From contig NZ_PGEX01000001.1 of NCBI RefSeq assembly GCF_002797675.1, positions 310,001-374,000 of the forward strand: DNA of 64,000 bases, in the 5' to 3' direction. Numbering within the stretch: the first letter of the stretch is position 1; each line of letters starts with the position of its first letter. The notes beneath the pieces were generated by a model. The model was not told the DNA's origin. It searched no databases and was given only the letters and a program-made list of their open reading frames with translations. The translations under genes were made by a program, and so were the position numbers. The stretch is from Hallerella succinigenes. Its GTDB lineage: Bacteria; Fibrobacterota; Fibrobacteria; Fibrobacterales; Fibrobacteraceae. Positions 1 to 64,000 of this stretch are shown piece by piece.

Positions 1-292
1 ACTCCCGCCGTGCCGGATCCAAGTGCAAAATTTCGACCGTCATGGAACGGTTCACCCGAAACACATTCAACGAGTCCGCAGAGCCGTCTACAATTTTCTG
101 CAATAGCGTCTGTGGCTTGAGTCCCGCACACTTTTGTTTTTCGCATAGCGCATTTGCCAGCGCATTTTCTAGGGAATTCAGCGGACGCACGCGACCTTCA
201 AAATTCACAAATTCAGGCTGGGCAAAGTTTTCCTGTGCAGCAAGGAGCTGCCACATCCAAAGCAACACGAACGAGAGCGTTCGAAGGTTCAT
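1..292 (-). CDS. cytochrome c biogenesis protein, CcsA-like (N-terminal part, cut by window edge)
   Basis: The reading frame opens at an ATG that overlaps the stop of the upstream resB-like gene (ATGA) and runs off the window after 97 codons. It starts with a hydrophobic signal or anchor segment (about residues 5-18). A later stretch reads FEGRVRPLNSLENALANAL; a 'GR-x-PL' segment of this kind precedes the membrane part of long CcsA proteins paired with ResB. Inference: this is the haem-handling CcsA partner of a System II cytochrome c maturation machine. The diagnostic WWD motif and haem histidines would lie outside the window, so the call rests mainly on the neighbour and the overlap. Confidence 0.5.
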   Translation of the reverse strand, partial: MNLRTLSFVLLWMWQLLAAQENFAQPEFVNFEGRVRPLNSLENALANALCEKQKCAGLKPQTLLQKIVDGSADSLNVFRVNRSMTVEILHLDPARRE

Positions 293-963
293 CGTTTACG
301 CCCTCCAAAAACCGCCACTCCATGCCAAACAAGCCCCACAAGCAGCATCACTGCAAACAAAAAAGGCGCAAATGCAAAAGGATCCCGCTTGACAAAAAAA
401 CGCACGACTTTCTTTTGAGGCGTTATTTCAAAGGTTTCCCCAAAGTACATCGTGTAAGGTCCTATCGTCTGCGGCACGTTCAACCCCGTGCGGATTGTAT
501 CCACACTGCCCAACGGCAACACCGTACAGCTCACCGAATCCGCATCCAAAATGGCAAACGAAGCGCCTACCGTTGAATCGATCCACACCTCCGAGCCGAC
601 AAGTCCAAACGCCTGGAACGATTCCCGCGTTTGGGAACCCGCAAAACTCCCTGCGATCAAAATCAAAATGGAAAAGTGTACAAGCAGCATCCCAAATTTT
701 CGGACGGAATGCGACAGGCGGAAAATACAGGCGAAAAGAAGATGGATAAAGAGAAGGACAGCGAGCGACTTGAGCGCCGGAAACGGCAAAATGCCTGCCA
801 CCCAAAGGATCCAACTGTCAAAAAAACGGGAAACCCCTAAATCCAAGCCAGCACGAGCTTCAAAAAGCGTTCCCCAAAAAACCAATGCAAACAGGGCGAT
901 CAAAAGGATCATGCCAAATTGCAGGGAGCCCAAAAAGCGTAAGGCGTAAAGGATTCGTTTCAC
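289..963 (-). CDS. ResB-like cytochrome c biogenesis protein
   Basis: This 224-residue protein has hydrophobic segments at about residues 13-33, 60-80 and 90-108, then a soluble domain of about 90 residues, and a last membrane segment at 198-218. That is the layout of small ResB/Ccs1 proteins, which work with CcsA to pass haem to apocytochromes on the outer face of the inner membrane. Translation starts at GTG. No Shine-Dalgarno is visible, but a TAAATT element ends 6 nt before the start codon. The stop overlaps the next gene by 4 bp, so the two are translationally coupled. Identification is from topology and context rather than a single strong motif. Confidence 0.65.
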   Translation of the reverse strand: MKRILYALRFLGSLQFGMILLIALFALVFWGTLFEARAGLDLGVSRFFDSWILWVAGILPFPALKSLAVLLFIHLLFACIFRLSHSVRKFGMLLVHFSILILIAGSFAGSQTRESFQAFGLVGSEVWIDSTVGASFAILDADSVSCTVLPLGSVDTIRTGLNVPQTIGPYTMYFGETFEITPQKKVVRFFVKRDPFAFAPFLFAVMLLVGLVWHGVAVFGGRKR

Positions 964-969
964 GCTCTA

Positions 970-975
970 AATTTA
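970..975 (-). promoter_or_regulatory. putative -10 element of a leaderless resB transcript
   Basis: TAAATT lies at -12 to -7 relative to the GTG start of the resB-like gene, with no ribosome-binding site between. It belongs to the recurring class described in the findings. Confidence 0.45.
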
Positions 976-1079
976 GACAAAATTCCATTCTCTATAAGGA
1001 CAAGCTTTTCGTAAGGTATTTTTAAAAAGTTTTTTTACGAATTTTTAAAATTAAAGTAATTTTACAAGGTACTCACAAC

Positions 1080-3482
1080 ATGGGTGTTCTGATGGATTTT
1101 CAAAATAATACAACAATGACTTACGACCAGATGAACTCCATCTGGAACTTTAATTGCAGCGATCCTTTTTCGATTCTCGGCATTCACGCCTTGGAAACCG
1201 ACCGCGGACTCAAGACCGTGATTCGCGTGTACTTGCCGGGCGCCGCCTCCATTCGCGGAGAATCGGTCGAACCGGAAATCATCTACGGTCAAGCAAACTT
1301 TGAAGAACCGGCAGAAGAAGTCCAGATTGGTAAAAAAAAGACCGCAAAGAAGAATGCGAAGTCTGCAAAGACATCCAAAACCGCAAAAACGGCAAAGACC
1401 GCCAAGACGAGCTCTAAAAAGGCTTCCGTGGAAGATGACGCCAAGACTCTCGCTTTTGATTTTGTCCGCATCGATAACTCGGGATTCTTCGAAGCCGTAC
1501 TCGACATGGAATTCCAGCCGTTCTTCTACAAGCTTCACATTACGCTTGAAAACGGCATCCAGTACACGGTTGTCGATCCTTATGCATTCCTTCCGGTTCT
1601 CACGGACTTTGACTGCCATCTGATCAAGAACGGTACGCATTACGAACTTTACAAGAAGCTCGGTGCAAACATTGTGCGTCACCAAGGCTTTAACGGTGTG
1701 CAGTTCGCCGTTTGGGCTCCGAACGCCAAGAGCGTTTCCGTCGTCGGCAACTTCAACAGCTGGGATGGCCGTCGTCATCCGATGCGCATGATCGGATCTT
1801 CGGGCATTTGGGAAATCTTCATTCCGGATCTTGGCGAAAACGAACTTTACCGTTTCGAAATTCACGCCCAGGACGGTCGCCTGATCACCAAGTCCGACCC
1901 TCTGGCAAAGCTCAGCGAAATGCGTCCGGCTACGGCAAGCGTTACCACTCACCTCGAAGGTTACGAATGGAACGACAAGCTCTACATGGACACGCATTAC
2001 GCAACCCGTGTCTTCGGTGCTCCGATGAACATTTACGAAGTGCACGCCGGTTCCTGGGAACGCGACCCGAGCAATCCGGACCGCTTCCTCTCCTGGAACG
2101 AACTCGCCGACAAGCTCATTCCGTATTTGAAGGAAATGGGTTATACGCATGTGGAATTCCTTCCGATCATGGAACACCCGCTCGATGAATCCTGGGGTTA
2201 TCAAGTCACGGGTTACTATTCCCCGACCAGCCGTTTCGGTTCGCCGGATGAATTCCGCCGCTTTGTGGACCTTTGCCACCAGAACGAAATCGGCGTGATT
2301 CTCGACTGGGTTCCAGCACACTTCCCGAAGGACTCTTATGCTCTCGGCCGTTTCGACGGTACAGCCTGCTATGAACACGCTGACCCGCGTCAGGGTGAAC
2401 ATCCGGACTGGGGCACCTATATCTTTAACCTCGGTCGTAGCGAAGTTTCGAACTTCCTCATTGCAAACGCCATGTACTGGCTCCGTGAATTCCACTGCGA
2501 CGGCCTCCGTGTGGATGCCGTGGCAAGTATGCTCTACCTCGACTACGGTAAGCAAGACGGTCAGTGGATTCCGAACAAAGACGGCGGAAACATCAACTAC
2601 GACACTCTCGAATTCCTGAAGCATTTGAACAGCATCATGGGCCGTCTCGCTCCGCACGCGATTCTCATCGCCGAAGAATCGACGAGCTTCCCGTGCATCA
2701 CGCGTCCGCCAGAACGCGGCGGTCTCGGCTTCCATTACAAGTGGAACATGGGCTGGATGAACGACTTCCTTTCTTACATGCACCACGAACCGGTGCACCG
2801 GAAGTATCACCACAACTTGCTCACCTTCAGCATGGTGTACGCCTATTCCGAAAACTTCATTTTAGTGCTGAGCCACGACGAAGTCGTTCACGGCAAGGGT
2901 TCCATGTTGAACAAGATGCCAGGCGACAACTGGCAGAAGTTCGCCAACCTCCGCCTCGCCTACGCTTACCAGTTCGCCCATCCGGGTAAAAAGCTCAACT
3001 TCATGGGCAACGACTTTGGTCAGTACCGCGAATGGAACGAAAAGCAGTCCCTCGACTGGCACTTGCTCTCTTGGGAAACGCACGGCAAGTTGCACGAAAT
3101 GTTCAAAACGCTTTCGCACATTTACAAGGACGAAAGTGCCATGTGGGAAGTCGACCACGCACCGGAAGGATTCGAATGGATTTCTTGCGATGACGCCGAC
3201 AGTTCCATCGTTTCGTTTGTCCGCCGTGACGCACACGGTGCGATGATTCTCTGCGCCTTCAACTTCACCCCGGTTCCGCGTACTCCGTATCGCATCGGCG
3301 TTCCTGCACGTGGCCGTTGGAAGGAAATCTTCAACTCGGATTCCGAAATGTGGGGCGGTGGTAACATCGGCAACGCGGGTGAAATCCGTTCCGAAGATAT
3401 TGGCTGGCAGGGTCGTCCGTGGAGCGCGAACATTCAGCTTCCACCGCTCGCAGCCGTTTTCTTCAAGTTCGTCGGCGAATAA
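1080..3482 (+). CDS. glgB: 1,4-alpha-glucan branching enzyme (GH13) with a lysine-rich insert
   Basis: This 800-residue enzyme introduces alpha-1,6 branches into glycogen. A CBM48-type module (FAVWAPNAKSVSVVGNFNSW, about 209-228) is followed by a GH13 barrel. The GH13 signatures are present: DWVPAHF (409-415), GLRVDAV with the nucleophile Asp479, AEEST with acid Glu532/533, and SHDE with Asp600. The N-terminal domain carries an extra tract at about residues 85-114 made almost only of Lys, Ala, Thr and Ser, similar to a histone H1 tail and not typical of the family. An AAGG element lies 10 nt before the ATG. The gene stands alone, divergent from resB, and ends at a strong hairpin. No glgA or glgC is nearby. 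Confidence 0.95.
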   Translation: MGVLMDFQNNTTMTYDQMNSIWNFNCSDPFSILGIHALETDRGLKTVIRVYLPGAASIRGESVEPEIIYGQANFEEPAEEVQIGKKKTAKKNAKSAKTSKTAKTAKTAKTSSKKASVEDDAKTLAFDFVRIDNSGFFEAVLDMEFQPFFYKLHITLENGIQYTVVDPYAFLPVLTDFDCHLIKNGTHYELYKKLGANIVRHQGFNGVQFAVWAPNAKSVSVVGNFNSWDGRRHPMRMIGSSGIWEIFIPDLGENELYRFEIHAQDGRLITKSDPLAKLSEMRPATASVTTHLEGYEWNDKLYMDTHYATRVFGAPMNIYEVHAGSWERDPSNPDRFLSWNELADKLIPYLKEMGYTHVEFLPIMEHPLDESWGYQVTGYYSPTSRFGSPDEFRRFVDLCHQNEIGVILDWVPAHFPKDSYALGRFDGTACYEHADPRQGEHPDWGTYIFNLGRSEVSNFLIANAMYWLREFHCDGLRVDAVASMLYLDYGKQDGQWIPNKDGGNINYDTLEFLKHLNSIMGRLAPHAILIAEESTSFPCITRPPERGGLGFHYKWNMGWMNDFLSYMHHEPVHRKYHHNLLTFSMVYAYSENFILVLSHDEVVHGKGSMLNKMPGDNWQKFANLRLAYAYQFAHPGKKLNFMGNDFGQYREWNEKQSLDWHLLSWETHGKLHEMFKTLSHIYKDESAMWEVDHAPEGFEWISCDDADSSIVSFVRRDAHGAMILCAFNFTPVPRTPYRIGVPARGRWKEIFNSDSEMWGGGNIGNAGEIRSEDIGWQGRPWSANIQLPPLAAVFFKFVGE

Positions 3483-3496
3483 GCCTTAGCGACTTT

Positions 3497-3540
3497 CCAA
3501 ACAAAAATCCCGTTCGAATGGACGGGATTTTTGTTTGGAA
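3497..3540. terminator. bidirectional rho-independent terminator
   Basis: A long inverted repeat has 18-bp arms (tccaaacaaaaatcccgt and its complement) around an 8-nt centre, with T-runs on both strands. It lies between the converging glgB and lipoprotein genes. Confidence 0.85.
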
Positions 3541-3566
3541 AAAATTTCAAAAAATTGAATTCTCTT

Positions 3567-4727
3567 TTACTTTTTAAGCTCCACGCGAAACACGTCCGAA
3601 GCGGAAGTTCCGTAGAAAACGACCTGATCGAGCCAAATGTCCGCAGATTCCGTCACAAGGAAGTTGATCGTCTTGATATTTGTGGCAATGCTTGCCCAGG
3701 TCGCATCATCCCCTGGAACAGCGGCGACCTGCGTCCATTCTTCTGCAGAAGGAATGTCGAACTCCATTTCCCAAATCAGGGATTCCAAATCCGCATCCAT
3801 TCCGGCGAACTGCATAAAAACGTGCCCCGAGCCTTTCACGTAGAACGTCACACTATCGACCTTCGAAAGATCGTAACCGTGCAGGCTGTCTTCAGAAGGC
3901 GGCGTTCCAATATTAAAGCCGACAAGCGCATACGGATTCTTGGCTGTCGAATCCATCGTGAAAGTTTCGTGCAAGCTCTTGTTCCCCGCATAAGCATCTT
4001 CCCGTGTCAAGCCGTGTTCCGGAAACGACGGCGAAATGACACTCGTCGAATCTCCGTAGGTGAACCACCAGCCACTGCCGGTCAGAGCGTAAAAGAGGTT
4101 CGTGCCGCGATTGTCTTCAAAGTCGTCAATCAAGACGCTGTCCTTAGACGGCGCGCTCAAAAAGACCACCGTTTCCTCGTCCGAAACAAGCCGGGACTCG
4201 TTCCAGTACAAGTAAGACGTCTCTTCTGCGGAAAGGATTGCGTAATCCCCAGCCGGAATTCCTTCAAAGCGAAACGAGCCGTCTGACGCCACCGGGGCCT
4301 TGTAACTAGTGCCGTACAGGTATACTTCCGAAGGAAGTTCCCCATTCTGTGCATTCAACGATCCCGAAAGCCTGGCGGGAGCGCGCACCGTATTCACAAG
4401 ACTCGAATCGCCCGAAGCAAACGCAGAACGGGCAACACCTGCGTCCGAAGAAACTTCGACATGTCCGCCGTAATCCGGACGCTTTTCAAAATAAGCTGTA
4501 CCCGTGGAATCGGAAATCGCGCTGTCCTGCACCACGGCAGTCGCACTCACCAGGCGAACTCGAGCGCTCGGAATCGGCATTCCAGCTTCGCCCTGAATCA
4601 CCACGGCGAGACCGTTTTCGGTTTCATCCCAAATGCCACGCCCTGCAGTCGAATCGTTTGAGCACGCGCTTAAACCGAACGCGCCAAGCGCGCCGCAAAG
4701 CATCGATGTCCAAGCGAGACTTTTCAT
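3567..4727 (-). CDS. lipoprotein with carboxypeptidase-regulatory-like and carbohydrate-binding-like domains
   Basis: A lipoprotein signal peptide ends in a lipobox (LSAC, Cys22). Two short beta-sandwich modules of the carboxypeptidase-regulatory type follow (about 37-95 and 103-165; the second contains DGSFRFEGIPAGDYAIL). The C-terminal half (about 198-380) begins IDDFEDNRGTNLF and resembles CBM11-like or galactose-binding jelly-roll domains. The start codon overlaps the stop of the upstream TIGR02147 gene by 4 bp, so the two are coupled. Inference: a surface-exposed polysaccharide-binding lipoprotein controlled with its partner regulator. The exact ligand cannot be read from the sequence. 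Confidence 0.7.
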   Translation of the reverse strand: MKSLAWTSMLCGALGAFGLSACSNDSTAGRGIWDETENGLAVVIQGEAGMPIPSARVRLVSATAVVQDSAISDSTGTAYFEKRPDYGGHVEVSSDAGVARSAFASGDSSLVNTVRAPARLSGSLNAQNGELPSEVYLYGTSYKAPVASDGSFRFEGIPAGDYAILSAEETSYLYWNESRLVSDEETVVFLSAPSKDSVLIDDFEDNRGTNLFYALTGSGWWFTYGDSTSVISPSFPEHGLTREDAYAGNKSLHETFTMDSTAKNPYALVGFNIGTPPSEDSLHGYDLSKVDSVTFYVKGSGHVFMQFAGMDADLESLIWEMEFDIPSAEEWTQVAAVPGDDATWASIATNIKTINFLVTESADIWLDQVVFYGTSASDVFRVELKK

Positions 4728-5569
4728 TTCTTTGCAACCTTTGTAAACGCCACCGGGAAAAAAGCAGAAGCGAGCCGCATCACACGATCCGGATTTTCGA
4801 CCTTTTCCACTCGGGCGCGGATTTCATCCCTTGCTGTACTTAAAATAGCAAGACAATCGCGGAAAGCGTCAGCATCGAGCGCCATATTGATCACATTTAT
4901 ATCCCGAAGCTCTTTTGTATGTAATTCAAGGCTCTGCATGGCAAGTTTCATCGATTCCGACTGATACGCGTGCACTTGTAAATTTTTATAAGCAGAGCCC
5001 GTAGTGAGCTTCAGATCGGTCAACGTCCAAAAGCCTTCCTCGTCGCGCTTCGCAAGGCCAAGCGTTTCGAGCAACTGAACAGATTTTTTGGCGATATCCG
5101 CAGAAATCGGCGGAGATACCATTTGGCCGAGCGATTCGTAATCGTCCTTGACGTGGACAAAGCCTAGCAAGGTGCGAATGACGCTGTAATACCATTTGGA
5201 ATAAAGTTCGAGCTGCGTATCTTGCAGTTTGCGACTTTTGGACCCCCGCAAGGCAAGAGCTTCTGCAAAAAGGCAACGTGTTTCGGATTCTCGACGGGAA
5301 CGTCCGAGTTCCACAAGCTTCGTAAAATATTCCGCTTCACGGCCTTCGAGTTTTAAGTATTCCAAAAAACGCGGCAAAGCTTTTTTAGAAATGTGAAGTT
5401 GCTTTTGCAGAATGCGAAAAACCTGGCTCTGGTCGAGCCCCACCCCTTCTCCAAATACCTTATAAGAATACCACGGCGAAGCCGCCTTCCGATGGTCGAA
5501 ATAGGCCAATAGATATTCCCGGTAATCTAAAAAGTTAAAAAGCGAAAGCTTTTCCATCTGTGTATCCAA
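4724..5569 (-). CDS. TIGR02147-family protein (Fibrobacter-type putative regulator)
   Basis: This 281-residue protein begins with FNFLDYREYLLAYFDHRK and a helix-turn-helix-like segment (VGLDQSQVFRILQKQLHISKK, about 45-65). This matches the TIGR02147 family, which has many paralogues in Fibrobacter succinogenes. The rest is mainly helical, with conserved runs such as YYSVIRTLLGF. The molecular role of the family is not established. The HTH-like N-terminus and coupling to a lipoprotein gene suggest a regulator or signalling partner of the downstream surface protein. No membrane segment or signal peptide is seen. Confidence 0.8.
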   Translation of the reverse strand: MDTQMEKLSLFNFLDYREYLLAYFDHRKAASPWYSYKVFGEGVGLDQSQVFRILQKQLHISKKALPRFLEYLKLEGREAEYFTKLVELGRSRRESETRCLFAEALALRGSKSRKLQDTQLELYSKWYYSVIRTLLGFVHVKDDYESLGQMVSPPISADIAKKSVQLLETLGLAKRDEEGFWTLTDLKLTTGSAYKNLQVHAYQSESMKLAMQSLELHTKELRDINVINMALDADAFRDCLAILSTARDEIRARVEKVENPDRVMRLASAFFPVAFTKVAKK

Positions 5570-5707
5570 AAATCACTTCTCCCATAATTTACACAAAAAA
5601 ATTCGCCTCGCCATAAACAACCAGATAAAGGTTTTGCAAAGAATTTTGCAATTTCGCCCAAAACCGATTTATATTCATAAAAGACAACACCTTAACAGGG
5701 GAAAAAT

Positions 5708-6088
5708 ATGGCACTAAAAAAAGCGACAATCACCCAAAAGACCACCGCAAAGAAGGCTACAGCGACCAAAGCCTCTCCCAAAAAGACCAGTATCAAAAAG
5801 ACTGCAACACAAAAAAAGACGGCTCTCAAGAAGACCGCTGCTAAAAAGACCTCAGCGAAAAAGACCGTTAAAAAGGTAAAGCCGATCACGATTCTCGAAA
5901 AGGCGGCGACCGACGATGCTCTCGACTACATCAACGCAGCCTGCGAAGCTCTCGCAAACAAAGGCGACATTTCGCCCAAGTCTCTCCAGGAATTCGCCAT
6001 GCAGATGTTTGCATTCGGCGTTTCTTCAGGCGCAAGCGTTGCAATGCTCGACCGCTTTAGCGAAATGGAAGATTACCTTTCGCTCTAA
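5708..6088 (+). CDS. histone H1-like lysine-rich protein
   Basis: This 126-residue protein has two parts. Residues 1-58 are a Lys/Thr/Ala/Ser tail with repeated AKKT, SAKKT and TKKA units and no acidic residue, like bacterial H1-type DNA-binding tails. Residues 60-126 form a predicted helical domain (about LDYINAACEALANKGDISPK). An AGGGG element sits 6 nt before the ATG and TATATT lies further upstream, so the start is well supported. Inference: a nucleoid-associated protein. The compact C-terminal domain is not recognised and may mediate dimer formation. It stands alone, followed by a terminator. Confidence 0.7.
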   Translation: MALKKATITQKTTAKKATATKASPKKTSIKKTATQKKTALKKTAAKKTSAKKTVKKVKPITILEKAATDDALDYINAACEALANKGDISPKSLQEFAMQMFAFGVSSGASVAMLDRFSEMEDYLSL

Positions 6089-6129
6089 TGCAAAATGCAG
6101 TGCAAATTTTGAAAAATTTTGCTTAGGAG

Positions 6130-6156
6130 AAGCCTGGATTTCGGTCCGGGCTTTTT
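6130..6156 (+). terminator. rho-independent terminator after the H1-like gene
   Basis: A stem AAGCCTGGA/TCCGGGCTT with one T-G pair and a 6-nt loop is followed by TTTTTATTT. The stop codon of the converging gene lies in the T-run. Confidence 0.7.
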
Positions 6157-6655
6157 ATTTGATTTTTTCGGCCCAGGTTTCAAGCTTTTCAGCGGTATAA
6201 ACGCTCTTTCCCATTTGAAGCATCTGCTCCAGTTCCCCGCCGAGTTCCAGAATTTCCTTTGGGGAAATCGTCGAAGACGTTTTGGAAACGAGAAAGTCAA
6301 AGGCTAAAAATTCCGAGGCATCCGGGTCTAAAAATTTTTGCAAAACCTCTGTCACGTTCCGCTGTTTTTTGAGCAGGGAGCGGCGTGCAAAAGCGTAAAC
6401 GCCTGTTTCGTGGAGCAGCAAAAGTTCAAAGCGTTCTAAGCCGCGTTCCTTGGGAATCACGGCGTTCAACAGAATGCGGTAATAGCGACCGTCTACGGAA
6501 CAGGCCTCGCTCACGGCGCGTTCCAATGGATTCTGCGAAACGACTTTTTGGGTAAAAACCTGTACGGAAGTCTCCTTCTGCGGACGCCTGAACATTCTCC
6601 AAAGCACAGAACAAAGGAATACAAGCAACGCAATCAAAAATAAAGGAGCCATCAT
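6155..6655 (-). CDS. membrane-anchored protein with a NERD-like region
   Basis: I chose the fourth in-frame methionine (166 residues), because a TATATT element lies at -13 to -8 of it and no ribosome-binding site is visible for any start. Residues 2-20 form one membrane anchor, followed by a basic stretch (RMFRRPQK). The soluble part contains RYYRILLNAVIPKERGLE and FELLLLHETGVYAF, which resembles the core of NERD (nuclease-related) domains. The acidic and lysine residues expected of an active nuclease are not clear. The function is unknown. It is divergent from the next gene with only 36 bp between starts. Confidence 0.5.
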   Translation of the reverse strand: MMAPLFLIALLVFLCSVLWRMFRRPQKETSVQVFTQKVVSQNPLERAVSEACSVDGRYYRILLNAVIPKERGLERFELLLLHETGVYAFARRSLLKKQRNVTEVLQKFLDPDASEFLAFDFLVSKTSSTISPKEILELGGELEQMLQMGKSVYTAEKLETWAEKIK

Positions 6656-6662
6656 GAATACC

Positions 6663-6668
6663 AATATA
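6663..6668 (-). promoter_or_regulatory. putative leaderless -10 element
   Basis: TATATT at -13 to -8 of the start at 6655. Confidence 0.4.
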
Positions 6669-6679
6669 CAATCTTTGAC

Positions 6680-6685
6680 TATTAT
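6680..6685 (+). promoter_or_regulatory. putative leaderless -10 element
   Basis: TATTAT at -12 to -7 of the start at 6692. It lies 11 bp from the opposing element for the divergent gene. Confidence 0.45.
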
Positions 6686-6691
6686 TTAGGC

Positions 6692-7078
6692 ATGCAGATT
6701 TTTTTGAAGCTCTTCATTCGCGATTACGAAAAAGCGAAGACGGCTCTCCGCGTAAACCTCATCAACGGAGATCCGCAGTACGTGCACACGTGGAATTCGA
6801 TTGATTTTCTTTCACAGTCCATCGATTCTTATCCGCGCGAAGTCTTGAAGGTATGGGCAGAGGTCGGCGAGAATTTTGACATGGAATCCTTTGAAACCCA
6901 TGCGAAGGAACTTTCCCAGATTCTCGGCTGCCTCGTGGAAACTTCGAACGGTTTTTATAAGAACGGAGAATTTACAGGGAAAGCCTTAGAATTTTCTCCC
7001 TGTGATATTTTGGCCGCCGTTGTCGATTTTCGCAAAATAAACCTGCAATTCTGCATCGACAAGCACTGCAACGGGTAA
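6692..7078 (+). CDS. hypothetical protein, 128 residues
   Basis: Not recognised. The protein is soluble, acidic and has no signal peptide or membrane segment. It begins MQIFLKLFIRDYEKAK and holds aromatic-rich stretches (YVHTWNSIDFLSQSIDSYPREVL). Two cysteines near the end (FSPCDI and FCIDKHC) could be redox or metal residues, but no motif is clear. It stops one base before the stop codon of the converging GGDEF gene. The codon pattern is like its neighbours, and a leaderless-type -10 element precedes the ATG, so it is probably a real gene. Confidence 0.55.
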   Translation: MQIFLKLFIRDYEKAKTALRVNLINGDPQYVHTWNSIDFLSQSIDSYPREVLKVWAEVGENFDMESFETHAKELSQILGCLVETSNGFYKNGEFTGKALEFSPCDILAAVVDFRKINLQFCIDKHCNG

Positions 7079-8617
7079 CTATTCCCGTTCCGCGTGACGC
7101 TCTTTTTTCAAAGCGTACATGCGTTCATCGGCTTCGTGCAGAATTTCATCATAGCTGCGCGTTCCATCCGTTTTAGAAATGCCGACGCTCACCGAAACGT
7201 GCAAGCCACCCGATCGGAACAAAGACATCACCTTTTGGTTGAGCAATTCACAAGCGGTCGCCATTTTTTCTTCTGATATCGGCTTTTCCAAAATCAAGGT
7301 AAATTCGTCGCCACCCATACGGGAAATAATTCCTGTCGGGAAACATTCCTGCATGAACTTAGCAAAGTTCTGTAAAATTTCGTCCCCACGGCGATGTCCG
7401 TACTTGTCGTTCACCTCCTTGAAGTTATCGAGGTCCATGTACAAGAGCGTCATCGGACGTTTCGCGTTATTCTTCATGAAGTCTTCAAAATAACGGCGAT
7501 TGTATAGCTGTGTCAGCGCATCGGTATTCGCCGCATTCAAAATCATCGTTTCGAAATTGCGCGCGATCGTCACATCTCGAAGAATGACAAAGTAGCCGGA
7601 AACATTCTGGAAGTAGTCGATGATTTCCTGTTCGATAACGATGAAGTGATGATCCTTGTTGCCGATCTGGAGCACGTATTCATGCTCGCGGGAATTCGTT
7701 TTCAGGTTTTCGCTGTCATCGCTGACCTGCGTCATATTCCTCTCAAGCCACAGGTGGAAATCGAAATCCTGAATTTTAGCCTTATCGATGCCTACGAGTT
7801 TCCTAAAGCAGTCGTTCATCTTCAAGGTTTTCCAGTTCACATCGCAAAGGATTAGCGGGAACGGAATGTTTTCCACCAGAATGGAAAGTTCAAGTCCCAT
7901 ATTACCGAAGTCCGTCACGTCCTTGGCAACGCCGACCGTACCTTCGATGTTGCCGAACATATCGTACAAGGGGGTCTTGTAAGTCTTGAGCTGCTTCATA
8001 CCCTCGCTTGTCTTGAGCGGTTCGTCGAAAATGCAGGTTTTTCCCGCATTCATGGTGTCCGTTTCGGATTCCATGCAAACGAATTCGCCCTTCTTGTATT
8101 CCTCTTCAGAGATATCCCAGATGTAATAATGTCCGCGACCGCGAATGTCTTCTTTCGTCTTGTGAACGGTATTGCAAAATTCCTGGTTCACCATCATGTG
8201 TGCGCCGATTTTGTCCTTAAACCAGACAAGGTCCGGGACACTATCTATTGTGCTCTTGAGCAGATTCTTGTAATGCCATGCGTCAAATTCCGACTGGAAA
8301 TGCTTGAGCAATTTTTGAAAACGCGCGCGTCGCATTTCCGCTTTTTCGTGGAGCGGCCAAACGTTTAACAAGCCATCGAAAAAAGTCTCCACCGCCGAAG
8401 ATTCCCCAAAGAAAATGGCTTCGGAAAGTTTCCGCTTGTTCTGCAAAAAACAACAAGCTTCTTCCGCAGAATCCGTCATCAAAACTTCAAAAGCATCTTC
8501 CGATGCCTGATCAAAAGAAATCGAAGTGTCCCACAAAAGAGGTTTTTCAACAGCAAAAGAGCCCAATACACTCTTGTCTTCTGCCGAGTTTAAATGCAAT
8601 GAAAAATTTAGTTTCAT
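7079..8617 (-). CDS. PAS-domain diguanylate cyclase (GGDEF)
   Basis: This 512-residue protein has an unassigned N-terminal region (1-110), a PAS domain (about 112-230, with SVPDLVWFKDKIGAHMMVNQ), a second PAS-like region (about 235-350) and a GGDEF domain (about 355-505). The catalytic motif is intact (RMGGDEFTLIL), so it should make cyclic di-GMP from GTP. The inhibitory I-site RxxD expected just before GGDEF is absent (the position reads CFPT), which suggests no product inhibition. No membrane segment is seen. A strong purine-rich ribosome-binding site (GGGGAAGGAAAGGG) precedes the ATG. Confidence 0.9.
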   Translation of the reverse strand: MKLNFSLHLNSAEDKSVLGSFAVEKPLLWDTSISFDQASEDAFEVLMTDSAEEACCFLQNKRKLSEAIFFGESSAVETFFDGLLNVWPLHEKAEMRRARFQKLLKHFQSEFDAWHYKNLLKSTIDSVPDLVWFKDKIGAHMMVNQEFCNTVHKTKEDIRGRGHYYIWDISEEEYKKGEFVCMESETDTMNAGKTCIFDEPLKTSEGMKQLKTYKTPLYDMFGNIEGTVGVAKDVTDFGNMGLELSILVENIPFPLILCDVNWKTLKMNDCFRKLVGIDKAKIQDFDFHLWLERNMTQVSDDSENLKTNSREHEYVLQIGNKDHHFIVIEQEIIDYFQNVSGYFVILRDVTIARNFETMILNAANTDALTQLYNRRYFEDFMKNNAKRPMTLLYMDLDNFKEVNDKYGHRRGDEILQNFAKFMQECFPTGIISRMGGDEFTLILEKPISEEKMATACELLNQKVMSLFRSGGLHVSVSVGISKTDGTRSYDEILHEADERMYALKKERHAERE

Positions 8618-8772
8618 AGGCCCTTTCCTTCCCCTTTAAATAACTTTTCAACGATTTGAAGTCAAGATTTTCTATTTTATCAAATTGAAATTAGATTAAA
8701 AATAGAGGATTGATACCCAAGAGAGCCTATAAATTTACAGAATTTGAAAAAAATTTGGGCGTGAAATTGAAC

Positions 8773-8792
8773 AAGATGGCTCTCGCCATCTT
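8773..8792 (-). terminator. hairpin after the DUF4832 gene (weak terminator)
   Basis: A perfect 8-bp stem AAGATGGC/GCCATCTT with a four-base loop lies 35-54 bp beyond the stop of the DUF4832 gene. The tail on that strand is only partly T-rich, so termination strength is uncertain. Confidence 0.4.
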
Positions 8793-8826
8793 CCTTCCTG
8801 CAAAAATGCTTTGGAATCAAAGCCAT

Positions 8827-10515
8827 TCAAAAAGAAGAACCGTTCATGCGGTAAAGCAACTTTCCGTTGTGAACAACAGCATTCCAATGTTTTTTGACTT
8901 CTTGAATGCGAACAAAGTTGTTCTGAATCGAAGAATGCAACTTGGACCGAGCAATAGGCCGTGCAATAGAACTTTTTACGTTGTTATCGACAGTTACATC
9001 GCCGATAAACAACACCGGTTCCTCGAAACAGTGATAGGCGGAGACTTTTCCATTTGCAAAAGCGATATTTTCCACATTCAAGAAAACGTGGTAATTTCCA
9101 TTGTCAAGAGAAGTCGGAACCGAAATATCAAGTTCATGATTTCCGTCAAAAGTCGTCAAGGTATCCCCGCCGGAAATGGAAATTTTCCGGCTGAATACAT
9201 TTCTAAAATCCAAATTCGGCAGCTCATAATCGAACTCAAAAGGGCAAACATCGAGCATACTCGAATCCATGTTTTGAACAAAGACGACTTTTGCAGCGAC
9301 TTGACGGGTTAAATTTCCAAAGCCCACATTCTGAATGCGAAGCTTCGCTAAAAAAATTCCATCGTCGCCGATCGTATCGAGAAGTACGGATTCCCTTAAA
9401 ACATAGCGGTAACCTAAGTGATCGTCGATGTATTTAAAACCGGTAACCGAGGAATCGTATTCAAAGTCCTTACCTTGGAACTTGACGTTTTTCCATGAAT
9501 CAATCAATTCATGATTCCAGGCGATATTTAAATAACTTGTATGAGTCCGATAACCTTCGTAAGATAAATACTCCGGAGTGTTGATGACCTTGTAACCGGA
9601 AGCAGTTGTTAAGGCTTCCCCACCGTAAGGCGTGTGAACACTGTATTTTTCGAGCCAGGCGACGCCCTCTTCACGGCAAATCGATGTAGCGCAGTCCGCG
9701 CCCCAAGTTCCATAATCGTATTCGGTTCCCAAATAGCCATCGTTGAACATTCCCACGCGGTAAAGCGTATCGCCTTTCGCTTTTGCAATTCTTTGAAACG
9801 CATCGCCTTCGATGTAAAAATCTACTCCCCAATTTTCAAATCCCAGCACAGCGGCGGAATAGTTAGCGGTTCTAGTCAGTATTTTTAGTTCAGATGGGGT
9901 ATTTCGAAGCATCAGATTTACCGCTTCTGCAACACGGGGATAAGTGATGCTCGTATCGCTGTGCATTTCGCCGTATGCTCCGTGCATGCCCATTTCGAGA
10001 GCGAGAATCACATCCGTATTTTTGGATAACACAGGCGCAAGCTGCTCCACATGGCGCAAAACCCATTTGTGTTCGGGAGTCACATTCCTTCTACCATTAA
10101 ACCAAGGATCGTAACAAATGCGAACTATCACAAAGCCGCCATGATTACGGACATTGTCAAAAGTGGATTGAAGAGCATTCAAAGCGTCTTCGGTCAAATC
10201 TTGCGAAAAGCCCCAAGTCGTATCTCTTTTACCACCCGTGGAATCGATATTTATCCACGCTCGACTGCTAAATTCACTGATATCCGCACGCAAATGCAAA
10301 AGCTTGGGAGGATTTGTGACCGCCGTATTTCCGAACGGTTTTAAATGCAGTCCGCGATGATTATAAAATCCTCGATCAAAATTGGAAAGCGTTTGCCGCA
10401 CATCTGTCGAATCGATTTTCTGCAAAACAAGTCCTGCTGCCCAAAGCGGTAACATTCCCCCAAGCACAAGCAAGATAATCACCCATTTTGCAAAACAAAG
10501 GCTCTTTGTCCACAT
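8827..10515 (-). CDS. secreted DUF4874/DUF4832 protein
   Basis: This 562-residue protein has an N-terminal hydrophobic segment (about 9-27) that looks like a signal peptide or anchor. A DUF4874-like region (about 45-210) follows; it reads as a TIM-barrel-like glycoside-hydrolase fold with FVIVRICYDPWFNGRRNVTP and ILALEMGMHGAYGEMHS. A DUF4832-like C-terminal half contains NIAWNHELIDSWKN. Families with this pair are found in polysaccharide-degrading or exopolysaccharide loci, but their enzyme activity is not established. Glu and Asp residues in the barrel strands could be catalytic. The start lies next to the remains of an acyltransferase gene on the same strand. Confidence 0.75.
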   Translation of the reverse strand: MWTKSLCFAKWVIILLVLGGMLPLWAAGLVLQKIDSTDVRQTLSNFDRGFYNHRGLHLKPFGNTAVTNPPKLLHLRADISEFSSRAWINIDSTGGKRDTTWGFSQDLTEDALNALQSTFDNVRNHGGFVIVRICYDPWFNGRRNVTPEHKWVLRHVEQLAPVLSKNTDVILALEMGMHGAYGEMHSDTSITYPRVAEAVNLMLRNTPSELKILTRTANYSAAVLGFENWGVDFYIEGDAFQRIAKAKGDTLYRVGMFNDGYLGTEYDYGTWGADCATSICREEGVAWLEKYSVHTPYGGEALTTASGYKVINTPEYLSYEGYRTHTSYLNIAWNHELIDSWKNVKFQGKDFEYDSSVTGFKYIDDHLGYRYVLRESVLLDTIGDDGIFLAKLRIQNVGFGNLTRQVAAKVVFVQNMDSSMLDVCPFEFDYELPNLDFRNVFSRKISISGGDTLTTFDGNHELDISVPTSLDNGNYHVFLNVENIAFANGKVSAYHCFEEPVLFIGDVTVDNNVKSSIARPIARSKLHSSIQNNFVRIQEVKKHWNAVVHNGKLLYRMNGSSF

Positions 10516-10517
10516 AC

Positions 10518-10850
10518 TTACAATATATCCTTTTTTGCAGAAAACGAGATTCCCGACGCCACAAGGAACGTCGTCGGCTGAAAGTTCCCCAAGAAATATT
10601 CATTCGGCTTCACCCGTTCCAGCGAATAGAACGTAGAAGACGCAAAGGCAAAAGCCCACGAAGCCACCGCCGCCGCGTACAAAAAGGCTCTCGACCGCAA
10701 ATTCAAACCGTAATGCGAAAGGTAAAAGCCTGTCAGGTAAAAACCCGCAAAAGTCGTACAGCCCTGAATGCGAATATTCCTGTACAGGGTAAAATCCGCA
10801 AACATTTCAAGCAAATGGTTCGCCATCGGCAGCTACAAGCCGAAGTACAT
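10518..10850 (-). pseudogene. remnant of an acyltransferase-3 family membrane protein
   Basis: The minus-strand frame encodes about 100 residues resembling the C-terminal membrane helices of acyltransferase-3 proteins: FAGFYLTGFYLSHYGL, then a helix, then FYSLERVKPNEYFLGNFQPTTFLVAS. The same frame continues upstream as NFTAMYFGL before an in-frame TAG near 10832-10834. The conserved N-terminal catalytic half is missing. Such enzymes O-acetylate sugars and often sit beside polysaccharide genes such as the downstream DUF4832 gene. Read as a decayed gene. A short intact protein of unknown role is the alternative. Confidence 0.45.
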
Positions 10851-10882
10851 CGCCGTAAAGTTCTCGTTTTTTGAATTCCATC

Positions 10883-11053
10883 TTATCGATTCCACCCGGA
10901 ATGACCATCGCCATACGAAATGGAATCGTAGTCATCCAAGGAATCATTTGCCCCGTATGAATGTTTTATGGGCATTTTTTTACGAGATTTCTTTTTATGA
11001 ACAGGAGCAGCGCCATTCTGCGTTGTGACTTTATTTTCGTCTTCATTCGCCAT
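10883..11053 (-). CDS. small basic protein, 56 residues (uncertain)
   Basis: Not recognised. The frame encodes a hydrophilic peptide with a basic middle (HKKKSRKKMPIKH) and an acidic, Asp/Ser/Tyr/Gly-rich end. The ATG is preceded by TATTTT at -12 to -7, the same arrangement seen at several accepted genes, which is the main argument that it is expressed. It is divergent from the flavodiiron gene with 38 bp between the starts. It could also be unrelated sequence upstream of the acyltransferase remnant. Confidence 0.35.
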   Translation of the reverse strand: MANEDENKVTTQNGAAPVHKKKSRKKMPIKHSYGANDSLDDYDSISYGDGHSGWNR

Positions 11054-11059
11054 GCAAAA

Positions 11060-11065
11060 AAAATA
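11060..11065 (-). promoter_or_regulatory. putative leaderless -10 element
   Basis: TATTTT at -12 to -7 of the small gene starting at 11053. Confidence 0.35.
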
Positions 11066-11091
11066 AATATTTTTACTCACGAGGTAATATT

Positions 11092-12249
11092 GTGAAGAAT
11101 TTGAGTGAGAACATCCAGTACATTGGCGTTGACGATACCGACATCGACTTGTTCGAAGGCCAATACGTCGTGCCTGCAGGCATGGCATACAACTCTTTTT
11201 TGATCCAAGACGAAAAGATCGCGGTCACCGATACGGTAGATTTTCGCAAGGTCGCTGACTGGGAAGCTAACCTTGAAAAGGCTCTTGCTGGCCGCAAGCC
11301 CGACTACCTGATCATTCACCATTTGGAACCGGATCACGCCGGCGGAATCACGCGCTTTGTGGAATTGTACCCCGAAGTGACAATCGTCGCGAGTGCAAAG
11401 GCTTTCGCCATGCTCCCGCAGTTCATGGAACTCCCTGCAGAAACCAAAAAGCTCGCCGTCAAGGATGGCGACACGCTTTCCCTCGGCATGCATACCCTGC
11501 AGTTCTTTACCGCCCCGATGGTCCACTGGCCAGAAGTCATCTTTAGCTTTGAACAGAGCGAAAAGGTGCTCTTTTCCGCAGACGCCTTCGGCAAATTCGG
11601 CGTGTACGACGCCGATCCAGATGACTGGGCATGTGAAGCCCGCCGATACTACTTTAACATTGTCGGCAAGTACGGCGCCCAGGTGCAGGCCGTTCTTAAA
11701 AAAGTGGCGCCTCTCGGAGTCCAAACGATTTGCCCACTCCACGGACCCGTTCTCGCCGAAAATTTGGAATATTACTTGGGCAAGTACAACACCTGGAGCA
11801 GTTACGTCCCCGAAGACAAGGGCGTTCTTATCGCCTTTACCTCGATTTACGGGCATACCGCCAAGGCAGCCGAAGTCCTTGCCAAGGAACTGGAAACAGC
11901 CGGAGTCGAAAAAGTTGTGGTTTCGGATCTCGCCCGCAGCGACATGGCGGAAGTGCTTGAAGACGCTTTCCGCTACGACCGCATGGTGGTCATGGCCCCG
12001 ACTTACGATGCAGGCGTTTTTCCGGTGATGGAAGAATTCTTGAACCACCTAAAATCGAAAAACTACAGCAACCGCAAAGTGGGCGTTGTCGAAAACGGCT
12101 CCTGGGCTCCCATGGCCGCAAAGAAAATGACAGAAGCTCTTTCCGCCATGAAGAAAATTACTTTATGCGAAACCACGGTGAGCATCAAGAGTGCCCTGAA
12201 TGCGGATTCCACCGCGGCGCTGAAGCAGCTTGCGAAGGAATTGGTGTAA
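11092..12249 (+). CDS. flavodiiron protein (A-type flavoprotein, FprA family)
   Basis: This 385-residue protein starts at GTG behind GAGGT. The N-terminal metallo-beta-lactamase domain carries the di-iron signature HxExDH (His77, Glu79, Asp81, His82 in HHLEPDH) and a later ligand in CPLHGP. The C-terminal flavodoxin domain (about 247-385) has the FMN loop TSIYGHTAKAAEVL. Such proteins reduce O2 to water, or NO to N2O, without making superoxide, and protect anaerobes. No fused rubredoxin is present, so electrons must come from a separate carrier. It is a single-gene unit in the cytoplasm. Confidence 0.92.
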   Translation: MKNLSENIQYIGVDDTDIDLFEGQYVVPAGMAYNSFLIQDEKIAVTDTVDFRKVADWEANLEKALAGRKPDYLIIHHLEPDHAGGITRFVELYPEVTIVASAKAFAMLPQFMELPAETKKLAVKDGDTLSLGMHTLQFFTAPMVHWPEVIFSFEQSEKVLFSADAFGKFGVYDADPDDWACEARRYYFNIVGKYGAQVQAVLKKVAPLGVQTICPLHGPVLAENLEYYLGKYNTWSSYVPEDKGVLIAFTSIYGHTAKAAEVLAKELETAGVEKVVVSDLARSDMAEVLEDAFRYDRMVVMAPTYDAGVFPVMEEFLNHLKSKNYSNRKVGVVENGSWAPMAAKKMTEALSAMKKITLCETTVSIKSALNADSTAALKQLAKELV

Positions 12250-12430
12250 AGCCTAGGGGTTACTTGCGAAAGCGAGCGCCCCAAACCTTGTGTTGAGTCA
12301 TATACGGCTTTCTGCAACCGAAGGCAGACTTTCCTCCGGCGACATCTGATTTTTAACCGCATGCGTTTGTGACGTTTCTTATTTTTGATGCGAACATACA
12401 CGCTTAAAATTCTCTCTAAGAAGATAAATA

Positions 12431-13687
12431 ATGATACTTGTTCTCATCATGCTCATCGGGCTTCTACTTCTGATTCTCTACACCTATTTCCGTAAGTATT
12501 CTCTTCGACAAATTCTACACATGTGCGGACAAGGCATTTTTACCACAAGAGGAATTCTTCGTTTATTTATAATGCTCGGTATATTGACCGCCTTGTGGCG
12601 CGCAAGCGGAACGATTCCTCTTTTAGTCAATTATTCGTTGCACTTGATTCACCCCGAAGCCTTTTTACTCATCGCATTTCTGTTAAACGGTGCCATGTCA
12701 CTTTTAACGGGGACCGCTCTTGGTACGGCCGCAACGATCGGAGTCATCTGTGCCAGTGCTGGGCACGCTCTCGGGATTTCTCCCTGTTGGACAGGAGGCG
12801 CCATTCTTGCCGGGGCCTATTTCGGGAACCGACTTTCACCGATTTCTTCCATGGCTCTTCTTACGGCAAATCTGACGCAAACCGATATTTATAAAAACGT
12901 GCATCGAATGCTTCGAACGACCTGGCTTCCGCTGTTGCTCAGCTGCGGCATTTATTTGACTGTTGGTTTCAGCGGAATTTTTCAAAGTGATTCAGGAAAT
13001 TTTTCTGCAGCAGATTGGCAAAGCCTTTTCGCTAGAGAATGTTCCCTTTCGCTGTGGAGTGTCTTGCCCGCCGTCTTGATGCTTGCGCTTTCGATTTTCA
13101 AAGTCCGATCTTCACGTGTTTTGCTGCTCAGCGCCTGTGCGGCGATCCCAGTCGCATTCTTTGCGGAAGGACATTCCTGGTCGAGCCTTTTGAAAATGCT
13201 GGTCTTTGGCTACACGTCTTCTGTGCCGGAGCTTTCCAAGATGATGAATGGAGGCGGACTCGTTTCGATGAAGAATGTTTTTTGCATCGTCCTGATCGCA
13301 GGCTGCTTTGGCGGAATTTTCAAAGGGACCGGGATGCTTTCGCCGCTTCAAGGCTTCATTTTCAAGATTTCACAAAAGTCAAATTCTTTTTTCGCTAAAC
13401 TTTTAACCTCGATTTTTGTAGCCTGCATTACATGCAATCAGACGCTGACCATTATTTTGACGCATCAGCTGTCAGAAAATATTCCGAGTCAAGATCCAGC
13501 GTTGGATCTTTATGATTCCGCTGTTATCGTAATTGCGCTTGTCCCGTGGTCCGTAGCCACAGCCATGATTTTATCGCTAGCAGGGACGCCCTCTTCATCG
13601 GTTCTATGCGCTTGTTTCCTTTACCTTCTCCCGCTTTCTCATCTTGTCCATTTTGGATGGCGAGCACAAGGACACAGTAAACTTTAG
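12431..13687 (+). CDS. NhaC-type Na+/H+ antiporter family protein
   Basis: This 418-residue inner-membrane protein has about ten to twelve hydrophobic segments. Two Gly/Ser/Thr-rich re-entrant stretches are typical of the NhaC/ion transporter superfamily: GAMSLLTGTALGTAATIGV and GGAILAGAYFGNRLSPISS. ACITCNQTLTIILTHQL forms a third conserved segment. The substrate is probably Na+ or a small amine or amino acid exchanged for H+; the sequence alone does not settle this. The 181 bp upstream hold no obvious gene. It converges with the yeiH-like gene. Confidence 0.8.
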   Translation: MILVLIMLIGLLLLILYTYFRKYSLRQILHMCGQGIFTTRGILRLFIMLGILTALWRASGTIPLLVNYSLHLIHPEAFLLIAFLLNGAMSLLTGTALGTAATIGVICASAGHALGISPCWTGGAILAGAYFGNRLSPISSMALLTANLTQTDIYKNVHRMLRTTWLPLLLSCGIYLTVGFSGIFQSDSGNFSAADWQSLFARECSLSLWSVLPAVLMLALSIFKVRSSRVLLLSACAAIPVAFFAEGHSWSSLLKMLVFGYTSSVPELSKMMNGGGLVSMKNVFCIVLIAGCFGGIFKGTGMLSPLQGFIFKISQKSNSFFAKLLTSIFVACITCNQTLTIILTHQLSENIPSQDPALDLYDSAVIVIALVPWSVATAMILSLAGTPSSSVLCACFLYLLPLSHLVHFGWRAQGHSKL

Positions 13688-13691
13688 TTTC

Positions 13692-13710
13692 CTTGTTCTC
13701 GCGAGGCAAG
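13692..13710. terminator. possible hairpin between converging genes
   Basis: CTTG and CAAG arms enclose a CTC..GAG inner stem with small bulges, between the NhaC-type and yeiH-like stops. The T-run is short, so this is tentative. Confidence 0.3.
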
Positions 13711-13726
13711 AAATATGACCAAGAGC

Positions 13727-14800
13727 TTAGATTAGAACCGGAGCGAGGTATTTGGCGAGCGCATAACCGCCCAAAACAAGCCAGACATACAGAATCGTCG
13801 CCAAAATGAACGGTTTCGGTCCTGCCTGTTTGAATTTGTCAAAACTCGTTTCCGTTCCAAGTGCCGTCATTGCCATCGAAAGGAAGAACGTATCCACTGT
13901 TTCGATTCCGTGCAACAAAGTCGGACTCAAGAAATCAAACGAATTGAAAATCACCACGGCGAGGAATCCGAACGCAAACCATGGCACGGCGATTTTCTTT
14001 TTTCCCGCTTTGCCGTCTGTATCTCCCAAACGGCCAGCCACAAAAAAGGCGAGCACGAGCAAAACCGGCACCAGATACATCACACGGATCATCTTCACAA
14101 TGATCGCATTGCTTGCGATGACCGCATCTCCCGTACCGTTGCCAGCCCCCACCGCATGCGCCACTTCATGAATCGTCGAACCGATATAAAGCCCAGCCTG
14201 TTCCGGCAAAAGGTCCAAAACGCCATTGCGGTAAAGAATCGGGTAGAGGAACATCGAAAGCGTTCCAAAGAGCACGACCGTCGAAACGGCGACCGCCGTC
14301 TTGTAAGGCTTGGTCTTTAACGCCGCTTCCGCCCCAAGAACCGCAGCCGCACCGCAGATTGCACTTCCGCAAGACGTGAGCATCGCCGTTTCCTTGTCCA
14401 TCTTCAGCAAGCGCGAACCGATCAAGTATCCACCGCCAAGCGTTACTATCACAATGATCGCATCAATCACCAAAGCAGGCGCGCCAACCCCCACAATCTG
14501 CGTTAAAGTCAACCGGAAGCCGTACAGCACAATCCCCAAACGCAAAATCTTTTTCGAACAAAAGGCAACGCCCGAAGTCCAAGAGCTCGGCATCCCCTTT
14601 CGAAGCGTATTCGCATACACAATCCCGAGCAAAAGTCCCACAATCAGCGGACTTAAAGAAAGCGCCTTGACCGCAGGAATTCCGGCGATGACAAAAGCCA
14701 CGCCCGTGATGAGGGCTATCCAAAGAATCCCATGAAAAAAGTCCATTTTATCTTTGCCAAGCATATTCACCTCGCTTGCTAGCTTCATTTTGCAAAACAA
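13727..14800 (-). CDS. yeiH: YeiH-family putative sulfate/sulfite exporter (UPF0324)
   Basis: This 357-residue protein has about ten membrane helices. Family-typical stretches include SPLIVGLLLGIVYAN, LRLGIVLYGFRLT, TSCGSAICGAAAVLGAEAALK and STIHEVAHAVGAG. UPF0324/YeiH proteins are thought to export sulfite or related sulfonates. It lies downstream of a LysR gene and a SulP permease on the same strand, which supports a role in sulfur-oxyanion balance. The first of several possible starts is used; the methionine at residue 13 or 19 could also serve. Confidence 0.88.
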   Translation of the reverse strand: MFCKMKLASEVNMLGKDKMDFFHGILWIALITGVAFVIAGIPAVKALSLSPLIVGLLLGIVYANTLRKGMPSSWTSGVAFCSKKILRLGIVLYGFRLTLTQIVGVGAPALVIDAIIVIVTLGGGYLIGSRLLKMDKETAMLTSCGSAICGAAAVLGAEAALKTKPYKTAVAVSTVVLFGTLSMFLYPILYRNGVLDLLPEQAGLYIGSTIHEVAHAVGAGNGTGDAVIASNAIIVKMIRVMYLVPVLLVLAFFVAGRLGDTDGKAGKKKIAVPWFAFGFLAVVIFNSFDFLSPTLLHGIETVDTFFLSMAMTALGTETSFDKFKQAGPKPFILATILYVWLVLGGYALAKYLAPVLI

Positions 14801-14850
14801 AACTTAGCAAGAGATCCTTTTAGCGGGAAGTCTCCACTTTGGAATAGTCC

Positions 14851-14866
14851 ATAATCATTTGGTTAT
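14851..14866. promoter_or_regulatory. candidate LysR-type operator before yeiH
   Basis: ATAATCATTTGGTTAT is an interrupted palindrome (ATAA-N8-TTAT) in the 67-bp gap between the LysR stop and the yeiH start. On the minus strand it reads ATAACCAAATGATTAT and resembles ATAACTAAAAGTAAT at the start of the LysR gene. Confidence 0.3.
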
Positions 14867-14867
14867 A

Positions 14868-15764
14868 CTAAAGTTCTTTTTTGAAACGATTGACGAACTC
14901 AATAAAAGTCTGCACCAACGCCGGAGATTTGCCAAGCCTTTCCAAGCAAGAGAAGTACCGCGGCATCGAAAAGCTTGTAATGTCCACTACTTTGAACGTT
15001 CCCTGCAAGAGTTCCCGGTTGATCGCCCGCACAGAAACGATTCCTGCCGCATGGGAATTTTCCAAGTATCGTTTGATGCTTTCGGTACTGCCCAGCTGCA
15101 TTTGAACATTCAAATCGCCAAAAGAAATTCCCCGCGACTCTAGCGCATGCTGAATGACTTCGAGAGTCCCCGATCCGTCTTCACGCAAAACGAGCGGTGT
15201 CACCTTCAACTCGTTCAAGCTGATTTCATCTCGCCGCGTCAAAGGGTTTTTCACATGCGCCACCAGAACGAGTTCATCTTTTAAGAAAGGCGTTACCCGA
15301 AGTCCTGCAGGTTCCGCATTGCTTTCAATAAAGCCCAGATCGATTTGACGTTCTCGCAGAGCATTTTCGATGACCGTCGAATTTTCGTTCTGCAAAGAGA
15401 TGGTAACCTGGGGAAATTTTTCGTTGAACTTGGCTAGAATCGGCGGAAGAATGTACTGGGCGATTGTCGTACTCGCGCCCAACCGAAGCGTTCCCGCATG
15501 CTTTTGCTGCAAAAGTCCAAGCTCGTAATTCAACGCCTCATACGATTCCAGGATCTGTTCTGCATATTTTAAGAAGACTTCCCCTTCGCGCGTCAAAAGA
15601 AGCTTGGAACCGGCCCGTTCAAAAAGGCGAACCTTCACATCTTCTTCCAGTTCATGAATCCGTTTGGTTACAGCAGGCTGACTGATACCGAAACGCTTTG
15701 CCGTCTGCGAAAAATTCAACAGCCGTGCTGCCATCACAAAAACTTGGAGCTTCAAATCGTTCAT
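14868..15764 (-). CDS. LysR-family transcriptional regulator (CysL/YeiE-like)
   Basis: This 298-residue protein has an N-terminal winged HTH (LLNFSQTAKRFGISQPAVTKRIHELE, residues 14-39, shown in part) and a substrate-binding domain from about residue 90 (LRLGASTTIAQYILPPILA). The LRLGAS-TTI segment and the genetic link to YeiH match YeiE/CysL-type regulators that respond to sulfur or sulfite status. It lies between the SulP permease (32 bp upstream) and yeiH on the same strand, so it may be co-transcribed and control both. The effector is not evident from the sequence. Confidence 0.9.
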   Translation of the reverse strand: MNDLKLQVFVMAARLLNFSQTAKRFGISQPAVTKRIHELEEDVKVRLFERAGSKLLLTREGEVFLKYAEQILESYEALNYELGLLQQKHAGTLRLGASTTIAQYILPPILAKFNEKFPQVTISLQNENSTVIENALRERQIDLGFIESNAEPAGLRVTPFLKDELVLVAHVKNPLTRRDEISLNELKVTPLVLREDGSGTLEVIQHALESRGISFGDLNVQMQLGSTESIKRYLENSHAAGIVSVRAINRELLQGTFKVVDITSFSMPRYFSCLERLGKSPALVQTFIEFVNRFKKEL

Positions 15765-15777
15765 AACTAAAAGTAAT
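15763..15777. promoter_or_regulatory. candidate LysR-type operator at the regulator's own start
   Basis: ATAACTAAAAGTAAT overlaps the start codon region of the LysR gene and is similar to the site before yeiH. It may serve autoregulation. Confidence 0.25.
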
Positions 15778-15796
15778 AGTCACTCACAACCGTTTC

Positions 15797-17713
15797 CTAT
15801 TTCTTCATCCACGGGAAGATCTTGTTCATCATCGAGTGGAAAGTATCCTTCTTGTCGAGAACCTTCGGAATGTCCATCGCCTGCGTTTCCGAAATGGTTT
15901 CCGCGATGACTTCGGTCGTTTCTTCTGCAATCTTTGCATTTGCATTTTCCGGCACCCACGGCTGTTGCACGTTGCGTTCCCAATCCACACTCGGCGTAGT
16001 CGGAGCTGCGGCAACGATCGGAAGGCCGAGAATTTCACGGGCGCGATTCAGAGCGGCGTCAATATTTGCAAGCACGTTCTGTTCACCGATATCCCTTAAA
16101 ACTCCCGCCTTCGAAAGTGCAACGATCGGCTGGGAATGCACACCGGAAAGCAAAAGCTGCGTTCCCTGGGCACGGCACTTCATAAGCAAGCCTTCGATCA
16201 TCTGAATGCCCGCAGCATCGATCGACGGCACCTGACGCATACGAAGCACCAAAATCTTCGGGTGAGAGCTAGTCATATCCAATGCGGTCTTGAACTTTTC
16301 TACCGCACCAAAGAAGAGCGAACCCATGATTTCGAACACGGCAACACCCTGCGGAACCTGACGGCTAGCAATGTTGTTCGGGTCCGCCAGTTCTTCATCG
16401 TGCTCCTGAAGTTCCTGCGTCACACATTCTACTTCAGCCACATCCGACATGCGACGGATAAAGAAAATCGCCGCAAGCAGCACACCGACTTCGATTGCAA
16501 TCGTCAAATCCATCACCACGGTCAGCGCAAACGTCACCAAAAGAACCGTGACATCGCTCTTCGGAGCGCCCTTCACCAGCTTCACAAAGTTCTTATAACC
16601 ACACATGTTGAAAGCCACCTGGAAAAGCACCGCAGCGAGAGCCGCCATCGGAATCATTTCCGCATACTTACCAAAGATCAGCATGATGAGCAAAAGAATC
16701 ACCGCATGCACCAAACCGGAAATCGGGCTCACCGCACCGTTCTTGATGTTCGTCGCGGTACGGGCAATCGCACCCGTCGCCGGAATACCGCCAAAGATCG
16801 GAGAAAGCACATTTGCAATACCCTGACCGACAAGTTCCGTATTCGAACGGTGACGCGTACCCGTCATACCGTCCGCCACGACTGCGGAAAGGAGGGATTC
16901 AATCGCACCGAGAATCGCGATCGTAAGCGCCGGTTGGAACACCTGACGCATCATATCCAAACTGATGTTCGGCAAATGCGGAACCGGGAAACCCGTCGGA
17001 ATGGAATTTTTGGAACCGATGGTCATCACGCCATGTGTTTCATCCCAGCCAAGAACCTTCACAATCACGGTCGCCACGATAATCGCAATCAAGGAGCCCG
17101 GAATCTTCGTCGTAATCTTCGGCCAAACAAGGCAAATCGCCAAAGCCACTACACCGATCAACACCGAGAAGACGTTCGTCGTCATGAGCGACTTTGCATA
17201 AAGAGCGAGCTTGCCAATCGCATCTGCCGGTTCCGAAACGCCTGCGCCAAACTGCAAACCCAAAAAGTTCGGAACCTGACCCAGAGCGATGATAATCGCA
17301 ATACCCGCCGTAAAGCCCACCGTCACAGGGAATGGAATAAATTTGATTACCCCGCCAAGCTTTGCCACGCCAAAAATAACCAGCATGACGCCCGCCATAA
17401 GCGTCGCCGTCGCAAGGCCATCGTAACCGTATTTCGCCACGATGCCGTAAACAATCACAATGAAAGCGCCCGTCGGACCGCCTATCTGGAAACGGCTACC
17501 GCCAAAGAACGAAATAGCAAAGCCCGCAATAATCGCCGTATAAAGCCCCTTTTCCGGACCCACGCCCGAAGCGATCGCGAATGCAATCGCAAGCGGCAAA
17601 GCGAGAATGCCGACAATCAAACCGGACATCAAATCCTGGGTGAATTTTTGCTTGGAGTATCCCTTGCGCAGGGATTTAAAAAGTTCTGGTGTATAATGGG
17701 GCAGCATTGACAT
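15797..17713 (-). CDS. SulP-family anion permease with STAS domain
   Basis: This 638-residue protein has a SulP transport core (about 30-430), with the opening motif DLMSGLIVGILALPLAIAFAIASGV (shown from residue 27), QIGGPTGAFIVIV and ATGAIARTATNIKNGAVSP. A STAS domain (about 455-560) contains LRMRQVPSIDAAGIQMIEGL. A tail of about 80 residues follows. The family imports sulfate, bicarbonate or other anions. Its position upstream of a CysL-like regulator and YeiH favours sulfate or a related sulfur oxyanion. A TAAATT element precedes the ATG closely and no clear ribosome-binding site is seen. Confidence 0.9.
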   Translation of the reverse strand: MSMLPHYTPELFKSLRKGYSKQKFTQDLMSGLIVGILALPLAIAFAIASGVGPEKGLYTAIIAGFAISFFGGSRFQIGGPTGAFIVIVYGIVAKYGYDGLATATLMAGVMLVIFGVAKLGGVIKFIPFPVTVGFTAGIAIIIALGQVPNFLGLQFGAGVSEPADAIGKLALYAKSLMTTNVFSVLIGVVALAICLVWPKITTKIPGSLIAIIVATVIVKVLGWDETHGVMTIGSKNSIPTGFPVPHLPNISLDMMRQVFQPALTIAILGAIESLLSAVVADGMTGTRHRSNTELVGQGIANVLSPIFGGIPATGAIARTATNIKNGAVSPISGLVHAVILLLIMLIFGKYAEMIPMAALAAVLFQVAFNMCGYKNFVKLVKGAPKSDVTVLLVTFALTVVMDLTIAIEVGVLLAAIFFIRRMSDVAEVECVTQELQEHDEELADPNNIASRQVPQGVAVFEIMGSLFFGAVEKFKTALDMTSSHPKILVLRMRQVPSIDAAGIQMIEGLLMKCRAQGTQLLLSGVHSQPIVALSKAGVLRDIGEQNVLANIDAALNRAREILGLPIVAAAPTTPSVDWERNVQQPWVPENANAKIAEETTEVIAETISETQAMDIPKVLDKKDTFHSMMNKIFPWMKK

Positions 17714-17722
17714 GATGCGCCA

Positions 17723-17728
17723 AATTTA
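17723..17728 (-). promoter_or_regulatory. putative -10 element of the SulP gene
   Basis: TAAATT at -15 to -10 of the start at 17713, implying a leader of only a few bases. Confidence 0.4.
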
Positions 17729-17784
17729 GAAAACGGCACTTTTGTTTTAAAGTGTTTACAAGCTCTTTTTTTTAGGGACGAAAT

Positions 17785-18567
17785 TTAGAGAATGAGCTTA
17801 TCGAAATCGATATCGGAAACCTGCTCCGCAATGATATCCGGCTGTCGAGCAAGCCTTTGGACGTCTCGGTACTTGGTTTCGCCACAGAGCACCAGAGCAA
17901 AATGGCAGCCCGCACGTTGAGCAAGTTCAAAGTCCGTGTACAGGCGATCGCCCACAAAAAGAATCTGTTCCGGCGGCAAATGATCCATAATAGGAGAAAG
18001 CATTTCCGGATTCGGTTTGCCAAAAATGCGGGACGGTTCGCGACCGGTCGCCGACTTGAACATCGCCATGAAGCTTCCAATGTCCGGAACGGGTCCGAGT
18101 TCATCGGGGCAAACGAAGTCCGCATGCGTCACCCAGAAATCCGCACCGCGTTCGAGTCTCCACGCAACTTCGCAGAGTTCCCTATAATTAAAGGAAGAAT
18201 GGTAAGCGACGAGCACGAGTTCCGTTTTATCCATTGGAGCATGCAAGTCCAAGCTCGGATCTTCCGCAGCAAACCATTCAACCACTTCCGGATTCGCGAA
18301 CAGGTAAATGTTCTTGATTCCTTTTTTGTGAATTTCCGAAAGGGCGAAAGTCATCGCCGAAAGGATACGGTCCTTGGACTGAATCGGCAGACCCATGCGC
18401 AAAAGACGGTTCGTATAGAACACGAGCGATTTACTCGTATTATTCGACATATAATAGACAGGAACCTTCTCGGCGACCTTCTGAACCGTTTCCACGGCCT
18501 TCGGATAAGGTTTTCCCGAAAGGTAGAGAGTTCCGTCTAAATCGAATGCGACAGCCTTAATTTGCAT
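17785..18567 (-). CDS. HAD-IIA sugar-phosphate phosphatase (NagD/AraL-like)
   Basis: This 260-residue cytoplasmic protein contains the HAD motif I DLDGTLY (Asp9 nucleophile, Asp11 acid), motif II with YYMSNNTSKS, and motif III/IV with KPNPEMLSPIM and FVGDRLYTDFELAQRAG. The cap placed between motifs II and III and the SNN signature define the HAD-IIA subclass that dephosphorylates phosphoglycolate, 4-nitrophenyl phosphate or sugar phosphates. The true substrate cannot be told. The start is 32 bp from the divergent rsmE start. Confidence 0.88.
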   Translation of the reverse strand: MQIKAVAFDLDGTLYLSGKPYPKAVETVQKVAEKVPVYYMSNNTSKSLVFYTNRLLRMGLPIQSKDRILSAMTFALSEIHKKGIKNIYLFANPEVVEWFAAEDPSLDLHAPMDKTELVLVAYHSSFNYRELCEVAWRLERGADFWVTHADFVCPDELGPVPDIGSFMAMFKSATGREPSRIFGKPNPEMLSPIMDHLPPEQILFVGDRLYTDFELAQRAGCHFALVLCGETKYRDVQRLARQPDIIAEQVSDIDFDKLIL

Positions 18568-18576
18568 AGTGGATTG

Positions 18577-18582
18577 AATTTA
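18577..18582 (-). promoter_or_regulatory. putative -10 element of the HAD gene
   Basis: TAAATT on the minus strand at -15 to -10 of the start at 18567. Confidence 0.4.
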
Positions 18583-18587
18583 GTATT

Positions 18588-18593
18588 TATTTT
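18588..18593 (+). promoter_or_regulatory. putative leaderless -10 element of rsmE
   Basis: TATTTT at -12 to -7 of the rsmE ATG. It is 5 bp from the opposing element of the HAD gene. Confidence 0.45.
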
Positions 18594-18599
18594 TGGGGC

Positions 18600-19301
18600 A
18601 TGAAATCACCTGATACCCGTTTTTACGTTCCTGAGCTTACCACAGGCACCCTTTCCCTTTCGGGCGAAGAAAGCGCCCACGCGATTCGCGTTTGCCGCGC
18701 CCGCCCGGGAGACGTTCTGAACCTGACCGACGGAAAAGGACACTTTGCGAAAGGCATCGTGGAAAAAGCGGACGCAAGAGATTGCCAGCTAAAAATCGAA
18801 ATGCTTGAAACTTCCGACCGTACAAAGCCGAAGTTGCATCTGGGACTCGCCTGCCTCAAGGACGATGCAAACGAAGAAGTCGCCTTGCACGTGAGTGAAA
18901 TGGAAGTCGCAAGCATAACGCTTTTGCGCACGGAACATTCCGAAGAGCCGAAAGATTCCAACTTGCAGAAAGTCGTCCGCCGTTGCGAACTCAAGGCACT
19001 TGTCAGTTTAAAGCAGTCGTTAAAGGCTTGGCTCACCGAAATCCGCGGCCCGATTCCGTTTGAAGAATGGTTAAAGGCTTATGACGGCGATATTATCCTT
19101 TGCGATATGGACGGCGAAGATTCCATCGGCGAAGTGACCAAGGATACGACTCTTCTCGTCGGACCGGAAGGCGGATTTTCCCATCAGGAAATTGAAAAAA
19201 TCAAGGCTTATTCCCGTGGCGAAGTCAAACTTTTAAAACTGGGAAAGACCCGTTTACGTGCGCGAACCGCTGCCATCGTGGGCATCGGAAAGATGGTCTA
19301 A
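18600..19301 (+). CDS. rsmE: 16S rRNA m3U1498 methyltransferase
   Basis: This 233-residue protein has an N-terminal PUA-like domain (RFYVPEL, HAIRVCRARPGDVLNLTDG) and a C-terminal SPOUT knot with LLVGPEGGFSHQEIEKIK and LLKLGKTRLRARTAA. It methylates N3 of U1498 in 16S rRNA using SAM. The usual glutamate of the final R-x-E-T-A motif is replaced by arginine (RARTA), which is worth noting. It is preceded by a leaderless-type promoter and converges with rnhB, with 7 bp between the stops. Confidence 0.93.
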   Translation: MKSPDTRFYVPELTTGTLSLSGEESAHAIRVCRARPGDVLNLTDGKGHFAKGIVEKADARDCQLKIEMLETSDRTKPKLHLGLACLKDDANEEVALHVSEMEVASITLLRTEHSEEPKDSNLQKVVRRCELKALVSLKQSLKAWLTEIRGPIPFEEWLKAYDGDIILCDMDGEDSIGEVTKDTTLLVGPEGGFSHQEIEKIKAYSRGEVKLLKLGKTRLRARTAAIVGIGKMV

Positions 19302-19308
19302 ATCCAAA

Positions 19309-20040
19309 TCAGAACAGTTCTGTTTGCAGGCTTTTCGGGTGGAAGCTCTTGCGGTGTTCCGGCGTCATGCCGAGTTTGCGAATGCCTTCGAGGTGCGCCT
19401 TGGTGCCGTAGCCCGCATTCTTTTCAAATGCGTAACCTGGATACTTTTGGGCGAGATTATCCATATAGCGGTCACGGTAAACCTTGGCAAGAATCGAAGC
19501 GGCAGAGATGCTTGCGACGCGTCCGTCGCCTTGAATGATCGCAATCTGGTTTTCTTCGGGGACACCGCGGATCTTTAAGTTTCCATCGACCGCAATCAGA
19601 AGCTTTGTTTTCTGCGGAAGCAGCCCCTTGACTTCGATCGGGAGCTTTGGTTTTGAAGCCTTAAGGCCTGGAAATCCGAGAGCGCTTAACGCGCGTCGCA
19701 TGGCGAGGAAGTCCGCTTCGAGAATGTTGAATTCATCGATTTCTTCGGCGCTCGCACTGGCGATGGCGTAGCAAAGGCATTCCTCTTTAACGGCATCGAA
19801 CATGGCTTCACGCTTTTTTCGGGTGAGCTTTTTCGAATCGTTTAAAGAAGAATCTCCTGTCGGATTTTGGAGGACCGCGGCGCAGACGACGACTGGCCCT
19901 GCGAGAGGTCCACGGCCCACTTCATCGATGCCGATGATGCAGACGTTCGGATAATTTGTGCGCAAGGCGATTTCCCCTTCAATCGGGGTCGTCGTGTTTT
20001 CTAAAAATTCAGGCGGTTTGAATTTCATCGTATTGCCCAA
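19309..20040 (-). CDS. rnhB: ribonuclease HII
   Basis: This 243-residue enzyme cleaves RNA in RNA-DNA hybrids and at single ribonucleotides. IIGIDEVGRGPLAGPVV holds the catalytic Asp-Glu pair. AVDGNLKIRG, ISAASILAKVYRD and YPGYAFEKNAGYGTKAH give the other acidic residues and the RNase HII signature. A family-length core follows a short N-terminal extension of about 37 residues. The second methionine (residue 5) is an alternative start. It lies 17 bp downstream of purN on the same strand and is probably co-transcribed. Confidence 0.95.
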   Translation of the reverse strand: MGNTMKFKPPEFLENTTTPIEGEIALRTNYPNVCIIGIDEVGRGPLAGPVVVCAAVLQNPTGDSSLNDSKKLTRKKREAMFDAVKEECLCYAIASASAEEIDEFNILEADFLAMRRALSALGFPGLKASKPKLPIEVKGLLPQKTKLLIAVDGNLKIRGVPEENQIAIIQGDGRVASISAASILAKVYRDRYMDNLAQKYPGYAFEKNAGYGTKAHLEGIRKLGMTPEHRKSFHPKSLQTELF

Positions 20041-20057
20041 GTGTTATCGCAAAGAAG

Positions 20058-20642
20058 TCATAAAGACCGTGCGTAGTCACGGAGCGTCTTCCAAAAAAGA
20101 GCGTGTTCCTGCACAAGGACGCGAGCGGCAAGATCTTCGGGGCTGTCCGTTTCAAGGACCGGTACCTTCGTCTGCGCGAGCGTTCTTCCACTGTCGATTT
20201 CACTTGTCACTAGGTGAATGGTCGGGCCGCTTTCCTTTTCGCCAGCGGCAATGACCGCCTGATGCACACGGATTCCGTAAAAGCCTTTACCACCGTACTT
20301 CGGAAGCAGCGCCGGATGCACGTTCAAAACGCGATCCTTCATTTTGTCGAGGAATGAATCCGGAATCTTTTTCATATAACCGCAAAGGGCAACGAGATCT
20401 ACCGGGAGCTCTTCCAAAACATTCAACAACGCCTGTTCGTAATCCGCTTCATTCGGATGCGTCTTCGAAGAAATATGGTAAACCGGAATTCCATGTTCCT
20501 TGGCACTCTGTGCCGCACCGCAATCCGCATTGTTCACAATTAAAAATTCACAGGAACCTTCCAAGGTTCCATCTTCCGCATGGGAAAGGAGGGAGCGAAA
20601 ATTACTGCCACCACCCGAAGCAAATGCACCAAACTTAAACAT
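20058..20642 (-). CDS. purN: phosphoribosylglycinamide formyltransferase
   Basis: This 194-residue enzyme transfers a formyl group from 10-formyl-THF to GAR in purine synthesis. The N-terminal FASGGGSNF binds substrate. VLNVHPALLPKYGGKGFYG holds the catalytic Asn and His, and HLVTSEIDSGRTLAQ the catalytic Asp. The length fits the family. A TATTTT element at -12 to -7 precedes the ATG, with no ribosome-binding site. The gene heads the purN-rnhB unit and is divergent from the GH116 gene. Confidence 0.95.
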   Translation of the reverse strand: MFKFGAFASGGGSNFRSLLSHAEDGTLEGSCEFLIVNNADCGAAQSAKEHGIPVYHISSKTHPNEADYEQALLNVLEELPVDLVALCGYMKKIPDSFLDKMKDRVLNVHPALLPKYGGKGFYGIRVHQAVIAAGEKESGPTIHLVTSEIDSGRTLAQTKVPVLETDSPEDLAARVLVQEHALFWKTLRDYARSL

Positions 20643-20648
20643 GCGCCA

Positions 20649-20654
20649 AAAATA
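20649..20654 (-). promoter_or_regulatory. putative leaderless -10 element of purN
   Basis: TATTTT at -12 to -7 of the purN ATG; the segment to the ATG (TTATTTTTGGCGC) is nearly the same as at rsmE. Confidence 0.45.
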
Positions 20655-20708
20655 ACTTTTCTAAATTAATTGCGAAATAAAATATCAACAACCATAGGAA
20701 ATCTCCTC

Positions 20709-23700
20709 ATGACATTTGATAAATATCTCGAATCCGCCAAGTTGCACGGCAACGTGAAAGACTTGATGACCAAGGGTCTCGCCGTGGAATTCATTCAGCC
20801 GTGGTACACCCCTCTCACCACGACTCCGGCAACAACGGGTATTGCCGTCGGCGGTATCGGCAGCACATATACAGTGACTCCGGCCGGTACGACTCCGGTG
20901 ACTGGCCTGATTCCGGGCGTTCAAGTCCGCACAGAAAACCCGAACGACATGCGCCTGCAGAACGCTTTCTACCGCGAATCCGTGATCGACAAGAAGGCTC
21001 CGCTCGCCATTCGCAGCTTCTTTGAATTCTGCCGTAAAAATCAGTTCTACACCTTGAAGGATGCACAGGGCAACGCTCTGTTCGAATGCAAAAACGAAAA
21101 GGAAACCTTGAAGAAGGTCGAAACCGTTCTCGCCGACAAGAAGTTCTGGGAAACGAACAAGGACGCTCTCCTCCGCTGGCACACGGAATTCAGTCCGCGC
21201 ACGCAGGCGATGATCGAAGCCGGCATCACGACTTCCCCGGAATTCAACCGTGCTGTTCTCATCGACTTTTTCGACGGCGAACTCGGCGAAAAGGTCGAAA
21301 GCAAAGGCGCTCTTACCGGCGCATTCGGCGACGAAACCGAATTCCTCGGCGAAAAGGGCTATGACGCTCAGAAGATGGATTACACGGCAGAATATCCGCT
21401 TTCCCGCACCCAGTACAAGGGTCAGAAAGGCGTCCAGATTACCCGTTACCAGTACAGCTACGTTCTCCCGAACAACGAACGCATTTCGAGCCTTCCGGTG
21501 AGCGCCACCCGTTACGAACTCGTGAACCCGACAAAGCAAGTCCGCGAAGTGACGCTCGTGCAGATGCAGGAAAACTACTGCGGTTACCAGGTTCGCAAGG
21601 ATCGTGAAAGCGTCCAGGACTCTTCCTTTGTGCTCGTCCCGGCCGCTCGTGATCCGATGGGCGTCGAATTCAATTCGACTCTCGCCGACGGTCGCATGGT
21701 GAAGGGTGTCGAATTCTTCAACAAGAACGTCCTTTCCGAAAGCGACTTCGACGGTTGCATGGGCATTTCCGCTACGTGGAATCCGAAGGACGATGTGAAC
21801 GTCACCACGAAGCCTCTCTTCTACCGCAACGATCAGAAGACGGTTCTCGCAGGCGCCCTCCACAGTGGCCGCGTTTCGCAGACCTTCGTAAAGAACGTTT
21901 ACAGCGGCCGTGAAACCGTCGCTGGTGCAATCGTCGCCACGATCCGTTTGAAGCCGAAGGCAAAGGCTACGGTCCAGTTCAACACGGTCCTCGACTTTGC
22001 ACACATCCGCTTCCACGGTGCACAGGAAACTTTGAAGAAGTACACAGTCTTCTATCCGGAATCCTTTGGCCGCGTCCAGGCGATGCTCTCCGAAGCTCTA
22101 AGCTTTGACGCTGAATTCGAAAAGACCTTTGGTGAAGCTTACCGTGCACTCGCTCCAGAAAAGGCTTTGGCAAAGCTCTTCCCGAAGGACAAGAAGAAAC
22201 AGGCGGAATTCCGCTCCCTTGCACTCAACACGCTGAGCTTTATTCCGGAAGCCACGGTCTGGGACAAGGACGACAACTTTCTCGTTCGCGAATGCGCGGA
22301 CTATCCGTTCTTCAACTCTCTCGACGTTTACTTTTACGGCAGTTTCTCGCTCCTTGCCCTTTTGCCGCGTCTCGATGGCGAAGTGCTGAAGCGCTTTGGC
22401 GATGCAATCCTCGCTGAAAATATGACCCGCCGTCGTCACCACGAATATGTGAACCATCCGTATGCAGACCTTCCGCAGGCAAAGCTCGAAGGTCCTCTCG
22501 CCGTGACCGGCGCCGTGATTCACGACCTAGGAAGCCCGTTCGTTCCGCATGCCGACGCTTATGACTGGCATAACGTAAAGGAATGGAAGGATCTCGCTCC
22601 GAAGTATGTGTTGATGGTTCTCCGTCATTACAAGTTCACTGGTGAAAAGGCAGTCGTCGACGCTTGCAAGGACGCTGTCTACGCCAGTATGGAATATCTG
22701 GAAAAGATGGTCGCCGAAGGCGAAAACTTCCCGCTCACCCACGGAACGGACGACACCTTCGACAACCTTTCTTCGAACGGCATTTCCGTTTACTGCGGTT
22801 CCCTCTGGATCGCCGGTCTCCGCGCTGCGGCCAAAATCGCAGAACTCGAAGGCGATTCCGCACGTGCCCTCGACTGGAACAAGAAGGCCGACGAAGCGGA
22901 AGCCGAATTCCACTCCGCCCTCTGGGATGAAAAGGAAGGTTACTTCCACTTCTTCGCGACCCCAATCGAAGCGCAGGACGTGAACTTCGAAAACTTCGAC
23001 AAAGTCGTGGAAGCTCTCGCCGACCTCGTCCCGCTTTCCGGCAGTGACACGCAGAAGCTCCGCGAACTGAACGACTGGCTCGACTTCAGCGAAATTCCGG
23101 AAGACGAAGAACTTTCGAAGCTTGAACTCCGTAAGTGGAAGAAAACCTGGCTTTACAGCACCGCTCCAGAAGCCTTCACGGATTCCTTCAAGGCAAAGAT
23201 CGATCTCGATTCCGACGACGTCTTCGCCGACTCGATGCTCGCCGACACCTATCTCCGTCTCCTCGACTTGAAGCCGATTACCGACGAAGAAAAGGGCGCA
23301 CGTACTCTCGACCGCATCTTCAAGACGAACTACAAGAAGAATTCCCCGCTGCTCGGTGCCGCAAACCTTGTTCACAAGGACGGTTCCCCGCTCGACGAAT
23401 TCAACTTCCAGGCTCATGACGTTTGGATCGGTATTCAGTACAGCATCGCAAGCGGCCTCATTCTGCACAAGAACTTCGATGAAGCCCGTGACCTCGTGGA
23501 AAGCATGGTCCAGAACCTTTATGAAGAAGCGAAAATCCCGTTCGCTGCACCGGAAGGCTTCAACGGTTCCTGCCGTCTCCACGAAGACACTCTCGAAAAG
23601 GCTGGAGTTTCCGCTTCCGCAGCCAAGACGCTCATCGCCGAACTCGTGAAGAAGAAAGCCCTTCTCCCGGATCAGCGTATCGCTCCGACTCTCACGACGA

Positions 23701-23864
23701 ACCTCTCTTCGTTCAAGAAGTCCTACGGCGCTCTTGCGAAGAAGGCTAAGATTTCGGAAGAAGACCTGTTCACGCTGCTCCACAGCACGGCACTCAAGTA
23801 CACGGCCGGTAAGTATTTCCGTCCGGGCATGGTGTTCGCCCTGTTCGAAGCTCTGAACAAGTAA
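20709..23864 (+). CDS. GH116-family glycosidase (glucosylceramidase-like)
   Basis: I chose the ATG at 20709 (1051 residues) because AGGA lies 9 nt before it; an upstream in-frame ATG at 20670 lacks one. The N-terminal domain opens with TGIAVGGIGSTYTVTP. The helical-barrel domain aligns with GH116: VRECADYPFFNSLDVYFYGSF with Glu528 as likely nucleophile, and GTDDTFDNLSSNGISVYCG with Asp681 as likely acid/base, matching the Glu and Asp used by human GBA2. No signal peptide is present, so it acts in the cytoplasm, perhaps on beta-glucosides or xylosides taken up from plant fibre. An insertion-sequence scar lies just downstream. Confidence 0.85.
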   Translation: MTFDKYLESAKLHGNVKDLMTKGLAVEFIQPWYTPLTTTPATTGIAVGGIGSTYTVTPAGTTPVTGLIPGVQVRTENPNDMRLQNAFYRESVIDKKAPLAIRSFFEFCRKNQFYTLKDAQGNALFECKNEKETLKKVETVLADKKFWETNKDALLRWHTEFSPRTQAMIEAGITTSPEFNRAVLIDFFDGELGEKVESKGALTGAFGDETEFLGEKGYDAQKMDYTAEYPLSRTQYKGQKGVQITRYQYSYVLPNNERISSLPVSATRYELVNPTKQVREVTLVQMQENYCGYQVRKDRESVQDSSFVLVPAARDPMGVEFNSTLADGRMVKGVEFFNKNVLSESDFDGCMGISATWNPKDDVNVTTKPLFYRNDQKTVLAGALHSGRVSQTFVKNVYSGRETVAGAIVATIRLKPKAKATVQFNTVLDFAHIRFHGAQETLKKYTVFYPESFGRVQAMLSEALSFDAEFEKTFGEAYRALAPEKALAKLFPKDKKKQAEFRSLALNTLSFIPEATVWDKDDNFLVRECADYPFFNSLDVYFYGSFSLLALLPRLDGEVLKRFGDAILAENMTRRRHHEYVNHPYADLPQAKLEGPLAVTGAVIHDLGSPFVPHADAYDWHNVKEWKDLAPKYVLMVLRHYKFTGEKAVVDACKDAVYASMEYLEKMVAEGENFPLTHGTDDTFDNLSSNGISVYCGSLWIAGLRAAAKIAELEGDSARALDWNKKADEAEAEFHSALWDEKEGYFHFFATPIEAQDVNFENFDKVVEALADLVPLSGSDTQKLRELNDWLDFSEIPEDEELSKLELRKWKKTWLYSTAPEAFTDSFKAKIDLDSDDVFADSMLADTYLRLLDLKPITDEEKGARTLDRIFKTNYKKNSPLLGAANLVHKDGSPLDEFNFQAHDVWIGIQYSIASGLILHKNFDEARDLVESMVQNLYEEAKIPFAAPEGFNGSCRLHEDTLEKAGVSASAAKTLIAELVKKKALLPDQRIAPTLTTNLSSFKKSYGALAKKAKISEEDLFTLLHSTALKYTAGKYFRPGMVFALFEALNK

Positions 23865-23902
23865 TTCGGAATTGAAAAATTCAAAAAGCCTCCCCGCTGA
23901 AC

Positions 23903-24030
23903 TGACCCCAAAAAGTTGGACGGTTTAAAGTGGGGATAAAACGGAGTTATGAGTCCGGTATTGCACCGGGCTCATTCCTTTTAGGCGCTGTTTTATTCGG
24001 TCATTGTTGTAATACGATATATCAGGTGTA
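23903..24030 (-). mobile_element. IS3-family (IS150-like) transposase remnant with one terminal repeat
   Basis: The minus strand reads DISYYNNDRIKQRLKGMSPV and QYRTHNS before a stop at 23925-23927. This is the characteristic C-terminal end of IS3-family OrfB integrases (YI-YYN--R---LKGMSPVQYR). Just beyond, TGACCCCAAAAAGTTGGAC is a typical IS3-family end. The rest of the element (catalytic DDE core, OrfA, other end) is gone. The upstream limit of homology at about 24030 is approximate. Confidence 0.75.
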
Positions 24031-24109
24031 AATAAACTGGAAGCCGGAGTGTCTGCGGAAACAGGGCATATTCCGTAGGGTTTGAGGTTTTAAAATGAGG
24101 AGATTCTAG

Positions 24110-24166
24110 ATGAAAACGATTCAGAAAATTGGCTTGGTGAGCGCGGGCTCAGCCCTGTTTGCCTAA
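24110..24166 (+). pseudogene. orphan signal-peptide stub of a secreted-protein gene
   Basis: Behind a strong GAGGAG ribosome-binding site, an ATG opens an 18-codon frame, MKTIQKIGLVSAGSALFA, then TAA. It has the basic start, hydrophobic core and small-residue cleavage end of a signal peptide, cut exactly where the mature protein should begin. It lies about 80 bp from the IS3 remnant, so the gene body was probably lost in the same rearrangement. A short leader peptide is the alternative reading. Confidence 0.5.
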
Positions 24167-24222
24167 AAATATATTTCGGGCTAATATGCTTTTGGCAAAG
24201 CTCAATCGGTTTCTTGTTTCCT

Positions 24223-26124
24223 TTAGAACTTCATCACGAGAATCGTGATATCGTCTGCCTGCGGTGCGCCGTGAGCAAAGGACTTGAGCTCTTCGAGAAG
24301 CGCCAAGCGGATTTCGTTTGCAGACAAAGCCTGGTACTTTTCGACAAATGCCTTCAAGCGTTCAAGGCCGAACATTTCGCGTTTTTCGTTTGCCGTTTCC
24401 GTTACACCGTCCGTGTACAGCAAAACGGTATCGCCCGGTCTCACGATCAGGGACTTTTCACGAATGATCTTGCTGTTGTCATCGATCATACCGAGTGCAA
24501 TTCCACCGCTCTTGATGGTATCGAGCGAATTGTCCATCTTCTTAAAATGCAGAATGTGTTCGTGACCGCAGCTCGTGTAATGCAAAGCCTTCGAACGCGG
24601 ATTCCATTCAAAGAAGAGGAGAGACGCGAACATCGTTTCGGAAATGTGACCCGCCAAGTCCGAATTCACACGCACAAGGGCTCGGTAAGAATTCACAAAG
24701 TAACGGCACTCCGCATGCAAGAAGGCATAGAGCGAAGTCATCACCATGCCCGCTGGAACGCCTTTACCCGAAACATCACCAATGACAATCCCCAAGTTTC
24801 CGTTCGGCAAATTCAAAAAGTCGAAGTAGTCGCCTCCGATTTCCTTTGCCGGAGTCATCGAGCCTGCCAAAGAAATACCGTCGAATTCCGGAATCTTGTG
24901 CGGCAAAAGTCCCGACTGAATGTGGAAGCCGAGCTGCAGTTCCGCCTGGGTTCGCGCCTGGTTCTGACGTTCCATCACGGCTTCGTTCGCCTTGAGGATC
25001 ATCGTGGCATAGTGGGCAAAGTTCTGCACCAAGTAGTAATCACTTTCAGAGAAGTAACGTTCGTAAAGCTTGTTTTCTACAACAAGGACACCTAGCAGCT
25101 GCTGGTTAAAGTTCAACGGTTCAAGGATGAGCGAGCGGATGTTCGCGGCTCGGCTTCCGAGAGAAAGAATACGACCGTCCTGGCTTGCGAAAGGCACGTA
25201 CGTTCCGATTCGAGACATGCCGCATTCCCAGACGATGTTATCGTGTTCGCTGATGTTCTGCGAAAGAGCGATTTCCTTGAGCGTTTCCACGTGGGTAAAG
25301 CTCATTTCGTTTCCACGGACAAGCGGGAAGAAGACACCGTAAATATCCGAGCAGCGGAAGAGCTGTTCCTTTTCGTCCCAGATGTAAATGGCGGCGGATT
25401 TCGCTTCGATACCCTGGGCGAGGTTCGTGAGGAAGTTCTGCAGGGATTCGTGCAAATCCGAGAAGTCGTTCACGGTTTCGCCCATTTTCGTCACAATCTT
25501 GTGATTCATCTTGCGTTCTTCGTCATGCTGCACGATCATGCGGTCCTTGTGTGCAATCCAGTTGCGGTAACGGCACATGAACACATAGCCAATCTGCGCA
25601 ATAAAGAACAAACGGAACAGCGGCAAAACAAGGAAGGTACTGATGATAAAGAAGTAGAATACGAGATGGATCCGCGTCTTCGGGTAGTACGACAGCGACG
25701 AGTACAGGCGGTCAAAATAGAAGACGACCAAAGCCCCGACGATCAGCGGAATCAAAAATACCGGTGGACGCAGAATGTGGAAGCAGACGACATTGCTTAC
25801 GATATAGATCAAGAACGCTACAATCGACCGCACCCGGTAAGATTTTCGGATCGGCTCCACCGCTTTACGGTTTTCTTCCCGAACAAACAGGAACATGAAG
25901 GAGAGCATCATAAAGATGTCGCCGATTGGATTCAGCGTCCAGAGGACTGGATGTTCTGCCATGAAACGGGTAAACACACTGTTCCACAAAACCATGTAGC
26001 ACGCAAAGGCGAGCCACGGCAGCTGGCGGGCAGCCGGACGTTTTCCATGAAGCTCCACCAGCATCATGAAAAGCGGGAACGCCGAGAGCAGCGGAAACAG
26101 CGAAAGAAGGATATTATAAATCAC
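24223..26124 (-). CDS. membrane PP2C-type (SpoIIE/RsbU) serine phosphatase with GAF-like domain
   Basis: This 633-residue protein has about six membrane helices in residues 1-200, a coiled linker (about 200-240), a GAF-like sensor (about 245-380; AAIYIWDEKEQLF, LGVLVVENKLY) and a PP2C phosphatase domain (about 400-630). Metal-binding acidic motifs are present: GGDYFDFLNL, VIGDVSGKGVPAGMVM, LLYTDGVTETAN and QADDITILVMKF. RsbU-type enzymes dephosphorylate anti-sigma antagonist proteins in partner-switching stress responses. No STAS or anti-sigma kinase gene is nearby. Its start overlaps the HD-protein stop by 4 bp, so it closes the scpB-mutS operon. Confidence 0.88.
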   Translation of the reverse strand: MIYNILLSLFPLLSAFPLFMMLVELHGKRPAARQLPWLAFACYMVLWNSVFTRFMAEHPVLWTLNPIGDIFMMLSFMFLFVREENRKAVEPIRKSYRVRSIVAFLIYIVSNVVCFHILRPPVFLIPLIVGALVVFYFDRLYSSLSYYPKTRIHLVFYFFIISTFLVLPLFRLFFIAQIGYVFMCRYRNWIAHKDRMIVQHDEERKMNHKIVTKMGETVNDFSDLHESLQNFLTNLAQGIEAKSAAIYIWDEKEQLFRCSDIYGVFFPLVRGNEMSFTHVETLKEIALSQNISEHDNIVWECGMSRIGTYVPFASQDGRILSLGSRAANIRSLILEPLNFNQQLLGVLVVENKLYERYFSESDYYLVQNFAHYATMILKANEAVMERQNQARTQAELQLGFHIQSGLLPHKIPEFDGISLAGSMTPAKEIGGDYFDFLNLPNGNLGIVIGDVSGKGVPAGMVMTSLYAFLHAECRYFVNSYRALVRVNSDLAGHISETMFASLLFFEWNPRSKALHYTSCGHEHILHFKKMDNSLDTIKSGGIALGMIDDNSKIIREKSLIVRPGDTVLLYTDGVTETANEKREMFGLERLKAFVEKYQALSANEIRLALLEELKSFAHGAPQADDITILVMKF

Positions 26125-26639
26125 TTGGGAAAAATAATAAAGGATTCGGTTCTAAGCCAATCCCGATGTTTTTCAATGGGAATTTTCTGCAACTTCGCGG
26201 CGAGTTTCTTGCCGAAGTCCGTCGCCATCTTGTTTGGATCCGGGACAATCTGCACACGTCCCAAGTCTAAACGGTCGGCGTCATAGCAGGCATCGATTGT
26301 CGGATCGCCCGAAGCTGGTTCGACCGTATGATTTCGACAGGCGTGCAAGAGCTTTTCAAAGCGATCATCATCCAGCTGAAAATATTTGCCTCGGAGTTCT
26401 TCGGCAAAATTCGCTCCACGGGGACCGTGCTCCTCGTCATAGCCATCGTGTACACGTTTCGAATCATGGAAAAGGGAAAAGAGCCGCACGACCGTTTCAT
26501 CGGCATGCGTTTTTTTCGCAATCAGGAGTCCGTTGAATTCCACCTGATGCCAATGTTCAAGCCCATGAACGGAATTTCGATCAAACAGGCGGTTTTCGTA
26601 AATGAATTCTTCGAGAGCTGCGAAATTCATTTCTTCCAT
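26121..26639 (-). CDS. HD-domain protein, 172 residues
   Basis: The sequence has an HD metal-dependent phosphohydrolase layout. It has HGLEHWHQV (first His), LFSLFHDSKRVHDG (the His-Asp pair), a third His in ACRNHTVEP and an Asp in CYDADRLDLGRV. These would coordinate one or two metal ions. Small HD proteins of this kind hydrolyse nucleotides or phosphoesters; the substrate is unknown. It is packed between mutS (1 bp gap) and the PP2C phosphatase (4-bp overlap), so the three are co-expressed. Confidence 0.75.
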   Translation of the reverse strand: MEEMNFAALEEFIYENRLFDRNSVHGLEHWHQVEFNGLLIAKKTHADETVVRLFSLFHDSKRVHDGYDEEHGPRGANFAEELRGKYFQLDDDRFEKLLHACRNHTVEPASGDPTIDACYDADRLDLGRVQIVPDPNKMATDFGKKLAAKLQKIPIEKHRDWLRTESFIIFPK

Positions 26640-26640
26640 C

Positions 26641-29241
26641 TTACTTTCCGTAATGCTCCTTCAGTTCCGTCAAAGTCTGGAGCGCCTGGAGCGGAGTCAT
26701 TTCTTCCGGTTTCAAACGCTTGATTTCTTCGAGCAAAAGCTGAGTATCTTCATCCGGCGGGGCAAAGATATCAACCTGCGGCTGCGCCTTGAGTTCCTGC
26801 TTGTGCTTGGAATCGCTCGGATCGATCTGCTGCTTTTCGAGGCGCAGAAGGATCTTACGGGCGCGGCGCACGACTTCGGAAGGAAGCCCCGCCATTTCCG
26901 CCACATGGATACCGTAGCTCGAATCGCAAGCGCCGGCGATAATCTTGTGCAAGAAGATCAGCTTGTCGCCGTCTTCACGGACCGCGATCTGGTAGTTGCC
27001 CGCATGTTCCAAAGAATCGGCGAGAGTCGTCATTTCGTGGTAATGCGTGGCAAAGAGCGTAATCGCTGCACGTTTTTCGTTGTCGTGGAGCGTTTCAAAA
27101 ATCGCCCAGGCAATTGAAAGTCCGTCGAAGGTGCTTGTACCGCGACCAATTTCATCAAGCAGCACAAGGCTCTTATCGGTCGCATTTCGCAAAATGTTCG
27201 CCGTTTCGATCATTTCTACCATGAACGTGGAAAGTCCTCGAGACAGGCGATCGCTTGCACCGACACGCGTAAAGATTCTGTCTACGACGCCTATACGGGC
27301 GTATTCCGCAGGCACAAACGAACCGATCTGCGCCATAAGAACAATCAGTCCCGTCTGGCGAAGGTACGTCGATTTACCGGCCATGTTCGGACCGGTGATG
27401 AGCATCATGCGATGCGCATCCGGCGAAAGGGAAACGTCGTTCGGCACAAAGGAAAGGTCCGGGTTTGCAGCGACGATGACCGGGTGGAATCCTCCGCGGA
27501 TTTCGACGCCCGTTCCATCAAAGACTTCGGCACGGGTGTAGCAACGCTTGCGAGCGGCGACCGCCAGGCTATAGAAAGAATCCACTTCGGAGAGCGCTTC
27601 CGCGATGTCCTGCAGTTCGTTGCGTTCGGCATTGACCGATTCACGGAGCTTGCAGAAAATGCGGTATTCTAGATCGTGGATGCGGCTTTCCGCACTCGAA
27701 ATGATCGTTTCGCATTCCTTCATTTCGGGCGTGATGTAGCGTTCCGCATTCACCGTCGTCTGTTTGCGAATGTATTCCGGCGGAATCTTGTCCGAATGAA
27801 TTTTCGAAACTTCGATGTAATAGCCAAAAACCTTGTTATAGCTGACTTTGAGCGAATTCACACCCAAGCGTTCCCGTTCACGGGCTTCCAAGGAAGCGAT
27901 CCAATCGCGGCGATCCTTGATTTCGGCGTTCATCTGGTCGAGTTCTGGAGCGGCACCTTCACGGATCATGCCGCCTTCACGCACGGTCATCGGAAGGTCG
28001 TCGTTCAGCATACGCAGAATTTCGTCGCCCTTGCCTTCTGCCGCAAGAAGCGTTTCTGCCAAATCGTGGAAGAGTGGCGACTTTAAGCTTGAAAGGGCTT
28101 CCGCCACCTTTACCGCCTTGGAAAGGGAGCGTCCCATTCCATAGAGGTCGCGCGCATTTGCACGTCCGCTGCCCACGCGACCCATCAGGCGTTCCATATC
28201 CAAAATTTCACGGAGCGCAAGCTTCAATTCATCGAGAACGATCGGGTTCGAAACAAGTTCCGCGACCGCTTCAGAGCGCTCCTCGATCCGCTTCACCGAA
28301 ACGAGAGGATGCGAAATCCATTCTCGGAGCCTGCGGCCACCCATCGCCGTGACCGTGTAATCCAGCACATACATGAGCGTGCTCTGCGGGTCGTCGGCGT
28401 TCAGCGGGCGCACGAGTTCCAAATTGCGGAGCGTCGCGGGGTCAAGTACCATGTAATCGCCGAGGTCCAAAAGTTCGAGGTGCGTAATGTGCGAAAGCTC
28501 GGACTTTTTCTGGTCGATCAAATACCAAAGGATCGCGCCTGCGACACGGGTCTTTTCATCTTGGCCGTCGAGACCGAGAGATTCGACGCTCGCCATCTTG
28601 AAATGGTTCAGCAGAACTTCTGCCGCATTCTGGAGCGCGTAGTGATCTTCTTCGACAGACGTCACCAAAATGCATTCGGCGCGGACAAATTCCGCAATGG
28701 ACCTCGGGAGTTCCACGCCCTGCGGAACAAGCACTTCCTTCGGCATCCGACGAGCAAATTCGCTTTCAAAACTCTGAATCGGCGATTCCGAAACGGCAAA
28801 GTAGCCGGTCGTCACATCGGCAAAAGCGAATGCGATCGAATTCTTTTGCGGTAAAACGGCGCAGAGGTAGTTAGCCACCTTGGCGTCCAGGTTTCCGTCG
28901 TTCATCGAGGTTCCTGCGCTGATGACTTCCACTATCGCACGTTTGACAATTCCCTTGGCGAGCTTTGGATCTTCAACCTGTTCGCAGACAGCGACTTTAT
29001 AGCCTGCGGCGACCATCTTCGGGAAGTATCTGTCCGAAGCGTGATGTGGAAATCCGCAGAGCGGCGTTGCGCCCGAGGCTCCGTTGTTACGGCTCGTGAG
29101 GGTCAGGCCCAATATTTTAGAAGCGATTTCGGCGTCCGATTCGAAAAGTTCGAAGAAGTCGCCCATGCGGAAAAAGAGAATGCAGTCGGGATTCTGGGCC
29201 TTGATCTCGTAATACTGCTTCATTAACGGGGTTACACTCAC
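26641..29241 (-). CDS. mutS: DNA mismatch repair protein MutS
   Basis: This 866-residue protein has the mismatch-reading FRMGDFFELF motif near residue 25, connector, lever and clamp domains, and an ABC ATPase domain. The ATPase has Walker A GPNMAGKST, Walker B LVLLDEIGRGTSTFDG and the FATHYHE loop. It recognises mispairs and starts repair. It starts at a GTG whose GTGA overlaps the scpB stop; the ATG at residue 7 is an alternative. No mutL is in the window. It is the second gene of an operon scpB-mutS-HD-PP2C. Confidence 0.97.
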   Translation of the reverse strand: MSVTPLMKQYYEIKAQNPDCILFFRMGDFFELFESDAEIASKILGLTLTSRNNGASGATPLCGFPHHASDRYFPKMVAAGYKVAVCEQVEDPKLAKGIVKRAIVEVISAGTSMNDGNLDAKVANYLCAVLPQKNSIAFAFADVTTGYFAVSESPIQSFESEFARRMPKEVLVPQGVELPRSIAEFVRAECILVTSVEEDHYALQNAAEVLLNHFKMASVESLGLDGQDEKTRVAGAILWYLIDQKKSELSHITHLELLDLGDYMVLDPATLRNLELVRPLNADDPQSTLMYVLDYTVTAMGGRRLREWISHPLVSVKRIEERSEAVAELVSNPIVLDELKLALREILDMERLMGRVGSGRANARDLYGMGRSLSKAVKVAEALSSLKSPLFHDLAETLLAAEGKGDEILRMLNDDLPMTVREGGMIREGAAPELDQMNAEIKDRRDWIASLEARERERLGVNSLKVSYNKVFGYYIEVSKIHSDKIPPEYIRKQTTVNAERYITPEMKECETIISSAESRIHDLEYRIFCKLRESVNAERNELQDIAEALSEVDSFYSLAVAARKRCYTRAEVFDGTGVEIRGGFHPVIVAANPDLSFVPNDVSLSPDAHRMMLITGPNMAGKSTYLRQTGLIVLMAQIGSFVPAEYARIGVVDRIFTRVGASDRLSRGLSTFMVEMIETANILRNATDKSLVLLDEIGRGTSTFDGLSIAWAIFETLHDNEKRAAITLFATHYHEMTTLADSLEHAGNYQIAVREDGDKLIFLHKIIAGACDSSYGIHVAEMAGLPSEVVRRARKILLRLEKQQIDPSDSKHKQELKAQPQVDIFAPPDEDTQLLLEEIKRLKPEEMTPLQALQTLTELKEHYGK

Positions 29242-29939
29242 GGGGTCCCCATCGAAAGTTCAATTTGCGAAGGATCGGATTCAGGCGGTTTCGGCGCATC
29301 CGGTTTTTCGTTCTGCGCATAATTCGGAACGATTTCGTTTGAATTGAGCAGTTCCTGGAATTCACGAAGGCGCGGAAGGTCTTGCGGAATCTTGTTGATG
29401 CCGAAATACTTCAAAAAATCGTCTGTCGTTACATAGGTATAAGGGTTTCCGACGGTTTCTGCACGGGCGCCAAGAGCGATCAGCTTCTTTTCGAGCAAGC
29501 TCTTTAACGGACCGTCGCAAGAAACACCGCGCACTTGTTCGAGTGCTGCACGGGTAATCGGCTGCTGGTAGGCGACGATCGAAAGCGTTTCCAAGGCTGC
29601 CTGCGAAAGTCTGCGAAGATTCGCATCCGGGAAAAGCTTTCTCACCCACGGATAATATCTTGCACGGGTACGAAAGCGGTAACCGCCCGCCTGTTCCACA
29701 ATTTCAAACGGAGAATCGATCTTGTTCAGATTGTCGTTTGCAATGCGCAGAGCTTCTGCAACGGTTTTCGAATCGAGAAAATCCCCGATGATGTCCTTCA
29801 ATTTTTTAAGCGTCACCACATCCGGCGATGCAAAAACCAAGGCTTGGACTATTCGCGCCAAATCCTCGTTGGACTCAATTTTCGGAAGATCGGAAACTTC
29901 TTCGTTTTCCTTAGAATCTTTGGATACATCTACTGCCAT
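29238..29939 (-). CDS. scpB: segregation and condensation protein B
   Basis: This 233-residue protein is the ScpB (kleisin-associated, MukE-like) subunit of the SMC condensin complex. It has two winged-helix domains, with LARIVQALVFASPDVVTLKKL (about 27-47, shown in part), GGYRFRTRARYYPWV and ALETLSIVAYQQPITRAALEQ, typical of the family. The C-terminal Pro/Glu-rich tail is poorly conserved. A TAAATT element at -12 to -7 is joined to AAGGA before the ATG, so this start could use either mode. It is the first gene of the operon with mutS. Confidence 0.95.
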   Translation of the reverse strand: MAVDVSKDSKENEEVSDLPKIESNEDLARIVQALVFASPDVVTLKKLKDIIGDFLDSKTVAEALRIANDNLNKIDSPFEIVEQAGGYRFRTRARYYPWVRKLFPDANLRRLSQAALETLSIVAYQQPITRAALEQVRGVSCDGPLKSLLEKKLIALGARAETVGNPYTYVTTDDFLKYFGINKIPQDLPRLREFQELLNSNEIVPNYAQNEKPDAPKPPESDPSQIELSMGTP

Positions 29940-29945
29940 GTCCTT

Positions 29946-29951
29946 AATTTA
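29946..29951 (-). promoter_or_regulatory. putative -10 element of the scpB-mutS operon
   Basis: TAAATT at -12 to -7 of the scpB ATG, directly followed by AAGGA. Confidence 0.4.
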
Positions 29952-30040
29952 AGAATTTTTCGACAATCCTTCGGAAAATTCGGAGCCGGCGACGCTTGAT
30001 TTTCTATCTTTACGCCCGTGAAATTTCACGAGGTATAACT

Positions 30041-31894
30041 ATGAGAGATCTGCGTTCTAAAAAGACTATTGAAGGCCGCGAAATGGCAGGCGCACGTGCG
30101 CTCTGGATCGCGACTGGCACAAAACCGGAAGAATTCGGAAGACCTGTCATTGCGATTTGCAATAGCTTCACAGAATTTGTTCCGGGCCACGTTCACCTTC
30201 GCAACGTCGGCAAGATTGTCGCAGAAAACATCCGTAAAGCGGGCGGCATTCCTAAGGAAATGAACACGATCGCCGTCGATGACGGTATCGCTATGGGTCA
30301 TGACGGCATGCTCTACAGCCTTCCGTCACGTGATTTGATCGCGGACTCCGTTGAATATATGGCAAACGCTCACCGCGCCGACGCTCTTGTCTGCATCAGC
30401 AACTGCGACAAGGTGACTCCGGGCATGCTCATGGCCGCCATGCGTTTGAACATTCCTGCAATCTTTGTTTCCGGCGGTCCGATGGAAGCGGGCCACGTGA
30501 AGCAGAAAGACGGTTCCGACCGCGCTCTCGACTTGATCGACGCGATGATTGATTCGGCTGACACAAGCGTTTCCGACGAAGAAACCGCCGCAATCGAATC
30601 CGCAGCCTGCCCGACTTGCGGCAGTTGCTCCGGTATGTTCACAGCAAACTCGATGAACTCCCTCACCGAAGCGATCGGACTTTCCCTTCCGGGTAACGGT
30701 TCTATCGTCGCCACGAACGCCGAACGCCAGAAGCTCTTTGAAGAAGCGGGACGTCGCATTGTGGAACTTTGCCACCGCTACTACGACGAAGATGATGATT
30801 CGGTCCTTCCGCGCTCCATTGCCACGAAGGAAGCTTTCGAAAACGCCATGCGCCTCGACATCGCCATGGGCGGAAGCTCGAACACGGTCCTTCACCTTCT
30901 CGCCGTCGCACAGGAAGCCGGTGCTGACTTCACCATGAAGGACATCGACCGCCTTTCCCGCAACACGCCTTGCATTTGTAAGGTCGCCCCGACCGTTCAT
31001 AACATCCACGTGGAAGACGTGAACCGCGCAGGCGGCATCTTCGGTATTCTCGCCGAACTCGACCGCATGGGTCTTATCCACCGCGAATGCCACACCGTTC
31101 ACGCCAAGACGATGGGCGAAGCCATTGAAACGAACGACGTAATGCGCAATCCGTCGGAAGAAATCAAACAACGCTACCTCGCAGGTCCAGGCCGCAAATT
31201 CAACATTACGGCTTTCTCTCAGGATTTCCATTACGACTCCCTGGATCTCGACCGCGCAAACGGCGCGATCCGCGATGCAGCCCACGCCTATTCGAAGGAT
31301 GGCGGCCTCGCTGTTCTTTACGGTAATCTCGCCGTGGATGGTTGCATTGTGAAGACCGCAGGCGTTGATGAATCCATTCTCAAGTTCACCGGTCCGGCCG
31401 TCGTGTTCGAAAGCCAGGACGACGCCGTGAAGGGCATTCTCGACCCGAACCGCGTCAAAGCGGGCGATGTCGTCGTAATCCGTTACGAAGGTCCGAAGGG
31501 CGGTCCTGGTATGCAGGAAATGCTCTACCCGACGAGCTATCTCAAGAGCCGTCATTTGGGCAAGCTCTGCGCTCTTCTCACCGATGGCCGCTTCTCTGGC
31601 GGTACAAGCGGTCTTTCGATTGGACACGCAAGCCCGGAAGCAGCGAGCAAGGGTAACATCGGCCTCGTCAAGGATGGCGACATCATCGAAATCGACATTC
31701 CGAACCGCACAATCAACGTCGGTCTCACCGATGCTGAACTCGACGAGCGTCGCAAGGAAATGGAATCCCGTGGAGCCAAAGCTTGGAAGCCGGAACATCG
31801 CGACCGCAAGGTGTCCAAGGCCCTGCAGGCTTACGGTCTTATGGCGTCGAGCGCCGACAAGGGTGCCGTCCGCGACATCAACAACATCCTCTAA
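30041..31894 (+). CDS. ilvD: dihydroxy-acid dehydratase
   Basis: The start at 30041 is preferred over an in-frame ATG 45 bp upstream, because CGAGG lies just before it and [21 protein letters not shown] matches the family start (shown to residue 20 or so). At 617 residues it fits the family length. Iron-sulfur ligands are seen in [29 protein letters not shown] and [21 protein letters not shown]. It dehydrates 2,3-dihydroxy-isovalerate and -methylvalerate in valine and isoleucine synthesis. It is a single gene here, 17 kb from ilvBN, and ends at a good terminator. Confidence 0.97.
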
Positions 31895-31910
31895 GTTTTC
31901 AAAATTGTAG

Positions 31911-34217
<2,307 letters not shown>

Positions 34218-34244
34218 GTTTCGAAAATTCGCAGAACTTTCGCG

Positions 34245-34279
34245 CAAAGGCTTTCCCACCAGGAAAGCCTTTGTTTTTT
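34245..34279 (+). terminator. rho-independent terminator after icd
   Basis: A perfect 12-bp stem CAAAGGCTTTCC/GGAAAGCCTTTG with a 5-nt loop is followed by TTTTTTG. Confidence 0.9.
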
Positions 34280-34306
34280 GCGAGATAGATTTATACATTT
34301 CTATTT

Positions 34307-34477
34307 ATGAAGGAAAAAATTTTAAACTACATCAAAAGCTTCAACTGGAAGTTTTTATTTATTTTCGCCGCAGCATGTATTCTACTTGCGATTCTCAACA
34401 ACATCCGTGCCGATGCAAATCACTCTGTCGAATGGATCGGCACCCAGGAAGTCTTTGAAAAACCGGAGGGGTTCTAA
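34307..34477 (+). CDS. small single-pass membrane protein, 56 residues
   Basis: The frame opens MKEKILNYIKSFNWKFLFIF, with one membrane helix at about residues 15-34 (LFIFAAACILLAILNNIRAD) and a short polar tail. Its stop and the ATG of the following DoxX/MauE gene overlap by one base (TAATG), which argues strongly for a real, coupled gene. GGAGGGG at its 3' end serves the next gene. It is not assigned to a family and may be an accessory subunit of the membrane protein downstream. Confidence 0.6.
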   Translation: MKEKILNYIKSFNWKFLFIFAAACILLAILNNIRADANHSVEWIGTQEVFEKPEGF

Positions 34478-35145
34478 TGAAAAAGCATATCCTCTCCACC
34501 ATTTTATTGCTTATAGCCACATTCCTGACCGCAGTATGCGTCGCGGAAGTCGCCTTCCCGGAATCCTTCCTCACCTTTACCGATTATGAATCTTTAATCG
34601 AAAAGTTCCCGAAAATCTGGAAGTACAACATTCACGTAGGCATCGCTTCCCTGATCGTCTCCATTCTGCTTGTGATTCCCGCTTATTTGAAGGATAAGGA
34701 ATTCACTATCAAAGGTCTTGAAACGCTGTTCCGCATCGGCATCGGCGGCATGTTCATCTTTGCAAGCCTTTTCAAGATCCAGGATCCGAAGCAGTTTGCC
34801 GTTCTCGTGGCACAGTACCAGTTCTTGCCGGATTTTGTGAACAACTTCTTTGCCCTGGTCTATCCGCAGTTTGAATTCTGGTTTGGCCTTGCACTCATCG
34901 TGACGCCGTTTACAAAGGAATGTTCCCTTGCGATTTTCGGCATGTTCGTAAGCTTTATCATCGCACTCATCTGGGCGCTTGCCCTGGACCTCGGCATCAC
35001 CTGCGGATGCTTTGAACTGGAAGGGGCGCAGAGCAAGAGTGAAACATGGACAGCCCTTATCCGAGATCTGATTCTTATCGGTCCGACCTTCTGGCTCACG
35101 CTCCGTCCGAACAAGAGCCTGATCGGCCTCTGGCGTTCGAAGTAA
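34477..35145 (+). CDS. DoxX/MauE-family redox-associated membrane protein
   Basis: This 222-residue protein has a signal-like first helix and four more membrane segments. The diagnostic part is LGITCGCFELEGAQSKSETW (about 169-188), the CxC segment of MauE/DoxX-like proteins (usually CGCFG..S....ILRN). Family members feed electrons or help form disulfides at the membrane. The Cys pair (CGC) is kept, so a thiol redox role is plausible. It is coupled to the small membrane gene upstream and converges with bioD. Confidence 0.75.
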   Translation: MKKHILSTILLLIATFLTAVCVAEVAFPESFLTFTDYESLIEKFPKIWKYNIHVGIASLIVSILLVIPAYLKDKEFTIKGLETLFRIGIGGMFIFASLFKIQDPKQFAVLVAQYQFLPDFVNNFFALVYPQFEFWFGLALIVTPFTKECSLAIFGMFVSFIIALIWALALDLGITCGCFELEGAQSKSETWTALIRDLILIGPTFWLTLRPNKSLIGLWRSK

Positions 35146-35147
35146 AA

Positions 35148-35855
35148 TTAAAACGGCAAAACGCCTAAGTCCAAATCACCGGTTCTCACTTTCGCAAGAA
35201 TTTCAAGACCGGTGATTTTTTGCATCATACGCATGTTGTCGTCTTCCATTTCCAGATTGCCACTATCGCCGTAACGGTTCACCACGATTCCGCGAACAAA
35301 AAGTCCTCGGCTTTTAGCATATTCCACGGTCAACACGCAGGAATTGATGGAGCCCAAGGCTGCCGTGGTGACAATCAAAAGCGGCAAATTCACCGCCTTC
35401 ATGATGTCTTCGAGAAAATACTTTTTTCCACAGGATTCACCGTTTGCGTCCACGTCATCGCGGATCGGGCAGATGATTCCACCGCTCCCTTCTACGAACA
35501 CAAAAGAGTGCCTTTCCGCGGCCTTTTTAAAGTCCGACTTCACTTGGGACAGCTCTACCGGATTTCCCTCTTTACGGGCCGCTAAATGCGGCGAAACGGC
35601 TTCTTTATAAACATAGCTCACCAGTTCTTCTTCAGAGTCCGAAAGTCCGGCGAAAGTTTTCACATAATCCGCATCGCCCGCAACCCAGTGACCATTTTTG
35701 AATTCGGCACCGCTCAATGCGGCCTTATAATATCCTGCATCAATTCCGGAATCCCGCCATTTTTTCACGAGAAGTGCCGTGATAAAAGTCTTGCCGACAT
35801 CCGTGCCGGTCGCCGTCACAAAGTAACCCTTCGCATTCAAACAACCGTTAGACAT
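35148..35855 (-). CDS. bioD: dethiobiotin synthetase
   Basis: This 235-residue ATP-dependent enzyme closes the ureido ring of dethiobiotin from DAPA and CO2. The P-loop reads TATGTDVGKTFITALLVKKW. A catalytic Lys lies in YYKAALSG, and VEGSGGIICPI gives the magnesium-binding Glu loop. It is placed 3 bp after bioF on the same strand, so bioF-bioD form one unit. Together with bioA and bioW 4 kb away they cover pimelate to dethiobiotin. Confidence 0.93.
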   Translation of the reverse strand: MSNGCLNAKGYFVTATGTDVGKTFITALLVKKWRDSGIDAGYYKAALSGAEFKNGHWVAGDADYVKTFAGLSDSEEELVSYVYKEAVSPHLAARKEGNPVELSQVKSDFKKAAERHSFVFVEGSGGIICPIRDDVDANGESCGKKYFLEDIMKAVNLPLLIVTTAALGSINSCVLTVEYAKSRGLFVRGIVVNRYGDSGNLEMEDDNMRMMQKITGLEILAKVRTGDLDLGVLPF

Positions 35856-35858
35856 TTT

Positions 35859-37082
35859 TCACCTCATCTTTTGAATCGTCTGCGCAATCTTTTGGGCGGC
35901 AAATTCCAAGTCTTCGGTCGAAAGGCTTGCCATCAAGCTTGCCCGTAAGCGGGCGCTGCCCTTTTGCACGGTGGGATAGCGGATCGCGGAAATTAGAATC
36001 CCCTGTTTCTGAAGTTCCGCCGAAACCAGCAAAGCCTTTTCCTCATCGCCCACGATGATCGGAACGATCGCCGACGGAACACTCGGCACCTGCAAACCGG
36101 CCTTCCGCAAAGCCTTGCAAAAAAACTCTACATTCGACTGGAGTTTTTGCACGCACTCCGGATGATTTTCCAGATACCGCAAATTATTGCAAGCCGCAAA
36201 AGCGACCGCCGGAGCCATCGCCGTCGTGAAGATAAAGCTCCGCGCCTTGTTCTTCAAAAATTCGATCAGCTGCTTTTTGCCCGCGACAAATCCTCCTTCG
36301 CAGGCGATCGCCTTGCTCAAGGTTCCCACCGTCACGTCGGCATGTTCACAGCCAAAATATTCCGCAAGTCCGCGGCCCGTTCTGCCAACAACGCCCGTCG
36401 CATGCGCTTCGTCAATCATCAGAAGCAAGGAATGATCCTTTGCGATTTTCAAAAGTTCGGGAAGATTCGCCAAGTCGCCGTCCATGCTGAACACGGCATC
36501 GGTCACAATCACTCCGCGAACTTTTTCCGCCGCATTTTCGCCGAGCTTTTGACCGTTTACATTCACCGCTTCCGCAATCTTGGATCTTAAATCTTCGAGA
36601 TCGTTGTGCTTGTAAACGTAGCACTTTGCACGGGAAAGGCGAATGCCGTCGATAATGCTTGCATGGTTCAGTTCATCGCTAAAAATGATGTCTTTCCTAG
36701 CACAGAGAGCGGAAATCGTTCCCACGTTTGCCATGTATCCCGTGCCGAACGTAATCGCAGCCTCCTCGCCTTTGAACTTTGCAATTTCCTCTTCGAGCGC
36801 TAAATGTGGCGTCTTATTTCCGGTCGTAAGGCGTGCGCCGCCGCTGCCTGTTCCCCACTTGAGAACGGCATCTGCCATCGCTTTTTTAAGTTCTGGAATA
36901 TTGGCGAGGTCAAGGTATGAATTCGACGCCAAAAGCATCAGTTCTTGCGATGGTTCCCCTGATGTTCCAGCGAGCTGAATGCGGCTCGTTTCGGGGGTAG
37001 TCATGTGCCGTAAAGATCGATAAGTGTGATCCTTTTGCATCGACTGAATCACTTCATTTGTAAAATCGTCCAAAACGCTCAT
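35859..37082 (-). CDS. bioF: 8-amino-7-oxononanoate synthase
   Basis: This 407-residue PLP enzyme of the alpha-oxoamine synthase family condenses pimeloyl-CoA with alanine. SNSYLDLANIPEL, GTGSGGARLTTGNKTPHLALE, DEAHATGVVGRTGRG and the PLP-lysine segment GTLSKAIACEGGF are all present. 2-amino-3-ketobutyrate ligase is a close relative, but the coupling with bioD makes BioF the better call. An N-terminal extension of about 40 residues precedes the catalytic core. It is divergent from the xylanase gene. Confidence 0.92.
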   Translation of the reverse strand: MSVLDDFTNEVIQSMQKDHTYRSLRHMTTPETSRIQLAGTSGEPSQELMLLASNSYLDLANIPELKKAMADAVLKWGTGSGGARLTTGNKTPHLALEEEIAKFKGEEAAITFGTGYMANVGTISALCARKDIIFSDELNHASIIDGIRLSRAKCYVYKHNDLEDLRSKIAEAVNVNGQKLGENAAEKVRGVIVTDAVFSMDGDLANLPELLKIAKDHSLLLMIDEAHATGVVGRTGRGLAEYFGCEHADVTVGTLSKAIACEGGFVAGKKQLIEFLKNKARSFIFTTAMAPAVAFAACNNLRYLENHPECVQKLQSNVEFFCKALRKAGLQVPSVPSAIVPIIVGDEEKALLVSAELQKQGILISAIRYPTVQKGSARLRASLMASLSTEDLEFAAQKIAQTIQKMR

Positions 37083-37221
37083 TTTTCGCCTTTTTTTCGG
37101 TCAACAATATAAAAAATCCGTTCAAACTTTTATGGACTATTTATCCATAGAAAGTTCTTTCATACTTAAGGCATTCGACAACGGCGAAATATTTTAATAA
37201 AAATCAAAAAAAGGATTCGGC

Positions 37222-39087
37222 ATGAAAAAGGCATTTCTCTCTTCCGTAGCGCTCCTTGCATCACTCACCGCTACCGCAACAGCAGCTCCGTTAGCAGAAG
37301 GCGGTGCGAAATTCGTCGGCAACATCACCACGAGCGGTCAAATCCGCAATGACATGGGAACGTACTGGAACCAGATTACCCCCGAAAACGGCTGTAAATG
37401 GGGTTCTGTCCATTCCCTCTCAAACGGCAACACTGGCACAAGTAAATTCGCCTGGGACAATTACGATAAATGCGAAAGTGCCTATAAATGGGCAAAAGAA
37501 GAACCGGGCAAACGTCACTTCAAATTTCACGCCCTGGTTTGGGGTTCCCAATACCCGAACTTTCTCTGCAAAAAGAAGAATCCAAGCATTACAATAGAAA
37601 AGACCAAGCAATACATTACGGAATGGTTCGACGCCGTCGCCGAAAAATTCCCCGACCTCGAATACATCGACGTCGTTAACGAAGCAATTTGGGATGGTAA
37701 CAACTACCACTCCGGCTACGGCAAACCCGCCGCCGGTGCAGAAGGGAATAGCACCGACGACACGGAATGCGGAGGCTCCTATATTATCGAAGCTCTTGGC
37801 GGTGACGATGTCGTGAACGGCAAGCACCAATACAACTTTATCACGACAGCCTTCAAAATGGCACGCGAACGTTGGCCAAAGGCGGTCCTGATTTATAACG
37901 ATTATAACACGCTAACCTGGCAAATAAACGAAGGCATTGAACTCATCCAGACCATTATCAAAAATGGTGCACCTGTCGACGCTTACGGTCAGCAGGCTCA
38001 CGACTGTAAAGGCATGAGCAAAACGGATTTTGAAAGCAAGATGACCCGGATTCACAAAGAAACAGGCCTTCCCCTGCTCATCTCCGAATACGACATTAGC
38101 GAAGCGGACGATGCCAAGCAAAAAAATGACTACGCAAACCACATTCCTTTTATGTGGGAAACGGAATGGGTCGCAGGCATTACCATTTGGGGATACATCA
38201 ACGGAGCTACTTGGGTGTCGAACACCGGCTTAATCGATAACGGCAGAGACCGTGCCTCCATGACATGGCTCAAGGAATACTTCGCTACAAATCTGGACAA
38301 GGGCAAAAATACAACAGGACTTGGCGGAGGCGTTCTCATCGATCCTGTTCCGCAGACCGCATACAAAACCCACACAATTCCGGGCAAAATAGAATCCGAA
38401 GACTTTGATGTTCCAGGCATCGGCACGGGCAATGCAGGCTATTACGACACCGATTCCGAAAATCATGGTGACAGCTACTACCGCAGCGGAGAAAGCGTAG
38501 ACCTTTACGCTAAAGCAACCGGAGTTGTCGTCGGCTACAACGTAGAAGGCGAATGGCTCGATTACACTGTAAATGTTCAAGAAACTGGAGACTACACGCT
38601 TTTTGCCGCAGTCGCAGCGGCAAGCGAAGGTTCTTCCCTCCTATTCCAAGTGGACGGCGTTGATTTGACGGATACCATTTCGGTTCCGGCAGCCACCGAA
38701 GGCGAAGAAAACTACGAAGACTACAACAAGGTCAGCGCCAATGTCACCCTGACTGCAGGCACGCACATTATTAAGATGAAGGTGATCCGCTCCTGGTTCG
38801 ACATCGACTACTTTACCTTGGTGAAGGGAAAAGACGCAACCGATCCGGAACCGATTACAAACGAATCAACCAGCGTCTTTTCAAACAATTTGAATTATGA
38901 CGCCCAGAAACTTCAGGATTATTACGTGTTGAATTCACTCGGCATGCGTATCGGAACGATTTCCGCATACGGATTCTCCGCCGCTGCCGATATGCTCCAG
39001 TCGTCCAATCAGCTGAAGCAGTCCGGCGTCTATTATTTAAGGAACAGGACAACAGGCGTTTCCAAGAGCGTCCGCATCAGCCGTTAA
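37222..39087 (+). CDS. secreted GH10 endo-xylanase with CBM6 and C-terminal sorting-like domain
   Basis: The 621-residue protein has a signal peptide (cleavage near TATATAA, residue 21). A GH10 catalytic domain (about 24-360) has the acid/base Glu in DVVNEAIWDG and the nucleophile Glu in LLISEYDISEADD. A CBM6 module (about 385-540; KIESEDFDVPG, NVEGEWLDYTVNV, FDIDYFTLVKG) follows. The last 60 residues (YYVLNSLGMRIGTI to the final KSVRISR) look like the C-terminal secretion or anchoring modules of Fibrobacter and type IX-secreted proteins. AAAGGA precedes the ATG. It splits the biotin genes and ends with no gap to the bioW stop. Confidence 0.93.
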   Translation: MKKAFLSSVALLASLTATATAAPLAEGGAKFVGNITTSGQIRNDMGTYWNQITPENGCKWGSVHSLSNGNTGTSKFAWDNYDKCESAYKWAKEEPGKRHFKFHALVWGSQYPNFLCKKKNPSITIEKTKQYITEWFDAVAEKFPDLEYIDVVNEAIWDGNNYHSGYGKPAAGAEGNSTDDTECGGSYIIEALGGDDVVNGKHQYNFITTAFKMARERWPKAVLIYNDYNTLTWQINEGIELIQTIIKNGAPVDAYGQQAHDCKGMSKTDFESKMTRIHKETGLPLLISEYDISEADDAKQKNDYANHIPFMWETEWVAGITIWGYINGATWVSNTGLIDNGRDRASMTWLKEYFATNLDKGKNTTGLGGGVLIDPVPQTAYKTHTIPGKIESEDFDVPGIGTGNAGYYDTDSENHGDSYYRSGESVDLYAKATGVVVGYNVEGEWLDYTVNVQETGDYTLFAAVAAASEGSSLLFQVDGVDLTDTISVPAATEGEENYEDYNKVSANVTLTAGTHIIKMKVIRSWFDIDYFTLVKGKDATDPEPITNESTSVFSNNLNYDAQKLQDYYVLNSLGMRIGTISAYGFSAAADMLQSSNQLKQSGVYYLRNRTTGVSKSVRISR

Positions 39088-39891
39088 CTAAACTTCGACC
39101 AGAACCTTCGTTTTCTGAAGGAACTGAATGCATTCTTCGGCGGAAGCTTTCCTCGAGTCAAAGAGGAAAATGCGACCGCCGTTTTCGTCGTTCATCTCTT
39201 TCATTTTCATGATACGCACGTAGCCAAGCCTTTTGCTCGCCACGTAACCCGTCACATAATTTGGATCGTCGCTAATGCAGAATTCCGCGACCATGCCCGG
39301 TGCATTAGCGACCTTTGTCGCAAGGACAATCGCTTCGTTAAAATGGTTCTTTTTTCCGTCCACTTCGCTTGAATGCAAAGCGTCCATGTAAGTCGCCCGG
39401 ACTCCGCGTTCCTTGTCCGGTTCCAAGCGCTTCCCCGTCGCAATATCGTAGAGCATGGCTCCGCGCATCGGGAAGGTTTCTTTTAATAGTTTAGATAGGC
39501 TCGTTTCAAAATCCTTCAAGAAACCGGCCAACTCGGAAGGCGTCGCAGCGTTCTCCATGGCATTTTCCAACCTGTCGTTGCAGGCGACATCGTCGCGAAG
39601 CAAGCCAAACGCCTTTTTCAATCCTTCTTCTGCCGTTTCCACGTCCACGCGGGTCACTGGCAAAGCCTTCAAAATTTGGATATCCTTTTCCAGGACCTTC
39701 TCGATTTTCACATTGATAAAATCCGGATCTCCCTTAGAATGCGACATCGCCCGATGCACCATGGCCCTGCAAACATCTTCCACCATTTCGCGTTTTACAA
39801 TGCGTTCCGCACCGGAAATATGCTGTTCGTGTTGATTGACGCCTTCGCCCATATGCTGCGAAGCTCGCATTTTTAAGCTATAGTAATTCAT
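39088..39891 (-). CDS. bioW: 6-carboxyhexanoate-CoA ligase (pimeloyl-CoA synthetase)
   Basis: This 267-residue protein opens YYSLKMRASQ and contains KHISGAERIV-like (QHISGAERIVKREM), RGAMLYDIATGKRLEPDKERGVRATYMD and ISDDPNYVTGYVASKRLGYVRI, which match Bacillus BioW closely. It activates pimelate with CoA and ATP to give pimeloyl-CoA for BioF. Its presence implies that pimelate is supplied as the free acid rather than through BioC/BioH. It lies 32 bp downstream of bioA on the same strand. Confidence 0.93.
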   Translation of the reverse strand: MNYYSLKMRASQHMGEGVNQHEQHISGAERIVKREMVEDVCRAMVHRAMSHSKGDPDFINVKIEKVLEKDIQILKALPVTRVDVETAEEGLKKAFGLLRDDVACNDRLENAMENAATPSELAGFLKDFETSLSKLLKETFPMRGAMLYDIATGKRLEPDKERGVRATYMDALHSSEVDGKKNHFNEAIVLATKVANAPGMVAEFCISDDPNYVTGYVASKRLGYVRIMKMKEMNDENGGRIFLFDSRKASAEECIQFLQKTKVLVEV

Positions 39892-39923
39892 AATGACCTC
39901 AATAAAGGGAATCTTACATTCCC

Positions 39924-41240
39924 TTATTCGTGGAATTCATCATCCCCATCGACAACCGGCAAAGGTTCGCATTCCCCAATCCGTTTCATCGCTTCGCAAA
40001 TGCGGTCTATTTCCGCTTCGGTCGTCACCAACGGTGGCATCGTGTACACGTAATTGCAGAACGGACGAAGCCACACTCCTGTTTCCCGAATGACCTTCAA
40101 AATGTCGTCAGATGAAGGTTTCGCTTTCAGTTCTAGCACCCCGATCGCTCCACAGACACGGACATCCGCCGTATTTTCCAAACTGCGCAACGGTGCCAGA
40201 TTCTGCTTTAAGCGAGCCTCAATCCGCTTCACGGCACTTGGATAATCCCGATTTTCAAAAAGCGACAGCGAAGCTATCCCCGCCGCACAAGCGAGAGGGT
40301 TCGCCATGTAAGTCGGGCCATGCATAAACGCAGAGATTTTACTATTCGTAATCGTCTCCGCGACCATCTCCGACGCCACACAGGCCGCCATGGTGATGCT
40401 TCCCCCGGTCAGCGCCTTCCCGATGCACATGATATCCGGCAAAATTCCCGCATGTTCCATTGCAAAACGCGGACCGGTCCGAAAAAAGCCCGAAGCGATT
40501 TCGTCTAAAATCAAAAGAATCCCGTAGCGGTCGCAAAGTTTCCGCAAACGTTTCAGATAGCCCGCATTATACAGCCACATCCCGTTTCCACCTTGGAAAA
40601 CAGGTTCGCAAATGACCGCTGCAATTTCATGTAGATGTTCCGCAACGGTCTGTTCCATCGAAACGAAGTCCGTATCGTCCCAAGGTTCGTCGACTCTGCA
40701 GTTCGGACGTTCCGCAAAATAATGATGCGGCATGATTTCGCGAAAGAGCACATGCATGCCATCGGGATCCGAGAGCGCCATCGCCCCGGCGGTATCCCCA
40801 TGATAGCCGCCTTTCAGCGCCACAAGCTTACTCTTTTCTGGATGCCCCATGGCATACTGATACTGCACCGCCATTTTCGCCGCGCATTCCACGGCAATAC
40901 TGCCGGAATCCGCAAAAAAGATTCTATTCAATCCCTGCGGCAAAAAGTTCACCAGTTTTTCACCGAGTTCAATCGCCGGTTCATGCGTAAAGCCGCCGAA
41001 CATCACATGGCACATTTTTTCACTCTGCTTCTGAATCGCTTCCACGATTTCCGGAGCATTATGGCCGTGCGCCATGCACCACCAACTGGAAACGGCGTCG
41101 ATCAGATGCAGACCGTCCGCCGTTTCAATCGTCGTTCCATGAGCTTCCTTTGCCAAGAATCGCGCCGGAGTATTTTTCAACGCTGCATAAGGATGCCACA
41201 GATGTTCTTTATCAAATTGGAGATTCTCTTTTAAATTCAT
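39924..41240 (-). CDS. bioA: adenosylmethionine-8-amino-7-oxononanoate aminotransferase
   Basis: This 438-residue class III aminotransferase makes 7,8-diaminononanoate. HLWHPYAAL at the start is specific to BioA. ADSGSIAVECAAKMA and LKGGYHGDTAGAMALSD bind PLP, LILDEIASGFFRTG holds the cofactor Asp, and CIGKALTGG the Schiff-base lysine. It follows pdxT by 42 bp on the same strand and leads to bioW, so a pdxS-pdxT-bioA-bioW transcript is possible. A TATTAT element in the gap may give it its own promoter. Confidence 0.95.
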   Translation of the reverse strand: MNLKENLQFDKEHLWHPYAALKNTPARFLAKEAHGTTIETADGLHLIDAVSSWWCMAHGHNAPEIVEAIQKQSEKMCHVMFGGFTHEPAIELGEKLVNFLPQGLNRIFFADSGSIAVECAAKMAVQYQYAMGHPEKSKLVALKGGYHGDTAGAMALSDPDGMHVLFREIMPHHYFAERPNCRVDEPWDDTDFVSMEQTVAEHLHEIAAVICEPVFQGGNGMWLYNAGYLKRLRKLCDRYGILLILDEIASGFFRTGPRFAMEHAGILPDIMCIGKALTGGSITMAACVASEMVAETITNSKISAFMHGPTYMANPLACAAGIASLSLFENRDYPSAVKRIEARLKQNLAPLRSLENTADVRVCGAIGVLELKAKPSSDDILKVIRETGVWLRPFCNYVYTMPPLVTTEAEIDRICEAMKRIGECEPLPVVDGDDEFHE

Positions 41241-41282
41241 GATTTAGGCTCACTTTTCAAAGAGAATAATAGCTCTTTCCGC

Positions 41283-41873
41283 TCAAATCATTCCGAGAAA
41301 GTACTGGTGAACCTTGCGATCCAAATCCAGTTCCGGGTGAAAAGCAAGGGCGAGCTGTTTTTTGTACTGCACAGCGACAATCTTATCACCAATCGAAGGA
41401 GAATCCACATGCGCGAGAACTTCCACGCCATCGTTCACCTGATTGATGATCGGAGCGCGAATGAATGTCATCGGAATATTCCCCACGTGCTTCAAATCGT
41501 GCTGCACAAAAAAGCTTCCCAACTGCCGACCGTAAGCGTTTCGTTCCACCGTCACGGGAAGCGTCGCAAAATACGTCGACTTGTCATTCGAAAGCTTTTC
41601 CGCAAGCAGAATCAAGCCGGCGCAAGTCGCAAGCACCGGAAGGCCTTCGCGGATCTTCTTCTGAAGAGGTTCAAAAAGACCGAGATCGCGAAGCAACTTC
41701 CCCTGAACGGTACTTTCACCTCCCGGCAGCACAAGGCCATCCATCGGACGATCCAAATCGCGCAACTGGCGAATTTCAAAAGCCTCGGCGCCCAAGGATT
41801 CAAGGACGCGTTCATGTTCAATGAACGCTCCCTGAACCGCAAGAACTCCAATGTGCAGTTTTCTTTTTTCCAC
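41283..41873 (-). CDS. pdxT: pyridoxal 5'-phosphate synthase, glutaminase subunit
   Basis: This 196-residue class I amidotransferase opens HIGVLAVQGAFIEH. LVLPGGESTVQGKLL binds glutamine, the nucleophile Cys is in VLATCAGLILLA, and the His/Glu of the triad is in LAFHPELDLD. It supplies ammonia to PdxS. It starts at a GTG that shares one base with the pdxS stop, so the two are coupled. Compared with the typical TCAGLILLA and FHPEL motifs, all key residues are present. Confidence 0.96.
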   Translation of the reverse strand: MEKRKLHIGVLAVQGAFIEHERVLESLGAEAFEIRQLRDLDRPMDGLVLPGGESTVQGKLLRDLGLFEPLQKKIREGLPVLATCAGLILLAEKLSNDKSTYFATLPVTVERNAYGRQLGSFFVQHDLKHVGNIPMTFIRAPIINQVNDGVEVLAHVDSPSIGDKIVAVQYKKQLALAFHPELDLDRKVHQYFLGMI

Positions 41874-42766
41874 TACTTGCCTCTTTCCGCCATCAGCAAG
41901 GCGATTTCCTGTTCGTTGATTCCGACCATCGCTTCTCCGAGATCTTCCGAAAGCGAAGCGATCAGCTTGGCATCGGTATAGTTCGTCACCGCCTGCACAA
42001 TCGCCGCGGCACGCTTTGCCGGATTACCAGACTTGAAAATTCCCGACCCCACAAAAACGCCTTCCGCGCCGAGCTGCATCATCAAAGCGGCATCCGCCGG
42101 AGTCGCAACGCCACCCGCCGCAAAATTCACCACCGGGAGTTTTCCGTGATCATGCACATAGCGAACCAAGTCATACGAAACCTGCAATTCCTTGGCACGG
42201 TTAAAGAGTTCGTCTTCACGCATGCTCGTAATTCTTGCGATTTCCTGATTCATCAAACGCATGTGACGCACTGCCTGTACAATATCTCCCGTACCCGGCT
42301 CCCCCTTGGTACGGATCATCGAAGCGCCTTCTTCAATCCGACGCAGCGCTTCGCCCAAATCCTTTGCTCCACACACAAACGGCACTTCAAAATCACGCTT
42401 GTTGATGTGGAAAACATCGTCCGCCGGAGAAAGCACTTCGCTTTCATCGATGTAGTCAATTTCAATCGCCTGCAAAATCTGTGCTTCTGCAAAGTGTCCA
42501 ATGCGGCACTTCGCCATCACCGGAATCGAAACCGCATCCTGAATTCCCTTGATCATCTTCGGATCGCTCATCCGGGAAACGCCACCCGCCGCACGGATAT
42601 CCGCCGGAATGCGTTCGAGCGCCATCACGGCAGCGGCACCTGCCGCTTCTGCAATCTTTGCCTGTTCCGGAGTCGTCACGTCCATAATCACACCGCCCTT
42701 CAGCATCTGGGCAAGGTTACGGTTCAATTCGCTGCGGCTTTCTGTTTTCGTTTCGTTCGTCATCAT
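41873..42766 (-). CDS. pdxS: pyridoxal 5'-phosphate synthase, lyase subunit
   Basis: This 297-residue TIM-barrel enzyme condenses ribose 5-phosphate, glyceraldehyde 3-phosphate and ammonia to [65 protein letters not shown] (in part) and [17 protein letters not shown] are family signatures (listed as separate short runs). The ribosome-binding site is GTGAGG. It is divergent from the MocR-type regulator, the usual pdxR-pdxST arrangement, and upstream of bioA. Confidence 0.96.
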
Positions 42767-42842
42767 GACCTCACTTGTTTTGGTTCAAGGGGTAATTTAG
42801 AACGAACAAAATCACATTCCAACGTTCAAGTTTCTATTATTT

Positions 42843-42864
42843 TGACCATACCACAATAAGGTCA
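42843..42864. promoter_or_regulatory. candidate PdxR operator in the pdxS/pdxR divergent region
   Basis: TGACC and GGTCA arms flank a 12-bp spacer (ACC ACA inside) in the 158-bp region between pdxS and the MocR gene. The spacing is short for a dimeric GntR/MocR site. It is the only clear inverted repeat there. Confidence 0.3.
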
Positions 42865-42924
42865 GTTGCATATCAGATTTTTATATTTCTAGAAGATCAG
42901 AAACTTTTTTTCAAGGGCAAAAGA

Positions 42925-44343
42925 ATGTTCACCTACGACATGTCTAAAGCAGGAAATGAATCTCTTTATCATTATCTGTACCAGTGCATCCGAAAGGACA
43001 TTCTTTCAAAAAGGCTCGAAGCCGATTCCCGCTTGCCTTCCAAACGAAGCCTTGCCCAAAATCTCGGCGTGAGCGTCGTAACCGTCGAAAACGCTTATGC
43101 GCAACTCCTTGCAGAAGGCTACATCTATTCCCTTCCCAAAAAAGGTTTTTACATCGCCCAAATTCAGGCGCCCGCACAAGCCACCCGCTTTAACACAAAG
43201 CCCAGCAAACCTTCCCACCAATACACAGCAAACGACGAGCCCGAAAACCTGGACCCCAAATACATCGCCGATTTCGCAAGCAACGCCGCAGACATCGAAA
43301 GTTTCCCCTTCAGCACCTGGGCAAAGATCACCCGCGAAATCCTCTGCGAACGTCAAGCCGACCTGCTCCGCGTATCGCCCAGCGAAGGCGTCTTTGAACT
43401 GCGCAGGGCCATTGCACACATGCTTCTCGAATTTCGAAACATTCGCGTAGCGCCTTCGCAAATCGTCATCGGCGCAGGAACAGACATTCTCTACGGGCTT
43501 CTTTTGCAGTTGCTCGGCTTTGACAAATGTTACGCAATTGAAGATCCAGGCTACAGCAAAATTTCAAAGCTCTACAGCCAGTACAACGTGAACTTTTGCT
43601 ACATCCCCGTCCAAGCCCAAAGCTTTGTCGCAGAGCTCGAAAAATCCAACGCCGATGTGGTACACCTTTCGCCGTCGCATCATTTTCCTACGGGAAAGGT
43701 GATGCCGATTGCCGAACGTTACCGTTTGCTCAGCTGGGCGACCGCATCGCCCAAGCGCTATATTATCGAAGACGATTATGACAGCGAATTTCGCATGTCT
43801 GGAAGACCCATTCCCGCTCTGCAAAACATCGATGTTCTCGACAAGGTCATTTATCTGAACACCTTCTCCAAAACGCTGACTTCAACGATTCGCTTGAGCT
43901 ACATGGTTTTACCCAAATCTCTCGCCCAAAAATTTCACGAGGAACTTTCCTTTTATTCCTGTACCGTCTCTAACCTCGACCAATATGCGATGGCTCGCTT
44001 TATGGAAGGAGGCTTTTACGAAACGCACATCAACCGCGCACGCAATCTGTACCGTGCAAAACGCGACGCCCTGCTCACCGCCATTCAAAAAAGCAAGCTT
44101 TGCAAATACACCACGATTTACGAAGAAGATGCGGGACTGCACTTTATCTTAGGCGTTGATACAGATCTTTCCGACGTGGAATTCTGCAAAAAAGCGGAAG
44201 CGAGAGGAGTTCACATCCGCGCCTTGTCCGAATATTACTTTGAAGCAGAGCCCTCCCTGCACAAGTTCATCGTGAACTATTCTTCGGTCGATAAAGCTTC
44301 CATGCCGCAGGCGGTACAAGTCCTTTCATCGATCGTCGGCTAA
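42925..44343 (+). CDS. pdxR: MocR/PdxR-type regulator (GntR HTH fused to aminotransferase fold)
   Basis: This 472-residue protein has an N-terminal GntR winged helix (LPSKRSLAQNLGVSVVTVEN, about 36-55), a linker, and a fold-type I aminotransferase domain (about 115-470). The PLP-binding lysine lies in YLNTFSKTLTSTIRL, with IEDDYDSEFR before it. MocR regulators next to pdxST sense PLP and activate or repress its synthesis. The divergent layout with pdxS supports the PdxR name. AAGGGC precedes the ATG. Confidence 0.9.
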   Translation: MFTYDMSKAGNESLYHYLYQCIRKDILSKRLEADSRLPSKRSLAQNLGVSVVTVENAYAQLLAEGYIYSLPKKGFYIAQIQAPAQATRFNTKPSKPSHQYTANDEPENLDPKYIADFASNAADIESFPFSTWAKITREILCERQADLLRVSPSEGVFELRRAIAHMLLEFRNIRVAPSQIVIGAGTDILYGLLLQLLGFDKCYAIEDPGYSKISKLYSQYNVNFCYIPVQAQSFVAELEKSNADVVHLSPSHHFPTGKVMPIAERYRLLSWATASPKRYIIEDDYDSEFRMSGRPIPALQNIDVLDKVIYLNTFSKTLTSTIRLSYMVLPKSLAQKFHEELSFYSCTVSNLDQYAMARFMEGGFYETHINRARNLYRAKRDALLTAIQKSKLCKYTTIYEEDAGLHFILGVDTDLSDVEFCKKAEARGVHIRALSEYYFEAEPSLHKFIVNYSSVDKASMPQAVQVLSSIVG

Positions 44344-44350
44344 GCGCAAT

Positions 44351-45022
44351 TTAGGCGAGCATCGCGTCCAAAAGTTCTGTCATCGCCGCGTTCAATTCCG
44401 GGAGAGCGGTCTTTGCCGTTTCCAAAATTTGCGACTTCGACTGCACATACTTCGCCTTTGCAGACAGCGCCGTTTCCAGTTCTTCCGCACAGTTTTCAAG
44501 CAAGCTGTTCAAGGATTCCGCAGTCGTTTCCAAATGGAATTGCAGGCCTAGAGAACGTCCCATCTTAAAGCCTTGATTACGGCACGCTTCACTGTAGGCT
44601 ATCGATTCCGCATATTCCGGAATATCAAAGGTTTCACCATGCCAATGGAAGGCGTTGACCGTAAAGCCGTTTTCAAACGTCACCGGGTAAAAACCGATTT
44701 CCTTTTCTGGATTCTGACGAATCGGAGCAAAGAAAGCGTTCGCCATAATTTGAGCGCCTAGGCAAACGCCAAGCACAGGCTTGTCCGCCGCAAAGAGTTC
44801 ACGGCAAAGCTGTTTTTCTTCTACCATAAAAGGATACTTGTCTTCTTCCAAAGCGCTCATCGGGCCACCCATCAGAACCGCAAAGTCCACGTCCAAAGAA
44901 CTCGGCACCGGATCGCCTGCATAAAGCTTTACCAGGTGAACGTGATACCCTTTCGATTCCAAGTATGGAAGAATGGCGCCAGGACCTTCAAAAGCAACGT
45001 GCTGAAAGATATAAGTTTCCAT
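44351..45022 (-). CDS. class I glutamine amidotransferase (GMP synthase-like)
   Basis: This 223-residue protein has a complete class I triad: Cys in VLGVCLGAQIMANA, His and Glu in GLQFHLETTAES. VLMGGPMSALEEDKYPF is the glutamine-binding loop. It has no fused synthetase domain, so it belongs to the stand-alone group whose acceptor is unknown; some act on gamma-glutamyl bonds. It stops 6 bp after the pdxR stop on the other strand. It is preceded by a hairpin and a leaderless-type promoter that share bases. Confidence 0.85.
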   Translation of the reverse strand: METYIFQHVAFEGPGAILPYLESKGYHVHLVKLYAGDPVPSSLDVDFAVLMGGPMSALEEDKYPFMVEEKQLCRELFAADKPVLGVCLGAQIMANAFFAPIRQNPEKEIGFYPVTFENGFTVNAFHWHGETFDIPEYAESIAYSEACRNQGFKMGRSLGLQFHLETTAESLNSLLENCAEELETALSAKAKYVQSKSQILETAKTALPELNAAMTELLDAMLA

Positions 45023-45028
45023 GCCTGC

Positions 45029-45034
45029 AAAATA
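45029..45034 (-). promoter_or_regulatory. putative leaderless -10 element joined to a terminator
   Basis: TATTTT at -12 to -7 of the amidotransferase ATG directly follows the T-run of the terminator of the upstream ompA-like gene. Confidence 0.45.
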
Positions 45035-45073
45035 AAAAATTCCCGGCTTAGTGCACTAAGCCAGGAATTTTTT
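45034..45073 (-). terminator. rho-independent terminator of the OmpA/TSP3 gene
   Basis: A stem of about 18 bp (AAAAAATTCC-GGCTTAG and complement, one mismatch) around TGCA ends in a T-run on the minus strand. It is nearly symmetrical and may work in both directions. Confidence 0.85.
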
Positions 45074-45092
45074 CAGTCTTGATAGACTCAGA

Positions 45093-47741
45093 TTATTGAA
45101 CGCGCTTCATCATGATGCGGCGGTTCAGTTCGCGACCTTCAGCCGTGCTGTTGTCGGCAACCGGATCCGCTTCGCCCATACCGACCGCTTCGAGACGGCT
45201 CTTATCTACGCCGTTCTTCACGAGTTCGGTAACGACTGCGTCGGCACGCTTCTGAGAAAGTTTCAGGTTGGACTTATCGTTACCGCGGTCATCGGTGTAA
45301 CCGAGGATCTGGTAGCGTTCATCCTTGCGTTCCTTCGAGTTCAATTTCTTAGCGAGTTCACGGAGAGTTCTCTTCGAGTTAGCCGTGAGCTTGGCCTTGC
45401 CACTTGCGAAGTAGACTTCAAGCTTGATTTCTTCAACAGGGCAGCCATCTGCATCCGGAGAACCGGCTTCGAACGGACACTTGTCGAGGCCAGAGCACTG
45501 ACCGGCGAACATGTCGAGCATACCCTTCTGAGTAACCCACGGATCGCAGACGCCGTCCGCATCCGAGTCCGGATTGTCGAGCGGGCAACCGTTGTTGGAC
45601 ACAGAACCCGAGTCAAACGGGCACTTGTCAAGGCCGGTGCAAACATCTGCGAACATTTCGAGCATACCCTTCTGGGTAACCCAAGCATCGCAAACGCCGT
45701 CCTTATCCGAGTCCGGATTGTCGAGCGGGCAACCGTCATTCTTCACAGAACCAGAATCATACGGGCACTTGTCGAGACCGGTGCAGACATCCTTGAAGAC
45801 ATCCTGCATTCCCTTCTGGGTAACCCAAGCATCGCAAACACCGTCATGGTCAACGTCCGGATCTTCCGTCGGGCAGCCATCCGTTGCAAGCGGACCCTTT
45901 TCGTTCGGGCATTTATCCACGCCCGTGCAGACGCTCTTGTAATCATCGAGCATGCCGCGTTCCGAGACCCAAGCATCGCAAACGCTATCCTGGTCGGAGT
46001 CCGGATTGCCAAGCGGGCAACCTTCGTTTTCAATCGGGCCATATTCAGCCGGGCACTTATCCACGCCCTTGCATTGCTTCATGTTCGGATCGGTCGGGTT
46101 TTCGAAGAAGTAGCCGAGCTGCTTTTCGGTAACCCAAGCATCGCAGAGACCATCACCATCGACGTCCGGATCCGGCCACGGGCAACCCTTGTTAGCCACA
46201 GGACCAGCTTCACCCGGGCACATATCGTAGCCCTTACAGACGTTAGCGAATTCAGCGAGGAGACCTTCGTCCGTCACCCACGGAGAGCAGAGGGAGTCGT
46301 TATCCGGGTCCGGGAGCTTGGTTGGGCAGCCGCTGAAGTTCGGCGAACCAGCCTGAGCCGGGCATTCATCGATGCCGGTGCAAACGTCAGCAAACTTAGC
46401 GAGCATATTCTTCTGAGAAACCCACGGGTCGCAAACGCCGTCCGCATCCGGATCCGGATTGTCGAGCGGGCAACCGTCAGAGCCTGCGCCCTGTTCGTTC
46501 GGGCACTGGTCAATGCCTTCGCAGATTTCAGCAAATTCGGAATGGAGACCCTTTTCGGCTACCCAAGCATCGCAAATACCATCTTCATCCAAGTCCGGGT
46601 TCGGCCACGGGCAACCATCGTTGCGCTTGTCGCCGCGTTCATCCGGGCACTTGTCTTCGCTATCAGGAACGCCGTCACCATCGCGATCCGGGTCGATCAG
46701 GAAGCCAGACCACGTGATGCCGCCGAAGCCGTAAGCCTGCGGAACCGTGCGGGCCTTGTAAGTCCAAACCGCTTCCGTATTGCCATTGGTCATGTGAGAA
46801 CCGTCATGCGAGAATCCACCAGACACACGACCTTCCGTGTACTTCTTTGTCACAGCGAAGTGACCACCGACCTGAAGGTCGAGGTGAGAACCGATATGGA
46901 ACACGAGACCCACAGAGGCTTCGTTCATCGTCATCGGTTTGAGACCTTCGTAGTCGCCATCAAAGATGTCCATATAGTATTCACCGAAGATGGAAACGAC
47001 CGGAAGCGGATAGATTTCGATACCGGCAGCCACATTATAGAAGCCCGGGAAATTATCGTTACCCACCGTGAAACGGTAGCCGCCGTTCAAGTGGATGAGA
47101 ATCGGAGCGGCTTCGATCTTACGCATATCCATCGTTGCTGCGAGAACAAAACGCATGATCGAGTTCTTGTTACCGTAAGCGTAACCAACGCCCGTATTTC
47201 TATTGATATAATCCGGTTCGCGGATCCAAAGACCGCGCTTGTTCGCGTCCGTCGTCGGGAAATCCATGCCGAGGAGCAACGCGATATCAAAAAGCTGATC
47301 TTCCGGAAGCGGTGCACGGAACTTCAAGCTAGCGCGGAGATTACCGAGATAGCCCTGATTAGCCGCATCACCTGCACGCGTTTCCTTGCCTTTTTCATCG
47401 GTATACTTATCAAAACCGACATGGTCATAATAAAGCGGAAGCATTACCGCTACGTCCACAATTTCGAACATGCCAAAGGACATGCCGAAGTAGCCGTTTG
47501 CACCATAATATTCAGACACGCCGTTACGGCCCGTGTTCGAATAGAACTCTTCGTCCGAGAAAACGCTCTTGTCATTCGAGATATCGCCCAAAACGCTGAT
47601 ACCCAACTGACCATGCTTCATGGACTGTGCTGAATATGTTTTGTCAAAACCGAGTTGTCCGCTCTTGTTAAAGGTTTCGTGCGCAAAAGCGAGCGAAGCC
47701 GATAAACCAAGAAGGGCCAAACACTTTATGCAGTTTTTCAT
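45093..47741 (-). CDS. OmpA-family outer-membrane protein with thrombospondin type 3 repeats
   Basis: This 882-residue protein has a signal peptide (cleavage after LAFA, about residue 20). An N-terminal beta-barrel-like region (about 21-350, alternating aromatic strands) follows. Next come eight to nine calcium-binding TSP3-type repeats of about 48 residues (about 355-770), each DxDxDGxCDxWV, then a CxGxDKCP loop. A C-terminal OmpA peptidoglycan-binding domain (about 775-882) contains YQILGYTDDRGNDKSNLKLSQ (in part) and NRRIMMKR. It should tie the outer membrane to the cell wall. A strong AAGGAG site precedes the ATG. Confidence 0.92.
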   Translation of the reverse strand: MKNCIKCLALLGLSASLAFAHETFNKSGQLGFDKTYSAQSMKHGQLGISVLGDISNDKSVFSDEEFYSNTGRNGVSEYYGANGYFGMSFGMFEIVDVAVMLPLYYDHVGFDKYTDEKGKETRAGDAANQGYLGNLRASLKFRAPLPEDQLFDIALLLGMDFPTTDANKRGLWIREPDYINRNTGVGYAYGNKNSIMRFVLAATMDMRKIEAAPILIHLNGGYRFTVGNDNFPGFYNVAAGIEIYPLPVVSIFGEYYMDIFDGDYEGLKPMTMNEASVGLVFHIGSHLDLQVGGHFAVTKKYTEGRVSGGFSHDGSHMTNGNTEAVWTYKARTVPQAYGFGGITWSGFLIDPDRDGDGVPDSEDKCPDERGDKRNDGCPWPNPDLDEDGICDAWVAEKGLHSEFAEICEGIDQCPNEQGAGSDGCPLDNPDPDADGVCDPWVSQKNMLAKFADVCTGIDECPAQAGSPNFSGCPTKLPDPDNDSLCSPWVTDEGLLAEFANVCKGYDMCPGEAGPVANKGCPWPDPDVDGDGLCDAWVTEKQLGYFFENPTDPNMKQCKGVDKCPAEYGPIENEGCPLGNPDSDQDSVCDAWVSERGMLDDYKSVCTGVDKCPNEKGPLATDGCPTEDPDVDHDGVCDAWVTQKGMQDVFKDVCTGLDKCPYDSGSVKNDGCPLDNPDSDKDGVCDAWVTQKGMLEMFADVCTGLDKCPFDSGSVSNNGCPLDNPDSDADGVCDPWVTQKGMLDMFAGQCSGLDKCPFEAGSPDADGCPVEEIKLEVYFASGKAKLTANSKRTLRELAKKLNSKERKDERYQILGYTDDRGNDKSNLKLSQKRADAVVTELVKNGVDKSRLEAVGMGEADPVADNSTAEGRELNRRIMMKRVQ
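45430..46660 (-). repeat. tandem repeats encoding TSP3 modules
   Basis: About eight units of roughly 140-150 bp, each coding for the D-x-D-x-DG-x-CD-x-WV / G-x-DKCP module. The units at 45540-45740 are the most alike at DNA level, which suggests recent duplication. Confidence 0.75.
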
Positions 47742-47898
47742 TGGTTCTCCTTCTTATAAACCAATCCGAACCCGCCAACTGCGACGGGCATATTCCTAAG
47801 GAAAAAGATAGTTAGAAAAGCTTTTTTTGTCTTTATCATTTTGTTTCAACGCAACTTCGTTACCGCATTTTTACATTGCATCTTTCGTTTACAAATCG

Positions 47899-48564
47899 TT
47901 ACGTTTCAAAGAGTTCCGGGAACTCCCGGCGCAGGCTCGTAAACCCTCGGAACGAAATAATCAAATGGTCGAGCACCGGGATTTCGAGAAGCTTGCCCGC
48001 CTGTACAAGACAACGCGTCACCTGTTTATCTTCTTCGCTTGCAATCAAAGAGCCCGACGGATGATTGTGCGCAACGATGACGCCACTCGCCCGGTCCCGA
48101 ATCGCCTCGGCAAAAACCTCCCGGGCGTGCACCTGGGTTCGGTCGGCAAGGCCTTCCGTCACCACATGAACCCCCAAGAGCCCATTACAGTTACTTAAAG
48201 AGCTAACGACAAAACACTCCTGCTGTTTAAACTTGAGAAAGGCGATATGCGGCACAAGCGCACCGGGCGATGCGATGCTCTGCATCTGCGCACCCAGGAA
48301 AAAACGCCCCGAAAGTTCCAAGCACGCGAGAATTTGCGAAGCATTCGCCTTTCCAAGCCCTCCGATGCGGCAAAGTTCTTCAAGGCTCGGGCGACGAGCC
48401 ATACCCGAAAGGAAGGTGGCAAGCTCTTCCGAAAGGGTAAAAACGTCCTTTTCGGAGGTTCCCCTGCCGAGAATCAGAGCGAGCAGGTCCGCGGTCGATA
48501 AGGACTCCGCGCCTTCCTTTTGCAAACGTTCCCGGGGAAGTTTTGTTCTGTCACAGACAATCAT
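47899..48564 (-). CDS. radC: RadC-family JAMM/MPN protein
   Basis: This 221-residue protein opens RTKLPRERLQKEGAESLSTADLLALIL (only part needed for recognition) with a helix-hairpin-helix RIGGLGKANASQILA. The JAMM metal motif is VIVAHNHPSGSLIASEED (His-x-His-Pro...Asp). The family was named after a DNA repair phenotype that was later disputed; its biochemical role is unclear. AGAGAGGA precedes the ATG. A tract of AT-rich DNA lies upstream. Confidence 0.93.
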   Translation of the reverse strand: MIVCDRTKLPRERLQKEGAESLSTADLLALILGRGTSEKDVFTLSEELATFLSGMARRPSLEELCRIGGLGKANASQILACLELSGRFFLGAQMQSIASPGALVPHIAFLKFKQQECFVVSSLSNCNGLLGVHVVTEGLADRTQVHAREVFAEAIRDRASGVIVAHNHPSGSLIASEEDKQVTRCLVQAGKLLEIPVLDHLIISFRGFTSLRREFPELFET

Positions 48565-48959
48565 GCGATTTTTCCTCTCTTTTTAGATCTTTTTTTGTGA
48601 TTTGGGACTCATCCTTATAGAAGGACGCTCGAAAAAGCGTTTTGTCCACCTCCAAGACGAAAAAAATCTTTTTCCTGTCCGTTCCCTCTATTGGGGTAAC
48701 TTCCACTCCAAAACACAGATTTTCAAAATTTAAGATTCTCAAAAAATCAAAACTTTCACTCAAAAACAGATGATTTTAAAATTTTTAAAAAAATTTCATT
48801 CCAAAAATCAGCAAAATTAACCTTAAACAAGCAAAATCATGAACTTTTCAAAGCATCATTTTAAAAAATCGCATATTTTTTGCACAAAACCCTAGTAATA
48901 AGCCTTTTCATATTGTATATTTTACCTAGTAAAACGAATTCAATCTATCGAGAAATAAC
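48565..48959. other. 395-bp AT-rich gap between radC and ilvB
   Basis: No convincing gene. The centre (about 48720-48880) is extremely AT-rich with many A-tracts, as in curved promoter-upstream DNA. TATATT at 48916-48921 is a plausible -10 for ilvB, giving a leader of about 32 nt. No clear -35 is visible. A weak 70-codon minus-strand frame from a GTG at 48763 was not accepted. Confidence 0.5.
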
Positions 48960-50684
48960 ATGACAAATCACGCATTAAGCGGCGCACAGGTGATGCTCGA
49001 TTGTTTAAAACGCGAAGGCGTTGACACAATCTTCGGTTATCCAGGCGGATCCGCAATTCCTCTTTTCGATGCACTCCTCGATTCTAATATTAAGATGGTG
49101 CTTTCCCGTCATGAACAGGGAGCAACCCACATGGCAGACGGCTATGCCCGTGCAACTGGCAAAGTCGGCGTTGTGCTCGTGACGAGCGGTCCGGGCGCCA
49201 CCAATACATTTACCGGTATTTATACAGCTTTGATGGATTCCTCGCCGATTGTCGTGCTCGCCGCCCAGACGACCACTCCGAACCTCGGTAAGGACGCTTT
49301 CCAGGAATGCGATACGAGCGGCATGACTTTCGCAGCCGTGAAGCACTCCTTCCTCGTCAAGGACCCGAATGACCTTTCGCGCGTGGTGAAGGAAGCCTTC
49401 CACATCGCACGTTCGGGCCGTCCGGGTCCTGTGCTGATCGACCTTCCGAAGGACGTGACTGCAGGCAACTGCACCGCTTCTTTCAGCGATGAAATCGATC
49501 TCCCGGGTTACAAGATTCCGACTCACGCCGATCCGGAAGCCGTAGCGAAGGCAGCTGCACTTCTCAAAAAGTCCACAAAGCCTCTTCTCCTCGTCGGTCA
49601 CGGCGCAATCATTTCTAACGCTTCCCGTCAGGTGAAGGAACTCGCCGAAAAGCTGAACGCTCCGGTAGTCGAAACCCTTCTCGGTCTCGGCGCTTTCCCA
49701 GAAACACATCCGCTTTCCCTCGGTATGCTCGGCATGCACGGTACCGCTTACGCGAACAAGGCCGTGCTCGAATGCGACTTGATCATGAGCATCGGTTCCC
49801 GCTGGGACGACCGCATCGTCGGTAAGATCGAAGAATTCTGCAAGGATGCAACGATTATCCATGTGGACATCGACCCGGCAGAAGAAGGCAAGATTCTGCA
49901 GCCGGATGCATTCCTCTGCGGCGATGCCAAGCTCGTTTTGGAACAGCTCCTCCCGCTCGTTTCCCGTCTCGATACAGAAGACTGGGTGAAGACCTGCCAG
50001 ACTTACAAGAAGCGCTATCCGCTGACCTACCCGAAGCAGGGCGGTCTCCGTATGCAGCACATTATTTCGACCGTTTACGAGCTCACGAAGGGCAAGGCCA
50101 TCGTCACGACAGACGTGGGTCAGCACCAGATGTGGGTCGCCCAGTTCTACAAGGCCGATTATCCGCGTCAGTTCATTTCGAGCGGCGGTGCAGGCACGAT
50201 GGGCTTCGGTTTGCCATCCGCAATCGGTGCGGCCATCGGCGTCAGTTCCGAATTAAACTGGCCGATCTGCTGCTTCGCCGGTGACGGCGGATTCCAAATG
50301 ACGGAATTCGAACTTTCGACAGCCGCCCTTCACAAGCTTCCGATCAAAATCTTCGTGATGGACAACAAGTACCTCGGCATGGTCCGCCAGTGGCAGGATA
50401 TGTTCTACGGCAAGCGTTATTCTTCCGTGAGCATGGAAGGCAACCCGGACTTTGTAAAGCTCGCCGAAGCTTACGGAATCAGGGCATTCCGCATCAAGCG
50501 CTCCGCCGACGCCGAACGTATCATTCAGAAGGCTCTCGATTACAACGAAGGCCCAGTGCTCATCCACTGCGAATGTGAAGAAGAAGATAATGTGTTCCCG
50601 ATGATTCCGGCGGGCGCCCCGCTCACCGCAATGATGACGGAACCGCCCAAAGGTCAGCTGGAAAAGCCGACAGGGAGCACCTAA
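48960..50684 (+). CDS. ilvB: acetolactate synthase, large catalytic subunit
   Basis: This 574-residue ThDP enzyme forms acetolactate or acetohydroxybutyrate from pyruvate. IFGYPGGSAIPLFDALL and the activating Glu in LSRHEQGATHMADGYARAT (shown in parts) are present. GPGATNTFTGIYTALMDSSP binds cofactor, and GDGGFQMTEFELSTA with DNKYLGMVRQWQ is the ThDP-Mg motif. It lies 3 bp from ilvN, forming ilvBN. The FAD-binding middle domain is of normal length. Confidence 0.97.
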   Translation: MTNHALSGAQVMLDCLKREGVDTIFGYPGGSAIPLFDALLDSNIKMVLSRHEQGATHMADGYARATGKVGVVLVTSGPGATNTFTGIYTALMDSSPIVVLAAQTTTPNLGKDAFQECDTSGMTFAAVKHSFLVKDPNDLSRVVKEAFHIARSGRPGPVLIDLPKDVTAGNCTASFSDEIDLPGYKIPTHADPEAVAKAAALLKKSTKPLLLVGHGAIISNASRQVKELAEKLNAPVVETLLGLGAFPETHPLSLGMLGMHGTAYANKAVLECDLIMSIGSRWDDRIVGKIEEFCKDATIIHVDIDPAEEGKILQPDAFLCGDAKLVLEQLLPLVSRLDTEDWVKTCQTYKKRYPLTYPKQGGLRMQHIISTVYELTKGKAIVTTDVGQHQMWVAQFYKADYPRQFISSGGAGTMGFGLPSAIGAAIGVSSELNWPICCFAGDGGFQMTEFELSTAALHKLPIKIFVMDNKYLGMVRQWQDMFYGKRYSSVSMEGNPDFVKLAEAYGIRAFRIKRSADAERIIQKALDYNEGPVLIHCECEEEDNVFPMIPAGAPLTAMMTEPPKGQLEKPTGST

Positions 50685-50687
50685 CCC

Positions 50688-51197
50688 ATGGCTACATTTG
50701 ATAAAAATGCATCGGCTCACTGCTTGAGCCTTCTCGTCGCAAACCGTCCCGGCGTTCTCGTGCGCATTGCGCTCGTGTTCTCCCGCCGTGGCTACAACCT
50801 CGACTCTCTCGTGGTGTCCCCGACGCTCAATCCGGACTTTAGCCGTATGAACATCGTGGCACACGGTAACCCAGAAATTCTCGTCCAGATCATCAAACAG
50901 CTCGAAAAGCTCGTCGACGTGATCCAGGCGAAGGACCACACCGGTTCGACCACCGTTGAAAAGGAACTTGCTTTGATCAAGGTCAAATGCAAGCCGGAAC
51001 AGAGAACGGAAATTCTCCAGCTCTGCGACCACTTCAAGGCGGTTACCATCGATATGACCGAAACCTCGATGATTATCCAAATCACGGGTAACACGGACAA
51101 GATCGATGCGATGAAGCACCTCCTCGACAAATTCGAAGTGGTGGAATACATCCGTACCGGAAAAGTCATCATGCTTCGTGGCGAAGATATTACTTAA
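50688..51197 (+). CDS. ilvN: acetolactate synthase, regulatory small subunit
   Basis: This 169-residue protein has an N-terminal ACT domain (LSLLVANRPGVLVRIALVFS, RRGYNLDSLVVSPT) and the C-terminal ALS small-subunit domain (ELALIKVKCKPEQRTEI, EYIRTGKVIMLRGED). It confers valine feedback inhibition on IlvB and full activity. It is translated 3 bp after ilvB and ends before a terminator. Confidence 0.96.
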   Translation: MATFDKNASAHCLSLLVANRPGVLVRIALVFSRRGYNLDSLVVSPTLNPDFSRMNIVAHGNPEILVQIIKQLEKLVDVIQAKDHTGSTTVEKELALIKVKCKPEQRTEILQLCDHFKAVTIDMTETSMIIQITGNTDKIDAMKHLLDKFEVVEYIRTGKVIMLRGEDIT

Positions 51198-51222
51198 TCG
51201 TAATTTTAACAGCAATCTTCCC

Positions 51223-51254
51223 AAAAAAAGTCCCGCGCAAGCGGGGCTTTTTTT
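51223..51254 (+). terminator. rho-independent terminator after ilvN
   Basis: Stem AAAAAAAGTCCCGC/GCGGGGCTTTTTTT with a GCAA loop. Its T-run continues directly into TATATT of the next promoter. Confidence 0.88.
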
Positions 51255-51259
51255 ATATT
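51254..51259 (+). promoter_or_regulatory. putative leaderless -10 element of rmlD
   Basis: TATATT at -13 to -8 of the rmlD ATG, fused to the end of the ilvN terminator. Confidence 0.45.
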
Positions 51260-51266
51260 CAAGCAC

Positions 51267-52187
51267 ATGAAAATATTTGTAACAGGGGTGGCAGGACAAC
51301 TCGGCCACGACGTCATTAATGAGCTCGCTAAAAGAGGTTACGAAGGGATCGCCAGCGACATCGCTCCGACATACAGCGGAATCCAAGATTCCTCTGAGGT
51401 CACGCAGGCAGCATACCGTTCCATGGACATTACAAACCCTAAAGCTGTAGAAGCGACCCTCACTGAAATCAACCCGGACGTTGTCATTCACTGCGCCGCC
51501 TGGACCGCAGTAGACCTCGCCGAAGACGAAGACAAGCAGGAAAAAGTTCGTGCGATCAACGCAGGCGGCACGAAGAACATCGCTCTCGTCTGCAAAAAGC
51601 TGAACTGCAAAATGGTCTACATCAGCACGGACTACGTCTTTGACGGTCAAGGCACAAAGCCCTGGGAGCCGGACTGCAAGGATTACAAGCCGCTGAACGT
51701 TTACGGTCAGACAAAGCTCGAAGGAGAACTCGCCGTAAGCGAAAATCTCGAAAAGTATTTCATCGTCCGCATCGCATGGGTCTTTGGCCTCAACGGCAAG
51801 AACTTCATCAAGACGATGCTGAACGTGGGAAAGACCCACGACAGCGTCCGCGTGGTAAACGACCAGGTCGGCACTCCAACTTACACCTACGACCTTGCCC
51901 GCCTGCTCGTCGACATGGTGGAAACGGAAAAATACGGCTACTACCATGCGACAAACGAAGGCGGATACATCAGCTGGTTCGACTTCACCCAAGAAATCTA
52001 CAAGCAGGCGGGCCTCAAAACGAACGTTCTCCCGGTGACGACCGCGGAATATGGACTTTCGAAGGCTGCTCGTCCGTTCAACAGCCGACTCGACAAGTCA
52101 AAGCTTGTCGCAAACGGCTTTAAGCCTCTTCCGACGTGGCAGGATGCGCTTTCCCGCTACCTCAAGGAAATGCAGGACAACGCCTAA
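51267..52187 (+). CDS. rmlD: dTDP-4-dehydrorhamnose reductase
   Basis: This 306-residue SDR enzyme opens KIFVTGVAGQLGHDVINEL (NAD(P)-binding GxxGQLG). The catalytic YxxxK is in NVYGQTKLEGEL, Ser/Thr in VYISTDYVFDGQGTKPW. VRIAWVFG and GYYHATNEGGYISWFDF (in part) are family stretches. It performs the last step of dTDP-L-rhamnose synthesis. No other rml gene is in the window, so the pathway must be dispersed or this acts on another sugar. Confidence 0.92.
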   Translation: MKIFVTGVAGQLGHDVINELAKRGYEGIASDIAPTYSGIQDSSEVTQAAYRSMDITNPKAVEATLTEINPDVVIHCAAWTAVDLAEDEDKQEKVRAINAGGTKNIALVCKKLNCKMVYISTDYVFDGQGTKPWEPDCKDYKPLNVYGQTKLEGELAVSENLEKYFIVRIAWVFGLNGKNFIKTMLNVGKTHDSVRVVNDQVGTPTYTYDLARLLVDMVETEKYGYYHATNEGGYISWFDFTQEIYKQAGLKTNVLPVTTAEYGLSKAARPFNSRLDKSKLVANGFKPLPTWQDALSRYLKEMQDNA

Positions 52188-52203
52188 GCTTTTCGCTTTC
52201 TAG

Positions 52204-52237
52204 AAAAAAAGACTCGTCCATCGACGAGTCTTTTTTT
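52204..52237. terminator. bidirectional terminator between rmlD and prfB
   Basis: A perfect stem AAAAAAAGACTCGTC/GACGAGTCTTTTTTT with a CATC loop gives T-runs on both strands. Confidence 0.9.
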
Positions 52238-52252
52238 GAAGTTCTAGAAGAA

Positions 52253-53369
52253 TTACTTCTGTTCCGTTTCCGCCTGAGCCTGGCTCAAAAGATACGCGTT
52301 GATGAAAGGCTTGATCTTTCCATCAAGAACACCCGTCGTGTCGGACGTTTCTTCATTTGTACGCAAATCCTTCACCAGCTGATACGGTTGAAGAACATAG
52401 CTGCGGATCTGGGAGCCCCATTCCACCTTCTTCTTTTCGGCGAGGCGCGCATCGCGCTTCGCTTCTTCTTCCTGGCGATAATGTTCGGCGACCATCGTGG
52501 TGAGCATTTTCAAAGCCGTTGCACGGTTCTGAATCTGCGACCGTTCCGTCTGGCAGCTTGCGACGATACCCGTCGGGATATGCGTCATACGGACTGCGGA
52601 GTCGGTCTTGTTGATGTACTGCCCACCAGCACCCGAAGAACGGTAAACGTCCACGCGGATATCGGCCGGGTTGATTTCGAATTCGATTTCGTCGTGTTCC
52701 GGGTAAAGGTACACTGCACAGAAGCTCGTGTGACGGCGAGCGTTAGCGTCGAACGGGCTGATACGCACCAAGCGGTGAACACCGATTTCCGAACGGAGGA
52801 ATCCGTAGGCGTATTCATCCTTGATTTCGATTGTCGCACTGCTGATGCCCGCTTCTTCGCCTTCCTGAACGTCGATGACCTTAAAGTCCATGCCTTCGCG
52901 TTCGAGGAAACGCTTGTACATCCGGAGCAGCATATTTGCCCAGTCGTGCGCTTCCGTTCCTCCTGCACCCGGGTGAAGGGTGAGGACTGCGGCACAAGCA
53001 TCGTCCGGGCCCGAAAGCATCCGGCGAAACTCCATTTCGTCGACACGCTTCAAAAGGGCCTTGTAATCTTCTTCCACATTGTCGAAGAGTTCCTGCGAAT
53101 CCGGTTCGGACTTAGCCATTTCGTAAAGTTCCGAAAGGTCATCGCAAGACGTGGAAAGCTCGTTCCAAGCGCCGATGGTCTTTTTGAGAGACGTAATCTT
53201 TTTGAGCAAGGCCTGGGCTTTGTCCTGATCATTCCAAAGATCCGGATTGCCGGATTCCTTTTCAAGTACCGAGAGCTCTACTTCCTTAGACTCAAGGTCA
53301 AAGATACCCCCGGAGCTTATCGATTCTCACGCGGAGTTCGGTAAGCCCTGTGTGCGAAGTCGTTGCCAT
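52253..53369 (-). CDS. prfB: peptide chain release factor 2, made by programmed +1 frameshift
   Basis: The first frame starts at the ATG at 53369 and gives 23 codons ending in CTT TGA (UGA at 53300-53298). Skipping the T continues in the +1 frame to 52253 for a 371-residue RF2. The slip site GGGGGTATCTTTGAC has the internal Shine-Dalgarno-like G-run and CUU-UGA-C exactly as in E. coli prfB. GAGGQYINKTDSAVRMTH holds the GGQ motif, and ISPF the UGA-recognising SPF tripeptide. The start shares one base with the stop of the foldase gene upstream. Confidence 0.96.
53297..53312 (-). promoter_or_regulatory. RF2 programmed frameshift site
   Basis: On the minus strand CGGGGGTATCTTTGAC: a G-rich anti-SD pairing segment, 3-nt spacer and CTT-TGA-C shift site. 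Low RF2 levels favour the shift, giving autoregulation. Confidence 0.95.
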
Positions 53370-54382
53370 TACTTGGCGCCTCCAATGGCACTTTCTGGAG
53401 TGTAATCCTTGTTCAGGTACTTGACCTTATACTTCTTGGCGAGTTCGTCCAAGTACTGCTTGATTTTGAGCTGACGTTCCTGTTCAGCCTGAACGCGGAG
53501 AATATATTCGATCTGGACCTTGTAATTTTCGAACTTGCCGTCGTTCTTTTCGGTGAGCATAAAGATCTGGAGACCTTCGCTCGTGGAGAAGACATCGGAG
53601 ATTTCGCCAACGGTGAGCTTGCTGATGGCCTTTGCGAAGTCAGCGCCCTTGCTCTTGGCGAGGAACTTGTTCATCACGCCGCCTGTCTTACGAGCATCAG
53701 CGTCGTCGCTGTACTGAGCAGCGAGAGTAGCAAAGCTAGCCTTGCCAAGGCGAACCTGGGCTGCGAGACCCTTGAGGAGTTCCTTCTTGTCTTCGATAGC
53801 CTTCTTGGATTCACCCTTCTTGCTCTTGAGGAGAATGCGGGCGCCGCTGATGGTATCGTTCAAAGGTACCTTGGACTTGTTGAGTTCCCAGTAAGCGGAA
53901 ATCTGCTTGTCGGTCGGATCTGTCGGATACGGCACCTTCTTTTCGAGAATGATGTCGCTCTGGAGCTGCTGTTCGATGCGCTGGTTGAACTGAGCTTCCG
54001 TGATGCCGCTCTTCTTGAGTTCCTTGTTAAAGGCGTCGATGCTCGGATACTGAGCCTTGAAAAGCTTGGCGACGCTGTCGATACGGTTTTTCGGAACCTT
54101 GATCGAAAGAGCCTTGGCTTCGAGCTTGATGAGTTCCTGACCGACGAGGTTATCGATCACAGCCCAACGAACCTGCTTCATCGCTTCTGGCGGAATCTGG
54201 CGGCCACGCGCCTGAGCCTTGGCGAGAGCTTCGGTAAGGCTGTCCACATGGCCCTGGGAAATACCAGTCTTACCGACTTGGATCACATCAAAATTTTTAC
54301 CGTTCATGAGCTGAGCAGAACCGAAAGTTGCACAGACCATGACAGGGATAAGAGATTTCTTAACAAGATTGAAAAAGCGCAT
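53369..54382 (-). CDS. SurA/PpiC-type periplasmic peptidyl-prolyl isomerase
   Basis: With the ATG at 54382 (337 residues, preceded by AGGGTG) it has a signal peptide ending near FGSAQ. A SurA-like helical N-domain (about 55-150) and a parvulin domain (about 175-275; SGARILLKSKK, FATLAAQYSDDADARKTGGVM, VGEISDVFSTSEGLQIFML, listed in parts) follow. It should assist folding of outer-membrane proteins. A -10-like TATATT lies about 40 bp upstream. It is the first gene of a unit with prfB. Confidence 0.85.
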   Translation of the reverse strand: MRFFNLVKKSLIPVMVCATFGSAQLMNGKNFDVIQVGKTGISQGHVDSLTEALAKAQARGRQIPPEAMKQVRWAVIDNLVGQELIKLEAKALSIKVPKNRIDSVAKLFKAQYPSIDAFNKELKKSGITEAQFNQRIEQQLQSDIILEKKVPYPTDPTDKQISAYWELNKSKVPLNDTISGARILLKSKKGESKKAIEDKKELLKGLAAQVRLGKASFATLAAQYSDDADARKTGGVMNKFLAKSKGADFAKAISKLTVGEISDVFSTSEGLQIFMLTEKNDGKFENYKVQIEYILRVQAEQERQLKIKQYLDELAKKYKVKYLNKDYTPESAIGGAK

Positions 54383-54432
54383 AAGCACCCTAGGTTAAAT
54401 TTTGGACGCCGATAATATAGAAAAATCGGAAC

Positions 54433-54786
54433 TCATGAATTCGAATCGGAAGCAGAACCCGAAGAGGTCTTACCCTTGACGGCGGAAACCACATCCGGGA
54501 CGAGATCTGCAATCTTCGAAACGAGATTGTTGTCGCGAGCAATCGGCATGATGCGCACATCTTCGCCCGTAATTACGACAAAAGCGACCGGATTGATGGA
54601 AACGCCACCGCCAGAAGCCGCCACATTTTCCTTGTGACCGCCAAGGCCAAAGCCCATCGAAACGCGGCTCACCGGAATGACTGTTGTGGCTCCCGCCTGA
54701 ATAGGCTTGCCAATCACCGTTTCCGCCTGGGAAACCAAGCGGAGCTTTTCGAGAATAGTATCTGCAAGTGTATCTATTTGTGCCAT
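54433..54786 (-). CDS. GerW/YtfJ-family protein
   Basis: I chose the ATG at 54786 (117 residues), because the family begins around here and a TATTAT element lies at -12 to -7 of it; an in-frame ATG 54 bp upstream has no support. VIGKPIQAGATTVIPVSRVSMGFGLGG (in part), AASGGGVSINPVAFVVI and VRIMPIA are the YtfJ/GerW signatures. The family was named for spore germination in Bacillus but occurs widely in non-sporulating bacteria. Its role is unknown. Confidence 0.88.
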   Translation of the reverse strand: MAQIDTLADTILEKLRLVSQAETVIGKPIQAGATTVIPVSRVSMGFGLGGHKENVAASGGGVSINPVAFVVITGEDVRIMPIARDNNLVSKIADLVPDVVSAVKGKTSSGSASDSNS

Positions 54787-54792
54787 ACGATA

Positions 54793-54798
54793 ATAATA
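54793..54798 (-). promoter_or_regulatory. putative leaderless -10 element of the GerW-like gene
   Basis: TATTAT at -12 to -7 of the start at 54786, just after the stop of the lipoprotein gene. Confidence 0.45.
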
Positions 54799-54799
54799 G

Positions 54800-55657
54800 T
54801 TATTCCGGAGAATCGTAAACGTCCTGGGCGACTTTTTCAAAGCGTTCCCGAAGCGATTTCACGCCCAAGTGCCCCCAGACACAGACAACTCTTCCGCCCG
54901 TTAAACGAAGCGCAACGCCGCGCTCCCCTGCCCCAGCGTCAAAACGGACCGTATCCGCCGAAAATTCGACACGACGGTCCGAACGCTGGATGTTTGCAAT
55001 CCACTTCTGCCAGGCCTCCTGAGAAACGTAACCCCAGCTGCGGGCCGCATTCCAACGCAAATCGTTTCCCTGATACCCCTGCGCAAGCATCGGGAATTCC
55101 GACGGAATTCCCAAAAAGTTTCGCATTTGAATAGAGGTTTCTCCCGGAATACGGTCCTGAAGCGGCAAACTCAAGAATTCCTGAGGTAGACCCGTGCGAT
55201 AATCCGGGAACGCCTGGACATAATGTTCAAGTTCCGCACGTTCATGGTTTCTCAAAAGCCCATAGCGGAATACAAAAAGGCGCTTGCCCGCACGCATAGC
55301 GATTTCACGGGAATCCCCTTCCACGACCGGGAGCGTTTCTTGCACAAGTCCGCTGTTCAAATAAAATGCGAGCGCCGCCATGTCCGAAGAAAATTCAAGG
55401 ATTCGAATGTGAAGCGTATCGCCCGGAGTCGGCGCGTAATCGACTTCCGCCATGTTCGAAATCGCATAGCGATGCAAATGCCAAGCGTGCGGAACATGTT
55501 GCAGGACGGAATTCGAATCATAAAGCTGCACGTGGACAGGCGGCTTTTCACGGTACAAAAATTTGTACAGGTTCAAATTCAGAAGGGTCGAATTTCCTTC
55601 ACAGGCGCCCCAAAACAACGCACAAAGTAACAGTCCTAAAATTTCAAAAGTTCGCAT
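54800..55657 (-). CDS. hypothetical lipoprotein, DUF6599-like
   Basis: This 285-residue protein has a lipoprotein signal peptide (FWGAC, Cys19). The middle part (SNMAEVDYAPTPGDTLHIRIL, in part; DMAALAFYLNSG; AGKRLFVFRYGLL) resembles the repeated layout of DUF6599-type proteins, which have two related halves. The match is by eye and uncertain. It lies 15 bp downstream of another unknown gene on the same strand, likely one unit. The function is not known. Confidence 0.6.
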   Translation of the reverse strand: MRTFEILGLLLCALFWGACEGNSTLLNLNLYKFLYREKPPVHVQLYDSNSVLQHVPHAWHLHRYAISNMAEVDYAPTPGDTLHIRILEFSSDMAALAFYLNSGLVQETLPVVEGDSREIAMRAGKRLFVFRYGLLRNHERAELEHYVQAFPDYRTGLPQEFLSLPLQDRIPGETSIQMRNFLGIPSEFPMLAQGYQGNDLRWNAARSWGYVSQEAWQKWIANIQRSDRRVEFSADTVRFDAGAGERGVALRLTGGRVVCVWGHLGVKSLRERFEKVAQDVYDSPE

Positions 55658-55672
55658 TCCCTAGTCCACCCC

Positions 55673-56461
55673 TTAACGATAATTTTCCTGTGTGAACAAG
55701 TCCCTCAAATGCCTGCTGAACGATTCGCCTCCGGGCATCGGCACATCAAAGAATTGAAAGGCGTGAGCCACCATCCGAGGATCCCTAGGCGAAAGCACCT
55801 TGCAAATCGAAAGGTTCAGCTTTCGCTTTCGAGGCTCGTCCATATCCGCGTATCCAATGTCCTTTCCCATTCCCACAAGGCCGATCCAGCTGCGCAGTTC
55901 AAACGCAAACGGAACCGGGACGATGTCGCCCGGAATATTTTGCCGAGCAAGTCCAAGGCCCCGCGGAGCAGGCGAAAACAGGCGCGATGTCGCCCAGATC
56001 GCCTTGGGGCGGTAAGAGCTCTTTCCCATAAAAAAGATTTCGCCTAAATCTCGAAGGATTCCCTTGTACTCGGTCGAAAAAGCCCAACCGGTAAGCGGAG
56101 TCCGTCGGCGGACAAAGTTTCCGACGCTCCAGAAGATTCCCGGCACGCTTTCTTCCACGGGCCATGCGAATGTTTTTTTGGCTGAGCGGACAGTTTCGAT
56201 AACTTCTACTTCGGTCGGAAGCGGAAACGTCCACAGCCTTTCTGCAGGGAACTTTTGAAAAAGCGCCTGCAAAACCTTTTGCAATAGCGAAAGCGGAATT
56301 TCTTGCGAAAGGCAAGAGCCTAAAAGGACCCAGGCGATTTTCGCTTCTGGAGATTCCGCTTGTTCGGCAACGGCGACAATCGGGTCCGGTACACTTTCAA
56401 AAGACCGCACGAATTCGGCAGTCTCCTTCATGACATCCGGATGTTCCTTTACCCACTGCAT
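55673..56461 (-). CDS. hypothetical cytoplasmic protein, 262 residues
   Basis: Not recognised. It has no signal peptide or membrane segment. The middle and end hold motifs such as FWSVGNFVRRRTPLTGW, RPKAIWATSRLFSPAPRGLG, RQNIPGDIVPVPFAFELRSW and KLNLSICKVLSPRDPRMVAHAF, which suggest a helical, basic protein. The tail of the pattern recalls helix-hairpin-helix DNA glycosylase-like proteins, but no catalytic Lys/Asp can be fixed. It is 19 bp after psd on the same strand, and may be co-transcribed with psd and the lipoprotein. Confidence 0.55.
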   Translation of the reverse strand: MQWVKEHPDVMKETAEFVRSFESVPDPIVAVAEQAESPEAKIAWVLLGSCLSQEIPLSLLQKVLQALFQKFPAERLWTFPLPTEVEVIETVRSAKKTFAWPVEESVPGIFWSVGNFVRRRTPLTGWAFSTEYKGILRDLGEIFFMGKSSYRPKAIWATSRLFSPAPRGLGLARQNIPGDIVPVPFAFELRSWIGLVGMGKDIGYADMDEPRKRKLNLSICKVLSPRDPRMVAHAFQFFDVPMPGGESFSRHLRDLFTQENYR

Positions 56462-56480
56462 TCCGACTGTTTCTGCTGAA

Positions 56481-57338
56481 TTAAATCAGGCTCTGACCCA
56501 TCTTGACCGCCTGTCCGAGAGTCGACTTGAACAGGTTCGGCTGGCGTTCGGCAAGGATCTTGTCCGCAACCAGAATCACGGTACTGCCCATTTCAAAGCG
56601 ACCGAGTTCCGAGCCGCGTTCAAAACGGTATTCCGACTCTGGAACGTAATCCACACGCGGAGCCTTGCGCGGGAGCTTGCCCACGTTCGTTATCCAGTTC
56701 GGAGCGTAATTGACCACGATGCGGCCCACGTTCGTCGCACCGACCTTTACGAGCAAAAGTTCGCCTCCGCCATCCACGGCAATACGGGTTGTAATGCGTT
56801 CATTGATGCAGAAGAGACCTTCCACACGTTCCGCGCTCCAAGGGTTCACCGGCCAGAGCGTTCCCGGGCAATAGCTTGCCGAAACGAGCTTTCCCGCTAC
56901 CGGGGAATGGATACGGTGGTAGTTGAACGGAGCGAGGTAGATTGTCGCAAAACGTCCACCGTCGAACCGTTCCGCAAGTTCCGGATCGCGAAGGAGTTCC
57001 GCGAGGGAATATTGCTTTCCCTTCGCCTGGATCATTTCCGCGTTCTTGCCTTCGAGGATTCCCGTCTGGGATTCACGACCGTCGACCGGGCTTACGACTT
57101 CGGCATCGGCAATCGGGCGAGCTCCATCCTTCAGAGTGCGGATAAAAAGTTCACCGATATTCGCATACGACGAAAGCGGTGCAGAAGCCTCTTCCATGTT
57201 CAAAGAATATGCTTTGGCAAACAGGTTGCGGGCAAGCTTCGAAAGGAAGGGAACCTTCAAATTGACAAGATTACCGAAAAGCCTCGATTCGAGATTCTTC
57301 GGCAGGAGTTTCATAAACACATAACGAGGAGAATTCAT
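56481..57338 (-). CDS. psd: phosphatidylserine decarboxylase proenzyme
   Basis: This 285-residue membrane-associated enzyme turns phosphatidylserine into phosphatidylethanolamine. VSPVDGRESQTG carries the catalytic Asp, APFNYHRIHSPVAGKL the His motif, and FEMGSTVILVADK the GST self-cleavage site that yields the pyruvoyl Ser (usually LGST; here MGST). A TAATTT element at -13 to -8 precedes the ATG, with no ribosome-binding site. It is divergent from the cation exchanger. Confidence 0.95.
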   Translation of the reverse strand: MNSPRYVFMKLLPKNLESRLFGNLVNLKVPFLSKLARNLFAKAYSLNMEEASAPLSSYANIGELFIRTLKDGARPIADAEVVSPVDGRESQTGILEGKNAEMIQAKGKQYSLAELLRDPELAERFDGGRFATIYLAPFNYHRIHSPVAGKLVSASYCPGTLWPVNPWSAERVEGLFCINERITTRIAVDGGGELLLVKVGATNVGRIVVNYAPNWITNVGKLPRKAPRVDYVPESEYRFERGSELGRFEMGSTVILVADKILAERQPNLFKSTLGQAVKMGQSLI

Positions 57339-57345
57339 CGTTGCA

Positions 57346-57351
57346 AAATTA
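57346..57351 (-). promoter_or_regulatory. putative leaderless -10 element of psd
   Basis: TAATTT at -13 to -8 of the psd ATG. Confidence 0.4.
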
Positions 57352-57388
57352 TATAACTTTGAAGCAATTTGAAACCAAAGGTTATCAT

Positions 57389-58354
57389 ATGGACTATCTA
57401 TTTTTAGTCATCGGACTCGCCTTACTTCTTCTTGGAGCAGAATTCCTCGTAGACTCTTCCGTCGCGATTGCCAAACGCGCTCAAATTTCGAGCTTTATCA
57501 TCGGTCTTACGATCGTCGGCATGGGAACCTCGGCGCCGGAGCTTTTTGTTTCGCTCTCTTCCGCACTTTCGGGCCACGGAGACGTCGCTATGGGAAACAT
57601 CGTCGGCTCCAACATCTGCAACATTTTTTTGATTTTAGGCGTTTCTGCCACGATTACACCTTTCGCCATTCAAAATGACATTGTGAAGCGCGACATTCCT
57701 TTTGGAATCTTTGCCGCGCTCTTGCTATTTGTGCTTGCGAACGACTCCCGGATTTTTAACTCTGCGGAAAGCGGACTTTCCCGAATCGAAGGCATCGTTT
57801 TTCTCGTTTTGTTCTTTGCCTACATGGCTTTTACAATTACAAAGAGCCTCAAGAACCGCAGTAAAGAGGAAGAGGAAGAAGCGGAGTCCAAGCTTTCCGG
57901 AAAGCCGCTTCCCCTGCTCATCCTGATTGCGATTGCCTCTCTTGCGGGGCTGATCGGAGGCGGGAACCTGTTCCTTTCTTCTGCTGAAAATTTGGCGCGC
58001 GCCTGGGGAGTCAGCGAAGCGGTGATTGCGATTACCATCGTCGCTATAGGAACTTCCCTGCCGGAACTCATCACTTCGATTATCGCCTCTCTCAAGAACA
58101 ATTCCGAGCTCGCGCTCGGTAACGTCATCGGTTCGAATACCTTCAACATTTTACTGATTTTGGGAACCGCATCGACAGTCCATCCATTCAGCATTCAGGG
58201 AATTCGCATAGAAGACTTCGCGGTCATGATCTTTGCCACGCTTTGCACGCTGGGCGTTGCTTTCAGCTTCCGAAAATACTTCTTTACTCGCGGAGAAGGC
58301 ATTTTCTTTCTCGTCTGCTACGTCGGCTATACCGCTTATTTGGTGGTCAGGTAA
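57389..58354 (+). CDS. CaCA-family Na+(or H+)/Ca2+ antiporter, YrbG type
   Basis: The ATG at 57389 (322 residues) follows AAAGG; a TTG 48 bp upstream is unlikely. Two inverted repeats each hold an alpha-motif: IVGMGTSAPELFVSL with GNIVGSNICNI, and IVAIGTSLPELITSI with GNVIGSNTFNI. The conserved Glu of GTSxPE should bind the cation. About ten membrane helices with an acidic loop (EEEEEAESK) near residue 170. It likely exports Ca2+. Confidence 0.92.
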   Translation: MDYLFLVIGLALLLLGAEFLVDSSVAIAKRAQISSFIIGLTIVGMGTSAPELFVSLSSALSGHGDVAMGNIVGSNICNIFLILGVSATITPFAIQNDIVKRDIPFGIFAALLLFVLANDSRIFNSAESGLSRIEGIVFLVLFFAYMAFTITKSLKNRSKEEEEEAESKLSGKPLPLLILIAIASLAGLIGGGNLFLSSAENLARAWGVSEAVIAITIVAIGTSLPELITSIIASLKNNSELALGNVIGSNTFNILLILGTASTVHPFSIQGIRIEDFAVMIFATLCTLGVAFSFRKYFFTRGEGIFFLVCYVGYTAYLVVR

Positions 58355-58442
58355 ACTAGATGATCAATGCAACAAGCCGAACCCTTCGGATTACGCAAAA
58401 AAATATGAGAACTTGCTAAAGAGCTGTAGGACGGATGAAAAT

Positions 58443-58604
58443 ATGAATCAGGAAAAGAGAGAAACTACTCCAGAAAAAGTTTGTCCCAAATGCAGGAAAC
58501 CCCTTGTTCTTCGCACGGCTAAAAAAGGTGAAAATGCAGGAAATAAGTTCTGGGGTTGCAGCGGTTTCCCGAAATGCTGGTACAGGGAAAATGAAAATCC
58601 TTAA
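58443..58604 (+). CDS. small zinc-ribbon protein (topoisomerase I zinc-finger-like)
   Basis: This 53-residue protein contains CPKCRKPLVLRTAKKGENAG followed by FWGCSGFPKCWY. That is one complete four-cysteine finger of the type repeated at the C-terminus of DNA topoisomerase I. AGGACGG precedes the ATG. Such stand-alone fingers occur in several bacteria; a nucleic-acid-binding role is likely but not shown. Confidence 0.75.
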   Translation: MNQEKRETTPEKVCPKCRKPLVLRTAKKGENAGNKFWGCSGFPKCWYRENENP

Positions 58605-58836
58605 ATGACATTATTGCATTCAATCGCGATAGACCTTTTGCAAATTCAAAAGCCTCACTAACTTTTCCTTGTTTGTGAAGGATACGCATGGCTTTTCGTT
58701 TATGGATGCTTATCATTTTGAAGATCGCTTTTTCCCGTGATAGGGTGATTGGATTATGTCATGATGAAAAAATCGAATCTTCATTTTCCGGAAAAGGTTC
58801 AAGTATTTGTAAAATTTTTAGCAGGAATTTAAGATC
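58605..58836. other. gap of 232 bp without a clear gene
   Basis: The region is AT-rich and has no good ribosome-binding site or terminator. A minus-strand frame (58519-58716) overlapping the zinc-ribbon gene encodes KQGKVSEAFEFAKGLSRLN, which could be a remnant of an older gene, but evidence is weak. Confidence 0.3.
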
Positions 58837-60030
58837 ATGCCTTCTGAACAAAACTCACTTGAAAAGCCTGCCCTTTGGACACGGAACTTCACGACCTGTG
58901 CAATAGTGAACTTTCTCCTGTTCTTTAGTTTTTACCAGTTGCTCCCGATCCTTCCGCTGTACATCATTGAAAAATTCCAGACGGACAATGCGACGGCGGG
59001 CGTTATCATTTCGCTGTACACGATCGGTGCGCTAGCCTGCAGACCGTTCGCCGGTTTTTTGGTCGATACGCTCAGCCGAAAGCCGCTTTACTTTTGGACC
59101 TTCTTCGCCTTTACGCTTTGCTTCTTAGGTTACAAAACTGTAGGCCTTTTGCCGATCCTTGCCGTGGTGCGTTTTGCGCATGGTCTTTTCTTTGGCATTT
59201 CGAGTACGGCGAGCAATACGGTCGCGATCGATTCCCTGCCGGCGAGCCGCCGCGGCGAAGGCATTGGATATTTTGGCATCAGCGTGAACTTAGCCTTCGC
59301 CACGGGTCCGATGACAGGCATGTTCCTGTACGAAGCCTTTGGCGATTCGATCGTCTTTGCGATGTCGGTTATCCTCTGCGTCGTCGGGCTTATTCTCGTG
59401 AAGACATTGAACGTTCCTCCCAAAGAAAAGAGGCCTCACGCGCCGCTTTCCTTGGACCGATTCTTTTTGACCCGCGCGATTCCGCAGTTCATCAACTTTA
59501 TCTTTGTGGGCTTTGCCTACGGTCCCGTGACAAACTACATCGCCCTTTACGCAAAGGAACTTGACATTGGAGGATCAGGCTGGTTCTACGCCTTGATTGC
59601 GGCAGGCCTCATTATGAACCGTATCATGACGGGTCGTCTTATAGACCGAGGCTACCTGATTCACTTGGTGGGAGCAGGCATGACGCTCATTATTTTCGCC
59701 TTTACCCTGCTCGCCTTTGCGCAGAATCCGCTTATGTTCTTTACGTCCGCATTCCTCATCGGTACAAGCCTTGGACTTATTTTCCCGGGATACCAGACGA
59801 TGTGTGTGAACCTCGCACGGCATGACCAGCGCGGCACCGCAAACAGCACCTATTTAAGCGGTTGGGACATCGGCATCGGCACGGGCATTTTAGTCGGCGG
59901 CTCCCTTGCCGAAGTTTTCGGCATGCACAGACAGATGTTCTTCGTTTGCGCGATCGCCCTCTTGATTGGCGACATCCTGTTCTTCACCTGGACTTCTAGG
60001 CATTACACAAAGAACAAGCTCGAAGGCTAA
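58837..60030 (+). CDS. major facilitator superfamily transporter
   Basis: This 397-residue protein has 12 predicted membrane helices. The MFS loop motif appears as ACRPFAGFLVDTLSRKPLYF between helices 2 and 3, and the related MNRIMTGRLIDRGY in the second half. It resembles arabinose- or drug-type efflux carriers (DHA1-like), but the substrate cannot be predicted. AGGA lies 10 nt before the ATG. It stands alone, upstream of a FISUMP gene. Confidence 0.85.
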   Translation: MPSEQNSLEKPALWTRNFTTCAIVNFLLFFSFYQLLPILPLYIIEKFQTDNATAGVIISLYTIGALACRPFAGFLVDTLSRKPLYFWTFFAFTLCFLGYKTVGLLPILAVVRFAHGLFFGISSTASNTVAIDSLPASRRGEGIGYFGISVNLAFATGPMTGMFLYEAFGDSIVFAMSVILCVVGLILVKTLNVPPKEKRPHAPLSLDRFFLTRAIPQFINFIFVGFAYGPVTNYIALYAKELDIGGSGWFYALIAAGLIMNRIMTGRLIDRGYLIHLVGAGMTLIIFAFTLLAFAQNPLMFFTSAFLIGTSLGLIFPGYQTMCVNLARHDQRGTANSTYLSGWDIGIGTGILVGGSLAEVFGMHRQMFFVCAIALLIGDILFFTWTSRHYTKNKLEG

Positions 60031-60145
60031 ACGGGCGAATCCTTTCAAAAAAGTTTTTGTTTGCCGAGAAATCTTTTCGCATTCGGCATTTTTCCGTTAT
60101 ATTAAAGAATAGAAGAGATTTTCACTTAAAACGGAAGGAGCGCCT

Positions 60146-60898
60146 ATGCCTATTTCATTCATTGTCTTTGTTCTCATTGGATTTATCATTGTCGCTGTCG
60201 GCGCTTATCGACTCGGGGCTCACTTTAGCCATGCCGCCAAGCGGGAACAACCCGAAGAAAAGAACTCCATTCCTTACGATAAATGCGTCGCTGGGAACAC
60301 GTCCAAATTCCAGTATGGAAGCCTTACCGACGCACGCGACGGCGAAACTTACCGCACCATTCGAATCGGGAATCAAGTCTGGATGGCAGAAAACCTGCGC
60401 TTTCATGCAGAAGGAAGTTTTGCCCCGAACAACCATGAAGAAAATGTCAAAGTGCATGGCAGACTCTACACGTGGAATTCCGCACTGGGTCTTCCAGATG
60501 AACCGCCTGAAGATTCTACAGCAAGCCACCTCGACATGACGAAGCAAATCCGCGAAAAGAACTACCAGGGCATTGCACCGGAAGGTTGGCACATTCCAAG
60601 CAACAAGGAATGGGAAACCCTGATGGCTCAGCTAAAATCAAGCGATGAAGACCTGCGCAGTGGCTGCTTTTGGCGCAAGCCGGGCAGGGATTCCCTCGGA
60701 TTTTTCGCCCTGCCTGCCGGTTACCGCTTTGGCAACGGAAGTTTCTTGCACTTTGGCGACCGCACCCGCTTCTGGAGCAAAGACGAATACTGTGGCAGAT
60801 CCAACGCTTATCGCTTTGGCATCACCGAAGAATCGATGGACATCGAAGGCATTTACCGTTCCGATGCCATTTCTGTCCGCTGCATCCAGAATTCTTAA
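60146..60898 (+). CDS. FISUMP-domain protein with N-terminal membrane anchor
   Basis: This 250-residue protein has one membrane helix (about 4-22) and a Fibrobacter succinogenes major paralogous domain (about 55-248). FISUMP signatures present: TDARDGETYRTIRIGNQVWMAENL (in part), GRLYTWNSA, APEGWHIPSNKEWETL, FFALPAGYR, FWSKDEY and the final ISVRCIQ. The C-terminal segment is diverged and not rich in NNC codons, unlike the two tandem paralogues at 62.6-64 kb. Function unknown; FISUMP proteins are thought to be surface proteins. AAGGAG precedes the ATG. Confidence 0.85.
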   Translation: MPISFIVFVLIGFIIVAVGAYRLGAHFSHAAKREQPEEKNSIPYDKCVAGNTSKFQYGSLTDARDGETYRTIRIGNQVWMAENLRFHAEGSFAPNNHEENVKVHGRLYTWNSALGLPDEPPEDSTASHLDMTKQIREKNYQGIAPEGWHIPSNKEWETLMAQLKSSDEDLRSGCFWRKPGRDSLGFFALPAGYRFGNGSFLHFGDRTRFWSKDEYCGRSNAYRFGITEESMDIEGIYRSDAISVRCIQNS

Positions 60899-60912
60899 TG
60901 CATCCTCCATAC

Positions 60913-60948
60913 AAAAAGAGCCCGCCCAATGGCGAGCTCTTTTTTTTT
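60913..60948. terminator. rho-independent terminator between FISUMP gene and purF
   Basis: Stem AAAAAGAGC-CGCC/GGCG-GCTCTTTTT with one mismatch and a short loop; T-run of eight on the plus strand and A-run for the converging purF. Confidence 0.8.
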
Positions 60949-60965
60949 GGGAATTGCAATGCCGA

Positions 60966-62444
60966 TTACTTGTTTTCCGATTCCTTCGGAGATTCTTCGC
61001 TTTCGCACGGACAGTGATAGCAGTCGCCCGTTTCCGCATAGTCCTTACCGCTCCAGCAGTAAGTGCAAAGATCTTCTTCTGGAAGGCCGATCGCCTGGAT
61101 CAAGTCATCAATACGCTGGAACGCGAGAGATGTCAAATGCAACTTTGCTCGGATGTATTCGACCATTCCCTTGTATTCTTCGCTATCCGGATTGGTGTAC
61201 TTGTCAAGATCTGCGTTTTCACCTTCGACGTCGCGAATATAACGGCGCGTAATCAAATCGTAAACACTCTTTGAACGGGAAAAGTTGATGAACTTGCAAG
61301 GATACACAAGCGGCGGGCAGGCAATGCGCATGTGCGTTTCCTTACAGCCTAACGAATAAAGCTTCAATGCCTGCTTACCGAGCTGCGTACCGCGAACGAT
61401 CGAATCATCGCAGAATACCAGGCGGCGGTCCTTGATAAGGCCAGGAATCGGGATGAGCTTCATGGAAGCCACATGTTCACGCTGCTTCTGGTCTTGCGGC
61501 ATAAAGGAACGTGCCCAAGTCGGCGTGTACTTTACAAACGGACGTGCGAACTTGACGCCCGCTTCATGGGCGTAACCGAGAGCATGGGAAGTTCCGGAAT
61601 CCGGGATACCGCAGGCTGCGTCCGCTTCCGTCGGTGTGCGCTTGGCAAGAGCACTACCACAGCGGTAACGGGTCATTTCCACGTTGCGGCCTTCATAGCT
61701 CGATGCCGGGTAGCCGTAATAGACCCAGAGAAACGAGCAGATAGCCATCTTGCGGCCCGGCTGCACCACGGTCGAAATCGAATCGGCGGTCATCTTCACC
61801 ACTTCGCCCGGTCCGAGATCGCGCACATGTTCAAAGCCCAAGTTCTGCAATGCACAGCTTTCCTGGAGCGCGATCATGGCTCCGTCCTTTTTACCGATGA
61901 CAATCGGGGTTCTGCCCCACTTGTCGCGGCTTGCGTAGAAAGTTCCATCGCTTTCGATCAAAAGAATAGAGATACTTCCCTTCACCTTTTCATGCACATA
62001 CTGCAAACCTTCCACAATGGAGTCGCGCGTTGCGATCAGAGCCGAAATGATTTCCGTTTGGCCAACCATACCGCTGGTCGTAGAATACTGCAACTGCACA
62101 CAGTTCGTGCTGAAAAGTTCCTTCTTTAATTCTTCGATGTTGGCAATCAGGCCCACGGTTACGACTGCAAAAGTTCCGAGCTTTGAGCTCATCACGAGCG
62201 GCTGCGGGTCCGTATCGGAAATCACGCCGATTCCCACTTTCCCCACGAAAGCAGACAAGTCATGTTCGAACTTGCTGCGGAACGGCGTGTTCTGGATGTT
62301 GTGGATGGAACGATGGAAAGTTCCATCCGGTTCCAAGACAGCCATACCGCCACGATGCGTTCCAAGATGCGAATGATAGTCGGTTCCGTAAAAAAGATCG
62401 AAGACGCAATCTTCTTTCGAAACAACTCCACAAAAGCCACCCAT
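60966..62444 (-). CDS. purF: amidophosphoribosyltransferase
   Basis: I chose the ATG at 62444 (492 residues), with AGGAGTG just before it. It begins MGGFCGVVS: the glutaminase nucleophile is Cys5, so four residues must be removed, unlike the E. coli Met-Cys start. The PRPP motif is LVFCDDSIVRGTQLGKQ. A C-terminal CTYCWSG, with other cysteines, suits the Fe-S cluster of Bacillus-type PurF. It makes phosphoribosylamine, the first step of purine synthesis. Confidence 0.95.
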   Translation of the reverse strand: MGGFCGVVSKEDCVFDLFYGTDYHSHLGTHRGGMAVLEPDGTFHRSIHNIQNTPFRSKFEHDLSAFVGKVGIGVISDTDPQPLVMSSKLGTFAVVTVGLIANIEELKKELFSTNCVQLQYSTTSGMVGQTEIISALIATRDSIVEGLQYVHEKVKGSISILLIESDGTFYASRDKWGRTPIVIGKKDGAMIALQESCALQNLGFEHVRDLGPGEVVKMTADSISTVVQPGRKMAICSFLWVYYGYPASSYEGRNVEMTRYRCGSALAKRTPTEADAACGIPDSGTSHALGYAHEAGVKFARPFVKYTPTWARSFMPQDQKQREHVASMKLIPIPGLIKDRRLVFCDDSIVRGTQLGKQALKLYSLGCKETHMRIACPPLVYPCKFINFSRSKSVYDLITRRYIRDVEGENADLDKYTNPDSEEYKGMVEYIRAKLHLTSLAFQRIDDLIQAIGLPEEDLCTYCWSGKDYAETGDCYHCPCESEESPKESENK

Positions 62445-62599
62445 ATAGACACTCCTAAGCAAAAGGATTTGTTCTAGCTGAGCGAAAATTTAGAATTTTT
62501 TGTTCCTGTTTTTTTAGACTTTTTTAAAGCTTTTTTAGGCTTGAGAGAGCCTATCCTTGCTTCGAGAAAAAGAACGCAAAAAAATATGTAAAACACCCC

Positions 62600-62621
62600 T
62601 TGCCTAATGATTTGTAGGCAA
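62600..62621 (-). terminator. hairpin downstream of the tandem FISUMP gene (weak terminator)
   Basis: TTGCCTA and TAGGCAA arms (7 bp) with an 8-nt loop, followed on the minus strand by GGGGTGTTTT. Confidence 0.35.
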
Positions 62622-62634
62622 ATAGGAATTTTTC

Positions 62635-62647
62635 AGGTTGACAACCT
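62635..62647. repeat. short palindrome at the FISUMP stop codon
   Basis: AGGTTGACAACCT, a near-perfect inverted repeat, overlaps the stop codon of the FISUMP gene and follows the variable tract by about 22 bp. Diversity-generating retroelement targets often have an inverted repeat just 3' of the variable region. Confidence 0.4.
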
Positions 62648-63647
62648 AGTCCTTTACACAACGAACGGAATGCCCGTAGTACTTACTGTTGTAGTACAGG
62701 TACGCGCGGTCGTAGTAGTAGTACAAGAGCATGCCGTACGCGTAGTAACTACTGCTCTCCGTAGAACTCCAGAAGTACGCGTAGCGGCCCTCGTCGATGA
62801 AATCCCCACTGAGGAACCTGTAGCCGGCAGGCAACGCCGAGAAACCGAAAGAGTCCTCATTGGTGATTCCGTCATATGCCGTCCAACCCGTCTGCGACTT
62901 GAGCTTGGCACCGGCTGTGGATTTACCGCCCACTGCCGTGAACAGCGTATTCCATTCATCGTAGCTTGGCAAGTGCCAACCCTCGGGGCAAACTATTTTT
63001 GCTGCCGCCCAGGTGTAAAGGCGACCGTATTTTTCGCAATTTGCAGCGACATTGCCGTAACACCAGCTATTTTCCTTGAGACTCGGGGTCTTCACGCTGT
63101 CTGCATAATTCAGGTTCTCTGCCATCCACACTTGTTCGCCGATTTTCACCGTCTTGTATGTGTTGCCGTCGCGGGAGTCGGTCATGGTGCCGTAGATAAT
63201 ACCCATCTCACTGCTAGAACTTTGCTCATTTTCGCTAGAGCTCGAATTCACATCAGCAGAACTGCTGGATTGCGTCGCTTCGCTCGAACTGGATTGCGGC
63301 GCCTCGCTCGAACTGGATTGTGGCGCCTCGCTTGAACTGGATTGCGTTGCCTCGCTCGAACTGGATTGCGGCGCCTCGCTCGAACTGGATTGTGGCGCCT
63401 CGCTTGAACTGGATTGCGGCGTTTCACTCGAAGAAGAACTTTCCATGACACTCGAAGAAGAACTCTCTATGGCACTAGAAGACAAGCCGTCATTACGAAT
63501 CGTCGAAGAGGACGAAGGAATCTCCACGGCACTCGAGGAAGACAGTTCCTCAATTTCCGTATCCTTGGCAGAAGCACTGTCACTATCGCAGGCGACAAGC
63601 ATCGCAGACAGGGCGAATGCACCAACAAACAGTTTCGTGAAATTCAT
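62646..63647 (-). CDS. FISUMP lipoprotein with serine-block linker and hypervariable C-terminus
   Basis: I chose the ATG at 63647 (333 residues), 7 nt after GGAGGG. A lipoprotein signal ends in the lipobox MLVAC. A linker (about 25-150) follows, made of SSSS blocks separated by EAPQ/EATQ. A FISUMP domain (about 155-333) contains GTMTDSRDGNTYKTVKIGEQ, VWMAENLNY, GRLYTWAAAK, CPEGWHLPSYDEW, YAYFWSSTE and SVRCVKD. The last 60 codons hold many NNC codons for Tyr, Ser and Arg that differ from its neighbour. Inference: surface ligand-binding protein, possibly a target of mutagenic retrohoming. Confidence 0.9.
   Translation of the reverse strand: MNFTKLFVGAFALSAMLVACDSDSASAKDTEIEELSSSSAVEIPSSSSTIRNDGLSSSAIESSSSSVMESSSSSETPQSSSSEAPQSSSSEAPQSSSSEATQSSSSEAPQSSSSEAPQSSSSEATQSSSSADVNSSSSENEQSSSSEMGIIYGTMTDSRDGNTYKTVKIGEQVWMAENLNYADSVKTPSLKENSWCYGNVAANCEKYGRLYTWAAAKIVCPEGWHLPSYDEWNTLFTAVGGKSTAGAKLKSQTGWTAYDGITNEDSFGFSALPAGYRFLSGDFIDEGRYAYFWSSTESSSYYAYGMLLYYYYDRAYLYYNSKYYGHSVRCVKD
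62670..62816 (-). other. hypervariable tract (candidate DGR variable region), copy 1
   Basis: These 49 codons align without gaps to 63782-63928. The two differ at 19 codons and 30 nucleotides; 29 differences lie in codon positions 1 or 2, none is synonymous, and 18 of the 19 codons keep a third base C or T. The flanks are identical. Confidence 0.65.
63271..63414 (-). repeat. 24-bp minisatellite with 72-bp higher-order repeat in the linker
   Basis: Six 24-bp units (eight residues SSSSEAPQ or SSSSEATQ) form two 72-bp copies, 63271-63342 and 63343-63414, that differ at only two bases. Looser units extend on both sides. Confidence 0.85.
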
Positions 63648-63757
63648 GAAACCCTCCATTAAATCTATTTACCGCATAAATTTAATAAACAAAAAAACGG
63701 CAGGCGAAGCACTGGCCAGAAAAAGAGGAAATCTAAAAGGATACAACCCTGGAATTG

Positions 63758-64000
63758 CTAGTCCTTTACACAACGAACGGAAAGCCCGTAGTACTTACTG
63801 TAGTACTCCAGGTACGCGTAGTCGCTGCCGTAGTACAAGTACATGTAGTACGCGTAGTTACTACCGTACTCCGTAGAACTCCAGAAGTACGCGTAGTTGC
63901 CCTCGCCGTAGTAATTCCCAATGCTGTTCCTGTAGCCGGCAGGCAACGCCGAGAAACCGAAAGAGTCCTCATTGGTGATTCCGTCATATGCCGTCCAACC
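63758..64000 (-). CDS. FISUMP protein, C-terminal part (cut by window end)
   Basis: The last 80 codons of a second FISUMP gene lie upstream of, and in the same direction as, the lipoprotein above, with 110 bp between stop and start. It contains DSFGFSALPAGYR, NYAYFWSSTEYG and LSVRCVKD. From 63929 to the window end the DNA is identical to 62817-62888 (72 of 72 bases), and the last 24 bases before the stop are identical as well. Between these flanks the sequence is hypervariable. The start and any signal peptide are outside the window. Confidence 0.88.
   Translation of the reverse strand, partial: GWTAYDGITNEDSFGFSALPAGYRNSIGNYYGEGNYAYFWSSTEYGSNYAYYMYLYYGSDYAYLEYYSKYYGLSVRCVKD
63782..63928 (-). 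other. hypervariable tract (candidate DGR variable region), copy 2
   Basis: This is the partner of 62670-62816. Codons are mostly TAC, AAC, GGC and AGC, as expected from an AAC/AAT-rich template altered at adenines. Confidence 0.65.

Follow-up and report, generated by a model that had tools for sequence, protein, structure and literature searches.

Three tandem FISUMP genes of Hallerella succinigenes as apparent orphaned targets of a diversity-generating retroelement

In the diversity-generating retroelement (DGR) of Bordetella phage BPP-1, template and target are related by A-specific changes; its target is a phage tail-fibre and its cassette acts in cis, and in both respects it differs from the locus described here. 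The Fib_succ_major domain is itself a recorded DGR target (PMC4159848; cited again in PMC8934634). The Fib_succ_major DGRs of the human microbiome resemble our array in that adenine-specific substitutions fall in the C-terminal domain of a lipoprotein, but they come from human metagenomes in which template and reverse transcriptase (RT) are present, whereas the array belongs to a Fibrobacter host whose genome has neither (PMC4159848). Isolates of Treponema denticola without an RT keep their DGR target genes, and multiple gains and losses have been proposed (PMC4891356). There too the targets are lipoproteins with adenine-type variation and the RT and template are lost or absent; however, sister strains of T. 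denticola carry the cognate template, whereas no template with the backbone of the array was found among 111 genomes of the Fibrobacteraceae. A DGR remnant has been described in cyanobacteria (PMC7517822), and DGRs can act in trans on dispersed targets (PMC10907252, PMC7517822). The target domain and RT-less targets are already known, and it is the spread of related tracts through family genomes that mostly lack an RT, together with the missing matching template, that is less expected. We found no description of FISUMP DGRs in Fibrobacter itself in the literature searched, which takes in few subscription journals.

The window, the whole 64,000-nucleotide stretch analysed here, spans positions 310001-374000 of a genome that consists of one 3.127-Mb contig, is rated 100% complete and shares its genus with Fibrobacter intestinalis ATCC 43854. 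In the last 1.4 kb of the window, one FISUMP gene lies whole on the minus strand and another is represented by its 3′ portion; a third copy follows (Table 1). The copy 1 protein has a signal peptide with a lipobox-like LVAC (assigned by eye), Ser-rich repeats and a C-terminal Fib_succ_major domain. FISUMP proteins form one of the largest paralogous families of Fibrobacter: the window genome has 51 FISUMP domain matches, and F. succinogenes S85 has 54 FISUMP, classed alongside cellulose-binding proteins (PMC4704652). Genome G003 has the same array between the same flanking genes, so the locus is old. Another FISUMP gene lies near the array on the opposite strand (window 60146-60898, plus strand) and is without the variable pattern.

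Table 1. Positions of the array features and of the F. intestinalis cassette (window coordinates unless stated otherwise).
Feature	Position	Strand	Basis and remarks
FISUMP gene copy 1	62646..63659	-	ORF call; 337 aa; TIGR02145 E=4.6e-63, PF09603 E=4.4e-38
Copy 1 variable region, 147 bp	62670..62816	-	Codon table of three copies; inferred-template scoring
Copy 1 overwritten zone	62646..62870	-	Three-copy alignment; matches copies 2 and 3 save at adenine-type sites; 3′ limit is the stop codon
FISUMP gene copy 2, 3′ part	63758..64000	-	ORF call; continues to genome 374627; full length 289 aa
Copy 2 variable region, 147 bp	63782..63928	-	Inferred-template scoring
Copy 2 overwritten zone	63758..63982	-	Three-copy alignment
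FISUMP gene copy 3	genome 374646-375569		Immediately outside the window; third in tandem array
Inverted repeat GGTTGTCAACC	62636..62646	-	Directly 3′ of copy 1 stop
F. intestinalis ATCC 43854 cassette	L071, NZ_FUWU01000058		Order: FISUMP gene 1, FISUMP gene 2, Avd-like ORF, template, RT

The original prediction saw the mutation pattern of a DGR in the two FISUMP genes at the window end, and its counts were reproduced exactly. In the 147-bp tract, copies 1 and 2 align without gaps between identical flanks and differ at 30 bases spread over 19 codons (15 at first, 14 at second and 1 at third positions), with no synonymous change and with A on one side in 22 of the 30. Comparison with further FISUMP 3′ ends extends the pattern to the third tandem gene, beyond the window, which differs from copies 1 and 2 at 30 and 31 bases, 0 and 1 of them at third positions. 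When all three genes are compared, the 59-codon tract, which lies at their 3′ ends, varies at 41 bases (22 at position 1, 18 at position 2 and 1 at position 3), again none synonymous, and variable and fixed codons interleave every one to three codons. One codon, TAC/GAG, had been set aside as a misfit. It is one, but it reads GAC in copy 3, so the misfit comes down to one base, a single C-to-G change in copy 2.

Just upstream of the tract, each pair of these genes shows 11-14 synonymous codon differences and 18-25 third-base differences over 82-110 codons, whereas inside the tract a pair has no synonymous difference and 0-1 at third bases. The near-identical zone reaches ~54 bp 5′ of the LPAG motif on one side and the stop codon on the other, and beyond the stop codon the copies do not align. 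This sharp drop in synonymous divergence indicates that, once the genes had duplicated and diverged, the tract was rewritten from a single template rather than simply inherited through duplication. Other template-like FISUMP tracts of the window genome have 12-22% non-A differences, so the tandem array alone is fresh.

That FISUMP genes can serve as DGR targets is borne out by the congener F. intestinalis, in which a complete cassette is present (Table 1). Its RT carries GLPIGNLTSQ...YVDD, and thus the (I/L/V)GxxxSQ motif; the closest PDB entry is 8ub7 (E=4e-32), the Bordetella phage BPP-1 DGR RT, and this homology is a further likeness between the two systems. The second half of the Avd-like ORF weakly matches Avd (NF033474, E=0.028). 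The template is non-coding and rich in AAC/AAT codons. The two targets differ from it at 27/57 and 29/57 adenines but at only 2/120 and 9/120 other bases, the lower figure of each pair (27/57 and 2/120) belonging to FISUMP gene 2, so that RT motif, template and A-specific target are all found at the one locus. This DGR (L071/L106) shares with the array its genus, its target family and a gapless tract alignment, and its template has AA-codons at most variable sites of the array. Unlike the array it is intact, and its template backbone differs at about 30/120 non-A bases, for which reason we rejected it as the cognate template of the array. Two remote FISUMP variable genes on other F. intestinalis contigs (C64 and C29; L075, L076) depart from the template at 28-33 of its 57 adenines. 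Non-A differences common to both genes suggest that a second type of template exists, one not found in the F. intestinalis assembly. The strong hairpin that lies 3′ of the cassette genes also follows the C64 gene.

A template with A at every variable site had also been predicted. We inferred one by placing A at the variable sites of the three copies, with a few positions guided by the F. intestinalis template; it has AA-codons at the variable sites on a backbone TTGCCTGCCGGCTACAGG...GAGGGC...GCG...TTCTGGAGTTCTACGGAG.... Against it, copies 1, 2 and 3 are changed at 31, 25 and 28 of 71 A sites and at 0, 1 and 0 of 133 non-A sites, a scoring that is partly circular because the same three copies built the template. 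The template of G102, another genome of the Fibrobacteraceae, was kept out of the inference. It has AA-codons at 23/25 variable codons of the array versus 6/34 others (p=7e-9); seen from its own codons, 23/29 AA-codons vary in the array versus 2/30 other codons, and by base the agreement with array variation reaches p=3e-16. The inferred and G102 templates have 24/26 AA-codons in common, and among all loci compared the sequences that retain most of the inferred adenines are the templates adjoining RTs. The prediction thus recovers templates that sit beside DGR-type RTs in relatives. Substitutions at A sites are T 42, G 29 and C 13, C-poor as in most true template/target pairs. T and tyrosine (TAC) are over-represented in the tracts, which counts against a DGR explanation. 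The invariant codons AGT, ACG, GAG, ATG and AAG hold adenines that are unchanged in the three copies and likewise in most relatives, so selection has to be invoked for them.

DGR-type machinery is found elsewhere in the phylum. The RT search gave matches in 38 of 168 genomes at E<=1e-10; GLPIGNLTSQ occurs in all 23 family/phylum RTs among the matches listed, and the full-length ones examined also have YVDD. Template/target pairs adjoining the RTs of G102, G075, G105 and G094 are clean, with 0 non-A changes in most; true pairs in relatives include 30/69 A changes with 0/108 non-A and 34/67 with 0/107. A DGR-type RT in another genome (L102, G067:C4) is in two pieces through a frame break and is possibly decaying in place. 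A prophage-like DGR in Fibrobacter (L169 3136-6339 in G086:C51; also L175 and L163) lies with Mu-type baseplate/tail genes and consists of a target ending SVRLVKD, an Avd-like ORF, a template and an RT of ~435 aa, with template and target 90% identical. The RT clade of ~435 aa (G129, G086, G135, G075) was rejected as a source for the array, since its members lie in apparent Mu-type prophages with their own template and a tail-fibre-like target.

In the window genome, searches of the single-contig, 100% complete sequence returned no RT, Avd or template. The RVT_1 reverse transcriptase model (PF00078) has no match there; the same search does detect the RT of congener G001 and is thus a fair test. 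The F. intestinalis RT as query has no match at E<=1, and Avd has none at E<=10, with a query that is itself only a weak Avd (E=0.028 to NF033474). The 26 template candidates scored with the inferred template are FISUMP genes and short chance matches, and a template pattern search of the genome returned only a variable region. At genome 2492.8 kb lies a truncated FISUMP (117 aa, L045 4677-5030), which was rejected as a template because it is not AAC-rich and has 16/133 non-A mismatches. With RT, Avd and template all missing from the genome, the three tandem genes are best read as orphaned DGR targets, and the lack of RT and template counts against a DGR process running there. The original prediction held that DGR targeting of these lipoproteins is current or ended only recently. 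The recent past is supported by the scars and by the DGRs of relatives, whereas the present tense is unsupported without the machinery. The prediction had also staked the reading on an RT and a template somewhere in the genome; neither was found, which goes part of the way to refuting it for this genome. The RTs and templates of relatives support the mechanism.

We consider it probable that the array was written by mutagenic retrohoming and that the machinery has since been lost. An RT would have reverse-transcribed a template repeat of AAC/AAT codons with errors at adenines, and the resulting cDNA would have replaced the 3′ end of each FISUMP gene, so that diversification fell on the final strands and loops of the lipoproteins' Fib_succ_major domain. 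The loss of RT, Avd and template most likely followed the final write, and that write would be recent relative to the gene duplication. It is retrohoming in the lineage itself, rather than import of ready-made variable tracts, that we infer to have written the copies.

The strongest rival holds that the tracts are still renewed from outside, either by a DGR carried on some unsampled mobile element or by homologous recombination importing tracts from RT-carrying strains, so that the chromosome would bear the targets alone. DNA matches to the inferred template at E<=1e-15 occur in 79/111 Fibrobacteraceae genomes (one per species), most without an RT, although most of the 79 are drafts, the non-A sites are defined from the window genome's template and a match at this level is no proof of recent DGR writing. 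Among the 27 tract-bearing genomes that are >=98% complete, 19 have no match to RVT_1 or to an F. intestinalis-type RT. Fresh tracts occur in RT-less genomes including G074, G124 and, most strikingly, G123, in which a tandem FISUMP pair (C1, 249-250 kb; L116) has 26 amino acid differences in the tract and 0 synonymous ones over 110 upstream codons. The silent backbone is common to two genera, with 4-18% synonymous differences in the tract versus 26-72% upstream; between the window genome and most species of another genus the upstream figure is 30-72%. RTs of another family (f7) nest within the Fibrobacteraceae RTs (support 98/95 and 95/88), which suggests that cassettes move horizontally. With so many RT-less species carrying fresh tracts, independent recent loss in each is possible but an uneasy explanation. 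Set against renewal from outside is the absence of a matching template wherever we searched. A matching backbone at <=3 mismatches occurs in the 111 family genomes only as FISUMP variable tracts; viral contigs have no match to two template patterns, with one distant FISUMP only; and the inferred template has no match in plasmid and phage collections. Furthermore, backbone differences within the array number 0-1 versus a minimum of 3 between genomes, which speaks for writing within the lineage. For the array we therefore regard renewal from outside as improbable. For the family as a whole, we suggest only tentatively that the 'EG'-backbone FISUMP tracts, whose RT or template is found in 0/111 genomes, may be a shared repertoire kept without a resident retroelement, through a transient mobile DGR or tract exchange. 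Two genomes filed as different species (G104 and G136) are 100% identical over 9,000 bases (L156 4654-13653 = L157 1-9000), with contamination or misbinning likely; this identical 9 kb excluded the pair as independent genomes for the static-versus-variable test.

Point mutation under very strong diversifying selection on binding residues, without any template, would account for changes that are all non-synonymous, that lie in a predicted C-type-lectin-like domain and of which many alternate with fixed residues in predicted strands. It fares poorly at silent sites. When codons at the 25 variable sites were redrawn from window codon usage with the amino acid kept, 23.6 third-base departures were expected (minimum 12 in 20,000 draws) versus 1 observed. 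The copies likewise show 0 synonymous differences in the tract versus 5-18% upstream, and the silent backbone is conserved between genera. Selection also leaves unexplained that the variable codons coincide with AA-codons of a real DGR template and that all tract pairs differ by about 30 whatever the duplication age, and we judge it highly improbable. Gene conversion among paralogs, which tandem near-identical genes favour and which could have made the flanks homogeneous, is less probable still: it would have erased the interleaved variable codons too, the homogeneity ends at the stop codon, and no variable blocks shared between copies were seen.

The Fib_succ_major domain is modelled with a pLDDT of 92. 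C-type lectins make up most of its top fold matches in the PDB, with the C-terminal domains of Legionella Lcl and Bdellovibrio Bd2740 in addition; the matches are weak (E>=0.016, TM<=0.41), and that to Lcl_C of Pfam is below its cut-off. A C-type-lectin fold is thus likely for the predicted domain. The variable residues map to its final strands and loops, where they often alternate with fixed ones, and may form the ligand-binding face. DGR-diversified FISUMP surface lipoproteins would suggest a role in recognising changing ligands, and the widespread RT-less targets make it testable what becomes of a DGR repertoire once the retroelement is gone and whether it is serviced from outside.

The inverted repeat downstream of copy 1 had been proposed as a DGR element. 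The repeat is real, being the only match to GGTTGYCAACC in 64 kb (0.05 expected), and variable FISUMP genes in G003, G076, G077 and G124 and at genome 2492.8 kb are followed by GGTTGCCAACC or a close variant of it. However, it is short, and no 3′ hairpin follows copies 2 and 3, so its role as a DGR 3′ hairpin is uncertain. Strong hairpins do lie 3′ of the cassette-linked targets of F. intestinalis. In several species, a recurring TAGGTTGCCAACC(GCCAAGCCCCCTCC) overlaps the stop codon of variable FISUMP genes (L168, L167, L166, L074).
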